Source: an uncultured Clostridia bacterium
GTDB taxonomy: Bacteria; Bacillota; Clostridia; Christensenellales; Aristaeellaceae
Assembly: GCA_945928315.1 (NCBI GenBank)
Contig: CAMENN010000010.1
Location: 1-47,052, forward strand
DNA length: 47,052 nt
Direction: 5' to 3'
Part shown: positions 1 through 47,052 of the stretch, piece by piece
Layout: every line of letters starts with the position of its first letter
Position numbering within the stretch: the stretch's first letter is position 1
The notes under the pieces: generated by a model
The model's input: only the letters and a program-made list of their open reading frames with translations
Database searches by the model: none
Told to the model about the DNA's origin: nothing
Translations under genes and position numbers: made by a program

Positions 1-289
1 TCACGATGATGATGCGGTAGCCGCGCGCGGCCGCCACGGACGCCAGGCCGATGCCCGTGTTGCCGGAGGTCGGCTCGATGATCACGGAGCCGGGCTTCAG
101 CAGGCCCTTCTGCTCTGCATCGTCAATCATCGCCTTGGCGATGCGGTCCTTCACGGACCCGGCGGGGTTGAAGTACTCCAGCTTGGCCAGCACGCGCGCA
201 GAAAGCGCGTCGTTCTTTTCGATGTGCGTCAGCTCCAGCAGCGGGGTTTTGCCGATCAACTGGTCGGCGGATGTATAGATATGGCTCAT
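1..289 (-). CDS. cysK: Cysteine synthase A (O-acetylserine sulfhydrylase), N-terminal part
   Basis: This PLP enzyme makes cysteine from O-acetylserine and sulfide in the cytoplasm. The first 96 residues are visible; the gene runs off the left edge. The protein begins [20 protein letters not shown] and carries the PLP-lysine motif NPAGSVKDR (Lys about residue 45) and the substrate loop [12 protein letters not shown]. The ATG at 289 follows a GGAGG site. The gene diverges from the Rrf2 regulator at 522, a pairing common for cysteine genes in Bacillota, and a palindrome lies at its predicted transcription start. CysK rather than CysM is chosen from this N-terminal sequence alone. Confidence 0.93.
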
Positions 290-385
290 GATGCGTTCCT
301 CCATTCGTTGATTCATTTTCTGCGGGCGGTCATGCGGTCCGCGTCAACATCGGAAGAACGAAGCGGTTCCCTCTCCCATCGTTTT

Positions 386-412
386 ATACCAACCTTTCAA
401 GTAGGTTAGTAT
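386..412. promoter_or_regulatory. Candidate Rrf2/IscR-type operator at the cysK start point
   Basis: Inverted repeat ATACCAACCT-N7-AGGTTAGTAT, with 9 of 10 arm positions matching. It lies just downstream of the cysK -10 box, so a bound regulator would cover the start point and repress. The outer ATA...TAT and total length of 27 resemble IscR type 1 sites. Binding by the adjacent regulator is inferred. Confidence 0.65.
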
Positions 413-413
413 G

Positions 414-443
414 ATTATATGCCGGGAGGGAGGATTCTGTCAA
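414..443 (-). promoter_or_regulatory. cysK promoter
   Basis: On the minus strand, TTGACA (438-443) is followed after 18 bp by TATAAT (414-419): both boxes are perfect sigma-A consensus. Such a strong promoter fits a gene controlled mainly by a repressor. Confidence 0.85.
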
Positions 444-465
444 GAGTTTTTTCCAAAATCCGGGA

Positions 466-495
466 TTGATTTTCCGATTAACCCGGCTGTATAAT
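466..495 (+). promoter_or_regulatory. Promoter of the Rrf2 regulator
   Basis: TTGATT (466-471), 18 bp spacer, TATAAT (490-495). It stands back to back with the cysK promoter, and its start point lies a few bases before the ribosome site at about 506-511. Confidence 0.75.
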
Positions 496-521
496 AGGTT
501 GATCGGAAAGGAGCGATTCGG

Positions 522-947
522 ATGCTGATTTCGACGAGGGGGCGCTATGCGCTGCGGGTGATGGTGGATCTGGCGGAGCACCGGTCGGAGGGCTATATTC
601 CGCTCAAGGCCATCGCCGACCGGCAGGAGATCTCCGAGAAGTATCTGGAGAGCATCGTCGTGCTGTTGGTGAAGGCGAAGATGCTGGACGGCGTGCGCGG
701 CAAGGGCGGCGGCTACCGGCTCACGCGCGCGCCCGGGCAGTATACGGTGGGCAGCGTGCTGCGGCTGACGGAAAAGTCGCTGGCGCCGGTGCCCTGCGTG
801 GAGCAGGAGGGCTGCGCGCGCGCGGCGGAGTGCCGCATGCTGCCGCTGTGGCAGGGGCTCGACCGGGTCATCACCGAGTACTTGGACGGCTTCACCATCG
901 AGGACCTCATGCGGCAGAGCGAGCCTGGCAACGACTATGTGATCTGA
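522..947 (+). CDS. Rrf2-family (IscR-like) transcriptional regulator
   Basis: A 141-residue DNA-binding repressor of the Rrf2 family. It starts with the family signature MLISTRGRYALRVMVDLA, followed by a winged helix (about 1-70, with the KGGGYRL wing). Cysteines fall at 92, 98 and 104, the same spacing and numbering as the [2Fe-2S] ligands of E. coli IscR; the fourth IscR ligand, His107, is Leu here. Regulators of this shape sense Fe-S or cysteine status. Divergence from cysK and the palindrome at 386-412 make cysK the likely target. It could be a CymR-type cysteine regulator, but the three cysteines favour an Fe-S or redox input. The ATG at 522 follows AAGGAG. Confidence 0.88.
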   Translation: MLISTRGRYALRVMVDLAEHRSEGYIPLKAIADRQEISEKYLESIVVLLVKAKMLDGVRGKGGGYRLTRAPGQYTVGSVLRLTEKSLAPVPCVEQEGCARAAECRMLPLWQGLDRVITEYLDGFTIEDLMRQSEPGNDYVI

Positions 948-979
948 TCCAGCTCCGCGTGCGGAGCGGGACGACTTTT

Positions 980-1010
980 GGCATGGGACGGACAGCCCCA
1001 TGCCTTTTTT
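980..1010 (+). terminator. Rho-independent terminator after the Rrf2 gene
   Basis: GGCATGGG (980-987) pairs with CCCATGCC (997-1004) around a 9-base loop, followed by six T. Confidence 0.85.
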
Positions 1011-1091
1011 CTAACCCGAAACCGGCTTTTCCGGCCCCCCTGTGCATGGAGCAAATGGAGCCATGAATGCCGGAAAAAGGAAAAAAGGGGG

Positions 1092-1120
1092 TTGAAAAAA
1101 GCGAATACAGCAGTTATGAT
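1092..1120 (+). promoter_or_regulatory. Promoter of the M3 peptidase reading frame
   Basis: TTGAAA (1092-1097), 17 bp spacer, TATGAT (1115-1120), about 90 bp before the start codon at 1210. The leader between them is GC-rich and holds no gene. Confidence 0.6.
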
Positions 1121-1209
1121 GTGAGTATTGCATCTGTAAAGCCCGGAAGCTGCAATTCCGGCGCGGCGGAGGCGGACGGGCCGCCCGATTCACTGCAAAG
1201 GGGAGAACG

Positions 1210-2370
1210 ATGATGCACTTTCGCGACATGCCCTACCGGCGGGTCACCTATGAGGAGATCGAGGCGGAATACCGGGCACTCTTCCGGGATGTGCAGGCTG
1301 TCGCCTGCGAGGATGACTGCCTGCGGGTTTTGCAGCGGCAGTACCGGCTCGGCGACGCCATGACCCCCATTGACCTGTGCTATGTCCGCCACGGCATGGA
1401 CGTGAACGACCCGTTCTATGCGCGGGAGCAGGCCTATTACGACGACATCGGGCCGAAAATCTCGGCGCTGAGGAACCGCTTCGGCGAGCTGCTGGTGAAG
1501 TCGCCCTTTGCGGACTGCTTCGAGCGGCTGATGGGGTCCTTCGCGTTCACCCTCATCCGCACGGGGCTCATGGGCGACGACAGCAGCCTGATCCCGCTTC
1601 AGCAGGAGGAAAACGCGCTGCTGAGCCGCTACAACCAGCTGGTGTCCAACGCGAAGGCGGACTACGGCGGCGTCCGGGTCAGCCGCAGCAGCCTGGCCCG
1701 GGACCAGCAGTCCCCGGACAGGGCGGTCAGGCGCAGGGCGTATCAGGCCGCCGTCGATTCCTGGGAGGAGCAGCGCGCAGAGCTGGAGGATATCTACGAC
1801 AGCCTGGTGAAAAACCGCGACCGGCAGGCAAAGGCTCTGGGCTTTGCGAGCTTTGTGGAGCTGAGCTACCTGCGCATGAACCGCATCGGCTACACGCCGG
1901 AGGATGTGCGGCGCTTCCGGGAGCAGGTGAAGGCACAGCTGGTGCCCGTGGCGGCGGCGCTCTGCGAGCGCCGCAGGCAGCGGCTGGGGCTTGAGCACCT
2001 GTACCCCTACGACGACGGGATCTTCTTTCCGGAGGGCAATCCCGTGCCGCTGAGGGATGAGCAGTTCTGCCTTCGCATGACCCGGCGCATGTACGGCGAA
2101 TTGTCCCCGGAGACGAAGGCCTACATCGACTTTCTGATGGACAACGGCCTGTACGATGTGACCATGCGGGACGGCAAGCTCTCGGGCGGCTACTGCACGC
2201 AGCTTGAAGCCTATCGTGCGCCGTTCATCTTCGCCAACCTTGACGGCACCAGCGAAAACGCCTACATCATGACGCACGAGGGCGGGCACGGCTTCTACTT
2301 CTATCTCAAGCGCGGCGAGGCCATCCGCGAGCGCGGCTGGTATACGCCGGAGATGGCGGAGACGCACGCC
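1210..2370 (+). pseudogene. M3-family oligoendopeptidase (PepF-like), 3' part missing
   Basis: Zinc peptidase of the M3 family, cytosolic, degrading imported oligopeptides. About 387 codons match the family, beginning MHFRDMPYRRV and reaching the zinc site MTHEGGHGFYFY (HExxH) and then ETHA. In intact relatives that last motif continues as a Met-Ser-Met-Glu-Phe-like segment and about 150-180 more residues. Here the family match stops at about 2370 and the frame runs on to 2553 in low-complexity Arg/Ser/Pro sequence, which is the shadow of an ABC ATPase in another frame. The catalytic domain is therefore incomplete and activity is unlikely. The start is ATG 1210 or 1213 after AAAGGGGAGAACG. 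The break is either a real deletion or an assembly chimera. Confidence 0.85.
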
Positions 2371-3248
2371 TGCGGGCGTTTATCGCCGGGCAGAGAGCGC
2401 AGATCCGCTCCGCCCGCGACGTCCACAAGAACTGCGTCGAGCTCTACCGCAGGCGGCTGGCGCGCGAGATCAACGAGGCCTACGACGAGAAGGAGCGGAC
2501 TGCGGCGCCCGCGGAGCGGGAAAGGCTCGCCGCGGAGCGGGCGGCCCGGCTGAAGGCGGCGTCCAAAGAGAACATCGTCACGCAGATCCAGATGATCTTC
2601 CAGGATCCGATCGCCTCGCTGGACCCGCGCATGACGGTCCGGGAGATCATCGCGGAGGGCCTGCGGATTCAGGGCATCCGGGACCCCGCGTACATCGATC
2701 AGAAGGTGTTCGAGATGCTGGAGCGCGTGGGCCTGGTCCGGGAGCACGCCGGGCGCTATCCCCACGAGTTCTCCGGCGGCCAGCGCCAGCGCATCGGCAT
2801 CGCCTGGGCCATCGTCATGAATCCCGAGCTGATCATCGCGGATGAGCCGGTCAGCGCGCTGGATGTTTCCATCCAGGCGCAGGTCATCAACCTGCTTAAC
2901 GAGCTCCGGGAGGAGATGAAGCTGACGATCCTCTTCATCGCCCACGACCTGTCCGTCGTGAAGTACTTTTCCGACAGGATCATCGTGATGTACTTCGGCA
3001 GGATCGTGGAGATCGCACAGGCCGACGAGCTGTTTGCCCATCCGCTTCACCCGTACACGCAGTCCCTGCTCTCGGCCATCCCCCTGCCCGATCCCCATGA
3101 TGAGCGGCAGCGCAGGCGGACGGTCTATGTGCCCGGCGGGGCGCAGGACGGCGAGCAGCCCGAGCTGCGGGAGGTCACGCCCGGTCACCTGGTCAGCTGC
3201 ACCCGCAGCGGGCTGGAAGCGTGCCGGAGAAAGCTGGGGCAGGCATGA
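2371..3248 (+). pseudogene. Oligopeptide ABC transporter ATPase (OppF/DppF type), 5' part missing
   Basis: Second half of a peptide-importer ATPase. From about 2371 the frame of codons starting at multiples of three reads through a charged helical stretch (VELYRRRLAREINEAY...) into the Q-loop QMIFQDPIASLDPR, the signature FSGGQRQRIGIA, Walker B LIIADEPVSALD, the switch HDLSVV, and the C-terminal oligopeptide-transporter tail (HPYTQSLLSAIPLPDP). Walker A and everything before it is absent. An ATG at 2592 would give 218 residues that still lack the nucleotide-binding P-loop. The stop overlaps the next start by four bases (ATGA, 3245-3248), so the downstream operon order looks original. Confidence 0.85.
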
Positions 3249-3670
3249 ACAGAAAAAAGACGCTGATCACCTGGGCAATCCTGCTGGCCGTGGAGGCCGC
3301 CATCGTGCTGCTCGTGGCCGGCTTTGAGCTGAGCAGCCGCGGAGGCGGGACCGCCCCGCTCATGCAGTCCCTGAGCGACGGCTTTTTCGCCGCCTCCGTG
3401 CTGGTCATCGGCTGCGGCCTGCTGGTCTGCATCCAGGAGGCGGGCAATTTCTACGGTATCCAGTTTCTTTTTCACACGCTGACGCGCCGGTTTTTCCCGA
3501 ACAGGGAGCGCGCGGACAGCAAAACGACCTACTTTGACTACTGCCTGGAGAAGAGAGAGCGGCGGGCGGCGGAGGGCAAATCCCCGGCGAAGGCGGCGAT
3601 GCTCCTGTCGGGGCTTGGCTGCCTGGCGCTGGCCGTACTGTTCACCGCGCTGTTCTACAGGCTGTCGTGA
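3245..3670 (+). CDS. DUF3899-type small membrane protein
   Basis: A 141-residue membrane protein of unknown function. Hydrophobic spans lie at about residues 7-26, 45-66 and 116-137. The middle section (a Gly-rich span, then a loop with Phe/Tyr and a conserved-looking YFDYCLEKRERR) resembles DUF3899, which is often encoded beside peptide ABC transporters. The ATG at 3245 overlaps the ATPase remnant stop, indicating translational coupling. An upstream in-frame ATG at 3221 is less likely because it would lie inside that gene. Confidence 0.7.
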   Translation: MNRKKTLITWAILLAVEAAIVLLVAGFELSSRGGGTAPLMQSLSDGFFAASVLVIGCGLLVCIQEAGNFYGIQFLFHTLTRRFFPNRERADSKTTYFDYCLEKRERRAAEGKSPAKAAMLLSGLGCLALAVLFTALFYRLS

Positions 3671-3694
3671 GCGGCGGAGGAGGGAAAGAGCGAT

Positions 3695-4366
3695 TTGGAC
3701 GCGGCATACAGCGCGGAGGGGAAGACCCTCAGCATCCTCGGGGACAGCTATTCGGCCTTCGCGGGGTACATCCCCGAGGGGCAGGCGACCTACTATCCGC
3801 GGCCGGAGGCCGTGCCGGACGTGCTGCGCGTGGAGGACACGTGGTGGCATCAGCTCGCGGCGAGCCGGGGCATGCGGATTCTGGCAAACGACAGCTACTC
3901 CGGCTCGACGGTCTGCGCGGATGTGCGCGACGGGCAGCCGCCGGAGTCGGCGTTCATCGTGCGCATGCACAGGACGCTGTCGGGCGCGGGCATCGGCGGC
4001 GAGCGGCCGGATGTGATCGTGCTCTTCGGCGCGACCAACGACAGCTGGCTGGACAGGCGGATCGGGCAGGTGCAGTTTGACGGCTTCACGCAGGAGGACC
4101 TGCACGCCGTGCTGCCCGCGTACTGCCACATGGCGGCGTATGTCACGCAGCACAATCCGCAGGCGCGGGTGCTCTGCGTCATCAACGACATCATCAAGCC
4201 GGAGATCCGGGCGGGCATGCTGGCGGCGGCACGGCACGTCCATGCGGAGCCGGTGGAGCTGGCGGACATCGACAGGGCCTGCGGCCATCCGACGAGGCTG
4301 GGCATGCGCCGGATCGCGAAGCAGATTGCGCGGGCACTGGAGCTGGCCCCCGGGGGAGCACCCTGA
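3695..4366 (+). CDS. SGNH/GDSL-family hydrolase
   Basis: A 223-residue esterase-fold protein without a signal peptide. Block I is LSILGDSYSAFAG with the nucleophilic Ser in GDSY; block III is GATNDSW; the C-terminal GHPTRLGM supplies the usual catalytic His. SGNH enzymes remove acyl or acetyl groups from lipids, sugars or glycans; the substrate cannot be read here. The start is TTG at 3695, placed 7-10 bases after GGAGGAGGGAAAG; no in-frame ATG precedes the GDSY block. It is the last gene of the disrupted peptidase-transporter operon, 24 bp after DUF3899. Confidence 0.82.
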   Translation: MDAAYSAEGKTLSILGDSYSAFAGYIPEGQATYYPRPEAVPDVLRVEDTWWHQLAASRGMRILANDSYSGSTVCADVRDGQPPESAFIVRMHRTLSGAGIGGERPDVIVLFGATNDSWLDRRIGQVQFDGFTQEDLHAVLPAYCHMAAYVTQHNPQARVLCVINDIIKPEIRAGMLAAARHVHAEPVELADIDRACGHPTRLGMRRIAKQIARALELAPGGAP

Positions 4367-4386
4367 CAAACTGTGGATGCAAAGGC

Positions 4387-4405
4387 CCGGCGCTGCATGC
4401 GCCGG
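4387..4405 (+). other. Perfect hairpin downstream of the SGNH gene
   Basis: CCGGCGC and GCGCCGG flank a TGCAT loop; there is no T-run directly after it. A second short hairpin (CCCGC, A-rich loop, GCGGG) lies at 4448-4464. They may end the upstream transcript, but neither is a classic terminator. Confidence 0.35.
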
Positions 4406-4526
4406 TGAATGGCCATGCATAACCGAAAGCCGGCCGGCGGAGGGAATCCCGCAAAAAACGCGGGACGTTATTCGATTCCGGAGGAACGGTTTTTTGAATA
4501 TTCCCGGAATGTGCTGAATACTCCGG

Positions 4527-4555
4527 TTGACAGCCCCGGGGAACGGCGATATAAT
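4527..4555 (+). promoter_or_regulatory. Promoter of the peptide-importer operon
   Basis: TTGACA (4527-4532), 17 bp, TATAAT (4550-4555): full consensus. The ribosome site AAGGAGAG lies at about 4579-4586, before the ATG at 4593. Confidence 0.88.
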
Positions 4556-4592
4556 GGGGGCAAATTCTTTCAATACACAAGGAGAGAGACCC

Positions 4593-6104
4593 ATGAAGAA
4601 GAACCTGCTGAAGGCGCTGGCTGCGCTGATGGCCATCCTGCTGCTGGCGACGGGCTGTGCGCTGGCCGAAGCACGCGATACGCTGGTCTGGGCGATGAGC
4701 GCCGAGCCGGCCAGCCTCGATCCGATGAACACGGCGAGCATGAACACCTTCACCATCACCTACGCGCTCTATGACTGCCTGACCATCTCCGATGGCAACG
4801 GCGGCTACAAGCCCTATCTGGCTGACGAGATCACCGTCAGCGAGGACGGCCTCGTCTACACGGTGAAGCTGACCAAGGACGTGTACTTCCAGGACGGCTC
4901 CAAGCTGACCGTGGAGGACATCAAGTATTCCCTCGACCGCACCATCGCCGCGGGCTGGGCGTTTGACATGACGCTGTGCATCGACGAGGTGGCCGTGATC
5001 GACGACACCACGGTGGAAATCCGGCTCAACACGCCGTTTGGCGGCATGATGGGCAGCCTGGCCTCGCCGTTCTTCTCCATCATGAGCAAGGCCTACTGCG
5101 AGAGCGTGGGCAACGACGCGATCAAACGCCAGCCGATGGGCACCGGCGCCTACAGGCTCACCGAGTGGGCGAGCGGCGACCACATCACGCTGGAGGCGAA
5201 CGAGAACTACTTCGCCGGCGCGCCCTCTATCAAGACGATCATCTGCAAGCCGATCAGCGACAAGAACACCGGCATGATCGCGCTGCAGAACGGCGAAATC
5301 GACACCTTCATGAACGTGAACCCCACGGACATCTCCGCGGTGGAGGCGGACGAGAACCTCGTGCTCTACGCCTGCAATGCGGCAAGCGTGCTGTCCCTCA
5401 ACATGAACATCGAGGACCCGGTCCTCAGCAATGAGAAGGTGCGCCAGGCGATCTGCATGGCCATCAACAAGGACGACATCATCATCGGCGCGCTCGAGGG
5501 CCGCGGCACGCCCGCCAACAGCGCGATCCCGACGGTCTGCGCCGGCTACTCCTCCGAGACGCCCGGCACGACCTTTGACATGGCCAGGGCCAAGGAGCTC
5601 CTCGCTGAGGCCGGCTATCCCGACGGCGTGAGCCTCAAGCTCTGCCTCAAGGAGGACACCACCAACCAGAAGGTCGCGACGGTCATCCAGGCGTACCTGA
5701 GCATGATCGGCATCCAGGTGGAGATCGAGCTGATGGAGGGCGGCGCCTACACGACGGCCGTCTACGCCAACGGCGATTACCAGATGACCATCAGCTCCTG
5801 GTCCGCGATGTTCCTCGACGCGTATTCCGTCATGTACAGCCAGTTCCACAAGGACTGCTACGGCGGAACGGGCAACATCACGCACGTGGTGGACGACGAG
5901 CTCAGCGGCCTGCTGGAGGCCGCCGCGAAGGCGAGTGACGAGGACAAGGTCGCGGCCTACGACGCGGTCTGCGCGAACATCCTGGAGCACGCCTATCAGC
6001 TGCCGCTGGTCTATCAGCAGACGACGATCACCGCGACCAAAGAGCTCAAGGGCCTTGAGGCCAGCCCGCTGGGCTGCTACATGCTCAAGGACCTCAGCTT
6101 CTGA
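4593..6104 (+). CDS. Peptide ABC transporter substrate-binding protein (family 5)
   Basis: A 503-residue extracellular binding protein for di- or oligopeptides. The N-terminus is MKKNLLKALAALMAILLLATGCALA: a signal sequence that could be cut after ALA or lipidated at the Cys of ATGC. The mature part starts DTLVWAMSAEPASLDPMN, the family-5 (SBP_bac_5) opening, with VEDIKYSLDR and NEKVRQAICMAINKDDI further on. It heads an operon with two permeases, two ATPases and an aminopeptidase. A hairpin after its stop probably lets it be made in excess over the membrane parts. Nickel or other SBP_bac_5 ligands are possible, but the downstream peptidase supports peptides. Confidence 0.92.
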   Translation: MKKNLLKALAALMAILLLATGCALAEARDTLVWAMSAEPASLDPMNTASMNTFTITYALYDCLTISDGNGGYKPYLADEITVSEDGLVYTVKLTKDVYFQDGSKLTVEDIKYSLDRTIAAGWAFDMTLCIDEVAVIDDTTVEIRLNTPFGGMMGSLASPFFSIMSKAYCESVGNDAIKRQPMGTGAYRLTEWASGDHITLEANENYFAGAPSIKTIICKPISDKNTGMIALQNGEIDTFMNVNPTDISAVEADENLVLYACNAASVLSLNMNIEDPVLSNEKVRQAICMAINKDDIIIGALEGRGTPANSAIPTVCAGYSSETPGTTFDMARAKELLAEAGYPDGVSLKLCLKEDTTNQKVATVIQAYLSMIGIQVEIELMEGGAYTTAVYANGDYQMTISSWSAMFLDAYSVMYSQFHKDCYGGTGNITHVVDDELSGLLEAAAKASDEDKVAAYDAVCANILEHAYQLPLVYQQTTITATKELKGLEASPLGCYMLKDLSF

Positions 6105-6132
6105 CCGTCCGGGCACGGCGAATGGACACAGA

Positions 6133-6164
6133 GGGAGGGACAGTGTTGGCTGTCCCTTCCTTTT
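6133..6164 (+). terminator. Attenuating hairpin between binding-protein and permease genes
   Basis: GGGAGGGACAG (6133-6143) pairs with CTGTCCCTTCC (6150-6160) in an 11 bp stem with one G-U pair, then TTTT. It probably stops some transcripts and protects the 3' end of the binding-protein message; permease genes follow with no other promoter visible. Confidence 0.7.
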
Positions 6165-6197
6165 CAGGTCTGCCGGTCTCAACAAAGGGGTGTAACG

Positions 6198-7130
6198 ATG
6201 GCAAAATATGTGCTCAAACGTCTGGCGATGATGATCCTCGTCGTGCTGGGCATCTCCTTCATCGTATTTCTGATCATGAACCTGACGCCGGGCAACGCCG
6301 CGCAGATGATCCTCGGCCAGTCGGCCAACCCGGAGCAGGTGGCCAAGCTGGAGGCGGAGCTGGGGCTGGATCAGCCGTTCTTCACGCGCTACTTCAACTT
6401 CATCCTCGGCGCGCTGCGCGGCGATTTCGGCCAGTCCTATCAGACGAGGCTGCCCGTCTTTGACGAGATCCTCGCCCGCTTCCCGACGACGCTGTGCCTG
6501 GCGACGCTGGCCATGATGCTCGCCACGCTCGTCGGCGTGCCGGTCGGCGTCATCTCGGCCATCCGCCAGTACTCCATCGTCGATAACGTCTCCATGGTCA
6601 CGGCGATGCTCTTCGCCTCGCTGCCCAGCTTCGTCATGGGCCTGCTGCTCCAGCTCTCCTTCGCGCTGAACCTCAAGTGGTTCCCGGCGACCGGCGCGGA
6701 TTCGCTCCGGAGCTTCGTGCTCCCGGCGATCACGCTCTCCGCCGGCACGATGGCCACGCTCACCCGCATGACGCGCTCCACGATGCTGGAGGTCATCCGC
6801 GCGGACTATGTGCGCACGGCGCGGGCCAAGGGCGTCGGCGAGCGGCAGATCGTGCTGCGCCACTGCCTGCGCAACGCGCTGCTGCCCATCGTCACGGTCA
6901 TCGGCGTGGACTTCGGCACGGTGCTGGGCGGCTCGGTCGTCATCGAGTCCGTCTTTGCGCTGGGCGGGCTGGGCACGCTGCTCATCACCTCCATCCGCAT
7001 GAAGGACACCCCCGTCGTGATGGCCGCGGTGATGTTCATCACCGTCACCTACAGCCTGGTCAACCTGGCGGTGGACCTGATCTATGCGTTCATTGACCCG
7101 CGGGTCAAGTCGCAGTACACGAAGGGGTGA
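6198..7130 (+). CDS. Peptide ABC transporter permease (DppB type)
   Basis: A 310-residue inner-membrane subunit with six expected spans. It begins MAKYVLKRLAMMILVVLGISFIVFLIMNLTPG, the usual DppB/OppB start, and contains the ATPase-coupling loop RADYVRTARAKGVGERQIVLRHCLRNALLP (about residues 199-228; EAA-like motif). It pairs with the DppC-type permease four bases downstream to form the translocation pore. Confidence 0.93.
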   Translation: MAKYVLKRLAMMILVVLGISFIVFLIMNLTPGNAAQMILGQSANPEQVAKLEAELGLDQPFFTRYFNFILGALRGDFGQSYQTRLPVFDEILARFPTTLCLATLAMMLATLVGVPVGVISAIRQYSIVDNVSMVTAMLFASLPSFVMGLLLQLSFALNLKWFPATGADSLRSFVLPAITLSAGTMATLTRMTRSTMLEVIRADYVRTARAKGVGERQIVLRHCLRNALLPIVTVIGVDFGTVLGGSVVIESVFALGGLGTLLITSIRMKDTPVVMAAVMFITVTYSLVNLAVDLIYAFIDPRVKSQYTKG

Positions 7131-7134
7131 GACG

Positions 7135-8013
7135 ATGAGCGTGAAAGAGAATTCCGCGATCAGGAAGCGCAGCCAGCTTTCCCTGATCTGGCATCGCCTG
7201 CGCCGCAACCGGCTCGCGATGCTCGGCCTGGCGTTGATGAGCGCCATCCTGCTGCTCGCCGTGTTCGCCGACGTGATCGCCGATTACGACACGAAGGTCG
7301 TCGGCATGAATATGGCCGAGCGCCTGCAGACGCCCAGCGCAAAGCACTGGTTCGGCACGGACGGCTACGGGCGCGACGTGTTCGCCCGCATCATCCACGG
7401 CAGCCGCCTGAGCCTGTCGCTGAGCATCATCTCCATGCTGATCGCGGTGGCGGTCGGCAGCATGATCGGCGCGATCTCGGGCTACTTCGGCGGCCGCGTG
7501 GACGACGTGCTCATGCGCCTGATGGACATGCTGCTGGCGATTCCGCCGATGCTCATGTCCATCAGCATCGTCGCGGCGCTCGGGCGCAGCATGGCCAACC
7601 TGATGCTCGCGCTCGCGCTGGCCTATATGCCGGTGTTCGCGCGCGTCATCCGCTCCTCGATCCTCTCGGTCAAGGACCAGGAGTTCGTGGAGGCGGCCCG
7701 CGCGTGCGGCACGAGCGACGCGCGCATCATCCTGCGCCACATCATCCCCAACGCGGTCGGCCCGATCATCGTGCAGGCCACGCTGGCGATGGGCTCCTCC
7801 ATCCTGACGATCTCCTCGCTCAGCTTCATGGGCATGGGCATTCAGCCGCCCCAGCCCGAATGGGGCACGATGCTCTACGAGGGGCGCGACCTGATCCGGA
7901 CCAGCCCCTATCTGGTGATCTTCCCGGGCGCGGCGATCGCCGTGTCCGTACTCTCGCTGAATCTGCTTGGCGACGGCCTGCGCGACGCGCTCGATCCGCG
8001 CCTCAAGAACTGA
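7135..8013 (+). CDS. Peptide ABC transporter permease (DppC type)
   Basis: A 292-residue permease with an N-terminal cytosolic segment (SLIWHRLRRNRLAMLGLAL, typical of OppC_N), the FGTDGYGRDVFARIIHGSR motif after the first span, and the coupling loop EFVEAARACGTSDARIILRHIIPN. The ATG at 7135 follows GGGGTGAGACG; upstream in-frame codons would overlap the previous gene and add no family sequence. Confidence 0.93.
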   Translation: MSVKENSAIRKRSQLSLIWHRLRRNRLAMLGLALMSAILLLAVFADVIADYDTKVVGMNMAERLQTPSAKHWFGTDGYGRDVFARIIHGSRLSLSLSIISMLIAVAVGSMIGAISGYFGGRVDDVLMRLMDMLLAIPPMLMSISIVAALGRSMANLMLALALAYMPVFARVIRSSILSVKDQEFVEAARACGTSDARIILRHIIPNAVGPIIVQATLAMGSSILTISSLSFMGMGIQPPQPEWGTMLYEGRDLIRTSPYLVIFPGAAIAVSVLSLNLLGDGLRDALDPRLKN

Positions 8014-8025
8014 GGAGGGCGAACG

Positions 8026-8999
8026 ATGGGCAATCTGCTTGACATCCGTCATCTGACGGTCGTCTACCACACCGAGGAGGACGAGGTGCACGCGCTGAGC
8101 GACGTGTCCTTCTCGCTGCAAAAGGGCGAAACGCTCGGGCTCGTCGGCGAGACCGGCGCGGGCAAGACGACCACGGCGCTGGCCATCATGGGCCTGCTGC
8201 CCAGGCGCGTGGGCGAGGTTCAGTCCGGCGAGATCCTCTTTGAGGGCCGCGACCTGCTCCGCTGCTCGGACGCGGACATGCGCGCCATCCGCGGCGCGAG
8301 CATCTCCATGATCTTTCAGGACCCGATGACCAGCCTGAACCCCACCATCCGCATCGGCGACCAGATTGCGGAGTCCATCCGCCAGCATCAGCCGGATATG
8401 AAGCGCGCCGACGTGGAGCGCCGCGTCGATGAGATTCTGGAGATGGTGGGCATTCCGGCCGCGCGCAAGCGCGAATACCCGCATCAGTTTTCCGGCGGCA
8501 TGAAGCAGCGCGTGGTCATCGCCATCGCATTGGCGCTGGAGCCGCAGCTGCTCATCGCGGATGAGCCGACGACCGCACTGGACGTGACCATTCAGGCGCA
8601 GGTGCTCCAGATGATGGGCGATTTGCAGCGCCAGCTGGGCACCTCCACGATCCTCATCACGCACGATCTGGGCGTGGTCAGCCAGACCTGCGACCGCGTG
8701 GCCGTCATGTATGCCGGCGAGATCGTGGAGGTCGGCACGGCGGAGGACATCTTCCTGGGGAAGACGCATCACCCGTACACGACGGGCCTGTTCGGCAGCC
8801 TGCCGGACCTGAACCGCGAGACGCGCCGCCTCTCTCCGATCGACGGGCTGATGCCCGACCCGGCGGACCTGCCCAAGGGATGCCGGTTCAACCCGCGCTG
8901 CCCGCACTGCACGGCGCTGTGCCGGGAATGCGAGCCGGAGCTGACCGCCCGGGGCAGCCACGCCATTCGCTGCCACCTGATGGGGAAGGAGGAGAGGGC

Positions 9000-9003
<4 letters not shown>
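8026..9003 (+). CDS. Peptide ABC transporter ATPase (DppD type)
   Basis: A 325-residue cytosolic ATPase. Walker A is [10 protein letters not shown]-loop [10 protein letters not shown], signature [12 protein letters not shown], Walker [13 protein letters not shown], and switch HDLGVV. The C-terminus has the oligopeptide-transporter domain with the cysteine cluster [14 protein letters not shown] found in DppD/OppD proteins, some of which bind an Fe-S cluster there. The stop overlaps the start of the partner ATPase (ATGA, 9000-9003). Confidence 0.94.
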
Positions 9004-9958
<955 letters not shown>

Positions 9959-9962
<4 letters not shown>

Positions 9963-11182
9963 AGAAGCTGAATTACGCGAGGCTGGCGCTCATGCGGGGC
10001 GTCAACCTGCAAAAGGGACAGATTCTGGTCATCAGTGCGCCGCTGTGGACGGCGGACTTCGCGCATCTGCTGATGGAGGAGGCCTTCGCGCTGGGCGCGC
10101 GGGACGTGGTCATCCGCTATGACGATCCGCAGGCGGAGCGCATCCGCCTGCTGCACGCGCCGGAGGAGGCGCTGTGCGACGTGCCGCGCTGGATGAGCGA
10201 GAGCCAGACATGCTATGCGGACAAGGGCGCGGCGTACCTGCGGATTTCCTCGGCGAAGCCCGGCATGATGGACGGCGTGGACGCGGCCCGGCTGGGCATG
10301 CGCCAGCGCGCGCTGAACGCGCCGCTGCGGGCATTCAACCTGCGGCGGATGGCCAACGAGGTGGCGTGGAGCGTCATCTGCGTGCCCAACGCCGAGTGGG
10401 CGCAGCAGGTCTATCCCGACAGGGGCGCGCAGGCGGCGCTGGACGCGCTGTGGGAGGACATGTACAGCTGCTGCTATGTGACAGAGGAAAGCCCGGTGGC
10501 GGGCTGGGATGCGCACGTCGAGGACATGCAGCGCATGGTGAAAAGGCTCAACGGCCTTCGGCCCGTGGCGCTCCATCTGAAAAACGGCCTGGGGACGGAC
10601 CTGCACCTGCGCATGTGCGAGGAGGGCGTCTTTGCGGGCGGCATCTGCCATTGTCCGGAGCCGGACGGCGTATGCTTCGCCCCGAATATCCCCACTGAGG
10701 AAATCCTGACGACGCCGCACCGCCTGAGCGCGGAGGGCGTGGTGGTCAACACGCTGCCGCTCGTCTACAACGGCAGCCTGATCGACGACTTCCGCCTGAC
10801 GTTCCGGGGCGGCGAGGTGACGGACTGGTCGTGCGGGGTCGGCGCGGAGCTGCTGCGGGGCATCCTGGAGACGGACGAGGGCAGCCGCCGCCTGGGCGAG
10901 GTGGCGCTGGTGCCGTACGACTCGCCGATCCGCCGCACCGGCGTGCTGTTCTACAACACGCTCTTTGACGAGAACGCGAGCTGTCATTTGGCGCTGGGTG
11001 CGGGGTATGTGGACGTGCTCCACGGCAAGGACCGCAGCGAGGCGGCGCTCATCGCGCAGGGACTGAACACGTCGATGCTCCATGTGGACTTCATGTTCGG
11101 CAGCAGCGACATGCGCTGCACGGTGGAGACTGCGGCAGGTGAGCAGGTGGATGTGTTCCGCGACGGCGTGTTCGTGCTGTGA
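9959..11182 (+). CDS. M29-family metallo-aminopeptidase (AmpS/PepS-like)
   Basis: A 407-residue cytosolic aminopeptidase that would trim N-terminal residues from imported peptides. The five expected metal ligands are visible: Glu248 (PNIPTEE), Glu314 (LGEVALV), His343 (ASCHLALG), and His375 and Asp377 (LHVDFMFGS). The ATG at 9959 overlaps the ATPase stop by four bases, so transporter and peptidase are made together. A perfect terminator follows 49 bp after the stop. Confidence 0.92.
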
Positions 11183-11231
11183 CGCGCGGAAGAAGCGCCA
11201 TCAGACAAAGCAGTACATTCATGTGGACAGA

Positions 11232-11268
11232 CGAATGGCGTCCGCCAAAGGCGGACGCCATTCGCTTT
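11232..11268 (+). terminator. Terminator of the peptide-importer operon
   Basis: A perfect 14 bp stem: CGAATGGCGTCCGC (11232-11245) with GCGGACGCCATTCG (11251-11264), loop CAAAG, then CTTTTG. Confidence 0.85.
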
Positions 11269-11298
11269 TGCGCTGTTTTGCGTCTAATTATTCTCATG

Positions 11299-11375
11299 CT
11301 GATTCCACTCTGAATTGCTTTCCTAAGCGCGAAGCGGGGTCAAGGAGCACTGCCCCTTGCAGGGTTCAGGGGACC
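11299..11375 (+). repeat. Partial copy (A) of the palindrome-rich intergenic repeat
   Basis: The stretch CTGATTCCACTCTGAATTGC followed by TTTCCTAAGCGCGAAGCG matches the start of the copy at 23121 with few changes. The next part (GGGTCAAGGAGCACTGCCCC) matches that copy's far end at about 23364-23383. The middle hairpins are missing, as if by internal deletion. The rest of this 355 bp space up to 11537 shows no gene. Confidence 0.65.
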
Positions 11376-11537
11376 GGAGCCTGCCTGTTTCCTCCGGGGA
11401 ACTCACAGAGTTGCATCCTGCGGATGCTCCTTGTGATTCCCAACGCTTCGCAGCCCCAAAATCCCGGAGAAAATGCAGCCTGCGATTGAGACGGGTGCTG
11501 TTCCTGAAGCGGGATTTCAGATGAGAATCAGTATCGT

Positions 11538-12335
11538 TCATTCGTCCATTTCCAGGCTGTGGCGCGTCTTTCGGAAGGAGGCGGGGGAAAGACCGCAATC
11601 CCGGCGGAATGCAACGCAGAAATGGGAGACATTGGCATAGCCGCAGGCTTCGGCGATCTGCTCAAGAGAGAACGGCGTGTGCAGCAGCATGTACCGCGCC
11701 TGCTCGGCGCGGATTCTCTGGATCATCGCGCGGGGCGCAACGCCGTAAACCTGCCTGAAGATGCGGAACAGCTGCGACCGGCTCAGGCCGATCTGCTCCG
11801 CGACTTTTTCCACCGAAAGCTCCGCATTCAGGTGCGCCCGGATGTACAGGGTCGCGTCGTCGCAGTAACTGGCAGCGCTGCCGGAGGCGGAGCTCCGGGA
11901 CGTCGCCGCGCAGTTCAGGAAGCTGAGCATGTCGCCCGCCATGATCCGCCGCAGGGTCGCCCTGTCCACGGTGCAGGCGGCGTCGCGCTGCATGCGGCGG
12001 CACAGCTCCTCCAGCAGCTCATCCTCTCCCATGCTCCAGATGAGACGCTCCGGACCGAGGCCGAGGTCGTGGATCAGCTGCACCGCGTCCACCCCGCGCA
12101 GGCCGATCCACGCATAGCTCCATGGCGTGTGCATGTCCGCCTGATAGCGGGTCCGCTGCCCGGGCAGAATGAGAAAGCCCTGCCGCGCATGAAGAACGTG
12201 AGTCCGTCCTTCCGCCTCATAGACGCCGCATCCGGAGAGAATCAGATGAAACAGGCAGCAGTCCCGCGTCGCCGGACCGAAGCTGTGTCCGGGCGCGCAG
12301 TTCATGTAGCCGCTGTGGCTGATGGTCATGTCCAT
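11538..12335 (-). CDS. AraC-family transcriptional regulator
   Basis: A 265-residue regulator. The N-terminal cupin-like sensing domain (about 1-140) opens with SGYMNCAPGHSFGPATRDC. Two C-terminal helix-turn-helix units (about 160-260) include LSVEKVAEQIGLSRSQLFRIFRQVYG and SLEQIAEACGYANVSHFCVAFRR. It lies 62 bp downstream of melA on the same strand and is probably co-transcribed, so control of the alpha-galactoside genes is likely. The sugar effector cannot be read. Confidence 0.9.
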   Translation of the reverse strand: MDMTISHSGYMNCAPGHSFGPATRDCCLFHLILSGCGVYEAEGRTHVLHARQGFLILPGQRTRYQADMHTPWSYAWIGLRGVDAVQLIHDLGLGPERLIWSMGEDELLEELCRRMQRDAACTVDRATLRRIMAGDMLSFLNCAATSRSSASGSAASYCDDATLYIRAHLNAELSVEKVAEQIGLSRSQLFRIFRQVYGVAPRAMIQRIRAEQARYMLLHTPFSLEQIAEACGYANVSHFCVAFRRDCGLSPASFRKTRHSLEMDE

Positions 12336-12397
12336 GCTCCGCCCTCCCCGCCGTGTTCAGCCCTGGCCGCTCGCGGCACTGCTCCGCGCGGCCTTCG

Positions 12398-13708
12398 TCA
12401 GGTGTATGCCGGCAGCCAGCCGGCGTGCGCCTCGATCATCGCGTCGCACAGGGCGACAATATCGTCGATGGACAGCTCGCTTTGCAGGTGCGGGTCCATC
12501 ATGGCGGCCTGATAGATGTAGTCCTTCCGCCGCGTTTTTGCCGCCAGAATGGTCAGCAGCTGCACATTGATGCAGGCGCGGTTGAGGGCGGCGCACTGCT
12601 CGGGCAGATTTCCCACATGGCACGGCGTCACGCCGCTGCCATCCACCAGGCAGGGCACCTCCACGCAGGCCTCCGCCGGCAGGTTGGGAATCAGCCCGTT
12701 GTTGATCACATTGCCGCCGATCTTGTAGGGGGAGTTTGTTTCCATGGCGGCGATGATGTGACTGGCATATTCCCGGCTCAGCTCGTGGCGCAGCTCCGGA
12801 TTGTTGGTCAGCTCATCGCGCTGGGTGACCCACTTCACGATGTTTTTCTCGCAGCGGCGGGGGTACTCATCCAGAGGAATGTTGAAGCGGTCGATCAGCT
12901 CCGGATACTTGTCCTTGATAAAGAACGGGACGTATTCGGCGTTGTGCTCGCTGGACTCCGTGGTATAGTAGCCGAAGCGCTTCATGATCTCGTAGCGCAC
13001 CATATCCGCGTGCTTCTCCGTGCGCGCCGCAGCCCGTCGCCTGATCTCCGGATAGAGGTCGTTTCCGTCCCGGTCGCGGATGTCCAGCAGCCAGGCCTGA
13101 TGATTGATGCCGGCAATCAGCGTCCGGATGGCGGGATCATCGTCCATGCCCAGCCCTTCCAGCAGCCGTTTGGCGCACACCTGCACGCTGTGGCACAGGC
13201 CAACGGTTTTGACAGGTGTGAACCGCTGCATGTACCCGGTCAGTATCGCCATGGGATTGGTGTAATTGAGAAACCAGGCGTCGGGACATTCCTCCGTGAT
13301 GTCGCGGGCGAAATCCTCCAGCACGGGAATGGTGCGCAGCGCCCGGAAGATGCCGCCGATGCCCAGCGTATCGCCGATGGTCTGCCGCAGGCCGAAGCGC
13401 CTGGGCACCTCAAAATCCGTCACCGTGCAGGGGCGGTACAGGCCGACCTGGATGGCGTTGATCACATACCGGGCGCCGCGAAGGGCCTCCCTGCGGTGCT
13501 CCGCGCCCAGATAGGATGTGATGACCGCTTTGCAGCCCATGTTGCGCCGCAGCGCTTCCAGCATCCGCCGGCTGTCCTCCAGCCGGACGGGGTCGATGTC
13601 GTACAGGGCAAATTCGCTGTCCTGCAGCGCATCATCGAGCATACAGTCGCCGACCACATTCTTCACAAAAACGCTGGAACCGGCGCCCATGAATACGATT
13701 TTCGGCAC
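12398..13708 (-). CDS. melA: Alpha-galactosidase, glycoside hydrolase family 4
   Basis: A 436-residue cytosolic enzyme that cleaves alpha-galactosides by the NAD- and Mn-dependent oxidation-elimination mechanism of GH4. The N-terminal Rossmann motif is KIVFMGAGSSVFVKN; VTDFEVPRRFGLRQTIGDTLG, NYTNPMAI, the metal ligand region GLCHSVQ (Cys, His) and GINHQAW all match E. coli MelA as I recall it, as does the C-terminal YQAAMMDPH. The start is GTG at 13708, after AAAGGAGG at good spacing. The closeness to MelA makes alpha-galactosidase likelier than alpha-glucosidase or galacturonidase. There is no PTS nearby; the substrate probably enters by the ABC transporter at 15-18.5 kb. Confidence 0.92.
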   Translation of the reverse strand: MPKIVFMGAGSSVFVKNVVGDCMLDDALQDSEFALYDIDPVRLEDSRRMLEALRRNMGCKAVITSYLGAEHRREALRGARYVINAIQVGLYRPCTVTDFEVPRRFGLRQTIGDTLGIGGIFRALRTIPVLEDFARDITEECPDAWFLNYTNPMAILTGYMQRFTPVKTVGLCHSVQVCAKRLLEGLGMDDDPAIRTLIAGINHQAWLLDIRDRDGNDLYPEIRRRAAARTEKHADMVRYEIMKRFGYYTTESSEHNAEYVPFFIKDKYPELIDRFNIPLDEYPRRCEKNIVKWVTQRDELTNNPELRHELSREYASHIIAAMETNSPYKIGGNVINNGLIPNLPAEACVEVPCLVDGSGVTPCHVGNLPEQCAALNRACINVQLLTILAAKTRRKDYIYQAAMMDPHLQSELSIDDIVALCDAMIEAHAGWLPAYT

Positions 13709-13746
13709 AGGTCAAACCTCCTTTGTCCGGATCAATGGATGTCCTC

Positions 13747-13775
13747 ATTATACATTCCACCGAAAAACCGGACAA
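13747..13775 (-). promoter_or_regulatory. melA promoter
   Basis: Minus strand TTGTCC (13770-13775), 17 bp, TATAAT (13747-13752), about 38 bp before the GTG start. No clear inverted repeat is seen next to it. Confidence 0.75.
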
Positions 13776-13905
13776 TATCTGCCTGTTGCATCTTTGCTTT
13801 CTGAATGTTGCATGTGCCGCCGTTCGCTTGTTCTGTATTTCTGCGGCATCGGCCGGTTTGACGCCCATGGCGCAAGCGTGCAAAGCGGCCCTTTCCGGCG
13901 CGCCT

Positions 13906-15015
13906 TCACCGGCCGCTCGTCCTCCGGCTTTCGCGCCGGATGTCCAGCGCCATCTGCGCTGCGCGCTCGGCGTTGCGCGTCCAGAAGCGCTGCATCACGC
14001 CGCACCAGCGGTTCAGACCGGTGTCCGGGTCGCGCTCGCGCCGGCAGCCGTTGCGGCACAGGCGATACCAGCGGCATGCCCGGCATGCTTCGGGCACGGC
14101 CAGCGAGGCCCCGATGAAGCGCTTTGCCGTATCCGTCCGGGATATGCGCAGCAGCGACGTCTCATTCAGATTGCCCAGCCGCCACTCGTCCAGCGCGTAG
14201 AAATCGCAGGGGTAGACCGAGCCGTCGCTTTCCACGACATATTGCAGGCTGCATCTGCCGTTCATCGCGCAGCTTTCCGGGGGCATGCCCAGAAGCATCT
14301 GCAGCCAGTTGTCAAGGCTGCGGATGCTGACGGGATGTCCCCGGCGCCAATCCCGCTCATACAGGTCAAACACCGTTTGCAGAAAGGACAGATAGGCTTC
14401 TTCGCTGAGCTGGTGCGTCTGACCGTCCAGCGCATCCAGGCACGGAATGAACTGGATATACCGGTAAGGCGCAAGCGCCTCATAGATTTCACGCGCATGG
14501 GCGGCGGCCTGCTCATTCACCACGCACAGCACGTTGAACGGCACGCCCGCCGTCTGCAGCCGGTCGAGGGTGCCGCGCACCCGTTCATAGGTGGGCTCGC
14601 CCGCCGCATCGATGCGCTGCGCGTCATGGACGGGCGCGATGCCGTCGAGCGAAACCCCCAGCAGAAAGCCGTGCCGGGCAAAAAAGGCGATCATCTCGTC
14701 GGAGAGCGCATAGCCGTTGGTCTGCAGCGCATACTGCACCGGAAGATGCCGCCCGTTGTAGCGCTGCACAAAGGCGATCAGCGCTTCATAAAAGGGCAGG
14801 CCCGCCAGCGTCGGCTCTCCGCCCTGAAACATGAACGTCACAGCGCCGTCGGCGTGAATCAGCGTGCGTCGAACCACGGCTTCCAGCGTTTTTTGCGTCA
14901 TCGGCGGATACACCGCCTGCCCGCGATGATGCATCTCATCGGCATAAAAGCAATAGCGGCAATGCAGATTGCACGCGCCGGATACCGGCTTGATCATGAT
15001 ATGCAGCGGCGGCAT
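13906..15015 (-). CDS. Anaerobic sulfatase-maturating enzyme (radical SAM, SPASM domain)
   Basis: A 369-residue radical SAM enzyme that oxidises the active-site Cys or Ser of sulfatases to formylglycine without oxygen. It opens MPPLHIMIKPVSGACN, with the cluster motif Cys15-x3-Cys19-x2-Cys22 (CNLHCRYC) and the TFMFQGGEPTL segment. The C-terminal SPASM half has MNGRCSLQYVVESDGSVYPCD, EACRACRWYRLCRNGC and a final WCGVMQ; these hold two further Fe-S clusters. The obvious client is the Cys-type sulfatase at 19348. The ATG at 15015 follows GAGGTGATCCC; upstream ATGs lie within the promoter. Confidence 0.93.
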   Translation of the reverse strand: MPPLHIMIKPVSGACNLHCRYCFYADEMHHRGQAVYPPMTQKTLEAVVRRTLIHADGAVTFMFQGGEPTLAGLPFYEALIAFVQRYNGRHLPVQYALQTNGYALSDEMIAFFARHGFLLGVSLDGIAPVHDAQRIDAAGEPTYERVRGTLDRLQTAGVPFNVLCVVNEQAAAHAREIYEALAPYRYIQFIPCLDALDGQTHQLSEEAYLSFLQTVFDLYERDWRRGHPVSIRSLDNWLQMLLGMPPESCAMNGRCSLQYVVESDGSVYPCDFYALDEWRLGNLNETSLLRISRTDTAKRFIGASLAVPEACRACRWYRLCRNGCRRERDPDTGLNRWCGVMQRFWTRNAERAAQMALDIRRESRRTSGR

Positions 15016-15046
15016 GGGATCACCTCGATTGTCGTTCATCGGCTCT

Positions 15047-15075
15047 ATTGTACCGGGAATTCCGCCTTCCATCAA
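15047..15075 (-). promoter_or_regulatory. Promoter of the sulfatase-maturase gene
   Basis: Minus strand TTGATG (15070-15075), 17 bp, TACAAT (15047-15052). A weak GCGGG/CCCGC hairpin at about 15103-15119 may end the preceding binding-protein transcript. Confidence 0.65.
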
Positions 15076-15138
15076 GCCCCCTGGAAGCGGACGGCCCGAT
15101 AAAGGCGGGAAGCTGTCCCGCTCCCCGCCTTCGCTCCA

Positions 15139-16683
15139 TTACTTCTGCGGCGCCTTGATGTTCATGTAATCCGCATAGGCGGCATTCATGATGTCCAGCA
15201 CCTCCTGCAGGCCGCTGTCCCAGACCTGCTCGACGAAGCTGTCAAATTCATCCAGGGATGCCTCGCCCGTGATGAACTTGAGGGTCATCTCGTTGACGTA
15301 GGTCTCGATGTCCGACATGATCTCCGTGCGCGTGTTCAGATCGTCCTCGCTGAGCGTCACGCTGGGCAGCACATACGCCGAGTCGAAGTACGTCTCGTTC
15401 GCCCACTTCAGGCGGGAGTTGAGCGCGCCTTCGCTCTTGAGCAGATCCGCGTGGCAGACCACGTCGGGCTCGTTGAGCTTGGGCCACACGTGCATCTTGT
15501 AGTAGTAGCTGGCATTGGTGGTCGTCAGGTTCGGGTTGTTCATGATGAGATCGGTGTAGACGCGCCGGCCGTCCACGACGTTGTAGGCCTCGCCCTCGAC
15601 GCCCCAGCAGGCCAGATTGGAGCCGGCCTCGGTGTAGCAGTAGTTCAGCCACTGCACGGCGGCCTCGATGTTCTCGCAGTCCGTGGAGATCACGGCCACC
15701 GCCTCGTTGTGGATGACGATCGGGCTGATGTCGTAGTCGTACCAGTGCAGCTGCTGGCCGTTGTACTGTCTCGCAAAGGGCGCAGCGGAGACCTCAAAGC
15801 CGGCCTTCTGCCCGCGGTTGTAGGCGGCGACGACGGCGGCGGAGTAGGTGCCGATCGCGCCGGTGTCAAACAGGGTGTTGTTCGTCGAGTTGCTGGACGC
15901 CATGAAGTCCTTGGAGATGTAGCCCTTCTCGTACCAGTCGTGCATCAGCGTCAGGTACTGGCGGAAGCCCTCCTGCACCTGGCCGTAGATCACGCTGCCG
16001 TCGGCGTCGAGCATGAAGCCCTCCCGCACATCAAAGGCGCCCATCAGCGTCTTCTCATAGCCGGTCTTGGGCGGCATGTAGGGCGTGATGCCGGCCTCAA
16101 GCATCTTCTGAAAGACGGGCTCATAGTCCGCGATGTATACGGGCAGCTCGCAGCCGAGCCCGGCGAGCATGTCCATGTTGAACAGCATGTAATGATACGG
16201 CGGATCGGCCACCGGCTTGACGATGCGGAACGCCGGCACCACGCCGTCGGCGTTCGCAGAGGCGCGGTAGTACTCATCGCTCTGCGTGATCAGGCTCCAG
16301 TAATCCGGGCCGTACTCCGGCAGGTATTCGGACAGATCGACGAAGCAGCCGTCAGCCACGCCCTGATACTCGCCGCCGTTGTACAGGTTGCCGCACATGA
16401 TGATGTCCGGCAGCTTGTCGCGCAGGGTGAGCAGATTCATGGCCTCCTGCAGGCCGGAGACTGCCGGATGCTCCCACTCGATGTGGATGCCCGTCGCCTC
16501 CTCCAGATGCCGGAAGAACGCCGTCTCGTTGTAATTGCTCACATTGTCGGAGATCTTGTTGATGCTGAACACGGTCAGCGTGATGGGCTCGTCCCCTTCT
16601 CCCACGATCGGGTAGGCGACCTCTGCGCATGCCATGCCGGCAAGCATGACCAGAGCCAGAACCAGAACCAGGATTTTCTTCAT
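15139..16683 (-). CDS. Sugar ABC transporter substrate-binding protein (LplA/YtcQ type)
   Basis: A 514-residue extracellular binding protein of the large family-1 group that partners LplB/LplC permeases. The signal peptide is MKKILVLVLALVMLAGMACA, cut before EVAYP, or lipidated at the Cys. The mature part has ITLTVFSINK and a binding-protein hinge region rich in Tyr and Trp. It is the last gene of the sulfatase operon, 25 bp after the permease. Relatives carry complex oligosaccharides such as those from pectin or host glycans; given the sulfatase, a sulfated glycan fragment is the best guess. Confidence 0.9.
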   Translation of the reverse strand: MKKILVLVLALVMLAGMACAEVAYPIVGEGDEPITLTVFSINKISDNVSNYNETAFFRHLEEATGIHIEWEHPAVSGLQEAMNLLTLRDKLPDIIMCGNLYNGGEYQGVADGCFVDLSEYLPEYGPDYWSLITQSDEYYRASANADGVVPAFRIVKPVADPPYHYMLFNMDMLAGLGCELPVYIADYEPVFQKMLEAGITPYMPPKTGYEKTLMGAFDVREGFMLDADGSVIYGQVQEGFRQYLTLMHDWYEKGYISKDFMASSNSTNNTLFDTGAIGTYSAAVVAAYNRGQKAGFEVSAAPFARQYNGQQLHWYDYDISPIVIHNEAVAVISTDCENIEAAVQWLNYCYTEAGSNLACWGVEGEAYNVVDGRRVYTDLIMNNPNLTTTNASYYYKMHVWPKLNEPDVVCHADLLKSEGALNSRLKWANETYFDSAYVLPSVTLSEDDLNTRTEIMSDIETYVNEMTLKFITGEASLDEFDSFVEQVWDSGLQEVLDIMNAAYADYMNIKAPQK

Positions 16684-16708
16684 GAGATACCAACGCTCCT
16701 TTCATTTT

Positions 16709-17578
16709 TTACCCCTTCACAGAGCCCAGCATGACGCCCTTCATGAAGTACTTCTGTGCATAGGGATAGACGACAAGAATGGGAACCGTGGCGACGATGA
16801 TGACGGCATAGCGGATCAGCTCCTGGAGGTAGAGCGCGTCCGCGTCGTCGGAGGTGCCGCCCGACGCGCTGTTGATCAGGATCTCCCGCAGCCACAGCTG
16901 CAGCGGCCACTTGGACGAGCTTTGCAGATAGATCATCGAATTGAACCAGCTGTTCCACTGGCTGACCGCATAGAACAGGCAGACGACCGCCATCGTGGCC
17001 CGGATGCACGGGATGTAGATCCGGTAGAGGATGACAAAGTCGTTCGCGCCGTCCAGACAGGCGGACTCCTGCAGCGCACCCGGTACGCTGCTGAACGCCG
17101 TGCGCATGACGATCAGGTTGTATGTGCTCACCGCGGTGGGCAGGATGATCGCCCAGCGGCTGTCATACAGGCCCAGATTCTTGATGACGAGAAAGTTGGG
17201 AATCAGGCCGCCCGAAAAGTACATGGTGAACACGAACAGGAACACCAGCACATTGCGGAAGGGGTAATCCTTGCAGGCCAGCGCATAGGCGCCCAGTGGC
17301 GTGAGGACCATGCTCACGACGAGGCCGCCGGCCAGATAGATGATCGTATTCATGTAGCCCGAGAGGATGTTCGGGTTGCTCAGCACGGCCTGATAGCCCT
17401 TCAGGGAGAAGCCCTGCGGCCAGAGCAGCAGGCCGCGATGGGCCAGCAGGCGCATCGGATCGCTGAGCGAGGCAAAGAGCACGTGGAGCATGGGATACAG
17501 GCACATCAGCGAAACCGCCGTGACGACGGCATAGTTGAGCGCGTGCAGCACCTTCTCAAGCGGGGTTCGCTTATCCAT
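16709..17578 (-). CDS. Sugar ABC transporter permease (LplC/YtcP type)
   Basis: A 289-residue permease with six expected spans. It begins MDKRTPLEKVLHALNYAVVT and contains the coupling loop GALQESACLDGANDFVILYRIYIPC. The ending YFMKGVMLGSVKG is typical of LplC-like proteins. Either the GTG at 17581 or the ATG at 17578 could start it; the ATG is preferred, with GGGGGGAAG about 9 bases before it. No ATPase gene is nearby: this class usually borrows a shared MsmX-type ATPase encoded elsewhere. Confidence 0.92.
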   Translation of the reverse strand: MDKRTPLEKVLHALNYAVVTAVSLMCLYPMLHVLFASLSDPMRLLAHRGLLLWPQGFSLKGYQAVLSNPNILSGYMNTIIYLAGGLVVSMVLTPLGAYALACKDYPFRNVLVFLFVFTMYFSGGLIPNFLVIKNLGLYDSRWAIILPTAVSTYNLIVMRTAFSSVPGALQESACLDGANDFVILYRIYIPCIRATMAVVCLFYAVSQWNSWFNSMIYLQSSSKWPLQLWLREILINSASGGTSDDADALYLQELIRYAVIIVATVPILVVYPYAQKYFMKGVMLGSVKG

Positions 17579-17594
17579 CACTTTTCTTCCCCCC

Positions 17595-18521
17595 TTACCA
17601 CAGGCTGGTTTCCGTCAGCCTGCGGCTCACCTGGTTGGCCGTGCACAGAAACACGAGATTGACCAGCGAGTTGAACACGCCCACGGCTGCGCCATAGCTG
17701 TAATTGGTCTTCTCCAGACCGTAGCGGTAGACATGGCTGGAGATGATGTCCGCCGTCTCGTAGACGACCGGGCTGTAGAGCAGGATGGTCTTTTCATAGC
17801 CCTGGGACATCAGGTTGCCGATTCGCATAATCAGCTGAATGACGATGACCGGCAGAATCGCCGGGATGTTCACATGCCAGATGCGGCGCAGCCGCCCTGC
17901 GCCGTCGATGGCTGCCGCCTCGTGCAGGCTGTTGTCCACGGACGAGAGCGACGCGAGATAGATGATCGAGTTCCAGCCCACGTTCTGCCAGATGTTGGAG
18001 ACGATGTAGACCGTCCGGTAATACTGGTTGCTGCCCAGCAGATTGGTCCGCTCAAAGCCGAAGAGCGCCAGGACGTTGTTGAACAGGCCGTCGGACATCG
18101 AGAAATCGACGAGCAGGCCGCAGACAACCACCAGGGAGATGAAGTGCGGCATGTAGGATACCGTCTGCAGCGTCTTTTTGTAGGCGTTGTCCCTCAGCTC
18201 GTTCATCAGCAGCGCCAGAATGATCGGCGCGGGGAAGCCGAAGAGCAGCAGATAGAGATTCAGCACCAGCGTATTGCGGATGACGCGCCATGCGTACTTG
18301 CCGGTCAGGAAGTCCTCGAAATGCTTGAGCCCCACCCACTTGCTGCCCAGGATGCCCAGCTTCGGCTTGTAGTTCTGGAAGGCGATGACCAGACCGCCCA
18401 TCGCCAGATAGTGAAACACGATGTAGTAGATCACGACGGGCAGAAGCATCAGATAGATGTACTTGTGCTTCTTCATCCGCGCCCACAGGGATTTGCGCGG
18501 CCGGTTGATGGCGCGCTTCAT
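17595..18521 (-). CDS. Sugar ABC transporter permease (LplB/YteP type)
   Basis: A 308-residue partner permease. The N-terminal cytosolic tail ends in KKHKYIYLMLLPVVIYYIVF; AFQNYKPKLGILGSKWVGLKHF is the characteristic LplB stretch after the first span, and the coupling loop is SLHEAAAIDGAGRLRRIWHVNIP. Its ATG overlaps the stop of the upstream glycerophosphodiesterase-like gene by four bases, tying the two together. Confidence 0.93.
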   Translation of the reverse strand: MKRAINRPRKSLWARMKKHKYIYLMLLPVVIYYIVFHYLAMGGLVIAFQNYKPKLGILGSKWVGLKHFEDFLTGKYAWRVIRNTLVLNLYLLLFGFPAPIILALLMNELRDNAYKKTLQTVSYMPHFISLVVVCGLLVDFSMSDGLFNNVLALFGFERTNLLGSNQYYRTVYIVSNIWQNVGWNSIIYLASLSSVDNSLHEAAAIDGAGRLRRIWHVNIPAILPVIVIQLIMRIGNLMSQGYEKTILLYSPVVYETADIISSHVYRYGLEKTNYSYGAAVGVFNSLVNLVFLCTANQVSRRLTETSLW

Positions 18522-19330
18522 GGCTTCCGTCCCTCCGTTTCGCGCCGGTTCATATAGGCTCTGAGCATGCCCGGCCAGTCCGTCTGTATGATGTCTGCGC
18601 CCAGGTCCATCAGCCAGCCCCAGCCCTGATCGGGCTGCCCGGCGACGGAGATGTCGTCGTTATGACCGGCGGCAAGCACGCGCCTGCAGTCGAAGACGAT
18701 GGCATTGACCCACACCTGCAGCCCCAGCCTGTGCATGCGCTCCGTGTATTCCGGCTGCGCGACGCCGCATGTCTCGTCCGGAAAGATGGCCTCCGTGCCG
18801 CGATAGTTGGGGAAACGCTTCCGGAGCATCTCCGAAACGGTATCCTCTCTCCGCGCAAAGACCATGTAGGGCAGATCGGGCGCAAGCTCCTCCACCTGCC
18901 GGAACAGCTCCTCCCTGGCCTCTGTCTTGACGAGCACCTGCTGTGTCATGCCGTGACGGCGCACCGCCCTCGCAATATCCGCCATGCAGGTCGGAAACTT
19001 GTCCAGATTGATCTGGCAGCGCCCCTTGAGCTGCTCGAACACCTCGTCGAGCGTGCTGATGCCCAGCTGTGTCGGCGTGTTGTCCTCGTTCAGGTAGCGC
19101 AGATTCCGGATGCCCCTGGCTTCCATCCGGGACAGCGGCGTATCAATGCCCAGGTGCGCAGGCTCCATCCCCGGATGGAAGACGAACAGCTCGCCGTCGG
19201 CGCTGCGGCTGACATCCAGCTCGATGATGTCGGCCCCCTGCGCCAGCGCCGCCTCAAAGGCGACCCATGTGTTGCAGTGGATGTTTCCTCCCGCAGCGCC
19301 CCGGTGTGCGGCAATCCGTGTTGTGCTCAT
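18518..19330 (-). CDS. Glycerophosphodiester phosphodiesterase-family protein
   Basis: A 270-residue TIM-barrel protein with no signal peptide. It has TRIAAHRGAAGG (catalytic His), ADIIELDVSRSADGELFVFHPG (metal Glu and Asp, second His) and QINLDKF where relatives have a metal-binding Glu. It ends DIIQTDWPGML, as GDPD proteins do. Differences from classic GlpQ/UgpQ are CNT for ENT, HP for HD and Asp for Glu in the third metal site, so the substrate may not be glycerophosphocholine-like. It lies between the sulfatase and the permeases in one operon, which suggests a role on the same imported molecule. Confidence 0.87.
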   Translation of the reverse strand: MSTTRIAAHRGAAGGNIHCNTWVAFEAALAQGADIIELDVSRSADGELFVFHPGMEPAHLGIDTPLSRMEARGIRNLRYLNEDNTPTQLGISTLDEVFEQLKGRCQINLDKFPTCMADIARAVRRHGMTQQVLVKTEAREELFRQVEELAPDLPYMVFARREDTVSEMLRKRFPNYRGTEAIFPDETCGVAQPEYTERMHRLGLQVWVNAIVFDCRRVLAAGHNDDISVAGQPDQGWGWLMDLGADIIQTDWPGMLRAYMNRRETEGRKP

Positions 19331-19347
19331 GCTTTTTCCACCTCTCG

Positions 19348-20820
19348 CTATTCCTTGGCGCGAACCGCCTGCTCCATCGTCAAGCCGGTGTTGTAATCAA
19401 GCTGCCTGTACTCGCCCGGTTCGTTCTCGGGCTGACGCGTGAATCCATCCACAGCCCATCGGGGCCGGCGGTCCGTCCGCCACGGCCTGCACTGCCACTG
19501 GTAACCGCGGAAGGGGTCCCGCGTCGCGTTCATCCAGTCGAGCAGACGGTCGTGCATCCGGTCCCTGACCGCGCGGCAGTCCGGCGCATCGATCCGGTTC
19601 TCAAGGTCGTAAGGGTCCTGCGCCGTGACATAGAACTCGTCGGTATCCGTCAGATGAAGCGCCAGCTTGTACTCGTTGGTGATCAGCGCGCGCATGAGCT
19701 GCAAACCGCCGAAGCCATCGTGGTCCCGCTCGTAGCGGTTGAACTCCACAAACGCACGGCCGGGCGCTTCCTCCCTTCCGGAGAGAACGCCCATCAGGCT
19801 TTTGCCCGTGAACGCCCGGGGAATGGGCACGCCCATGTAGTCGAGCACCGTCGCCGGAAGATCCACATGCGACACCACGCCGTCGACCACCTGCCCCTTT
19901 TGGCAGCCTCCGCCTGCGAAGATCAGCGGAATCCGCGCGATTTCATCGTAGATCGCCGCGCCCTTGGTGTTGAGTCCGTGGGCGCCCAGCGCCGCGCCGT
20001 GATCCGATGTAAACAGAATCAGCGCATCCGGCGCGACCTCATGCACCTTGCCGATGATCCTGCCGATCAGGTCGTCGATGAAGGCGTTGCAGCTGAGCGC
20101 CTGCGCGCGGCGCACGGCCTCGCGATCGGGATTCGTCGTCTGCGCCCAGAGTCTCTGATAGAGCGGCTTGTTCTCGAGGCTGTCATGCATCGCGGGCGTG
20201 TCCGGCAGCGACTCGCCCTCGTACATCGATGCGTACGGCTGCGGACAGAGCGCCGGGCCGTGCGGCTCGTCAAAGGAAACCGTCAGGAAGAAGTCCCCGT
20301 CGCCGTGCTGCTCCAGATAGCGAACAGCACGCTCCGTACAGCGATAGCCGTATGTGAAGCGCTCGTCCATGCCGTCATAGCGCGTTTTGTTCATGCGGGA
20401 GCGCAGGCGCTCTTCATCGCTGCCCAGCTCGTCCAGATAGCACTTCATGTCATACCAGTATTCCGGGTCCCACCCCGGCGGGCAGATGCCGTAGCCGAAG
20501 TAATCTCCGCCGTCCAGGTGCCACTTGCCGATGAAGGCGCAGGGAATGCCATGGCTGCTCAGGCGCTGGCCGAGGGTCATGACATCCTGTCCCAGCGGCA
20601 TGCTGTTGCCCCAGCTGCCGTTCTCGTGCGGAAAGAGCCCCGTGAACAGCGCCGAGCGCGCGGGCCCGCACACCGGCTGGGCGGAGTAGGCGCGATCAAA
20701 TCTGACGCCCTCGCGGGCCAGCGCATCCAGGTTCGGCGTCCGCATGTCTGCGAATCCATAGCAGCCCAGCATGTCGTAGCGGGTGGTATCGGTCATCAGC
20801 CAGACGATTTGTCTCTTCAT
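19348..20820 (-). CDS. Sulfatase, Cys-type (formylglycine-dependent)
   Basis: A 490-residue sulfatase of the alkaline-phosphatase fold (S1 family). The N-terminal metal Asp is in WLMTDTTRYD (Asp11). The modification site is Cys51-Gly-Pro-Ala-Arg55, fitting C-x-P-x-R. GKWHLDGG (Lys99, His101), DEPHGP (His187) and FTSDHG (Asp273, His274) complete the site. There is no signal peptide, so it acts in the cytosol on imported substrate. Cys51 needs conversion to formylglycine, for which the maturase at 13906 is present. First gene of a five-gene operon; the ATG at 20820 has only a weak ribosome site (GGGGTG). Confidence 0.94.
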   Translation of the reverse strand: MKRQIVWLMTDTTRYDMLGCYGFADMRTPNLDALAREGVRFDRAYSAQPVCGPARSALFTGLFPHENGSWGNSMPLGQDVMTLGQRLSSHGIPCAFIGKWHLDGGDYFGYGICPPGWDPEYWYDMKCYLDELGSDEERLRSRMNKTRYDGMDERFTYGYRCTERAVRYLEQHGDGDFFLTVSFDEPHGPALCPQPYASMYEGESLPDTPAMHDSLENKPLYQRLWAQTTNPDREAVRRAQALSCNAFIDDLIGRIIGKVHEVAPDALILFTSDHGAALGAHGLNTKGAAIYDEIARIPLIFAGGGCQKGQVVDGVVSHVDLPATVLDYMGVPIPRAFTGKSLMGVLSGREEAPGRAFVEFNRYERDHDGFGGLQLMRALITNEYKLALHLTDTDEFYVTAQDPYDLENRIDAPDCRAVRDRMHDRLLDWMNATRDPFRGYQWQCRPWRTDRRPRWAVDGFTRQPENEPGEYRQLDYNTGLTMEQAVRAKE

Positions 20821-20857
20821 GCTCAACACCCCAACGTTTTTGTATGATTTCGGGGTC

Positions 20858-20886
20858 ATTATAGCAATATTTTCCCTTTCCGTCAA
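20858..20886 (-). promoter_or_regulatory. Promoter of the sulfatase-transporter operon
   Basis: Minus strand TTGACG (20881-20886), 17 bp, TATAAT (20858-20863). The five genes downstream to 15139 have gaps of 25 bp or less and no other clear promoter. Confidence 0.8.
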
Positions 20887-20941
20887 ACACCCGCCCGGAA
20901 GACACCAATCGCTTTTTCCTACAACGGAAAAAGACAAAAAA

Positions 20942-21010
20942 GTGGAATACATGTTCATAATGCCCGATAAATAATCAATAAATATGGGCATTATGAACGC
21001 AGTATTCCAC
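20942..21010 (-). repeat. Long interrupted inverted repeat between the AraC regulator and the sulfatase gene
   Basis: Outer arms GTGGAATAC (20942-20950) and GTATTCCAC (21002-21010), inner arms GTTCATAATGCCC (20953-20965) and GGGCATTATGAAC (20986-20998), separated by a 20 bp AT-rich centre. On the minus strand it is followed by CTTTTTTGTCTTTTTC, so it can terminate the AraC transcript. It also ends about 55 bp upstream of the sulfatase -35 box, where an activator might bind. Confidence 0.8.
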
Positions 21011-21108
21011 GAAACTGGAAACGAACTCGATCCTCTGCATTTCCACACCAAGGAATGACAGCAGGATAATGCAAATATTCAGCAAGAATTGAAACGCGGA
21101 AGAAGGGC

Positions 21109-21969
21109 TTACTCCGCCTGATTTCTGTATTCGGAGGGGCTCATGCCCGTCTCGGCACGGAACGCGCGGCAGAAGTACTGCAGGCTTTGGAATCCCACCA
21201 TCCGGCTGACATCGCCAATGCTGAGGTTGTCGTCGCACAGCAGCTCCCTGGCGTTGTCCATCCGGATTTTTCCCAGAAACCTTCCGGGGGAAACGTGCTG
21301 GGTCTCGGTAAAGAGATGGATGAACCGGGAGGGGCACAGATTCGCGCGATCCGCCAGCTCCTTCATCGTCCACGGATACATGTACTGCTCGTGCATGAGC
21401 GTGACGACGCGATCAATGCGGTCGTCACGGCGCCTGTGCGCCGCCTCCTCCAGCGTCGCCTTCTTGCGCAGGATGTAGTGCAGGAGCTCCTGAAGCATGC
21501 CCGAACAGATGCCCTCATACTGTGCGTCCTTGCGCTGAAACTCCATGGTGATCCGCTGGAACAGATCGACCATATGGCGGCTCTGGCCCACGTCGATGCA
21601 GAAGCCGCCTCCGGACAGCAGCGCATCGATCATGTCCGGCATGCCATAGCCGGTGCAGTGCACCCAATACACCGTGCAATCCTGTCTGTGGTCATAGGTG
21701 TAGCGATGCGGCGCATGCGCAGGGATCACCACCACCTGCCCTGAAACGGCCTCAAAGGCCGTTCCCTCGATCTCAAAGAGGCCCCTTCCCTTTTGTATGT
21801 AGAGAATCTGACTGTCCAGCCGGCCCTGCGGGCGCTCCATCGTATAGTCGGCTCCGTCCGCCGGTCCATACTGCTGGTAGCCGCTGCTGACAGGCAGAAG
21901 GAAGACATTCTTCTCCTCCAGACCGTTGCGCGGCCTGACATCCGTGATCCAACCAGAAACATGAATCAT
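21109..21969 (-). CDS. AraC-family transcriptional regulator
   Basis: A 286-residue regulator with an N-terminal cupin-like sensor (about 15-150, including QILYIQKGRGLFEIEG and VVVIPAHAPHRY) and a C-terminal double helix-turn-helix (about 185-284: WTMKELADRANLCPSRFIHLF; SIGDVSRMVGFQSLQYFCRAFR; MSPSEYR). It lies immediately upstream of the sulfatase operon on the same strand with its own space either side, so it is the prime candidate activator of that operon. Confidence 0.91.
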   Translation of the reverse strand: MIHVSGWITDVRPRNGLEEKNVFLLPVSSGYQQYGPADGADYTMERPQGRLDSQILYIQKGRGLFEIEGTAFEAVSGQVVVIPAHAPHRYTYDHRQDCTVYWVHCTGYGMPDMIDALLSGGGFCIDVGQSRHMVDLFQRITMEFQRKDAQYEGICSGMLQELLHYILRKKATLEEAAHRRRDDRIDRVVTLMHEQYMYPWTMKELADRANLCPSRFIHLFTETQHVSPGRFLGKIRMDNARELLCDDNLSIGDVSRMVGFQSLQYFCRAFRAETGMSPSEYRNQAE

Positions 21970-22083
21970 ACAGCTTCCTCCGTGGCTTTCATACTGCTGC
22001 CCGGCGCTCGTCCTTCCGGCGCCTGTGTCACCGTGGCGTTGAAACAGACCGTTGCAGGGCGACCTTCATGCCTATCATAGCAC

Positions 22084-22207
22084 ATTTCCACAAGCGTGGA
22101 AAGACAGCGGTTTTTGCGGTTACCCATCGTTTCCGGCATGGCGGCTGCGCAAAAAAGCCCCCGCAGGGGAAGGGGGGATTGCCGCGCGGGGGCAGATCGG
22201 GTATAAT
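22084..22207 (+). promoter_or_regulatory. Divergent space with the glycosyltransferase promoter
   Basis: TTGCCG (22179-22184), 17 bp, TATAAT (22202-22207) reads toward the gene at 22243. At 22084-22101 a short palindrome TTTCCAC-N4-GTGGAAA may serve the AraC gene leaving in the other direction. At 22152-22197 a GCCCCCGC/GCGGGGGC pair with an A-run on its left side forms a terminator-like hairpin on the minus strand. Confidence 0.6.
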
Positions 22208-22242
22208 AAAGGGAAAAGGAAACCCCCAGGGAGAGGACGAGT

Positions 22243-23118
22243 ATGAAGGTATCGCTGATCATTCCCACGCTCAACGCGCAGGCACAGCTGCCCGCGCTGA
22301 TCGACGCGCTTCGCGCGCAGACGGCCACGCCGCAGGAAATCCTCGTGGTGGACTCGCAGTCGGAGGACGGCACCGCGCAGACGGCGCGGCAGCTGGGCTG
22401 CCGGGTCGAGGTTATCGCGCGCGCGTCGTTTGACCACGGCGGCACGCGCGACATGGCGCTGCGCATGACGGACGGGGAGGCCGTCGTGTTCATGACACAG
22501 GACGCGATGCCCGCCCATGCGCGCAGCCTGGAGCAGCTGCTCGCGCCGCTTGCGGACCCGGCCGTCGCGGCGGTCGGCGGGCGGCAGATCGCCCGGCCGG
22601 AGGCCCGGCCCTATGAGCGGCTGGTGCGCACGTTCAACTATCCGGAGCAGAGCCGGACGTGGACGCAGGCGGACATTCCCGCGCTGGGCATCCGGGCGTA
22701 TCTGATCTCGGACGTGTTCGCGGCATACCGGCGCACGGCGTATCTGGATGCGGGCGGGTTCGACCATCCGCTGCCGACGAATGAGGACATGCTCATGGCG
22801 CAGCGGCTGCTGGCTGCGGGGTACACGCTGGCCTACAGCGGCGAGGCGGCGGTGATCCACTCGCACGCGTTTACCTGGCGGCAGGAATACCGGCGCAACC
22901 GGGCGATCGGGCGGATCATGGAGCGCTACAGCGGCCGCTTCGGCTGCGGCGAGGTCGGCGAGGGCATGACGCTGGTCCGGCGCGTGACGGCGCAGCTGCT
23001 GCGCGAGGGACACGGCATCGAGTGCGCGGCGTTTGCGCTCAACTGCTCGGCGCGGCTGCTGGGCAACCGCGCGGGGCGCCGGGAGGAGCGGCGCGCGCGG
23101 GGCAAGCGGCAGAGCTAA
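22243..23118 (+). CDS. Glycosyltransferase family 2 (rhamnosyltransferase-like)
   Basis: A 291-residue GT-A fold enzyme. It begins MKVSLIIPTLNAQAQLPALI; the sugar-nucleotide region has VVDSQSEDGT, FDHGGTRDMAL resembles the FNHGGTRN of rhamnosyltransferases, and FMTQDA and the acceptor-side NEDMLMAQRLLAAG follow. There is no membrane span, so it acts at the cytosolic face on a cell-wall or exopolysaccharide precursor. It is a lone gene with its own promoter, followed at once by a repeat copy; the donor sugar is inferred only from the HGGTR motif. Confidence 0.87.
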   Translation: MKVSLIIPTLNAQAQLPALIDALRAQTATPQEILVVDSQSEDGTAQTARQLGCRVEVIARASFDHGGTRDMALRMTDGEAVVFMTQDAMPAHARSLEQLLAPLADPAVAAVGGRQIARPEARPYERLVRTFNYPEQSRTWTQADIPALGIRAYLISDVFAAYRRTAYLDAGGFDHPLPTNEDMLMAQRLLAAGYTLAYSGEAAVIHSHAFTWRQEYRRNRAIGRIMERYSGRFGCGEVGEGMTLVRRVTAQLLREGHGIECAAFALNCSARLLGNRAGRREERRARGKRQS

Positions 23119-23120
23119 TA

Positions 23121-23400
23121 CTGATTTCACTCTAAATTGTTTTCCTAAGCGCGAAGCGAAGAAGGGAGTCTGAGGGACAATGTCCCTCAGGCAGGGGTAT
23201 GGGGGCAAGGCCCCCATCGCTACCTATCGCGAAGCGATCAAAGAAAAAGCAGTCAGGGAGCGAAGCGAGCCCTGACGGTCGGTTATCGAGCAGCTCAATT
23301 CCATTTGAGAACAGCATAAAACCAATTTTTGATAGAAATGGGCTATCAGCGCGAAGCGAAGAAGGGTCAAGGAGCATCGCCCCCTGACCCTTTCTGCTTT
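23121..23400 (+). repeat. Full copy (B) of the palindrome-rich intergenic repeat
   Basis: A chain of short palindromes: TGAGGGACA-A-TGTCCCTCA, GGGGGC-AAG-GCCCCC, ATCGC-GAA-GCGAT and CAGGG-AGCGAAGCGAG-CCCTG, with GCGCGAAGCGAAGAAGGG at both ends (about 23148 and 23350). Reading it as protein gives spurious frames. It fills the space between the glycosyltransferase and the GH3 gene; no real gene is seen. Confidence 0.8.
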
Positions 23401-23426
23401 GTATTGACCGCCCTTTGGGGCCCGAT

Positions 23427-25763
23427 TCACGCCAGCCTCAGGCACAGCTCCAGCACGCGCCTGGCGCTCTGGCGCACGAGCGCGGGATCGAGCGTCCCGT
23501 CCTGCACGCGCGCGAGCGTGTGCGCCGGCATGCCGCAGCCCATCTTGATGTCGTTGCCCGCGGCGACCTCGCGGTGCTGCTCGCCGTAGGTGTACCAGTC
23601 CGTCGTCACCACGCCGTCAAAGCCCCACTCCCCGCGCAGAATGCCCGTGAGCAGGTCCGTGTTTTCGCTTGCGCGCACGCCGTTGATCGGGTTGTACGCC
23701 GTCATCAGCGACCAGGGCTGCGCGGCCTTCACGCACAGCTCGAACCCGCGCAGGTAGATCTCGCGCAGCGCGCGCTCGGACAGGCGGGAATCGCAGTTGC
23801 GGCGGTTCTCCTCCCGGTTGTTGCAGGCGAAGTGCTTGATGCACGCGGCTACGCCCATGCTCTGCACGCCGCGCACCATCGCCGATGCCATGTGCCCGGC
23901 CAGCAGCGGGTCCTCCGAGTAGTACTCGAAGTTGCGGCCGCACAGCGGGCTGCGGTGGATGTTCATCGCCGGGGCGAGCCACACGCCGATGCCGTTCTCG
24001 CGGACCTCCTCCGCGGCGGCACGGCCCACACGCTCGACCAGCGCCTCGTCCCAGGTGCAGGCCAGCAGCGTCGCGCAGGGGAACGCCGTCGTGCACACGC
24101 CGAGATGCGGCTGGATGCGCAGACCCGCAGGGCCGTCCGCCGTCATCACGTTGGGCACGCCCGCGCGCGGCAGGTTGCCGAAGCCGAACGTGTTCGCGAT
24201 GCCCCGGTTGGGCTGGCCGCCCAGCAGGTGAATCTGCTGCTCCAGGGTCAGCGAGTCGAGGAAGGCGTCGAGCGTCATGCGCCCCTCGGCGACGTCGATG
24301 AGCATGGGCAGCTCATCCTTGGCGCCCCACATGTGCAGCCCGCCGGTCCAGGGGCAGTCCTCCGGGGTCTGCCCGTCGAACGGCAGCACGGACGGGTCAT
24401 AGGGCAGCGGCTCGTCGCTCCTGTCCATGGGCAGCGCCTCGTAGGAGCCGTCCGCGCGCATGCGGCGGGTGAGATGCTGCGGCGCGCAGCGGGAGGCGCA
24501 GCGCTCCACCACGCGGTCCTCCTCCAGATGGAGGCAGAAGTCGAGCGGCCTGGCGTCGCGCACGTTCTCGCCGACATGGACATGGTAGTCGCCCGCCTCG
24601 AGCACCCAGGCGCTCCTGCAGACCGCGCCGGTGTCGTCGAAGCTGGCAAGGCCACGCACAGGGCAGTCGATGATGACGGCCTCGCGCTCACCGGGGGCCA
24701 GCGTGCGCGTCTTGGCGAAGCCGATGAGCACGCGCGCGGGCTTGCCGAGCTTGCCCTGCGGGGCCTCGCCGTAGACCTGCACGACCTGCCTGCCGGCCAC
24801 ATCGCCTGTGTTGCGCACGAACAGCGTGACGCGCAGCGCGTCGCCGGACGGTGCGCAGGCCATGTCCTCCATCGCGAAGGTGGTGTAGCTCAGGCCGAAG
24901 CCGAATGGATAGCAGACCTTCTGCGCGGCGCCGGGGATCGTCTCGAAGTAGCGGTAGCCCACGAAGATGTCCTCGTGGTACTCAACGTAGTGGATCGAAT
25001 CGCCGAAGCCCTCGGAGGAGGGATAGGCGTCGAAGTTTTCGGCGAAGGTGTCGGAAAGGCGTCCGCTGGGGCAGACCCTGCCGCAGAGCACGTCGGCCAT
25101 GGCGCCGCCGCCCTCGATGCCGCCCTGCCAGGCGAGCAGCACGGCCTTCACGCTGTCGCTGGCGCGGCACCAGCTGGTGTCCATCATGCCGCCGGTGTTG
25201 AGCACGACGACGACCCGGTCAAACGCGGCGAGCACCTTGCTGACCATGGCCTCCTCGGCCTCGCTCAGGTAGAAGTCGCCGTCGTGGGGCAGGGCGGTGC
25301 GGTCGGCGCCCTCGCCGGAATAGCGGCACAGCGTCACCAGCGCGGTATCGGCGTATGCGCGGGCCTGCGCGAGCAGCGCGTCATCCAGCGGCGGCTCGGC
25401 GACGAGGCCGGGCGCGACGCCCTGCGCATACTGCTCCTTCACATAGCCGGCGTAGTATGCGGAGAGCGGCGCGCAGAGGTTCCAGCCCTCCAGGGCGCCC
25501 AGCAGGCTGCGGCTGTAGGCGGTGGTCACGTCGCCGCTGCCGCCGCCGCCCTTGACGTAGTCGGCCTGCGCCTTGCCGAAGACGGCCAGCGGCGCGGCGG
25601 GATCGAGCGGCAGGGTGCGCTCCTCGTTCTTGAGCAGCACCATGCCCTCGGCGGCGGCCTCCCGTGCGAGCACGATGTGCGCGGCGCCGGCGGTGACGCG
25701 CGGCTCTCCGGCGTAAAGCGGGAGGGGCGGCATATGGTTGATGCGCTGCCATTTTCTGTTCAT
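23427..25763 (-). CDS. Glycoside hydrolase family 3, swapped domain order
   Basis: A 778-residue cytosolic beta-glycosidase without a signal peptide. The domain usually found second comes first: the GH3 C domain spans about 30-275 (AAAEGMVLLKNEERTLPL; CRYSGEGADRT; VLNTGGMMDTSW; FGFGLSYTTF). A fibronectin-III-like part follows at about 295-380. The TIM barrel comes last, at about 450-770 (MTADGPAGLR; NIHRSPLCGRNFEYYSEDP; IKHFACNN; nucleophile Asp722 in VVTTDW). The same order is known in some Ruminococcus and Butyrivibrio beta-glucosidases. The ATG at 25763 follows GGAGG. Beta-glucosidase, xylosidase or N-acetylglucosaminidase specificity cannot be told apart here. Confidence 0.92.
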   Translation of the reverse strand: MNRKWQRINHMPPLPLYAGEPRVTAGAAHIVLAREAAAEGMVLLKNEERTLPLDPAAPLAVFGKAQADYVKGGGGSGDVTTAYSRSLLGALEGWNLCAPLSAYYAGYVKEQYAQGVAPGLVAEPPLDDALLAQARAYADTALVTLCRYSGEGADRTALPHDGDFYLSEAEEAMVSKVLAAFDRVVVVLNTGGMMDTSWCRASDSVKAVLLAWQGGIEGGGAMADVLCGRVCPSGRLSDTFAENFDAYPSSEGFGDSIHYVEYHEDIFVGYRYFETIPGAAQKVCYPFGFGLSYTTFAMEDMACAPSGDALRVTLFVRNTGDVAGRQVVQVYGEAPQGKLGKPARVLIGFAKTRTLAPGEREAVIIDCPVRGLASFDDTGAVCRSAWVLEAGDYHVHVGENVRDARPLDFCLHLEEDRVVERCASRCAPQHLTRRMRADGSYEALPMDRSDEPLPYDPSVLPFDGQTPEDCPWTGGLHMWGAKDELPMLIDVAEGRMTLDAFLDSLTLEQQIHLLGGQPNRGIANTFGFGNLPRAGVPNVMTADGPAGLRIQPHLGVCTTAFPCATLLACTWDEALVERVGRAAAEEVRENGIGVWLAPAMNIHRSPLCGRNFEYYSEDPLLAGHMASAMVRGVQSMGVAACIKHFACNNREENRRNCDSRLSERALREIYLRGFELCVKAAQPWSLMTAYNPINGVRASENTDLLTGILRGEWGFDGVVTTDWYTYGEQHREVAAGNDIKMGCGMPAHTLARVQDGTLDPALVRQSARRVLELCLRLA

Positions 25764-25820
25764 GGTTCATCCTCCGTTTCTGCAGGCTGCGCCCGGATGC
25801 TCCGGGCAAATCCTCTGATT

Positions 25821-25829
25821 ATTGTACCA
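25821..25829 (-). promoter_or_regulatory. Extended -10 promoter element for the GH3 gene
   Basis: Minus strand TGGTACAAT, an extended -10 (TGn plus TACAAT) about 58 bp before the ATG. The -35 region (TGTCCC at 17 bp) is poor, as is usual with extended -10 elements. Confidence 0.5.
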
Positions 25830-26057
25830 CGGAATGCGGCGGCGGGACAGCCCTCAAATTGGGCGCGTCGAAGCCGGCAGGGAATCTGTGCGGCTGTCCG
25901 GGCCGCAAAGCTGGGGGAGAAAGGTTTGAGAATTGTAAACTCCGCGTTTGAAAACACGGCGGAAGTTTAGAAAAGGTAAATTTTCGGTCGAAATTCTGTA
26001 AACCCGGTAAATCAGAAAATACAAGGAAAAACCGGAGACGGAGCGCGTCAATGAGGC

Positions 26058-26094
26058 AAAAAAGCGAACGATTCCGAAGATCGTGCGGTTTTTT
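26058..26094. terminator. Bidirectional terminator-like hairpin before the XRE-cupin gene
   Basis: AAAAAA, then a CGAACGAT/ATCGTGCG stem with one mismatch and a 7-base loop, then GTTTTTT. The 25764-26192 space otherwise holds AT-rich sequence and two promoters, with no gene. Confidence 0.55.
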
Positions 26095-26106
26095 CGCGAA
26101 AACGCC

Positions 26107-26154
26107 TTGACAGCGGGGCGGAAATATGGTTTAATCTGTACCGCTGTATTAACC
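26107..26154 (+). promoter_or_regulatory. Promoter and candidate operator of the XRE-cupin/polyamine operon
   Basis: TTGACA (26107-26112), 17 bp, TTTAAT (26130-26135). Over the -10 and start point lies GGTTTAAT (26128-26135) opposed by ATTAACC (26148-26154), an imperfect inverted repeat suited to autoregulation by the first gene. Confidence 0.7.
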
Positions 26155-26192
26155 TCAAAGTTTTGCAGGACCAAACCGTGGAGGGAAGAGGC

Positions 26193-26735
26193 ATGGAAAT
26201 GAACATCGGCGAGAAGCTGAGAAACCTCCGCCAGAAGAACAATCTGACCCAGAAGGAGCTGGCCGACCGCTGCGAGCTTTCGAAGGGCTTCATCTCGCAG
26301 CTGGAGAGCAACCAGACGTCGCCGTCGCTTTCGACGCTGGAGGACATCCTGACGACGCTGGGCTCGTCGTTCCACGAGTTCTTTTCGGACGAGCAGGGGG
26401 ACGACCCCGTCTGCCGGAAGGAGGACGTGTTCATCAAGGAGACGGACGACGGGGTGACGATCCACTGGCTGATCCCGAACGCGCAGAAGAAGGACATCGA
26501 GCCGATTCTGGTGACGCTGGAGCCGGGGGCATCGACGGAGGAGGACCTGCCGCACATGGGCGAGGAATTCGGGCATGTGCTTGCGGGGAGCATCACGCTG
26601 GTGCTGGGGGAGAAGAGCTACCGCGTGCGCAAGGGGGACAGCTTTTCCTACAAGCCCTCGATGACGCACTATCTGAAGAACGCGGGCAAGACCCCGGCGA
26701 CGGTGATCTGGGTCTGTACGCCGCCGAACTTTTAA
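26193..26735 (+). CDS. XRE-cupin transcriptional regulator (PuuR-like)
   Basis: A 180-residue regulator. The N-terminal helix-turn-helix (about 5-60: IGEKLRNLRQKNNLTQKELADR; SKGFISQLESNQTSPSLSTL) is joined to a C-terminal cupin (about 105-178: EFGHVLAGSITLVLGE; GDSFSYKPSMTHYLKN). Proteins of this build commonly sit before potABCD and respond to polyamines or related amines. It is 27 bp before potA, so co-transcribed. The ATG at 26193 has GGAGGG seven bases upstream. Confidence 0.92.
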   Translation: MEMNIGEKLRNLRQKNNLTQKELADRCELSKGFISQLESNQTSPSLSTLEDILTTLGSSFHEFFSDEQGDDPVCRKEDVFIKETDDGVTIHWLIPNAQKKDIEPILVTLEPGASTEEDLPHMGEEFGHVLAGSITLVLGEKSYRVRKGDSFSYKPSMTHYLKNAGKTPATVIWVCTPPNF

Positions 26736-26762
26736 TCATTCATTTCTCAGGAGGAACGCACC

Positions 26763-27857
26763 ATGGAGAATGCCATTCTTTCCATCCGCGATGTCCGCGT
26801 CGTCTTCGAGGACGGCTTCACCGCCCTCGGCGGCGTGAGCATTGACATCGGCAAGAACGAGTTCGTGACGCTGCTCGGCCCCTCCGGCTGCGGCAAAACC
26901 ACGCTGCTGCGCTGCATCGGCGGCTTTGAAACGCCTACCGGCGGCGAAATTCTCTACAAGGGGCAGAATATCATCCCCCTGCCGCCCTACAAGCGCGCCA
27001 TCAATACCGTCTTCCAGCGCTATGCCCTCTTCCCGCATCTGAACGTCGCGCAGAACGTCGCCTTCGGCCCCGATCTGCGCGGCGAGGACAAGAAGAAGAC
27101 CGCACAGGAGGTCAGCCGCATGCTCGAGCTCGTCGGCCTCGCCGGGTTCGAAAAGCGCCGCATCGCCAGCCTCTCCGGCGGCCAGCAGCAGCGCGTCGCC
27201 ATCGCCCGCGCACTCATCAACCGCCCCGACGTCCTCCTGCTCGATGAGCCGCTCGGCGCGCTCGACCTCAAGCTCCGCCGCGAGATGCAGCTCGAGCTCA
27301 AGCGCATCCAGCGCGAGAGCGGCATCACCTTCGTCTTCGTCACGCACGACCAGGAGGAGGCGCTCACCATGAGCGACCGCATCGCCGTCATGCGCGCGGG
27401 CCATATCCTGCAGCTGGGCACCCCGGAGGACATCTACAACGAGCCGCAAAACGCCTTCGTCGCGGACTTCATCGGCGACAGCGACATCCTTCCCGGCGTC
27501 ATGGTGCGCGACAGGCTCGTGCGCTTCCTCGGGTGCGAGTTCCCCTGCGTGGACAGCGGGTTCGGCGAAAACGCCGACGTCGACATCGTCCTGCGCCCGG
27601 AGGACGTCAAGCTCAAGCCCATCGACGATCCCACGCAGGGCGTGCCGGAGGGCGTGGTCGAGTCGCTGCTGTTCAAGGGCGTCCACTACGAGATGAAGGT
27701 GCGCGCGGGCGAAAGCGTGCTGCTGGTGCATTCCACGCATGCGCGTCCGGTGGGCACGCGCGTCAAGCTGACCGTCGCCCCGGAGGATATTCAGGTCATG
27801 CACAAGAGCGACTGCTCGCCGGACATCCTGAAGCGTCACGCCGACCGGGCGAAGTGA
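26763..27857 (+). CDS. potA: Spermidine/putrescine ABC transporter ATPase
   Basis: A 364-residue ATPase that powers polyamine uptake. Walker A is GPSGCGKTT, Q-loop VFQRYALFPH, signature LSGGQQQRVAIARAL, Walker B VLLLDEPLGALD, switch HDQEEAL. A C-terminal TOBE-like domain (about 270-350, with VLRPEDVKL) may regulate activity. It has strong codon bias for C-ending codons like its neighbours. Solute identity is inferred from the PotB/C/D set rather than from this subunit. Confidence 0.93.
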   Translation: MENAILSIRDVRVVFEDGFTALGGVSIDIGKNEFVTLLGPSGCGKTTLLRCIGGFETPTGGEILYKGQNIIPLPPYKRAINTVFQRYALFPHLNVAQNVAFGPDLRGEDKKKTAQEVSRMLELVGLAGFEKRRIASLSGGQQQRVAIARALINRPDVLLLDEPLGALDLKLRREMQLELKRIQRESGITFVFVTHDQEEALTMSDRIAVMRAGHILQLGTPEDIYNEPQNAFVADFIGDSDILPGVMVRDRLVRFLGCEFPCVDSGFGENADVDIVLRPEDVKLKPIDDPTQGVPEGVVESLLFKGVHYEMKVRAGESVLLVHSTHARPVGTRVKLTVAPEDIQVMHKSDCSPDILKRHADRAK

Positions 27858-27868
27858 GGAGGCGCGCC

Positions 27869-28834
27869 ATGAAAAAGAACCGGGCACTGATTGTGCCGTT
27901 CGCCCTCTGGGCATTCATCTTCATCGTCGTGCCGCTGCTGATGATCGTCTGGTACGGCGTCACGGTGGAGGAGTCGATCCCCTACACCGAGGTCGTGCTG
28001 GACGACGGCTCGACAGCCTTTGAACTCGAGGACGGCACGATCGCCACCACGCGGCCGCAGAAGCGGACGGTCGTCTCGCTGGCGAACTTCAAGCGCATGC
28101 TCGAGCCGACGTACTTGAAGCTCCTGCTGCGCTCGCTCAAGATCGCGGTCATCACCACGCTCATCTGCCTGCTGCTGGGGTATCCGGTGGCGCTGATCCT
28201 GACCGGCAGGGACTTCAAGCGGCCCGCCCTGTGGCTGATGCTGCTGATCCTGCCGATGTGGATGAACTTCCTGCTGCGCACATATTCCTGGATGTCGATC
28301 CTGGAAAACTCCGGCGTCCTCAACAGCTGGATTTCCGCGCTGCGCGATCGCTTCCCCGCCTTCGACGCCTGGCTGACCGGCATGGGCGTGGGCAAGAAGA
28401 TCATCTTCCTCTACAACGAGAAGGCGGTCATCCTCGGCATGGTCTACAACTACCTGAGCTTCATGATCATGCCGATCTACACGGTCATCGAGAAGATCGA
28501 CCACAGCCTCCTTGAGGCCGCGGCGGACCTGGGCGCCAGCCCGCGCAAGAGCTTTCTGCGCGTGACGCTGCCCTACTCGATCCCCGGCGTGCTGGAGGGC
28601 ATCACGATGGTCTTCGTCCCGGCGGTGACCACGTTCGTCATCAGCCAGCTGATGGGCGGCGGCAAGGTGCCGCTCATCGGCGACATCATCCAGAACCAGT
28701 TCGGTAAGTCGAGCGACTGGCACTTCGGCTCCACGCTCTCGCTGCTGGTGATGGTGGTGGTGCTGGCGTTCATGGGCGGGCTGAACCGCATTGACAAGGA
28801 GGAAGAGCCGCAGAAGGAGGTGCGCATCCTCTGA
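27869..28834 (+). CDS. potB: Polyamine ABC transporter permease (PotB)
   Basis: A 321-residue permease. It starts MKKNRALIVPFALWAFIFIV and has PMWMNFLLRTYSW, the PotB-type motif after the third span, and the coupling loop LLEAAADLGASPRKSFLRVTLP. Between the first and second spans is an insert of about 50 acidic residues (VEESIPYTEVVLDDG...), longer than I expect for PotB and probably extracytoplasmic. The ATG at 27869 follows GAGGAGGCG; its stop shares one base with the potC start. Confidence 0.92.
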   Translation: MKKNRALIVPFALWAFIFIVVPLLMIVWYGVTVEESIPYTEVVLDDGSTAFELEDGTIATTRPQKRTVVSLANFKRMLEPTYLKLLLRSLKIAVITTLICLLLGYPVALILTGRDFKRPALWLMLLILPMWMNFLLRTYSWMSILENSGVLNSWISALRDRFPAFDAWLTGMGVGKKIIFLYNEKAVILGMVYNYLSFMIMPIYTVIEKIDHSLLEAAADLGASPRKSFLRVTLPYSIPGVLEGITMVFVPAVTTFVISQLMGGGKVPLIGDIIQNQFGKSSDWHFGSTLSLLVMVVVLAFMGGLNRIDKEEEPQKEVRIL

Positions 28835-29640
28835 TGAAAAAGCTCCGCAAGCTCTATATCGGGCTGATTCTCGTGTTCCTGTATGCGCCCATCGCGCTGC
28901 TGATCCTCTATTCCTTCAACGACAGCAAGTCGCGCGCGGCCTGGGGCGGCTTCACGCTGCGCTGGTATCAGGAGCTGTTCGCCGACAGGACGATCATGTC
29001 CGCGCTGGGCACGACGCTCTCCATCGGCCTCCTCGCGGCGGTCATCTCCACGCTGCTGGGCACCGTCGGCGCGATCGCGCTCTTCCAGATGAAGCGCCGC
29101 CCGCGCCACATGATGCTCTCCATCGTCAACCTGCCGATGCTCAACTCGGAGGTCGTCACCGGCGTCTCACTGATGCTGCTGTTCGCGGCTGCGGGCGTGC
29201 AGACGGGCTATCTCACGCTGCTGCTGGCGCATGTCGCGTTCTGCGTGCCGTATGTCGTGCTCAGCGTGCTGCCCAAGCTGCGCCAGCTCGATCCGCATCT
29301 GGCGGAGGCCGCGCAGGATCTGGGCGCGACGCCGCTGCAGGGCTTCTTCCGGGTGATCCTGCCGGACATCCTGCCGGGCGTATTCTCCGGCTTCATCATG
29401 GCGCTCACGATGTCCATCGACGACTTCGTGGTCAGCTTCTTCACCACCGGCTCCGGCGTTTCGAATCTCTCGATTACCATTTACACGATGGCCAAGCGCG
29501 GCATTTCCCCGAAGATCAATGCGCTTTCCACGATCATCTTCGCCTGCGTGTTCGTCCTGCTCATCGGCATCAACCTGCAGGACTTGGGAAAGGATGGGCG
29601 CAGCCAGAAGAAGGTCGATCAGGTCCGCATCCCCTACTAA
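28834..29640 (+). CDS. potC: Polyamine ABC transporter permease (PotC)
   Basis: A 268-residue permease with six spans. YIGLILVFLYAPIALLILYSFN, the loop TLRWYQELF and the coupling segment LAEAAQDLGATPLQGFFRVILPDI are typical of PotC/YdcV; SIDDFVVSFFTTG follows. It begins on the last base of the potB stop (TGATG), a coupling arrangement repeated in the second polyamine operon. Confidence 0.93.
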   Translation: MKKLRKLYIGLILVFLYAPIALLILYSFNDSKSRAAWGGFTLRWYQELFADRTIMSALGTTLSIGLLAAVISTLLGTVGAIALFQMKRRPRHMMLSIVNLPMLNSEVVTGVSLMLLFAAAGVQTGYLTLLLAHVAFCVPYVVLSVLPKLRQLDPHLAEAAQDLGATPLQGFFRVILPDILPGVFSGFIMALTMSIDDFVVSFFTTGSGVSNLSITIYTMAKRGISPKINALSTIIFACVFVLLIGINLQDLGKDGRSQKKVDQVRIPY

Positions 29641-29663
29641 CGACTTTTCAGGAGGTATGAACC

Positions 29664-30698
29664 ATGAAGAAAGTGATCCTTGTGCTCGCGGCGCTTGCGC
29701 TGCTCTGCCTCGCCCCCGCGGCGCTGGCGAAGGAGACGATTTCCGTCTACAACTGGGGCGACTACATCGATGAGGACGTCATCGGGCAGTTCGAGGAGGA
29801 GACGGGCATCGACGTGATCTACGAGACGTTCGAGACGAACGAGGACATGTACGCCAAGATTGCGATGGGCGGCTCGAGCTACGATGTGATCTTCCCGAGC
29901 GACTACATGATCGAGCGCATGGTTCAGGAGAATCTGCTGCAGAAGATCAACTGGGAGAACATCCCGAACGTTGAGAACATCGACCCGCGCTTCACGCACG
30001 AGAGCTACGATCCGGACTTTGAATACTCCGTGCCGTACACCTGGGGCACGATGGGCATCCTGTACAACACGGAGAACGTGGACGAGATGCCGACCAGCTG
30101 GCAGACGCTGATGGACCCGGCCTACACGATGGACATGCTGATGCTCAACTCCCCGCGCGACACGCTGGCGATTGCGCTGGTGATGTGCGGCCACGACCTC
30201 AACTCCGTCGATCCGGCTGACCTGGCGGACGCAAAGGCGCTGCTCATCGAGCAGAAGCCCATGGTGCTGGCCTATGTCGTCGACGAGGTGAAGGACAAGA
30301 TGATCGGCGGCGAGGCGAGCGTCGCGCTGGTCTGGAGCGGCGACGCGACCTATTGCATGAGCGAGAACGAGGCGCTTGACTACGTGGTGCCGGAGGAGGG
30401 CAGCAACATCTTCTACGACTCCATCTGCATCCCGGCGAACGCGAAGAACGTCTCCGGCGCGGAGAAGTTCATCGACTTCCTCTGCCGTGCGGACATCGCC
30501 GCGAAGAACTACGAGTACGTCGGCTATGCGATCCCGAACACCGCAGCCATCGAGCTGCTGGGCGCGGAGGAGTACAACGCCTCCCCGGTGAACAACCCGC
30601 CGCAGGAGGTGCTCGATAAGTGCCAGGTGTTCAAGTACCTGGGCGATGACACGAAGCTCTACGACCAGATCTGGACGGAGATCATCTCCGAGTTCTGA
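29664..30698 (+). CDS. potD: Polyamine-binding protein (PotD)
   Basis: A 344-residue extracytoplasmic binding protein. The signal peptide is MKKVILVLAALALLCLAPAALA, cut before KETIS. The mature part has VYNWGDYIDEDVIGQFEEETG, SYDVIFPSDYMIERM and LVWSGDATYC; the last includes the acidic residue that contacts the amine in PotD-like proteins. It is the final gene of the operon, with GGAGG before the ATG at 29664. Confidence 0.93.
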   Translation: MKKVILVLAALALLCLAPAALAKETISVYNWGDYIDEDVIGQFEEETGIDVIYETFETNEDMYAKIAMGGSSYDVIFPSDYMIERMVQENLLQKINWENIPNVENIDPRFTHESYDPDFEYSVPYTWGTMGILYNTENVDEMPTSWQTLMDPAYTMDMLMLNSPRDTLAIALVMCGHDLNSVDPADLADAKALLIEQKPMVLAYVVDEVKDKMIGGEASVALVWSGDATYCMSENEALDYVVPEEGSNIFYDSICIPANAKNVSGAEKFIDFLCRADIAAKNYEYVGYAIPNTAAIELLGAEEYNASPVNNPPQEVLDKCQVFKYLGDDTKLYDQIWTEIISEF

Positions 30699-30713
30699 TA
30701 CGCCAAAAAGACC

Positions 30714-30740
30714 GCCCGCGTCTGCTTGACAGACGCGGGC
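30714..30740. terminator. Perfect hairpin after potD, also 3' end of the toxin transcript
   Basis: GCCCGCGTCTG (30714-30724) and CAGACGCGGGC (30730-30740) pair perfectly over CTTGA. On the minus strand it is followed by GGTCTTTTT, making a good terminator for the toxin message. On the plus strand there is no T-run. Its loop and right arm overlap the -35 box of the antisense RNA promoter. Confidence 0.7.
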
Positions 30741-30754
30741 AAATGGCGTACAAT
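30726..30754 (+). promoter_or_regulatory. Promoter of the antisense RNA
   Basis: TTGACA (30726-30731), 17 bp, TACAAT (30749-30754). Transcription would begin near 30761 and run opposite to the small toxin gene. Confidence 0.75.
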
Positions 30755-30760
30755 GTAGGC

Positions 30761-30857
30761 AGGTAGGGTGCCACCTACGAGGTGATTACCACCGCGACGA
30801 TCTCTTGATTGGGATCAATTAGCCGTCATGCAGGTGCTTTCTGCGTGGCGGTTTTTT
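30761..30857 (+). ncRNA. Candidate type I antitoxin RNA
   Basis: An RNA of about 97 nt is predicted from its own promoter and a strong terminator: CCGTCATGCAG (30823-30833) pairs with CTGCGTGGCGG (30841-30851), then six T (30852-30857). It contains no reading frame with a ribosome site. Its 3' end overlaps the stop codon of the peptide gene on the other strand, and the whole RNA is complementary to the 3' part of that gene's predicted message. This is the layout of RatA/TxpA- and Fst-type systems. The boundaries are inferred. Confidence 0.62.
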
Positions 30858-30945
30858 ATCGTCTGCTTTGGCGCCCGATCGCATACGCGCTGAGCACCAA
30901 ACCGGCGACTGCCAAAAGCGTATTGAGAAGATCAACATTGCTCAT
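30856..30945 (-). CDS. Small hydrophobic peptide, probable type I (holin-like) toxin
   Basis: A 29-residue peptide: MSNVDLLNTLLAVAGLVL, then SAYAIGRQSRR. One membrane span (about 6-23) and a basic tail are the build of the holin-like toxins of Gram-positive type I systems. GGAGG lies eight bases before the ATG at 30945; an ATG at 30951 is too close to that site. Its promoter is at 31018-31046, giving a leader of about 65 nt that starts with a CCCCGTAG/CTACGGGG hairpin, which may restrain translation. The antisense RNA covers its 3' side. Toxicity is inferred from size, shape and layout only. Confidence 0.65.
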   Translation of the reverse strand: MSNVDLLNTLLAVAGLVLSAYAIGRQSRR

Positions 30946-31017
30946 CAGCATCACCTCCTCCGCATTTGTACGCCATCGCGGAGGAACCACCCCGTAGACC
31001 TGCCTGCCTACGGGGTC

Positions 31018-31046
31018 ATTGTAGCAGAGATTCTCCGTTTTGACAA
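31018..31046 (-). promoter_or_regulatory. Promoter of the toxin message
   Basis: Minus strand TTGTCA (31041-31046), 17 bp, TACAAT (31018-31023). Confidence 0.75.
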
Positions 31047-31053
31047 GGAAAAG

Positions 31054-31082
31054 ACCGCCCTGCGCTGCGCAAGGCGGTTTTT
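31054..31082. terminator. Bidirectional terminator between the toxin promoter and the Abi gene
   Basis: ACCGCC (31054-31059) with GGCGGT (31073-31078), extended inward by TGCGC/GCGCA. T-runs flank both sides (TTTTT on plus; CTTTTCC on minus), so it can end the Abi transcript before the toxin promoter. Confidence 0.65.
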
Positions 31083-31975
31083 CATGCCCCGGCGAGCAGG
31101 CTTTCCCACTCCGGCGGGAAGCCGCAGCGCGCGGGCTCGGCCTGCGGGTACTGCGTGAACAGCGCGGCGATGCGCTGGCGCATCTCGTCGTAGACCGGGT
31201 TGCCGCCCGTCGCCAGGCGCAGCGCGAGCAGCGTCGGGAAGACGCGGTCGCCTGCGACCTGCGCGTATTCGGGCGGGAGAACGGGCTGGTCCTCGATCGT
31301 CTGGTTGTAGAGACGGCCGTAATGCGCGCAGATGTTGCGCACGCCCACCGCCGCATGGATGAGCGCGGCGAGGGCCTCCGGCTCCATGCGGTATTCGCGG
31401 CTGACGGCCCACTGGTCCTCCTCGGTCATGATGTCGTAGAGCTGGGCGAGCATGCCGAAGGAGAACAGCTCCACGGCGACCCAGATGGGGAACTGGCCGC
31501 CGTACTTGACCTTGTGATGGCGCACGAACGGGAGGTCACCCTGGCGGCGCACCTCGATTTTGAACTTGTTCATCAGGCTCTTGTGCAGGCCGAGAGACTG
31601 CTTATCCTGCCGGAAGAGCTCGGCGCTGGCATAGCCGGCGGAGCCGTGGGCCATGGCGAGGCGATAGGACAGGCGGGCGCGCAGCTGCACCTCGAAGAAC
31701 TCCAGCACGGGCAGCAGCGCGTGGCGCAGGCCCATGTCGAAGCAGTACAGCCCGTAGAGCGTGTCGAGCGTCACGCCGGGGAGGAAGCGCTCCGGGTCGT
31801 CGGGCCGGCGCAGGTGCTTGCCGTAGGTCGTCAGGCGGTAGTAGTTGACGGTGGAGAGGATCTCGCGCGCATGGCCGATGTCGCCGATCCCGAGGCCGTG
31901 GGCCTCCATCAGGCGGCGGGCCTGCTCCTCGTAGCTGCGGGCGGGCTTGACCGGCGCAAAGGTTTTTTGGGGCAT
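31082..31975 (-). CDS. Abi_2-family (AbiD/AbiF-like) abortive-infection protein
   Basis: A 297-residue cytosolic protein of the Abi_2 group, which has been linked to phage resistance in lactococci and assigned to the HEPN superfamily. It shows the opening SYEEQARRLMEAHGLGIGD, NYYRLTTYGKHL, the central LEFFEVQLRARLSYRLAMAHG and the C-terminal VRNICAHYGRLYN, where RNICAH fits the R-x4-H motif of HEPN ribonucleases. The ATG at 31975 has GGAGG six bases upstream. It stands alone on its transcript, next to the probable toxin-antitoxin pair. A defence role is inferred from family membership. Confidence 0.85.
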   Translation of the reverse strand: MPQKTFAPVKPARSYEEQARRLMEAHGLGIGDIGHAREILSTVNYYRLTTYGKHLRRPDDPERFLPGVTLDTLYGLYCFDMGLRHALLPVLEFFEVQLRARLSYRLAMAHGSAGYASAELFRQDKQSLGLHKSLMNKFKIEVRRQGDLPFVRHHKVKYGGQFPIWVAVELFSFGMLAQLYDIMTEEDQWAVSREYRMEPEALAALIHAAVGVRNICAHYGRLYNQTIEDQPVLPPEYAQVAGDRVFPTLLALRLATGGNPVYDEMRQRIAALFTQYPQAEPARCGFPPEWESLLAGA

Positions 31976-32092
31976 GGGATACCTCCGCAAACGGGTGACA
32001 CGCACAGGGAATCAAGAAGTGCCTGCCCGCTGCCGGACAGGCACTGTGTTTCATGAACGATGCTGGTGCGGCGCAGAGCTGCCGCGATCGCC

Positions 32093-33382
32093 TTACTGCT
32101 TGTTGATCTCCAGCACCTTGTCGCGCAGCTCCTTCTCGAGCCGTCCCAGCTCGATGGCGGCGGCGGCGCGCTTCTGCGCGCCCTCGCGCTGGATCTTCTG
32201 CACCTCGGTCAGCGTCTCGATTAGGGCGGTGTTGGCCACGCGGATCGTCTCCAGATCGACCACGCCGCGCTCGGCCTCCTTCGCCGTCTCGATGGTGCCC
32301 ATCTTCAGGCGCTCCGCGTTGGAGCGCAGCAGGTCGTTGGTCATGTCCGTGACCGCCTTCTGCGCCTTGAGCGCGTCCTCGGCGTGCTGCATGCCCAGCG
32401 CGATGACCATCTGGCTCTTCCACAGCGGGATCGTGTTGGCGATGGTGGACTGGATGCGCTCGGCCAGCACGTTGTCGTTGTTCTGCATCAGCCGGATCTG
32501 CGGGCCCATCTGCACGGACACCATGCGCGTGAGCTTCAGGTCGTGGATGCGCTTTTCAAAGCGCTCGATCAGCTGCGCGAAGTCGTTGGCGGCCTGCGCG
32601 TCCGCGGGATCGGCCGTCTCCTGCGCCTTGGCCAGCAGCGGCGGCAGCTCCTCCTCGCGCAGGCGGCGCAGCTTGATCTCGCCCGCGATGATGTAGAGCG
32701 TCAGCTCGTGATAGTACTGCTCGTTCTGCTCATAGAGCCCGTCGAGCATCTTGCAGTCGGAGATGAGCTGCTTCTGGTGGTTCTGCAGCGAGGCGATGAT
32801 CTCCGTTACGTTCTCCTCGACCTTGTCATAGCGCGCCTTGAGCTGGGTGATGGAGTTGCCGGCCTTCTTGAACAGGCCGAACAGGCCGCCCTTCTTGCCC
32901 TCGTCCACGTCGAAGCCCTTGAGCTCGGCGACCAGGTTCGCCAGCATGTCCGAAATCGCGCCGGTGTCCTTGGTCTTCACGTCCTCCAGAATCTTGTCGG
33001 AGAACTGGGAGATCTTCATCTGCGCGGCGTTGCCGTACTTGAGCACCGTCTCGCTGTTGGAGATGTCGATGCGCTCGACGAACGCCAGCACGGCGGCCTG
33101 CTCCTCCGGGGAGAGGTTGTCGAAGTTCAGCGAGTCGTCCTCCGCGGCGACCGGCTCGGCGGTCTGTGCCACAGGAGCTTCCTGAGCGGCGGGCTCCGCC
33201 TTCGCGGACTCCGTCTCCACGGGCGCCTGCGCAGCAGCGGCGGCAGCGGCCTGAGCAGCAGGCGCGGCCTGAGCGGCAGGCGCTTCCTGAGCGGCAGGGG
33301 CCTCCTGGGCGGCAGGCGCTTCGGGGGTGGGGGTGTTCTCCGGCTCTTCGCCGGGCAGAACGAGGTTGATCTTGTTATCCAT
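32093..33382 (-). CDS. TelA/KlaA-family protein (toxic anion resistance)
   Basis: A 429-residue cytosolic protein. Residues about 15-80 are low-complexity (Ala/Pro/Glu/Gln repeats of the type EAPAAQ); from about 85 on it matches the all-helical TelA family: LSPEEQAAVLAFVERIDI, GGLFGLFKKAGNSITQLKARYDKVEENVTEI in part, the LKLTRMVSVQMGPQIRLMQNN segment and SQMVIALGM. The family is linked to tellurite resistance and envelope stress, but its biochemical role is unknown. No TerD-type partners are nearby. The ATG at 33382 follows AAAGGAG; a TTG at 33388 is also possible. Confidence 0.88.
   Translation of the reverse strand: MDNKINLVLPGEEPENTPTPEAPAAQEAPAAQEAPAAQAAPAAQAAAAAAAQAPVETESAKAEPAAQEAPVAQTAEPVAAEDDSLNFDNLSPEEQAAVLAFVERIDISNSETVLKYGNAAQMKISQFSDKILEDVKTKDTGAISDMLANLVAELKGFDVDEGKKGGLFGLFKKAGNSITQLKARYDKVEENVTEIIASLQNHQKQLISDCKMLDGLYEQNEQYYHELTLYIIAGEIKLRRLREEELPPLLAKAQETADPADAQAANDFAQLIERFEKRIHDLKLTRMVSVQMGPQIRLMQNNDNVLAERIQSTIANTIPLWKSQMVIALGMQHAEDALKAQKAVTDMTNDLLRSNAERLKMGTIETAKEAERGVVDLETIRVANTALIETLTEVQKIQREGAQKRAAAAIELGRLEKELRDKVLEINKQ
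33225..33330 (-). repeat. Short tandem repeats coding the Ala/Pro-rich N-terminus of the TelA protein
   Basis: Imperfect in-frame units related to GCGGCAGGCGCTTCCTGA (18 bp, six residues) are repeated several times. Such tracts change length easily and probably give a disordered N-terminal tail. Confidence 0.7.
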
Positions 33383-33504
33383 GATCAATATCTCCTTTTG
33401 TCAAATGTAGAAAACGGGGGCGGACGATGCGCCCCGGCTCAGCGCGGAGGGGCTGTGCCCCTGCGCGTGAGGCAACCAGCAGAATACCGTCAATTCTACC
33501 TAAA

Positions 33505-33533
33505 ATCATACACCAAAAAGAAGATGGTGTAAA
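33505..33533 (-). promoter_or_regulatory. Promoter of the TelA-family gene
   Basis: Minus strand TTTACA (33528-33533), 17 bp, TATGAT (33505-33510). A TAGAAT (33559-33564) on the plus strand may be the -10 of the divergent EamA gene, without a good -35. Confidence 0.65.
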
Positions 33534-33609
33534 GCTTTTCTTTCCCGCCGGACTGTGATAGAATGAAAAACAGCGTTTTTCCTCAATATCCTATGGGGGT
33601 TGTACGTCC

Positions 33610-34497
33610 ATGATGCATCTGAGTCAAAAGGAAATCCTCGCGGACGGCCTGCTGCTGCTGACCGCGCTCATCTGGGGCAGCGCGTTTGCGGTCGTCAAGA
33701 ATACGCTGGACAGCTTTCCGCCCGCCGCCATCATCGCCATGCGCTACGCGATCGCCACGGTGCTGACCGGCATCGCCTTCCGCAAACACCTTCGCGGGCT
33801 GACGCGCGCGGATGTCGCCCGGGGCGCGCTGGTGGGCCTGCTGCTCAGCGCGGCTTACATCGTGCAGACGATCGGCCTGTCCTTCACCACGGCGAGCAAG
33901 AACGCCTTCCTGACCGCGGTGTATGTGATGCTGGTGCCGTTCTTCTCCATGGCGCTCTTCCGGCAGAAGCTGCGCCGGGCGAATTTCGCCGCCGCGGCGC
34001 TGATGCTGCTGGGCATCGGCCTGCTCTCGCTGGACGGGGAGAGCGGCGGGCTGAACATCGGCGACTTGCTGACGCTGATCTGCGGCGCGCTCTTCGCCGG
34101 GCACATCATCGCCGTGGAGCGCTGCCAGCGCCATACGGACGCCTATGCGCTCATCGTGCTGCAGTTCGGCTTCTGCGCGGTGTACGCGCTTGCCTATGCG
34201 CTGCTCTTCGAGCGCGGGATGGCGCTCGATTTCAACGCCGGGTCCGTCGGCGGGCTGCTCTATCTGGCGATCTTCTCCACGACCATCGCCATGAGCCTGC
34301 AGAACATCGGGCAGAGCATGGCCCCGGCGTCGCACGCCTCCATCCTGCTCTCGCTGGAGTCGGTGTTCGGCGTGGTCTTCTCGTGCCTGCTGCTGGGGGA
34401 GCGCGTGACGCCCCGGATGCTGCTGGGCTTTGCGGTGATCTTCGCCGCGCTGCTGGTCAGCGAGCTGACGCCGCACGAAAAGGCAAAGACGGCCTGA
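33610..34497 (+). CDS. EamA-family (DMT superfamily) transporter
   Basis: A 295-residue membrane protein of ten expected spans made of two EamA repeats. The first repeat begins GLLLLTALIWGSAFAVVK and the second DLLTLICGALFAGHIIAVER. The end LLSLESVFGVVFSCLLLGERVTPRMLLG is the classic EamA closing motif. The family exports amino acids and other metabolites; the substrate cannot be told. ATG 33610 or 33613 after GGGGGTTGTACGTCC. It is followed by a strong terminator. Confidence 0.9.
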   Translation: MMHLSQKEILADGLLLLTALIWGSAFAVVKNTLDSFPPAAIIAMRYAIATVLTGIAFRKHLRGLTRADVARGALVGLLLSAAYIVQTIGLSFTTASKNAFLTAVYVMLVPFFSMALFRQKLRRANFAAAALMLLGIGLLSLDGESGGLNIGDLLTLICGALFAGHIIAVERCQRHTDAYALIVLQFGFCAVYALAYALLFERGMALDFNAGSVGGLLYLAIFSTTIAMSLQNIGQSMAPASHASILLSLESVFGVVFSCLLLGERVTPRMLLGFAVIFAALLVSELTPHEKAKTA

Positions 34498-34523
34498 GAC
34501 CGCGCCTTGTCCTCCGCCGCCAT

Positions 34524-34559
34524 GCGCCGCGGACGCCCTGCGTCCGAGCGGCGCTTTTT
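34524..34559 (+). terminator. Terminator after the EamA gene
   Basis: GCGCCGCGGACGC (34524-34536) pairs with GCGTCC-GA-GCGGCGC (34540-34554) with a two-base bulge, then TTTTT. Confidence 0.82.
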
Positions 34560-34664
34560 CGATTCATGCACAGATTTGCGGCGCAGAAAACCACGGTTTT
34601 GCCACAAATCCGGCCTAAAATGGATAAGGGCTGGCCGGTTTGACAGAAATATAATGGATATAGG

Positions 34665-34693
34665 TTTACAGGAGCCGGCCACTGTGATAGAAT
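34665..34693 (+). promoter_or_regulatory. Promoter of the flavodiiron gene
   Basis: TTTACA (34665-34670), 17 bp, TAGAAT (34688-34693). A TTGACA at 34640-34645 followed by TATAAT after only 4 bp is not usable as a pair. Confidence 0.7.
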
Positions 34694-34726
34694 CATACCG
34701 ATCACCTATGAAAGGAGAGAAATCAC

Positions 34727-36229
34727 ATGGGCAATGAAATGAGCAGAAGAAACTTCCTGCGCGCGACGGCCGGCGTGGCCGGCGCTGTGGCGCTGGGCAT
34801 GGCGGGCACCGCCGTGGCGGAGGAGGAGGAAAAGCGCCCGGAGTTTGAGGGCAAGAGCAAGTTCGCGGGCGTGCGCAATGTGCGCTACGTCACCGACGAC
34901 CTCGTCTATCTTGGAGCGAGCGACAGGCGCCTGGCGCTGTTTGAGAATGTCTATCCGATCCCGCGCGGCGTATCCTACAACTCCTACCTGCTGCTGGACG
35001 AGAAGACCGTGCTCTTTGACACGGTGGACCGCTCCGTCTCCGGCCAGTTCTTTGAGAACCTCGAGTATGCGCTGGACGGCCGCAAGCTCGATTACTTCAT
35101 CATCAACCACATGGAGCCGGACCACTGCTCCGCCATTACCGAGGTGCTCACGCGCTATCCGGACGTGATTCTCCTCTACTCGAAGACGGCGGAGCCGATG
35201 CTGCGCCAGTTCTTCAGCTTCGATCCGACGGTCTACGGCCACGGCGTGACCGAGGGCATGGACCTGGTCACCGGCCGCCACAAGCTGGTGTTCCTCATGG
35301 CGCCGATGGTCCACTGGCCGGAGGTCATGATGACCTACGACGCGACGGACAAGCTCCTCTTCTCCGCCGACGCGTTCGGCACGTTCGGCGCGCTGGACGG
35401 CAACCTCTTCGCCGACGAGCTGCCCTTTGAAAAGGACTGGCTCGACGACGCCCGCCGCTACTACTGCAACATCGTGGGCAAGTACGGCCCGCAGGTGCAG
35501 GCAGTGCTCGCGAAGGCCGCGACGGTGGAGATCGCCACGATCTGCCCGCTGCACGGCCCGATCTGGCGCGAGAACCTCGGCTGGATTATTGACAAGTACG
35601 ACAAGTGGAGCAGCTACACGCCGGAGGACCCGCAGGGCGTGATGGTCGTCTACGGCTCCGTCTACGGCGGCACGGAGAGCGCGGCGAACGTGGTTGCCTC
35701 CCGCCTGTCCGAGGGCGGCGTGGCGAACGTGCGCGTCTACGACGTCTCCCGCACGCACGTCAGCGAGCTGATCGCCGAGGCGTTCCGGTGCAGCCACATC
35801 GTCTTCGCCTCCATGACCTACAACATGGACGTGTTCACGCCGATGAAGAACTTCATCACCGATCTGGCGGCGCACAACCTGCAGAACCGCAAATACGCGC
35901 TGATCGAGAACGGCAGCTGGTCGCCTGTGGCGGGCAGCAGGATGAAGGAGAAGCTCGACGCGATGAGCGGCATGGAGCAGGTGGGCCAGACGGTCACGAT
36001 CCTCTCCGCGCCTAACGACGAGACCTACGCGGCGCTCTCCGCGCTGGCGGACGCGGTGCTCGCCTCGCTCAGCGGCAAGGAGGAGGCCCCGGTGGAGGCG
36101 GCCCCGGCTGCGGCGACGAAGTGGGTCTGCACGGTCTGTGGCTACATCTACGAGGGCGACACGGTGCCGGAGGACTACAAGTGCCCGGTCTGCGGCGTCG
36201 GCCCGGAGAAGTTTGCGAAGAAGGAATAA
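34727..36229 (+). CDS. Flavodiiron protein with C-terminal rubredoxin and N-terminal Tat-like signal
   Basis: A 500-residue multi-domain oxidoreductase; the family reduces O2 to water or NO to N2O. Domains in order are a twin-arginine-like signal (SRRNFL at 6-11, hydrophobic run, AVA before Glu32), a metallo-lactamase-like diiron domain (about 50-295), a flavodoxin (about 304-445; FMN loop YGSVYGGTES), an Ala/Pro/Glu linker, and rubredoxin (about 466-500; Cys468, Cys471, Cys486, Cys489). The diiron ligands His128, Glu130, Asp132, His133, His196, Asp215 and His276 are all present. A fused rubredoxin supplies electrons directly, as in flavorubredoxin. The signal is odd because flavodiiron proteins are normally cytosolic. 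Single-gene transcript. Confidence 0.93.
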   Translation: MGNEMSRRNFLRATAGVAGAVALGMAGTAVAEEEEKRPEFEGKSKFAGVRNVRYVTDDLVYLGASDRRLALFENVYPIPRGVSYNSYLLLDEKTVLFDTVDRSVSGQFFENLEYALDGRKLDYFIINHMEPDHCSAITEVLTRYPDVILLYSKTAEPMLRQFFSFDPTVYGHGVTEGMDLVTGRHKLVFLMAPMVHWPEVMMTYDATDKLLFSADAFGTFGALDGNLFADELPFEKDWLDDARRYYCNIVGKYGPQVQAVLAKAATVEIATICPLHGPIWRENLGWIIDKYDKWSSYTPEDPQGVMVVYGSVYGGTESAANVVASRLSEGGVANVRVYDVSRTHVSELIAEAFRCSHIVFASMTYNMDVFTPMKNFITDLAAHNLQNRKYALIENGSWSPVAGSRMKEKLDAMSGMEQVGQTVTILSAPNDETYAALSALADAVLASLSGKEEAPVEAAPAAATKWVCTVCGYIYEGDTVPEDYKCPVCGVGPEKFAKKE

Positions 36230-36277
36230 TGCGCTTCTTCATCCAAAGGACAGAAACGCGCTGAAAAGGCAGAATAA

Positions 36278-36308
36278 CAGGGCGGCCCGGTGAAAACGGG
36301 CCGCCCTG
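36278..36308. terminator. Bidirectional terminator between convergent genes
   Basis: CAGGGCGGCCCG (36278-36289) pairs perfectly with CGGGCCGCCCTG (36297-36308) over a 7-base loop. On the plus side TTTTTT follows after a short gap (36317-36322); the minus side has TTATTCTG. Confidence 0.78.
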
Positions 36309-36309
36309 C

Positions 36310-36990
36310 TTATGCATTTTTTGATGATCCGATCTCGCGGCGCATGGCGCAATAGCCGATGACGACCGTACCCACATAAGCCAGCGTCTTGGGAATCATC
36401 AGTATACCGATGAGCGGGATGCTGTCGGCAAAGAGCACGACAGGAATATAGAATGCAAAGCTCAGGATGATGGTCAGCGCCATGAAGCGGAAGTCCCGGT
36501 CATGGTGCTCCCGGACACTGCGTGAAAAGAGAAGGATGATCAGCAGTCCCATGAGCGCAAATGGAATATTGCGAAGAATGCCCCAGAAAAGTGGCTGATA
36601 GGCGCTGAGCCAGTCGTTTTGCGGGCAGAGGCACAGTGCGATGCGCGCGGTGGCCAGCAGATAGACAAGGCACGTCAGACCATGGCGGTTGCGCGCATTG
36701 TATCGAAGCTGCCAAACATGATAAAGCAGCACATAGAACACGGTCATGGTCAGCGAAGTGATCAGCTTTCCGATTCCCAGCGCTACCGTGTAGCTGTCAA
36801 GGCACGTTGTGCACAGGGCCACGGCACGGGGAATCAGATGGAACGAGTCGCCCGCACCGAGCACGACGGCCATTGCACCGAAGAGACGGTATTGCCGGTT
36901 TCCTCCGCAGCGGCGGAGCATGAGTACGCCGACGGAGATCACAAAAATCAGGCAAGCTGCGTCGAACACGGTTTCAACAATTGCCTGCAT
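36310..36990 (-). CDS. Orphan multi-pass membrane protein, TetR-associated
   Basis: A 226-residue protein that I do not recognise. About seven hydrophobic spans can be drawn (roughly 8-25, 36-54, 70-92, 104-121, 133-154, 168-186 and 192-213). It has several cysteines in the second and third loops (LCTTCLDSY; LCLCPQNDW) and a short basic C-tail. Codon use is less GC-rich than in neighbours. A copy of the tetR palindrome lies 37-55 bp upstream of its ATG, and the TetR gene precedes it on the same strand, so it is the likely regulated target. Export of or sensing for a toxic compound is possible but unproven. Confidence 0.72.
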   Translation of the reverse strand: MQAIVETVFDAACLIFVISVGVLMLRRCGGNRQYRLFGAMAVVLGAGDSFHLIPRAVALCTTCLDSYTVALGIGKLITSLTMTVFYVLLYHVWQLRYNARNRHGLTCLVYLLATARIALCLCPQNDWLSAYQPLFWGILRNIPFALMGLLIILLFSRSVREHHDRDFRFMALTIILSFAFYIPVVLFADSIPLIGILMIPKTLAYVGTVVIGYCAMRREIGSSKNA

Positions 36991-37026
36991 GGTTCATTCT
37001 TCCTTTCTCTTCAATCAACAAATGAA

Positions 37027-37045
37027 AATGAACAACGTTCACATT
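37027..37045. promoter_or_regulatory. Candidate TetR operator upstream of the membrane-protein gene
   Basis: ATGAAC-AAC-GTTCAC at 37028-37042 (arms differ by one base from perfect symmetry). It matches the operator at 37650-37664 in both arms and in the 3-base centre length. Confidence 0.65.
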
Positions 37046-37077
37046 AACCCTGAGAAAACAGCCGGATGACGGCTGCT

Positions 37078-37632
37078 TCAGTACAGGCTCCGCTCAATGA
37101 GGGTGAGCAGTGTATCAGGGGATTTCATCCCACGCATCAGATCCATGACCAGCTGTGAAAAGATCAAATCTGCCAATCCCTGCGGGGACAGATGCTCGTC
37201 AAATGCATCCTGGCGAATGTGCGGATCGCATTCAATGGCGAGCAGTAGATGCGCATGCATGTGCTTCCAGACATGATCCATCAGGGAACGCCCCGAAACC
37301 TTATCCTCATCAGAGAACAGTGCGGCGTGCGAGACGAAGAACCCAGGATAACGCTGTGCGCCTGATGCCATACATGCGTAGGCCCAGCGAATGCAAGCTG
37401 TGACACTCTCAAAGCTGCCTTCGGAAGGCATGCGAAAGACATCTTCAAATACGCTTTCCACTGTGGCCAGAACCAGCTCTGCTTTTGATGCGAAGTAGTT
37501 GTAGATCGCGCCGACAGATACATCGCAGGATGAAGCCACTGCGCGGATGCTGATCGAAGACCAGCCCTGCGTCGTGACCATCTGTCGGCATTTTTCCAGA
37601 ATAGCATCCCGTGTCGTTACTGCGTGATTCAA
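37078..37632 (-). CDS. TetR-family transcriptional repressor
   Basis: A 184-residue regulator. The N-terminal helix-turn-helix (about 8-55) reads TTRDAILEKCRQMVTTQGW, SISIRAVASSCDVSVGAIYNYFASKAEL, with the conserved GAIYNYF turn. The C-terminal half is the variable ligand domain. The start appears to be TTG at 37632, with GAGGAGG eight bases upstream and no in-frame ATG nearby. Its promoter contains a perfect palindrome over the -10 end, indicating self-repression. Confidence 0.88.
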   Translation of the reverse strand: MNHAVTTRDAILEKCRQMVTTQGWSSISIRAVASSCDVSVGAIYNYFASKAELVLATVESVFEDVFRMPSEGSFESVTACIRWAYACMASGAQRYPGFFVSHAALFSDEDKVSGRSLMDHVWKHMHAHLLLAIECDPHIRQDAFDEHLSPQGLADLIFSQLVMDLMRGMKSPDTLLTLIERSLY

Positions 37633-37649
37633 TGAACGGCCTCCTCAAT

Positions 37650-37691
37650 ATGAACGGTGTTCATTATAGCGCCATACCTCGGTATTGTCAA
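37650..37691 (-). promoter_or_regulatory. tetR promoter with autoregulatory operator
   Basis: Minus strand TTGACA (37686-37691), 17 bp, TATAAT (37663-37668), full consensus. The operator ATGAAC-GGT-GTTCAT (37650-37664) is a perfect palindrome touching the -10 box. The -35 box contains the stop codon of the D-aminoacylase gene. Confidence 0.83.
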
Positions 37692-39064
37692 GCGCGAATT
37701 TCATGACCAAACGAGCCCGCCGCCAGCGCGCGCCCGGCCATGACGCCGGTGGTCTTCCCCCCGCGGGCGGCCAGCTCGCCGCTGACGATCACATAGCGCA
37801 TGCCCACCGGCGCGGCGTCCGGACGGCCAAGGCCCGGGAAGTCCGCGCAGTCGCACAGCGTCTCCGGATCGAAGACGGCCAGGTCGGCGTCGAAGCCCTC
37901 GCGCAGGCGGCCCTTGCGCTCAAAGCCGAACACCCGCGCGGGCAGCAGCGTCGTGTGGTAGACCGCCTCCTCCCAGGAAAGCTCCCGGCGCTCGCGCACC
38001 ATCCTGCGGAAGTAGCGCGGAAAGCTGCCCGCAATCTGCGGATGGCCCTCGCCCGGGGCATAGCTGCCCGTGTCGGTGGAGACCATCGTCTGCGGGTAGC
38101 GCTGGATGGCGTAGACGGCCTCCTCGTCGCCCGTGTTCACGATGACGGCGTCCTCCGGGTGCCTGCTGCGCAGGTGCTCGTAGAGCGTCTGGTCGGGCAC
38201 CTGGCCGATGTGCTCGCCCGTCGCCATGCGCAGGTGGCACAGCTCGATGCCGTTGTCGCGCATGGTCACCGGCTCGAAGAGCGCCGAGCCGATCGCGCTG
38301 CACCAGTCCTTGTACATGCCGCTGTCCAGCTGCATATCCACGCCGCGCTCGCGCGCCAGCTCCAGCATCTCCAGCGCCTCGTACTCCACGCCGACGCCGT
38401 ACTGATAGGCGAAGTGGGAGATGATCATCCGGCAGCCGGTGACCTCCGCCAGCTCGATGGCCTCCTGCAGCGAGTGCAGGTCGGTCATGGAGTACATGCG
38501 CGTGTCGATGGACACCGGCCGGCCGAAGCCCTTCGCCAGGCGGCAAAGCGCCTCCATCTCCTCCAGCGACGCGCCGGGAGTGTAGCCCGGGCCGAGGGAG
38601 ACGCCAGCCGCGCCCTCGCACAGCGCGCGGCTGCACAGCAGCTCCATGATCTCGATCTGCTCCGGCGTCGCCGGGGCGAAGGCATCGAGCGCGCCCGCGG
38701 CCTCGCGCAGCGCGCACATGCCCACCAGCTCCGCCTGATGGATGGGAAAGCTGCGCTGGTTGCGCAGGAACTGCCCGATGCACAGCGGGGAAAAGCCGCA
38801 GTTGCCGCCGACGCTGGTGGTGATGCCCTGCAGAAGGGAGAGCTCGCCGGTGTAGGTGTGCCCGTCGATGTGTCCGTGCGGGTCGATGAAGCCGGGCGTG
38901 ATGAAGCAGCCCTGCGCGGGGAGCACCTTGGCGCCCTCGGGGGCCTCGTCGCCCCGGGGCAGAAAGGCGCGGATGACGCCGTCGTCCACGAGCAGATTGG
39001 CGTCGATGCGCTCGCGGCGCTCGGGGTCGATCAGCGTTCCGCCGGTGATAAACAGTCGTGACAT
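37688..39064 (-). CDS. N-acyl-D-amino-acid deacylase (D-aminoacylase family)
   Basis: A 458-residue amidohydrolase that would release D-amino acids from N-acyl forms. It begins MSRLFITGGTLIDPERRER and has the metal site FIDPHGHIDGH, the family cysteine in GGNCGFSPL, ISHFAYQYG, STDTGSYAPGEG (catalytic Asp region) and the C-terminal small beta domain FDADLAVFDPETL. D-glutamate-type deacylases or dihydropyrimidinase relatives are alternatives. The ATG at 39064 follows AAAGGAAG. It is upstream of tetR on the same strand, with no space between its stop and the tetR promoter. Confidence 0.87.
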   Translation of the reverse strand: MSRLFITGGTLIDPERRERIDANLLVDDGVIRAFLPRGDEAPEGAKVLPAQGCFITPGFIDPHGHIDGHTYTGELSLLQGITTSVGGNCGFSPLCIGQFLRNQRSFPIHQAELVGMCALREAAGALDAFAPATPEQIEIMELLCSRALCEGAAGVSLGPGYTPGASLEEMEALCRLAKGFGRPVSIDTRMYSMTDLHSLQEAIELAEVTGCRMIISHFAYQYGVGVEYEALEMLELARERGVDMQLDSGMYKDWCSAIGSALFEPVTMRDNGIELCHLRMATGEHIGQVPDQTLYEHLRSRHPEDAVIVNTGDEEAVYAIQRYPQTMVSTDTGSYAPGEGHPQIAGSFPRYFRRMVRERRELSWEEAVYHTTLLPARVFGFERKGRLREGFDADLAVFDPETLCDCADFPGLGRPDAAPVGMRYVIVSGELAARGGKTTGVMAGRALAAGSFGHEIRA

Positions 39065-39102
39065 GGATGTTCTTCCTTTCCTGAAGCTGAAGAACAGCGG
39101 GG

Positions 39103-39242
39103 ATAAGCGCGAAGCGAAGAAGGGAGTCTGAGGGACATTGTCCCTCAGGCAGGGGTATGGGGGCAAGGCCCCCATCGTCCCCCAAATCGCGAAGCGATCA
39201 AAGAGAAAAGCAGTCAGGGAGCGAAGCGTTACCTGACGGTGA
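39103..39242 (+). repeat. Copy (C) of the palindrome-rich intergenic repeat
   Basis: Nearly identical to the first 140 bp of the copy at 23121: AAGCGCGAAGCGAAGAAGGG, TGAGGGACATTGTCCCTCA, GGGGGCAAGGCCCCC, ATCGCGAAGCGAT and CAGGGAGCGAAGCG occur in the same order. It fills most of the 304 bp space between the D-aminoacylase and the second polyamine operon. Confidence 0.82.
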
Positions 39243-39290
39243 GCTTCCTGAAGGCTTACTTGAAACATGATATGCGATGCGAACCAAACC

Positions 39291-39320
39291 GCCAAAGAAA
39301 ACCCGCGCACGGGGCGCGGG
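39291..39320 (-). terminator. Terminator of the second polyamine operon
   Basis: Minus strand stem CCCGCGC/GCGCGGG (39302-39320, 5-base loop) followed by TTTTCTTT. A second GC-rich hairpin (GCGGGCGCC/GGCGCCCGC) lies between it and the potD stop. Confidence 0.75.
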
Positions 39321-39368
39321 CTTTCCTTGGCGGGCGCCGCATGGGCGCCCGCGCTCGCATGATCCCGA

Positions 39369-40424
39369 TTAAAGGCTCAGCTTGAACTTCGTCCAGATGT
39401 CCTGGAACTTCTGCTCGTCCTCGGTGGAGAGGTTCATGACGTACTCGGCGTCGCCGATGCGGTCATAGATGCCGTTGAACACCGGGTTCTCCTTGTACCA
39501 GTCCTCCAGACAGTCCTGCGCGGCAGCGTTCGGGCTGCAGTAGTACTGCCACTCGGCGCAGATCGCGGCGATCTCCGGGCGAAGCAGGAACTCGAGGAAG
39601 CGGTTCGCATTCTTCGCGTGCGGCGCGGCGGACGGGATGAAGCAGCCGTCGATGCCGAAGCCCAGACCCTCCTCCGGCCAGACGACCTGAAGGTCCGGGT
39701 TCGCGTCCAGCGCCAGCGCCACGAACGGCGTGAAGGTGTAGGCCACCGCGACGTCGCCGGAGACGAGGTAGTTGTGCAGGTTCTCGTACTCGAGCACGTG
39801 GATGTTGGGCTTGAGCGCGTCGAGCTTCTCCGCCGCCTCGGCGAGGATCGCATCGTCCGTGGTGTTCATGCTCTGGCCCATGGACAGCAGCACCATGCCG
39901 ATGGTCACGCGCGCGTCGTCGATGAGGCCGAGGGAATCGGTCAGGGAGGCGTCCCACAGGTCGTTAAAGCTCTTGATCTCGATGCCGACCACGGACGGAT
40001 CATAGACGATCAGCGGGATGCCGCTGACGTAGGGCACGACATACTCGTTGTCCGGATCAAAGAACTGATGGGTGAAGTCCGGATTGAGGTTGCCGTAGTT
40101 GTCTACGATCTCCGGATCGAACTTCTGCATCAGGCCGTCCTCACGGACACGGTTGAGCATATAGTCGCTGGCGAGGATGATGTCGTAGTCGCCGCCCTTG
40201 GCCGCGGCGAGCTTCTCGTACATTTCCTCATTGCTGGCGAAGGTCGCGTAGTTGACCTTGATGCCGGTCTCCTCCTCAAAGGGCTTGATGACCGTCTCGT
40301 AGTCGATGTAGCCCTCCCAGGTGAAGATGTTGAGCACGGCCTCGTCCCTGGCGTTGACCGTCTCCGCCAGCGCGCAGGTGCACAGCATCGCCAGCGTCAG
40401 GAGCAGGACACAGATTTTCCTCAT
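39369..40424 (-). CDS. potD: Polyamine-type substrate-binding protein, second operon
   Basis: A 351-residue binding protein. The signal peptide is MRKICVLLLTLAMLCTCALA, before ETVNA. The mature part has LNIFTWEGYIDYETVIKPFEEETG, GDYDIILASDYMLNRV and GDVAVAYTFTPFVALAL. It shares the PotD layout with the protein at 29664, but NWGDYID is replaced by TWEGYID and WSGDA by YTFTP, so the ligand may differ (another polyamine or an amine-containing compound). It is last in its operon; the ATG at 40424 follows GGGAGG. Confidence 0.9.
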   Translation of the reverse strand: MRKICVLLLTLAMLCTCALAETVNARDEAVLNIFTWEGYIDYETVIKPFEEETGIKVNYATFASNEEMYEKLAAAKGGDYDIILASDYMLNRVREDGLMQKFDPEIVDNYGNLNPDFTHQFFDPDNEYVVPYVSGIPLIVYDPSVVGIEIKSFNDLWDASLTDSLGLIDDARVTIGMVLLSMGQSMNTTDDAILAEAAEKLDALKPNIHVLEYENLHNYLVSGDVAVAYTFTPFVALALDANPDLQVVWPEEGLGFGIDGCFIPSAAPHAKNANRFLEFLLRPEIAAICAEWQYYCSPNAAAQDCLEDWYKENPVFNGIYDRIGDAEYVMNLSTEDEQKFQDIWTKFKLSL

Positions 40425-40476
40425 GATGAATACCTCCCATGGTTTCATAATGGCTTCAATCGCAGCGGGCAAGAGC

Positions 40477-41286
40477 TCACTGCGCTGAATTCAGCTTTTT
40501 GTCGCTGCGGGCGCGCAGGAGCTGGCTCAGCGCCACAGCGAGGAAGATCGCCCCCAGCATCAGCGTGGAGAGCGCGTTGATCTCCGGCGTGCCGCCGGAG
40601 CGCAGGCCCGTATAGACCTTGAGCGGGAGCGTCGTCGTCTCCGCGCTGGTGACGAAGAAGGAGATGACCACGTCGTCCAGCGACATCGCCGCCGAGAGCA
40701 TCATGCCCGAGACAACGGAGGGCATGATGAGCGGCAGCGTGATGTCCCGCAGCACGCGCATGGGGCTGGCTCCGAGGTCGCGCGCGGCCTCCTCGAGCGC
40801 CGGATCCATGCCTATCAGCCGGGATTTCACGTTGATGAACACGTACGGGATGCAGAACGTGGTGTGCGTCAGAATCAGCGCGCCCATGCCCAGCTTCACG
40901 CCGATGGCCGTGAACAGCGCCAGATACGCCATGCCCAGCACCAGCTCGGGGATCATCATCGGCAGCGTCGCGACGGTTTCCACCAGCCCCGCGCTGCGGA
41001 AGTGGCTGCGCGTGAGGCCGATGGCGCCCAGCGTGCCGATGATTCCGGCCAGGGCGCTGGAGAGCACCGCCAGAATCAGCGAGTTTTTGAGCGCGTCGGC
41101 CATCAGCGCGTTGCCGAACAGGCGCGTATACCAGCTCGTGGTGAAGCCCTGCCAGGCGCCGATGGTGCGCCCGGAATTGAACGAGTAGATGATCACCATC
41201 AGGATCGGCAGGTAGAGGATGATCAGCACGAGCGTCAGGTAGATCGGAGAGAAGAGCTTGCGCTTTCTGCGCCGCTTTGCTGTCAT
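40477..41286 (-). CDS. potC: Polyamine-type ABC permease (PotC), second operon
   Basis: A 269-residue permease with a basic start MTAKRRRKRKLFSPIYL, the span LVLIILYLPILMVIIYSFN, and coupling loop LEEAARDLGASPMRVLRDITLPLI followed by SLDDVVISFFVTS. The ATG shares one base with the potB stop (TGATG), the same coupling as in the first operon, which argues for an old common arrangement. Confidence 0.92.
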   Translation of the reverse strand: MTAKRRRKRKLFSPIYLTLVLIILYLPILMVIIYSFNSGRTIGAWQGFTTSWYTRLFGNALMADALKNSLILAVLSSALAGIIGTLGAIGLTRSHFRSAGLVETVATLPMMIPELVLGMAYLALFTAIGVKLGMGALILTHTTFCIPYVFINVKSRLIGMDPALEEAARDLGASPMRVLRDITLPLIMPSVVSGMMLSAAMSLDDVVISFFVTSAETTTLPLKVYTGLRSGGTPEINALSTLMLGAIFLAVALSQLLRARSDKKLNSAQ

Positions 41287-42144
41287 CAGAACACCCCCAG
41301 ATCCTTGCCGCCGCACTTGCGGTAGACGGCGTAGATGCCCGCCGTCAGCAGCACGAGCACCATGGAGAGCGCGGAGCCGAAGTTCCAGTCGCGCACCTTG
41401 AGCAGCTGATCGCGGATCAGGTTGCCGATGAGCATCAGCCCGCCGCCCATGATGTCCGACAGGTAGAAGATGCCCACGCACGGCACGAACACCAGCACGC
41501 AGCCCGCCAGAATGCCCGGCGTGGTCAGCGGCAGCGTGACCGTCAGGAACGCGCGCCACGGCGGCGCGCCCAGATCGCGCGCGGCCTCCACGAGCGTGAA
41601 GTCCATCTTGTCGACGGCGCTGTGGCACGGCAGGATCATGAAGGAGATCATGCAGTAGACCATCGCCAGCAGCACGGAGCCGTAGGAGCCGAGGAACTTG
41701 ATGCTCGTCTCGATCAGCCCGAGCCGCTTGAGCACCGTGTTGATCAGGCCGTTGCCCTGCAAGAGAATCTTCCAGCCGTAGATGCGCACCAGCGCGCTCG
41801 TCCAGAACGGGATGATGACCAGCATCATCAGGATGAAGCGCCATTTGCGCCCCGCGCGCGCCATGCAGTAGGCGAACGGATAGCCGATGAGCAGCGAGAT
41901 CACCGTCGTGAAAAAGGCGAGCTGCAGGCTGTTCAGGAAGACCAGCAGGTAATCCGCGCGCAGGATGCGGCGGTAGTTCTCCAGCGTGAACGTGGCCCCG
42001 AGGGAGAAATCCTGCCCGCTTTCCACCAGCGACGTGCCCAGCACGTAGATGAGCGGCAGGGCCACCAGCAGCGCTGCGAACAGCGCCATCGGCAGCGTGA
42101 AGAGGATGCTGCGGCGCTTCTCCCGGCGGCGCAGCGCGTCCCCG

Positions 42145-42155
<11 letters not shown>
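41286..42155 (-). CDS. potB: Polyamine-type ABC permease (PotB), second operon
   Basis: A 289-residue permease: MAHNGDALRRREKRRSILFTLP, the PotB motif IIPFWTSALVRIYGWKILL and coupling loop LVEAARDLGAPPWRAFLTVTLPL. It lacks the acidic insert seen in the PotB of the first operon. The ATG at 42155 lies inside the 3' end of potA (11-base overlap) with GGGGGTG upstream; a TTG at 42170 is less likely. Confidence 0.91.
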
Positions 42156-43233
<1,078 letters not shown>

Positions 43234-43297
43234 AGCTGCCTCCCGGCTTTCGCCGTGTGGGATGGGCAGGGAATGCCTGTGCCGGTTGAACAGGACA

Positions 43298-43348
43298 TAA
43301 TCCCTACCAAATTAGTCTGATTATATGCCATGACGCCCCGGTTGTCAA
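43298..43348 (-). promoter_or_regulatory. Promoter and possible operator of the second polyamine operon
   Basis: Minus strand TTGACA (43343-43348), 17 bp, TATAAT (43320-43325). At the start point the plus strand reads CTACCAAATTAGTC between ATAATC and GATTAT. The stretch TTAGTCTGATTATATGCC differs by one base from the matching stretch over the cysK -10 box (406-423), hinting at a shared regulator. Confidence 0.75.
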
Positions 43349-43401
43349 TAAAAATGTTTAACGGAAAAATTGTGCCGGTTTAGAATTTCTAAACATCCGG
43401 C

Positions 43402-43437
43402 AAAAAAGAGCCGGAGGAGAGCGGCGCTCCCCTCCGG
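43402..43437 (-). terminator. Terminator-like hairpin facing the asnA side
   Basis: Stem CCGGAGG-A-GAGC/GCTC-C-CCTCCGG (43411-43437, one mismatch, GGC loop); on the minus strand it is followed by CTCTTTTTTG (A-run at 43402-43407). It would stop minus-strand transcripts coming from asnA before they enter the polyamine promoter. Confidence 0.7.
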
Positions 43438-43512
43438 AAATATCAGCAAAATCAGGGGTTTCCTGTGGCCGCGCCCGCGCGGGACAGGGAAAACGGAAAT
43501 TTGCGGCAGTCA

Positions 43513-43588
43513 GGGGAAACGGGGGGTGACGGGGTGTGGGAGGACGAGGGGGCATTGCGGGACGTTGGGAAACGGGGCGACGGCGGGG
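43513..43588 (+). other. Two adjacent G-quadruplex motifs
   Basis: First set 43513-43540: G4-AAAC-G6-TGAC-G4-TGT-G3. Second set 43559-43588: G3-ACGTT-G3-AAAC-G4-CGACGGC-G4. Both satisfy four G-runs of three or more with loops of seven or fewer. The surrounding 43440-43665 is purine-rich and has no credible gene. Confidence 0.65.
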
Positions 43589-43669
43589 CTATGTGCCTCA
43601 GGAGGAGAGGGTGCAGCCATGAAGGTTTTTGGCTTTCTGCCTCAGAAGGAGTGGGCGCAGCTCCGAACG

Positions 43670-43806
43670 TCAGGTATCGCTTCGCTCCCTGACTGCTTTC
43701 TTTTTGGATCGCTTCGCGATGGGGGGAACGTTGGGGGATTTCATCCCCCAACCCCCCAGCCTGGGGACATTGTCCCCAGACCCCTTCTTCGCTTCGCGCG
43801 TATCTT
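43670..43806 (-). repeat. Copy (D) of the palindrome-rich repeat, inverted
   Basis: Same building blocks as the copy at 23121 but on the other strand: CGCTTCGCTCCCTGACTGC, ATCGCTTCGCGAT, TTGGGGGATTTCATCCCCCAA, TGGGGACATTGTCCCCA and CTTCTTCGCTTCGCGCG. Individual palindromes keep their place but have changed sequence in both arms together (for example GGGGACA for GAGGGACA), which points to selection for or copying of hairpins. Confidence 0.78.
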
Positions 43807-43819
43807 CGCCACTTTCCGA

Positions 43820-44833
43820 TTAAAGGAGGGTAATCCCCGCGTCGGCGAAGGCCTTACGCGTCGTCTCATCCCAGATGGAGGACTGCACCTCGCCGATATG
43901 CGCCTTGCCCAGCAGCAGCATGCACAGGCGGCTCTGCCCGATGCCGCCGCCCATCGTCAGCGGCAGCTTCCCCTCCAGCAGCATCTGATGGAACGGCAGC
44001 GCCCGGCGGTTGTCGCAGCCCGCGAGCGTCAGCTGCCTGTCCAGCGACTCCGGGCTCACGCGGATGCCCATCGAGGAAATCTCCATCGCACAGGACAGCA
44101 CCGGGTGCCAGAAGAGGATGTCGCCGTTGAGCGCCCAGTCGTCGTAGTCCGGCGCGCGGCCGTCGTGCGGCTTGCCGCTCTTCAGCTTGCCGCCGATGCC
44201 CTGGATGAAGATGGTCCCGTGCTCCTCTGCGAACACGTTCTCGCGCTGCTTGGGCGTGAGCTGCGGGTACATGTCCTCCAGCTCCTGGCTGGTGATGAAC
44301 GTCACGTGGCGGTTAAGCAGCGGCGTGGAGCACAGCTGCGGATACTTGCCACGCACGGTCAGCTGGGTGTCGCAGATGCTCTCCACGATCGACTGCACGG
44401 CCTGATGGAGCGTGAACTCCGTGCGCGACTCCTCGGTGATGACCTTCTCCCAGTCCCACTGATCGACGTAGACGGAGTGCAGGTTATCGAGCTCCTCGTC
44501 GCGGCGGATGGCGTTCATGTCGGTGTAGATGCCCTTGCCGGGGAGGATGTCGTAGCGGTAGAGCGCCATGCGCTTCCACTTGGCCAGCGAGTGCACGACC
44601 TGCGCGTCGGCCCCGGCATGGGGGATGTCGAAGCTGACGGGCCGCTCGACGCCGTTGAGGTCGTCGTTGAGGCCCGAGGACGGCTCGACGAACAGCGGCG
44701 CGGAGACGCGCTTGAGGTTCAGCGCGCGGGCCAGCGAGTCCTGGAACACGCGCTTGATCAGGCTGATGGCGCTCTGCGTCTGGTACAGGGACAGGTGCGG
44801 GGCGTAGCCCTCGGGAATATACGATGCGCTCAT
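43820..44833 (-). CDS. asnA: Aspartate-ammonia ligase (asparagine synthetase A)
   Basis: A 337-residue cytosolic enzyme that makes asparagine from aspartate, ammonia and ATP. Family motifs run throughout: YQTQSAISLIKRVFQDSLA, LNDDLNGVERPVSFDI, EVVHSLAKWKR-like QVVHSLAKWKRMAL, GIYTDMNAIRRDEELDN, VDQWDWEKVI, and the C-terminal LPLTMGGGIGQSRLCMLLL. The ATG at 44833 follows AAGGAGG. It lies downstream of leuB on the same strand but is separated by a strong terminator, so it is probably its own unit; a TATACT at 44899-44904 may be its -10. Confidence 0.95.
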   Translation of the reverse strand: MSASYIPEGYAPHLSLYQTQSAISLIKRVFQDSLARALNLKRVSAPLFVEPSSGLNDDLNGVERPVSFDIPHAGADAQVVHSLAKWKRMALYRYDILPGKGIYTDMNAIRRDEELDNLHSVYVDQWDWEKVITEESRTEFTLHQAVQSIVESICDTQLTVRGKYPQLCSTPLLNRHVTFITSQELEDMYPQLTPKQRENVFAEEHGTIFIQGIGGKLKSGKPHDGRAPDYDDWALNGDILFWHPVLSCAMEISSMGIRVSPESLDRQLTLAGCDNRRALPFHQMLLEGKLPLTMGGGIGQSRLCMLLLGKAHIGEVQSSIWDETTRKAFADAGITLL

Positions 44834-44938
44834 GGCAGGGGGCCTCCTTATGCGCTCCTGCGCGGACGTTCGTTGCCCGCGCGGAGGAAATATAAACCAG
44901 TATACCGCGGCTGGGCGGTTTTGGGAAGGATTTCGGGC

Positions 44939-44993
44939 AAAAAAAGCGGGCCAGCCGGGCCGGAAGAAGGCGCTTCCGGCTGCGTTGGTCCGC
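44939..44993 (-). terminator. Terminator after leuB
   Basis: Inner stem GCCGGAAG/CTTCCGGC (44959-44980) and outer stem GCGGGCCA/TGGTCCGC (44946-44993), followed on the minus strand by seven T (44939-44945). Confidence 0.83.
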
Positions 44994-45001
44994 CCTTTGA
45001 A

Positions 45002-46069
<1,068 letters not shown>

Positions 46070-46159
46070 GGGAATGACCTCCATGGAAACAGAGATTTGA
46101 GTGCTGCTTCCGCAGCCCCAATGCAGCTTGAAATAATCTGTATCAAGGATGCAGGAATC

Positions 46160-46330
46160 AGCTTATACAAGCCCCTTGGGTCCCGGGTCGCAATCCGGGT
46201 CGTTTCAAGGGGGTTAGGGAGGTGCAGGAGGGCCTAAGGGGGGAAATCGAAATCCCCCCTGGCCCTCTTGCCCTGGGGTTTGGGGAACGGAGTTCCCCAA
46301 CTCGTCGCTCGTGAAGATGCGAAATATCGC
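46160..46330 (-). repeat. Hairpin-rich intergenic element (E) between leuD and leuB
   Basis: Palindromes include TTGGGGAACGGAGTTCCCCAA (each half below the usual arm length), GGGGGGAAATCGAAATCCCCCC in outline, AGGGCC/GGCCCT and CCCTTG/CAAGGG. The style matches the other repeats (short GC hairpins with AT or GAA-type loops), but the sequence is different, so it may be a second family. No gene is seen in the 299 bp gap. Confidence 0.55.
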
Positions 46331-46368
46331 TTAAGCTCAAAAATGCATCGGTTTCAAAGGAATACGCT

Positions 46369-46863
46369 TTACCCGTTGATCTTCTTCTTCACATAATTGG
46401 CGATGCCGCCGCAGCGGACGATCTCCTGCACGAACGGCGGCAGCGGCGCGGCGGTGAACTTCGCGCCGGTGGTCACGTCCTCGATGACGCCGGAGTCCAT
46501 GTCCACGCTGACCTCGTCGCCGTCGGCAATCGCTGCGGCGGCCGCCGGGCACTCGATGATCGGCAGGCCGATGTCAATGGAGTTGCGGTAGAAGATGCGC
46601 GCGAAGCTGTCGGCGATGACCACGCTGATGCCGCTCGCCTTGATGGCGATGGGCGCGTGCTCGCGGGAGGAGCCGCAGCCGAAGTTGCGCCCCGCGACGA
46701 TGATCTTGCTCGTCTTGCTCTTCGCCTTGAAGTCCTTGTCGAGATCCTCCATGCAGTGGGAGGCCAGCTCCGCGTGATCCGTCGTGTTCAGATAGCGCGC
46801 GGGGATGATCACGTCCGTATCGACGTGGTCGCCGTATTTGATGACCGTAGACTGAACCTTCAT
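46369..46863 (-). CDS. leuD: 3-isopropylmalate dehydratase small subunit
   Basis: A 164-residue subunit of isopropylmalate isomerase. It has [19 protein letters not shown] at the start, then the swivelling-domain motif [14 protein letters not shown], and [16 protein letters not shown]. The length fits the short archaeal/clostridial type rather than the 200-residue proteobacterial LeuD. Its ATG is one base after the leuC stop, so the two subunits are made together. Confidence 0.95.
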
Positions 46864-46864
46864 A

Positions 46865-47052
46865 TTACAGCACCTCCTCGGGCGTGGCCACGCGGCCCAT
46901 GATCGCAGACGCCGCGGCGACCGCCGGGCTGGCCAGGATGATCTCACTGCCGGTGTGGCCCATGCGGCCCACAAAGTTGCGGTTGGTCGTGGAGACCGCG
47001 CGCTCGCCGTCGGCCAGCACGCCGCAGAAGCCGCCCAGACACGGGCCGCAGG
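46865..47052 (-). CDS. leuC: 3-isopropylmalate dehydratase large subunit, C-terminal end
   Basis: The last 62 residues of LeuC; the rest lies beyond the right edge. Visible are [16 protein letters not shown], which carries the last two cluster cysteines (C-x2-C), [12 protein letters not shown] and the C-terminal [14 protein letters not shown]. It ends TAA at 46865-46867. Confidence 0.94.

Follow-up and report, generated by a model that had tools for sequence, protein, structure and literature searches.

Flavodiiron proteins (FDPs) are among the important defences of anaerobes against O2 and NO, and they have been described as soluble cytoplasmic proteins that often end an NADH-rubredoxin chain. 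The accessible text of PMC6033852 terms them 'soluble enzymes, cytoplasmatic', states that they function as head-to-tail dimers, and names a hydrogenosomal FDP of Trichomonas in its reference list. In the scheme published there, class D consists of the FDP core followed by a short-spaced rubredoxin. The protein reported here has the same domain order and the same type of rubredoxin as the class D FDPs, and differs from them in an additional twin-arginine (Tat) signal some 31 residues long. FDPs with such a leader are called Tat-FDPs below.

The class B enzyme NorV of E. coli has the FDP core and the C-terminal rubredoxin in common with this protein, and the best match in the PDB is 7r1j, an anaerobic nitric oxide reductase flavorubredoxin (E 4e-52). 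In contrast to NorV, the protein has a rubredoxin of the short type, a Tat leader, and low scores with the NCBIfam flavorubredoxin models. CD1623 of Clostridioides difficile, a class F enzyme, is similar in its FDP core, its seven diiron ligands, its short-spaced rubredoxin and its clostridial origin. However, CD1623 bears its own NADH:rubredoxin reductase domain, whereas the protein studied here has no reductase domain and has a Tat leader. The preference of CD1623 is for O2, according to the accessible text of PMC6033852.

FDPs outside cells are not unheard of. The A-type flavoprotein of Giardia is reported outside cells with a supernatant/pellet ratio of 2.0 in assemblage B, as given in the accessible text of PMC5887430. 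Unlike the protein described here, it is protozoan and not a Tat protein, a signal peptide was not predicted, and the ratio was 0.18 in assemblage A (PMC5887430). Any claim of novelty is therefore limited to prokaryotes and to a dedicated signal. Searches of the open-access literature that combined flavodiiron with twin-arginine, extracytosolic, signal peptide or periplasmic found no exported prokaryotic FDP in the accessible texts. This agrees with the first-pass annotation of this DNA, which knew of no well-described exported FDP, and the protein would be, so far as the literature was searched, the first prokaryotic FDP with a dedicated export signal. A known enzyme family joined to a conserved export signal presents a new problem of electron supply. 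In the accessible text of Meheust et al. (2021, PMC8238504), a multi-flavinylated RnfG is proposed to open an additional route from Rnf to extracytosolic acceptors. The flavin-transfer equipment described there is also found in the genome studied here (ApbE, an RnfG with repeated FMN_bind domains, and reductases that combine FMN_bind with FAD domains). The main text of PMC8238504 mentions neither flavodiiron nor rubredoxin nor oxygen, and an exported FDP as terminal enzyme is proposed here.

Domain architecture and class of the protein

The FDP gene is located in a 47,052-nucleotide stretch of DNA, referred to as the window, from a genome of 2.94 Mb that is 93% complete in 189 contigs; the organism is most likely a clostridial anaerobe. 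The features of the gene and its surroundings are listed in Table 1. The gene appears to stand alone, with an EamA transporter gene upstream (33610-34497, a gap of 229 bases) and the next likely gene downstream (36310-36990) on the opposite strand. No long T run follows the inverted repeat behind the gene. The downstream minus-strand gene encodes a hydrophobic protein of 226 aa for which no Pfam or NCBIfam match was found at E <= 0.001.

Table 1. Coordinates of the Tat-FDP gene and associated features in the window.
Feature	Position	Strand	Remarks
Tat-signal class D flavodiiron protein (FDP) ORF	34727..36229	+	500 aa, ATG start, stop codon included
Ribosome-binding site AAAGGAG	34711..34717	+	9 bases 5' of ATG; read in sequence
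Twin-arginine signal peptide, residues 1-31, AVA at end	34727..34819	+	PF10518; cleavage site inferred
Twin-arginine codons R7 R8	34745..34750	+	RRxF[LI][KR] in 26/26 distinct Tat-FDPs read
Signal-to-core linker, residues 32-51, starts EEEE, holds F40 x G42 K43 x K45 F46	34820..34879	+	
Metallo-beta-lactamase-like diiron domain, approximate ends	34880..35626	+	ligands H128 E130 D132 H133 H196 D215 H276
Flavodoxin domain (FMN site), residues 307-430	35645..36016	+	PF00258
Short-spaced rubrerythrin-type rubredoxin, residues 466-496, C468 C471 C486 C489	36122..36214	+	PF21349
Inverted repeat GGGCGGCCCG-N7-CGGGCCGCCC, 3' of FDP gene, terminator-like	36280..36306	+	read in sequence

The Pfam matches of the protein, all above cut-off, were TAT_signal at residues 4-24 (27.9 bits against a cut-off of 22.7), the ODP/metallo-beta-lactamase domain (PF19583) at residues 82-277, and Flavodoxin_1 and RUBY_RBDX at the residues given in Table 1. 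The seven diiron ligands are intact, and both these ligands and the four rubredoxin cysteines, which have the spacing C-x2-C-x14-C-x2-C, are invariant in seven aligned Tat-FDPs. The first-pass annotation had read the gene as a fusion of a diiron core, flavodoxin and rubredoxin behind a Tat signal, and each of these parts was recovered, the N-terminus with the TAT_signal score given above. The rubredoxin that it named is present, but it is of the short rubrerythrin type and not of the classical type, whose model PF00301 remained below threshold (20.4 against 23 bits).

The order of a metallo-beta-lactamase-like domain followed by a flavodoxin domain (PF19583, PF00258), together with the alignment to FDPs of the PDB, places the protein in the FDP family, and the spacing of its diiron ligands is near that of CD1623. 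The PDB search returned 24 distinct sequences at E <= 0.001, which comprised 17 FDP-type sequences, with flavorubredoxin on top, and seven rubredoxins. An identity as a class B flavorubredoxin (NorV) was rejected on the basis of the PF00301 score and of the NCBIfam scores for PRK11921 (218 against 635 bits) and PRK05452 (206 against 711 bits). With PF21349 above cut-off, an open reading frame that stops after the rubredoxin, and no reductase domain, the protein is, as judged from its sequence, a class D FDP.

The twin-arginine leader

The leader reads MGNEMSRRNFLRATAGVAGAVALGMAGTAVA-EEEE, with the arginine pair at residues 7-8, no charged residue from position 13 to 31, and AVA at positions 29-31. 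The features of a Tat substrate are present, namely the RR motif, a moderately hydrophobic h-region and an AxA motif. Across the seven aligned Tat-FDPs the leader varies at 24 of its 31 positions, but R7, R8 and F10 never change. The linker positions F40, G42, K43, K45 and F46 are also invariant among these seven, and F40 is changed in L007.

A chance control was performed using a simple Tat-leader rule, for which the first 50 residues of the protein itself were shuffled 200,000 times, and none of the shuffled leaders passed. The same rule was applied, at every Met within the first 120 residues, to the 119 stop-to-stop stretches of the window that are at least 150 aa long, and the FDP was the only one to pass. 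These results exclude a chance motif. A lipoprotein anchor was excluded by the absence of a cysteine or lipobox in residues 1-60. A wrong start codon or an upstream artefact was also rejected, because a good ribosome-binding site precedes the ATG and all but one of the 26 members of the clade described below have the leader. Export of the window FDP is well supported by the sequence, and since the export tag is conserved, the enzyme probably works outside the membrane.

Relatives with and without the leader

The FDP query matched 59 of 60 related genomes, and many of these matches were cytosolic FDPs or short rubredoxin matches. A wider search for relatives contributed 80 further loci, the best 80 of 591 confirmed. 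From both sets 110 FDP rows were read, of which 95 have no Tat leader and 15 have one (eight from the 60-genome set, the window's included, and seven from the best 80 of 591). Among the 110 rows, L022 lacks an anchor motif and was classified by eye, and L116 repeats L016. The cytosolic relatives begin about 50 residues later than the Tat-FDPs. One relative with an FDP core and a C-terminal rubredoxin (L063) has no leader, unlike the window FDP, and two non-Tat rows (L020, L129) contain a stray RRxF with no hydrophobic run behind it.

The family search covered 308 genomes; 93 gave a match at E <= 1e-125, and in 19 the match spanned essentially the full length (residue 1-3 to 497-500). It added 20 new loci, 11 of them with the leader, and one of these (L185) is the same as L050. 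The distinct Tat-FDPs total 26, with L170 included, and all contain RRxF[LI][KR], a count that is partly circular because the leader was first called by a looser, similar pattern; the tree described below is not circular. The leader-bearing clade members are 63-73% identical to the window protein.

In the phylum search six of 398 genomes matched at E <= 1e-145, and the match of the window's own genome was the only one to reach residue 1. In the order search 70 of 396 genomes matched at E <= 1e-140, and only the window's own genome and G334 have matches that start at residue 1-3. These two thresholds exclude weaker relatives, and Tat-FDPs elsewhere are only partly covered. Two other matches of the order search begin at residue 24 (G364, in whose sequence the leader is absent) and at residue 34 (G207). 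The match in G334 runs from residue 3 to 449 and represents a Tat-signal FDP without a rubredoxin domain from another genus of the family (L170:1295-2665, G334:C40). The rubredoxin is thus not required in every exported form.

Quick trees with SH-aLRT support only were built on the core alone, from about residue 51, so that the leader and the rubredoxin are outside the tree data. In the first tree, which contained 108 of the 110 rows (L116 and L022 were dropped), the 15 Tat-FDPs and L011 formed one clade with an SH-aLRT of 99. The second tree contained 117 rows, that is, 130 minus L116, L022, the duplicate L185 and ten of the 13 distant cytosolic rows, with L170 left out. Here 25 class D Tat-FDPs and the leaderless L011 formed one clade, again with an SH-aLRT of 99. 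L011 (G024:C181; also L137) nests beside the window gene on a long branch, with a support of 95 in the first tree and 92 in the second. It is 72% identical to the window gene, and its open frame has no RR leader and ends ahead of the rubredoxin. L011 is most simply explained by a secondary loss of leader and rubredoxin, and is probably a natural return to the cytosol. Another member, L054, is broken off by the contig end ahead of the rubredoxin. The placement of L170 is unsure because of its long branch; it joins the other Tat-FDPs as one clade at a support of 73, which does not resolve a single origin of all leader-bearing FDPs.

The first-pass annotation had depended on the RR motif being kept by relatives and on the true start not lying downstream, and both are borne out by the 25 leader-bearing members of the 26 in this core-defined clade, with L011 as the exception. 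Since the clade was defined by the core only, its single exception has lost both parts, and a distant relative also bears the leader, the leader is an old and maintained trait.

Tat machinery and other Tat clients

The Tat genes for which export would call, and which the first-pass annotation had named as a check, were found in the window's genome. TatC has two matches, one of which adjoins two TatA/B genes, so that the genome holds a tatB-tatA-tatC operon and a second tatC elsewhere. TatC was present in 14 of 16 Tat-FDP genomes compared with 14 of 28 comparison genomes (Fisher p = 0.013). It was not found in the Tat-FDP genomes G013 and G826, possibly as a result of incomplete assembly. Within the genus, TatC occurred in seven of eight Tat-FDP carriers and in 12 of 21 non-carriers (p = 0.14). 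The counts of TatC, and of FMN_bind below, are for the 16 Tat-FDP genomes known before the family search, which added ten more (G881 is a repeat of the genome of L050).

The Tat-signal model PF10518 had 17 matches in the window's genome at E <= 0.1, and the FDP scored best. A leader of the form (S/N)RRxF(L/I/M)(K/R) was readable in 15 of the 16 others, and no leader was found in the sixteenth (L049). The sequences of these 15 proteins end for the most part at about 520 aa, at the locus end, and within them Pfam found FAD_binding_2 in 11, five of which also have FMN_bind. The remaining four are a protein of the old-yellow-enzyme type (L037), a protein with a metallo-beta-lactamase fold (L036), a protein with a fumarate-reductase C-terminal domain (L048), and L047, which has no family match and is broken by the contig end. 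L037 (L037:1-1563, minus strand, G000:C55) combines Oxidored_FMN with a dinucleotide-binding domain. In L036 (L036:1504-2478, G000:C33) a flavodoxin domain was not found.

Flavin and Rnf equipment

The window's genome, the only one in which ApbE and Rnf were profiled genome-wide, has 30 FMN_bind matches, one ApbE match and one NQR2/RnfD/RnfE match. Beside rnfD and rnfC lies a gene, broken by the contig start, for an RnfG that spans 788 residues or more and carries a tandem array of at least seven FMN_bind repeats (L178:1-2364, minus strand, G000:C25). This RnfG is predicted to be a polyflavin subunit of Rnf.

FMN_bind matches numbered 7-34 in the 29 genomes of the genus, the window's own included. 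Among 31 genomes outside the genus there were 0-5 in 29, with 17 in G030 and 21 in G034. The Tat-FDP genomes beyond the genus set had 5, 9, 7, 16, 10, 14 and 9 matches (those of L050-L054, L097 and L120), and G334 had 23. Three comparison genomes had 1, 1 and 10, the last being Tissierella (G833), in which the matched FDP is leaderless. All 16 Tat-FDP genomes examined therefore have at least five FMN_bind matches. Within the genus, carriers and non-carriers showed no significant difference in the number of FMN_bind matches (p = 0.15), and the idea that Tat-FDP carriers are distinctive among the genomes of the genus was rejected for both TatC and FMN_bind. Because these within-genus differences are not significant, the wider association with TatC and FMN_bind may be due to shared ancestry.

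The neighbourhoods of 15 Tat-FDP loci and of the leaderless L137 were compared, several of the loci being short or ending close to the gene, and no neighbour gene was conserved across these 16. Shared neighbours were seen only in the trio L133/L135/L136 and the pair L052/L120, and a few other ORFs match across the neighbourhoods at mostly 25-45% identity. A donor gene next door to the FDP was rejected on this basis, and the genome context names no donor. In terms of the membrane donor to rubredoxin that the first-pass annotation had suggested, a plausible identity is offered by Rnf and flavinylated extracytosolic proteins, but in the compared loci no linkage of the FDP gene to a donor was found.

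Linkage of tat with flavin genes was found in some Tat-FDP genomes. In the genome of L097, two TatA/B genes and tatC are directly followed by an FMN_bind and rnf cluster, all on one strand over about 9.5 kb (L181:2042-11499, G830:C3). After tatC come a 685-aa protein with four FMN_bind stretches, a small FMN_bind protein, rnfC, an ORF that joins RnfD and FMN_bind, two Rnf-Nqr membrane subunits and an rnfB-type gene. In the genome of L054 (G829), TatA/B, TatA, TatC and an FMN_bind gene are consecutive, apbE and a Hpre_diP_synt_I gene lie within about 3 kb, and rnf genes were not seen in the 6 kb examined. Among the Tat-FDP genomes beyond the genus set, tat is thus linked to rnf in one (G830) and to FMN_bind in two (G830, G829), while the FDP itself is unlinked. 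No FMN_bind match lies on either of the two tatC contigs of the window's own genome, and in G825, G827, G828, G831 and G334 tat and FMN_bind are on different contigs or at least about 19 kb apart.

Discussion

We consider it reasonably probable that the window gene encodes a Tat-exported class D FDP that draws on an Rnf/flavin network for electrons to reduce O2, or NO, outside the membrane. The FDP would fold in the cytosol with its two irons, FMN and the rubredoxin iron, TatABC would move it folded across the membrane, and the signal would probably be cut after AVA (residue 31). Electrons from ferredoxin or NADH would enter Rnf and pass by way of the multi-FMN RnfG or the small FMN_bind proteins to the rubredoxin domain, and from there through FMN to the diiron site, where O2 would be reduced to water (or NO to N2O). 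In this manner O2 or NO may be cleared ahead of its entry into the cell, and the FDP would drain reducing power from a wire shared with the exported fumarate-reductase-like flavoproteins. O2 is weakly favoured over NO as the substrate, given the preference for O2 of the class F enzyme from a clostridial species in the account available from PMC6033852. A point against this reading is that FDPs form head-to-tail dimers, so that Tat must carry the dimer or the dimer must form outside.

Export may occur as proposed with a different donor, which may be some other extracytosolic carrier, a small reducing compound, or a reductant supplied by the host or community. The lack of a donor gene linked to the FDP in the compared loci and the presence of L170, which bears the leader without a rubredoxin, would suit such a donor. 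We regard it as rather unlikely, however, as FMN_bind proteins are present in 16 of the 16 Tat-FDP genomes examined.

A leader that is Tat-like but does not export would leave the protein in the cytosol or at the inner face of the membrane as an ordinary class D FDP. This is quite improbable for a leader that scores above the Pfam cut-off, is the best of 17 in the genome, is found in 25 of 26 clade members with 63-73% identity to the window protein, and keeps R7, R8 and F10 invariant while 24 of 31 leader positions vary. Some RR leaders do not work, which counts in favour of a cytosolic protein, as does the fact that TatC was not found in two Tat-FDP genomes (G013, G826). The description of FDPs as cytoplasmic in the accessible text of PMC6033852 points in the same direction. 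It is highly improbable that the exported protein has another task, such as peroxide reduction or, within anaerobic respiration, the use of its diiron-flavin core for a different extracytosolic substrate. The FMN domain and each of the seven diiron ligands are preserved, and the solved structures nearest to the protein bear the names of NO and O2 reductases. In favour of another task, 11 of the 15 other readable Tat clients have FAD_binding_2, as in fumarate-reductase-type enzymes.

If the exported FDP supplied by Rnf and flavins is the correct reading, it may be one part of a larger extracytosolic flavin-wired chain, in which Rnf passes electrons to the polyflavin RnfG and on to Tat-exported reductases, with the flavodiiron O2/NO reductase as a side branch. 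We propose this larger chain tentatively and would put its chances somewhat short of even. An exported lineage would place the FDP defence on the outer face of the membrane, where a new electron route would be needed. Extracytosolic flavin networks would gain a definite terminal enzyme, and Rnf would deliver electrons to O2 with neither heme nor quinone involved, which is relevant to how strict anaerobes cope with the oxygen that reaches them. The predictions of TatC dependence and of reduction by flavinylated RnfG are directly testable.

A second FDP is encoded in the same genome (locus L138, G000:C30). It is 43% identical to the window protein and has no leader, and less than 1 kb separates it from an FMN_bind ORF whose product seems to have an export signal (5046-6218, minus strand, and 6975-8081, plus strand).
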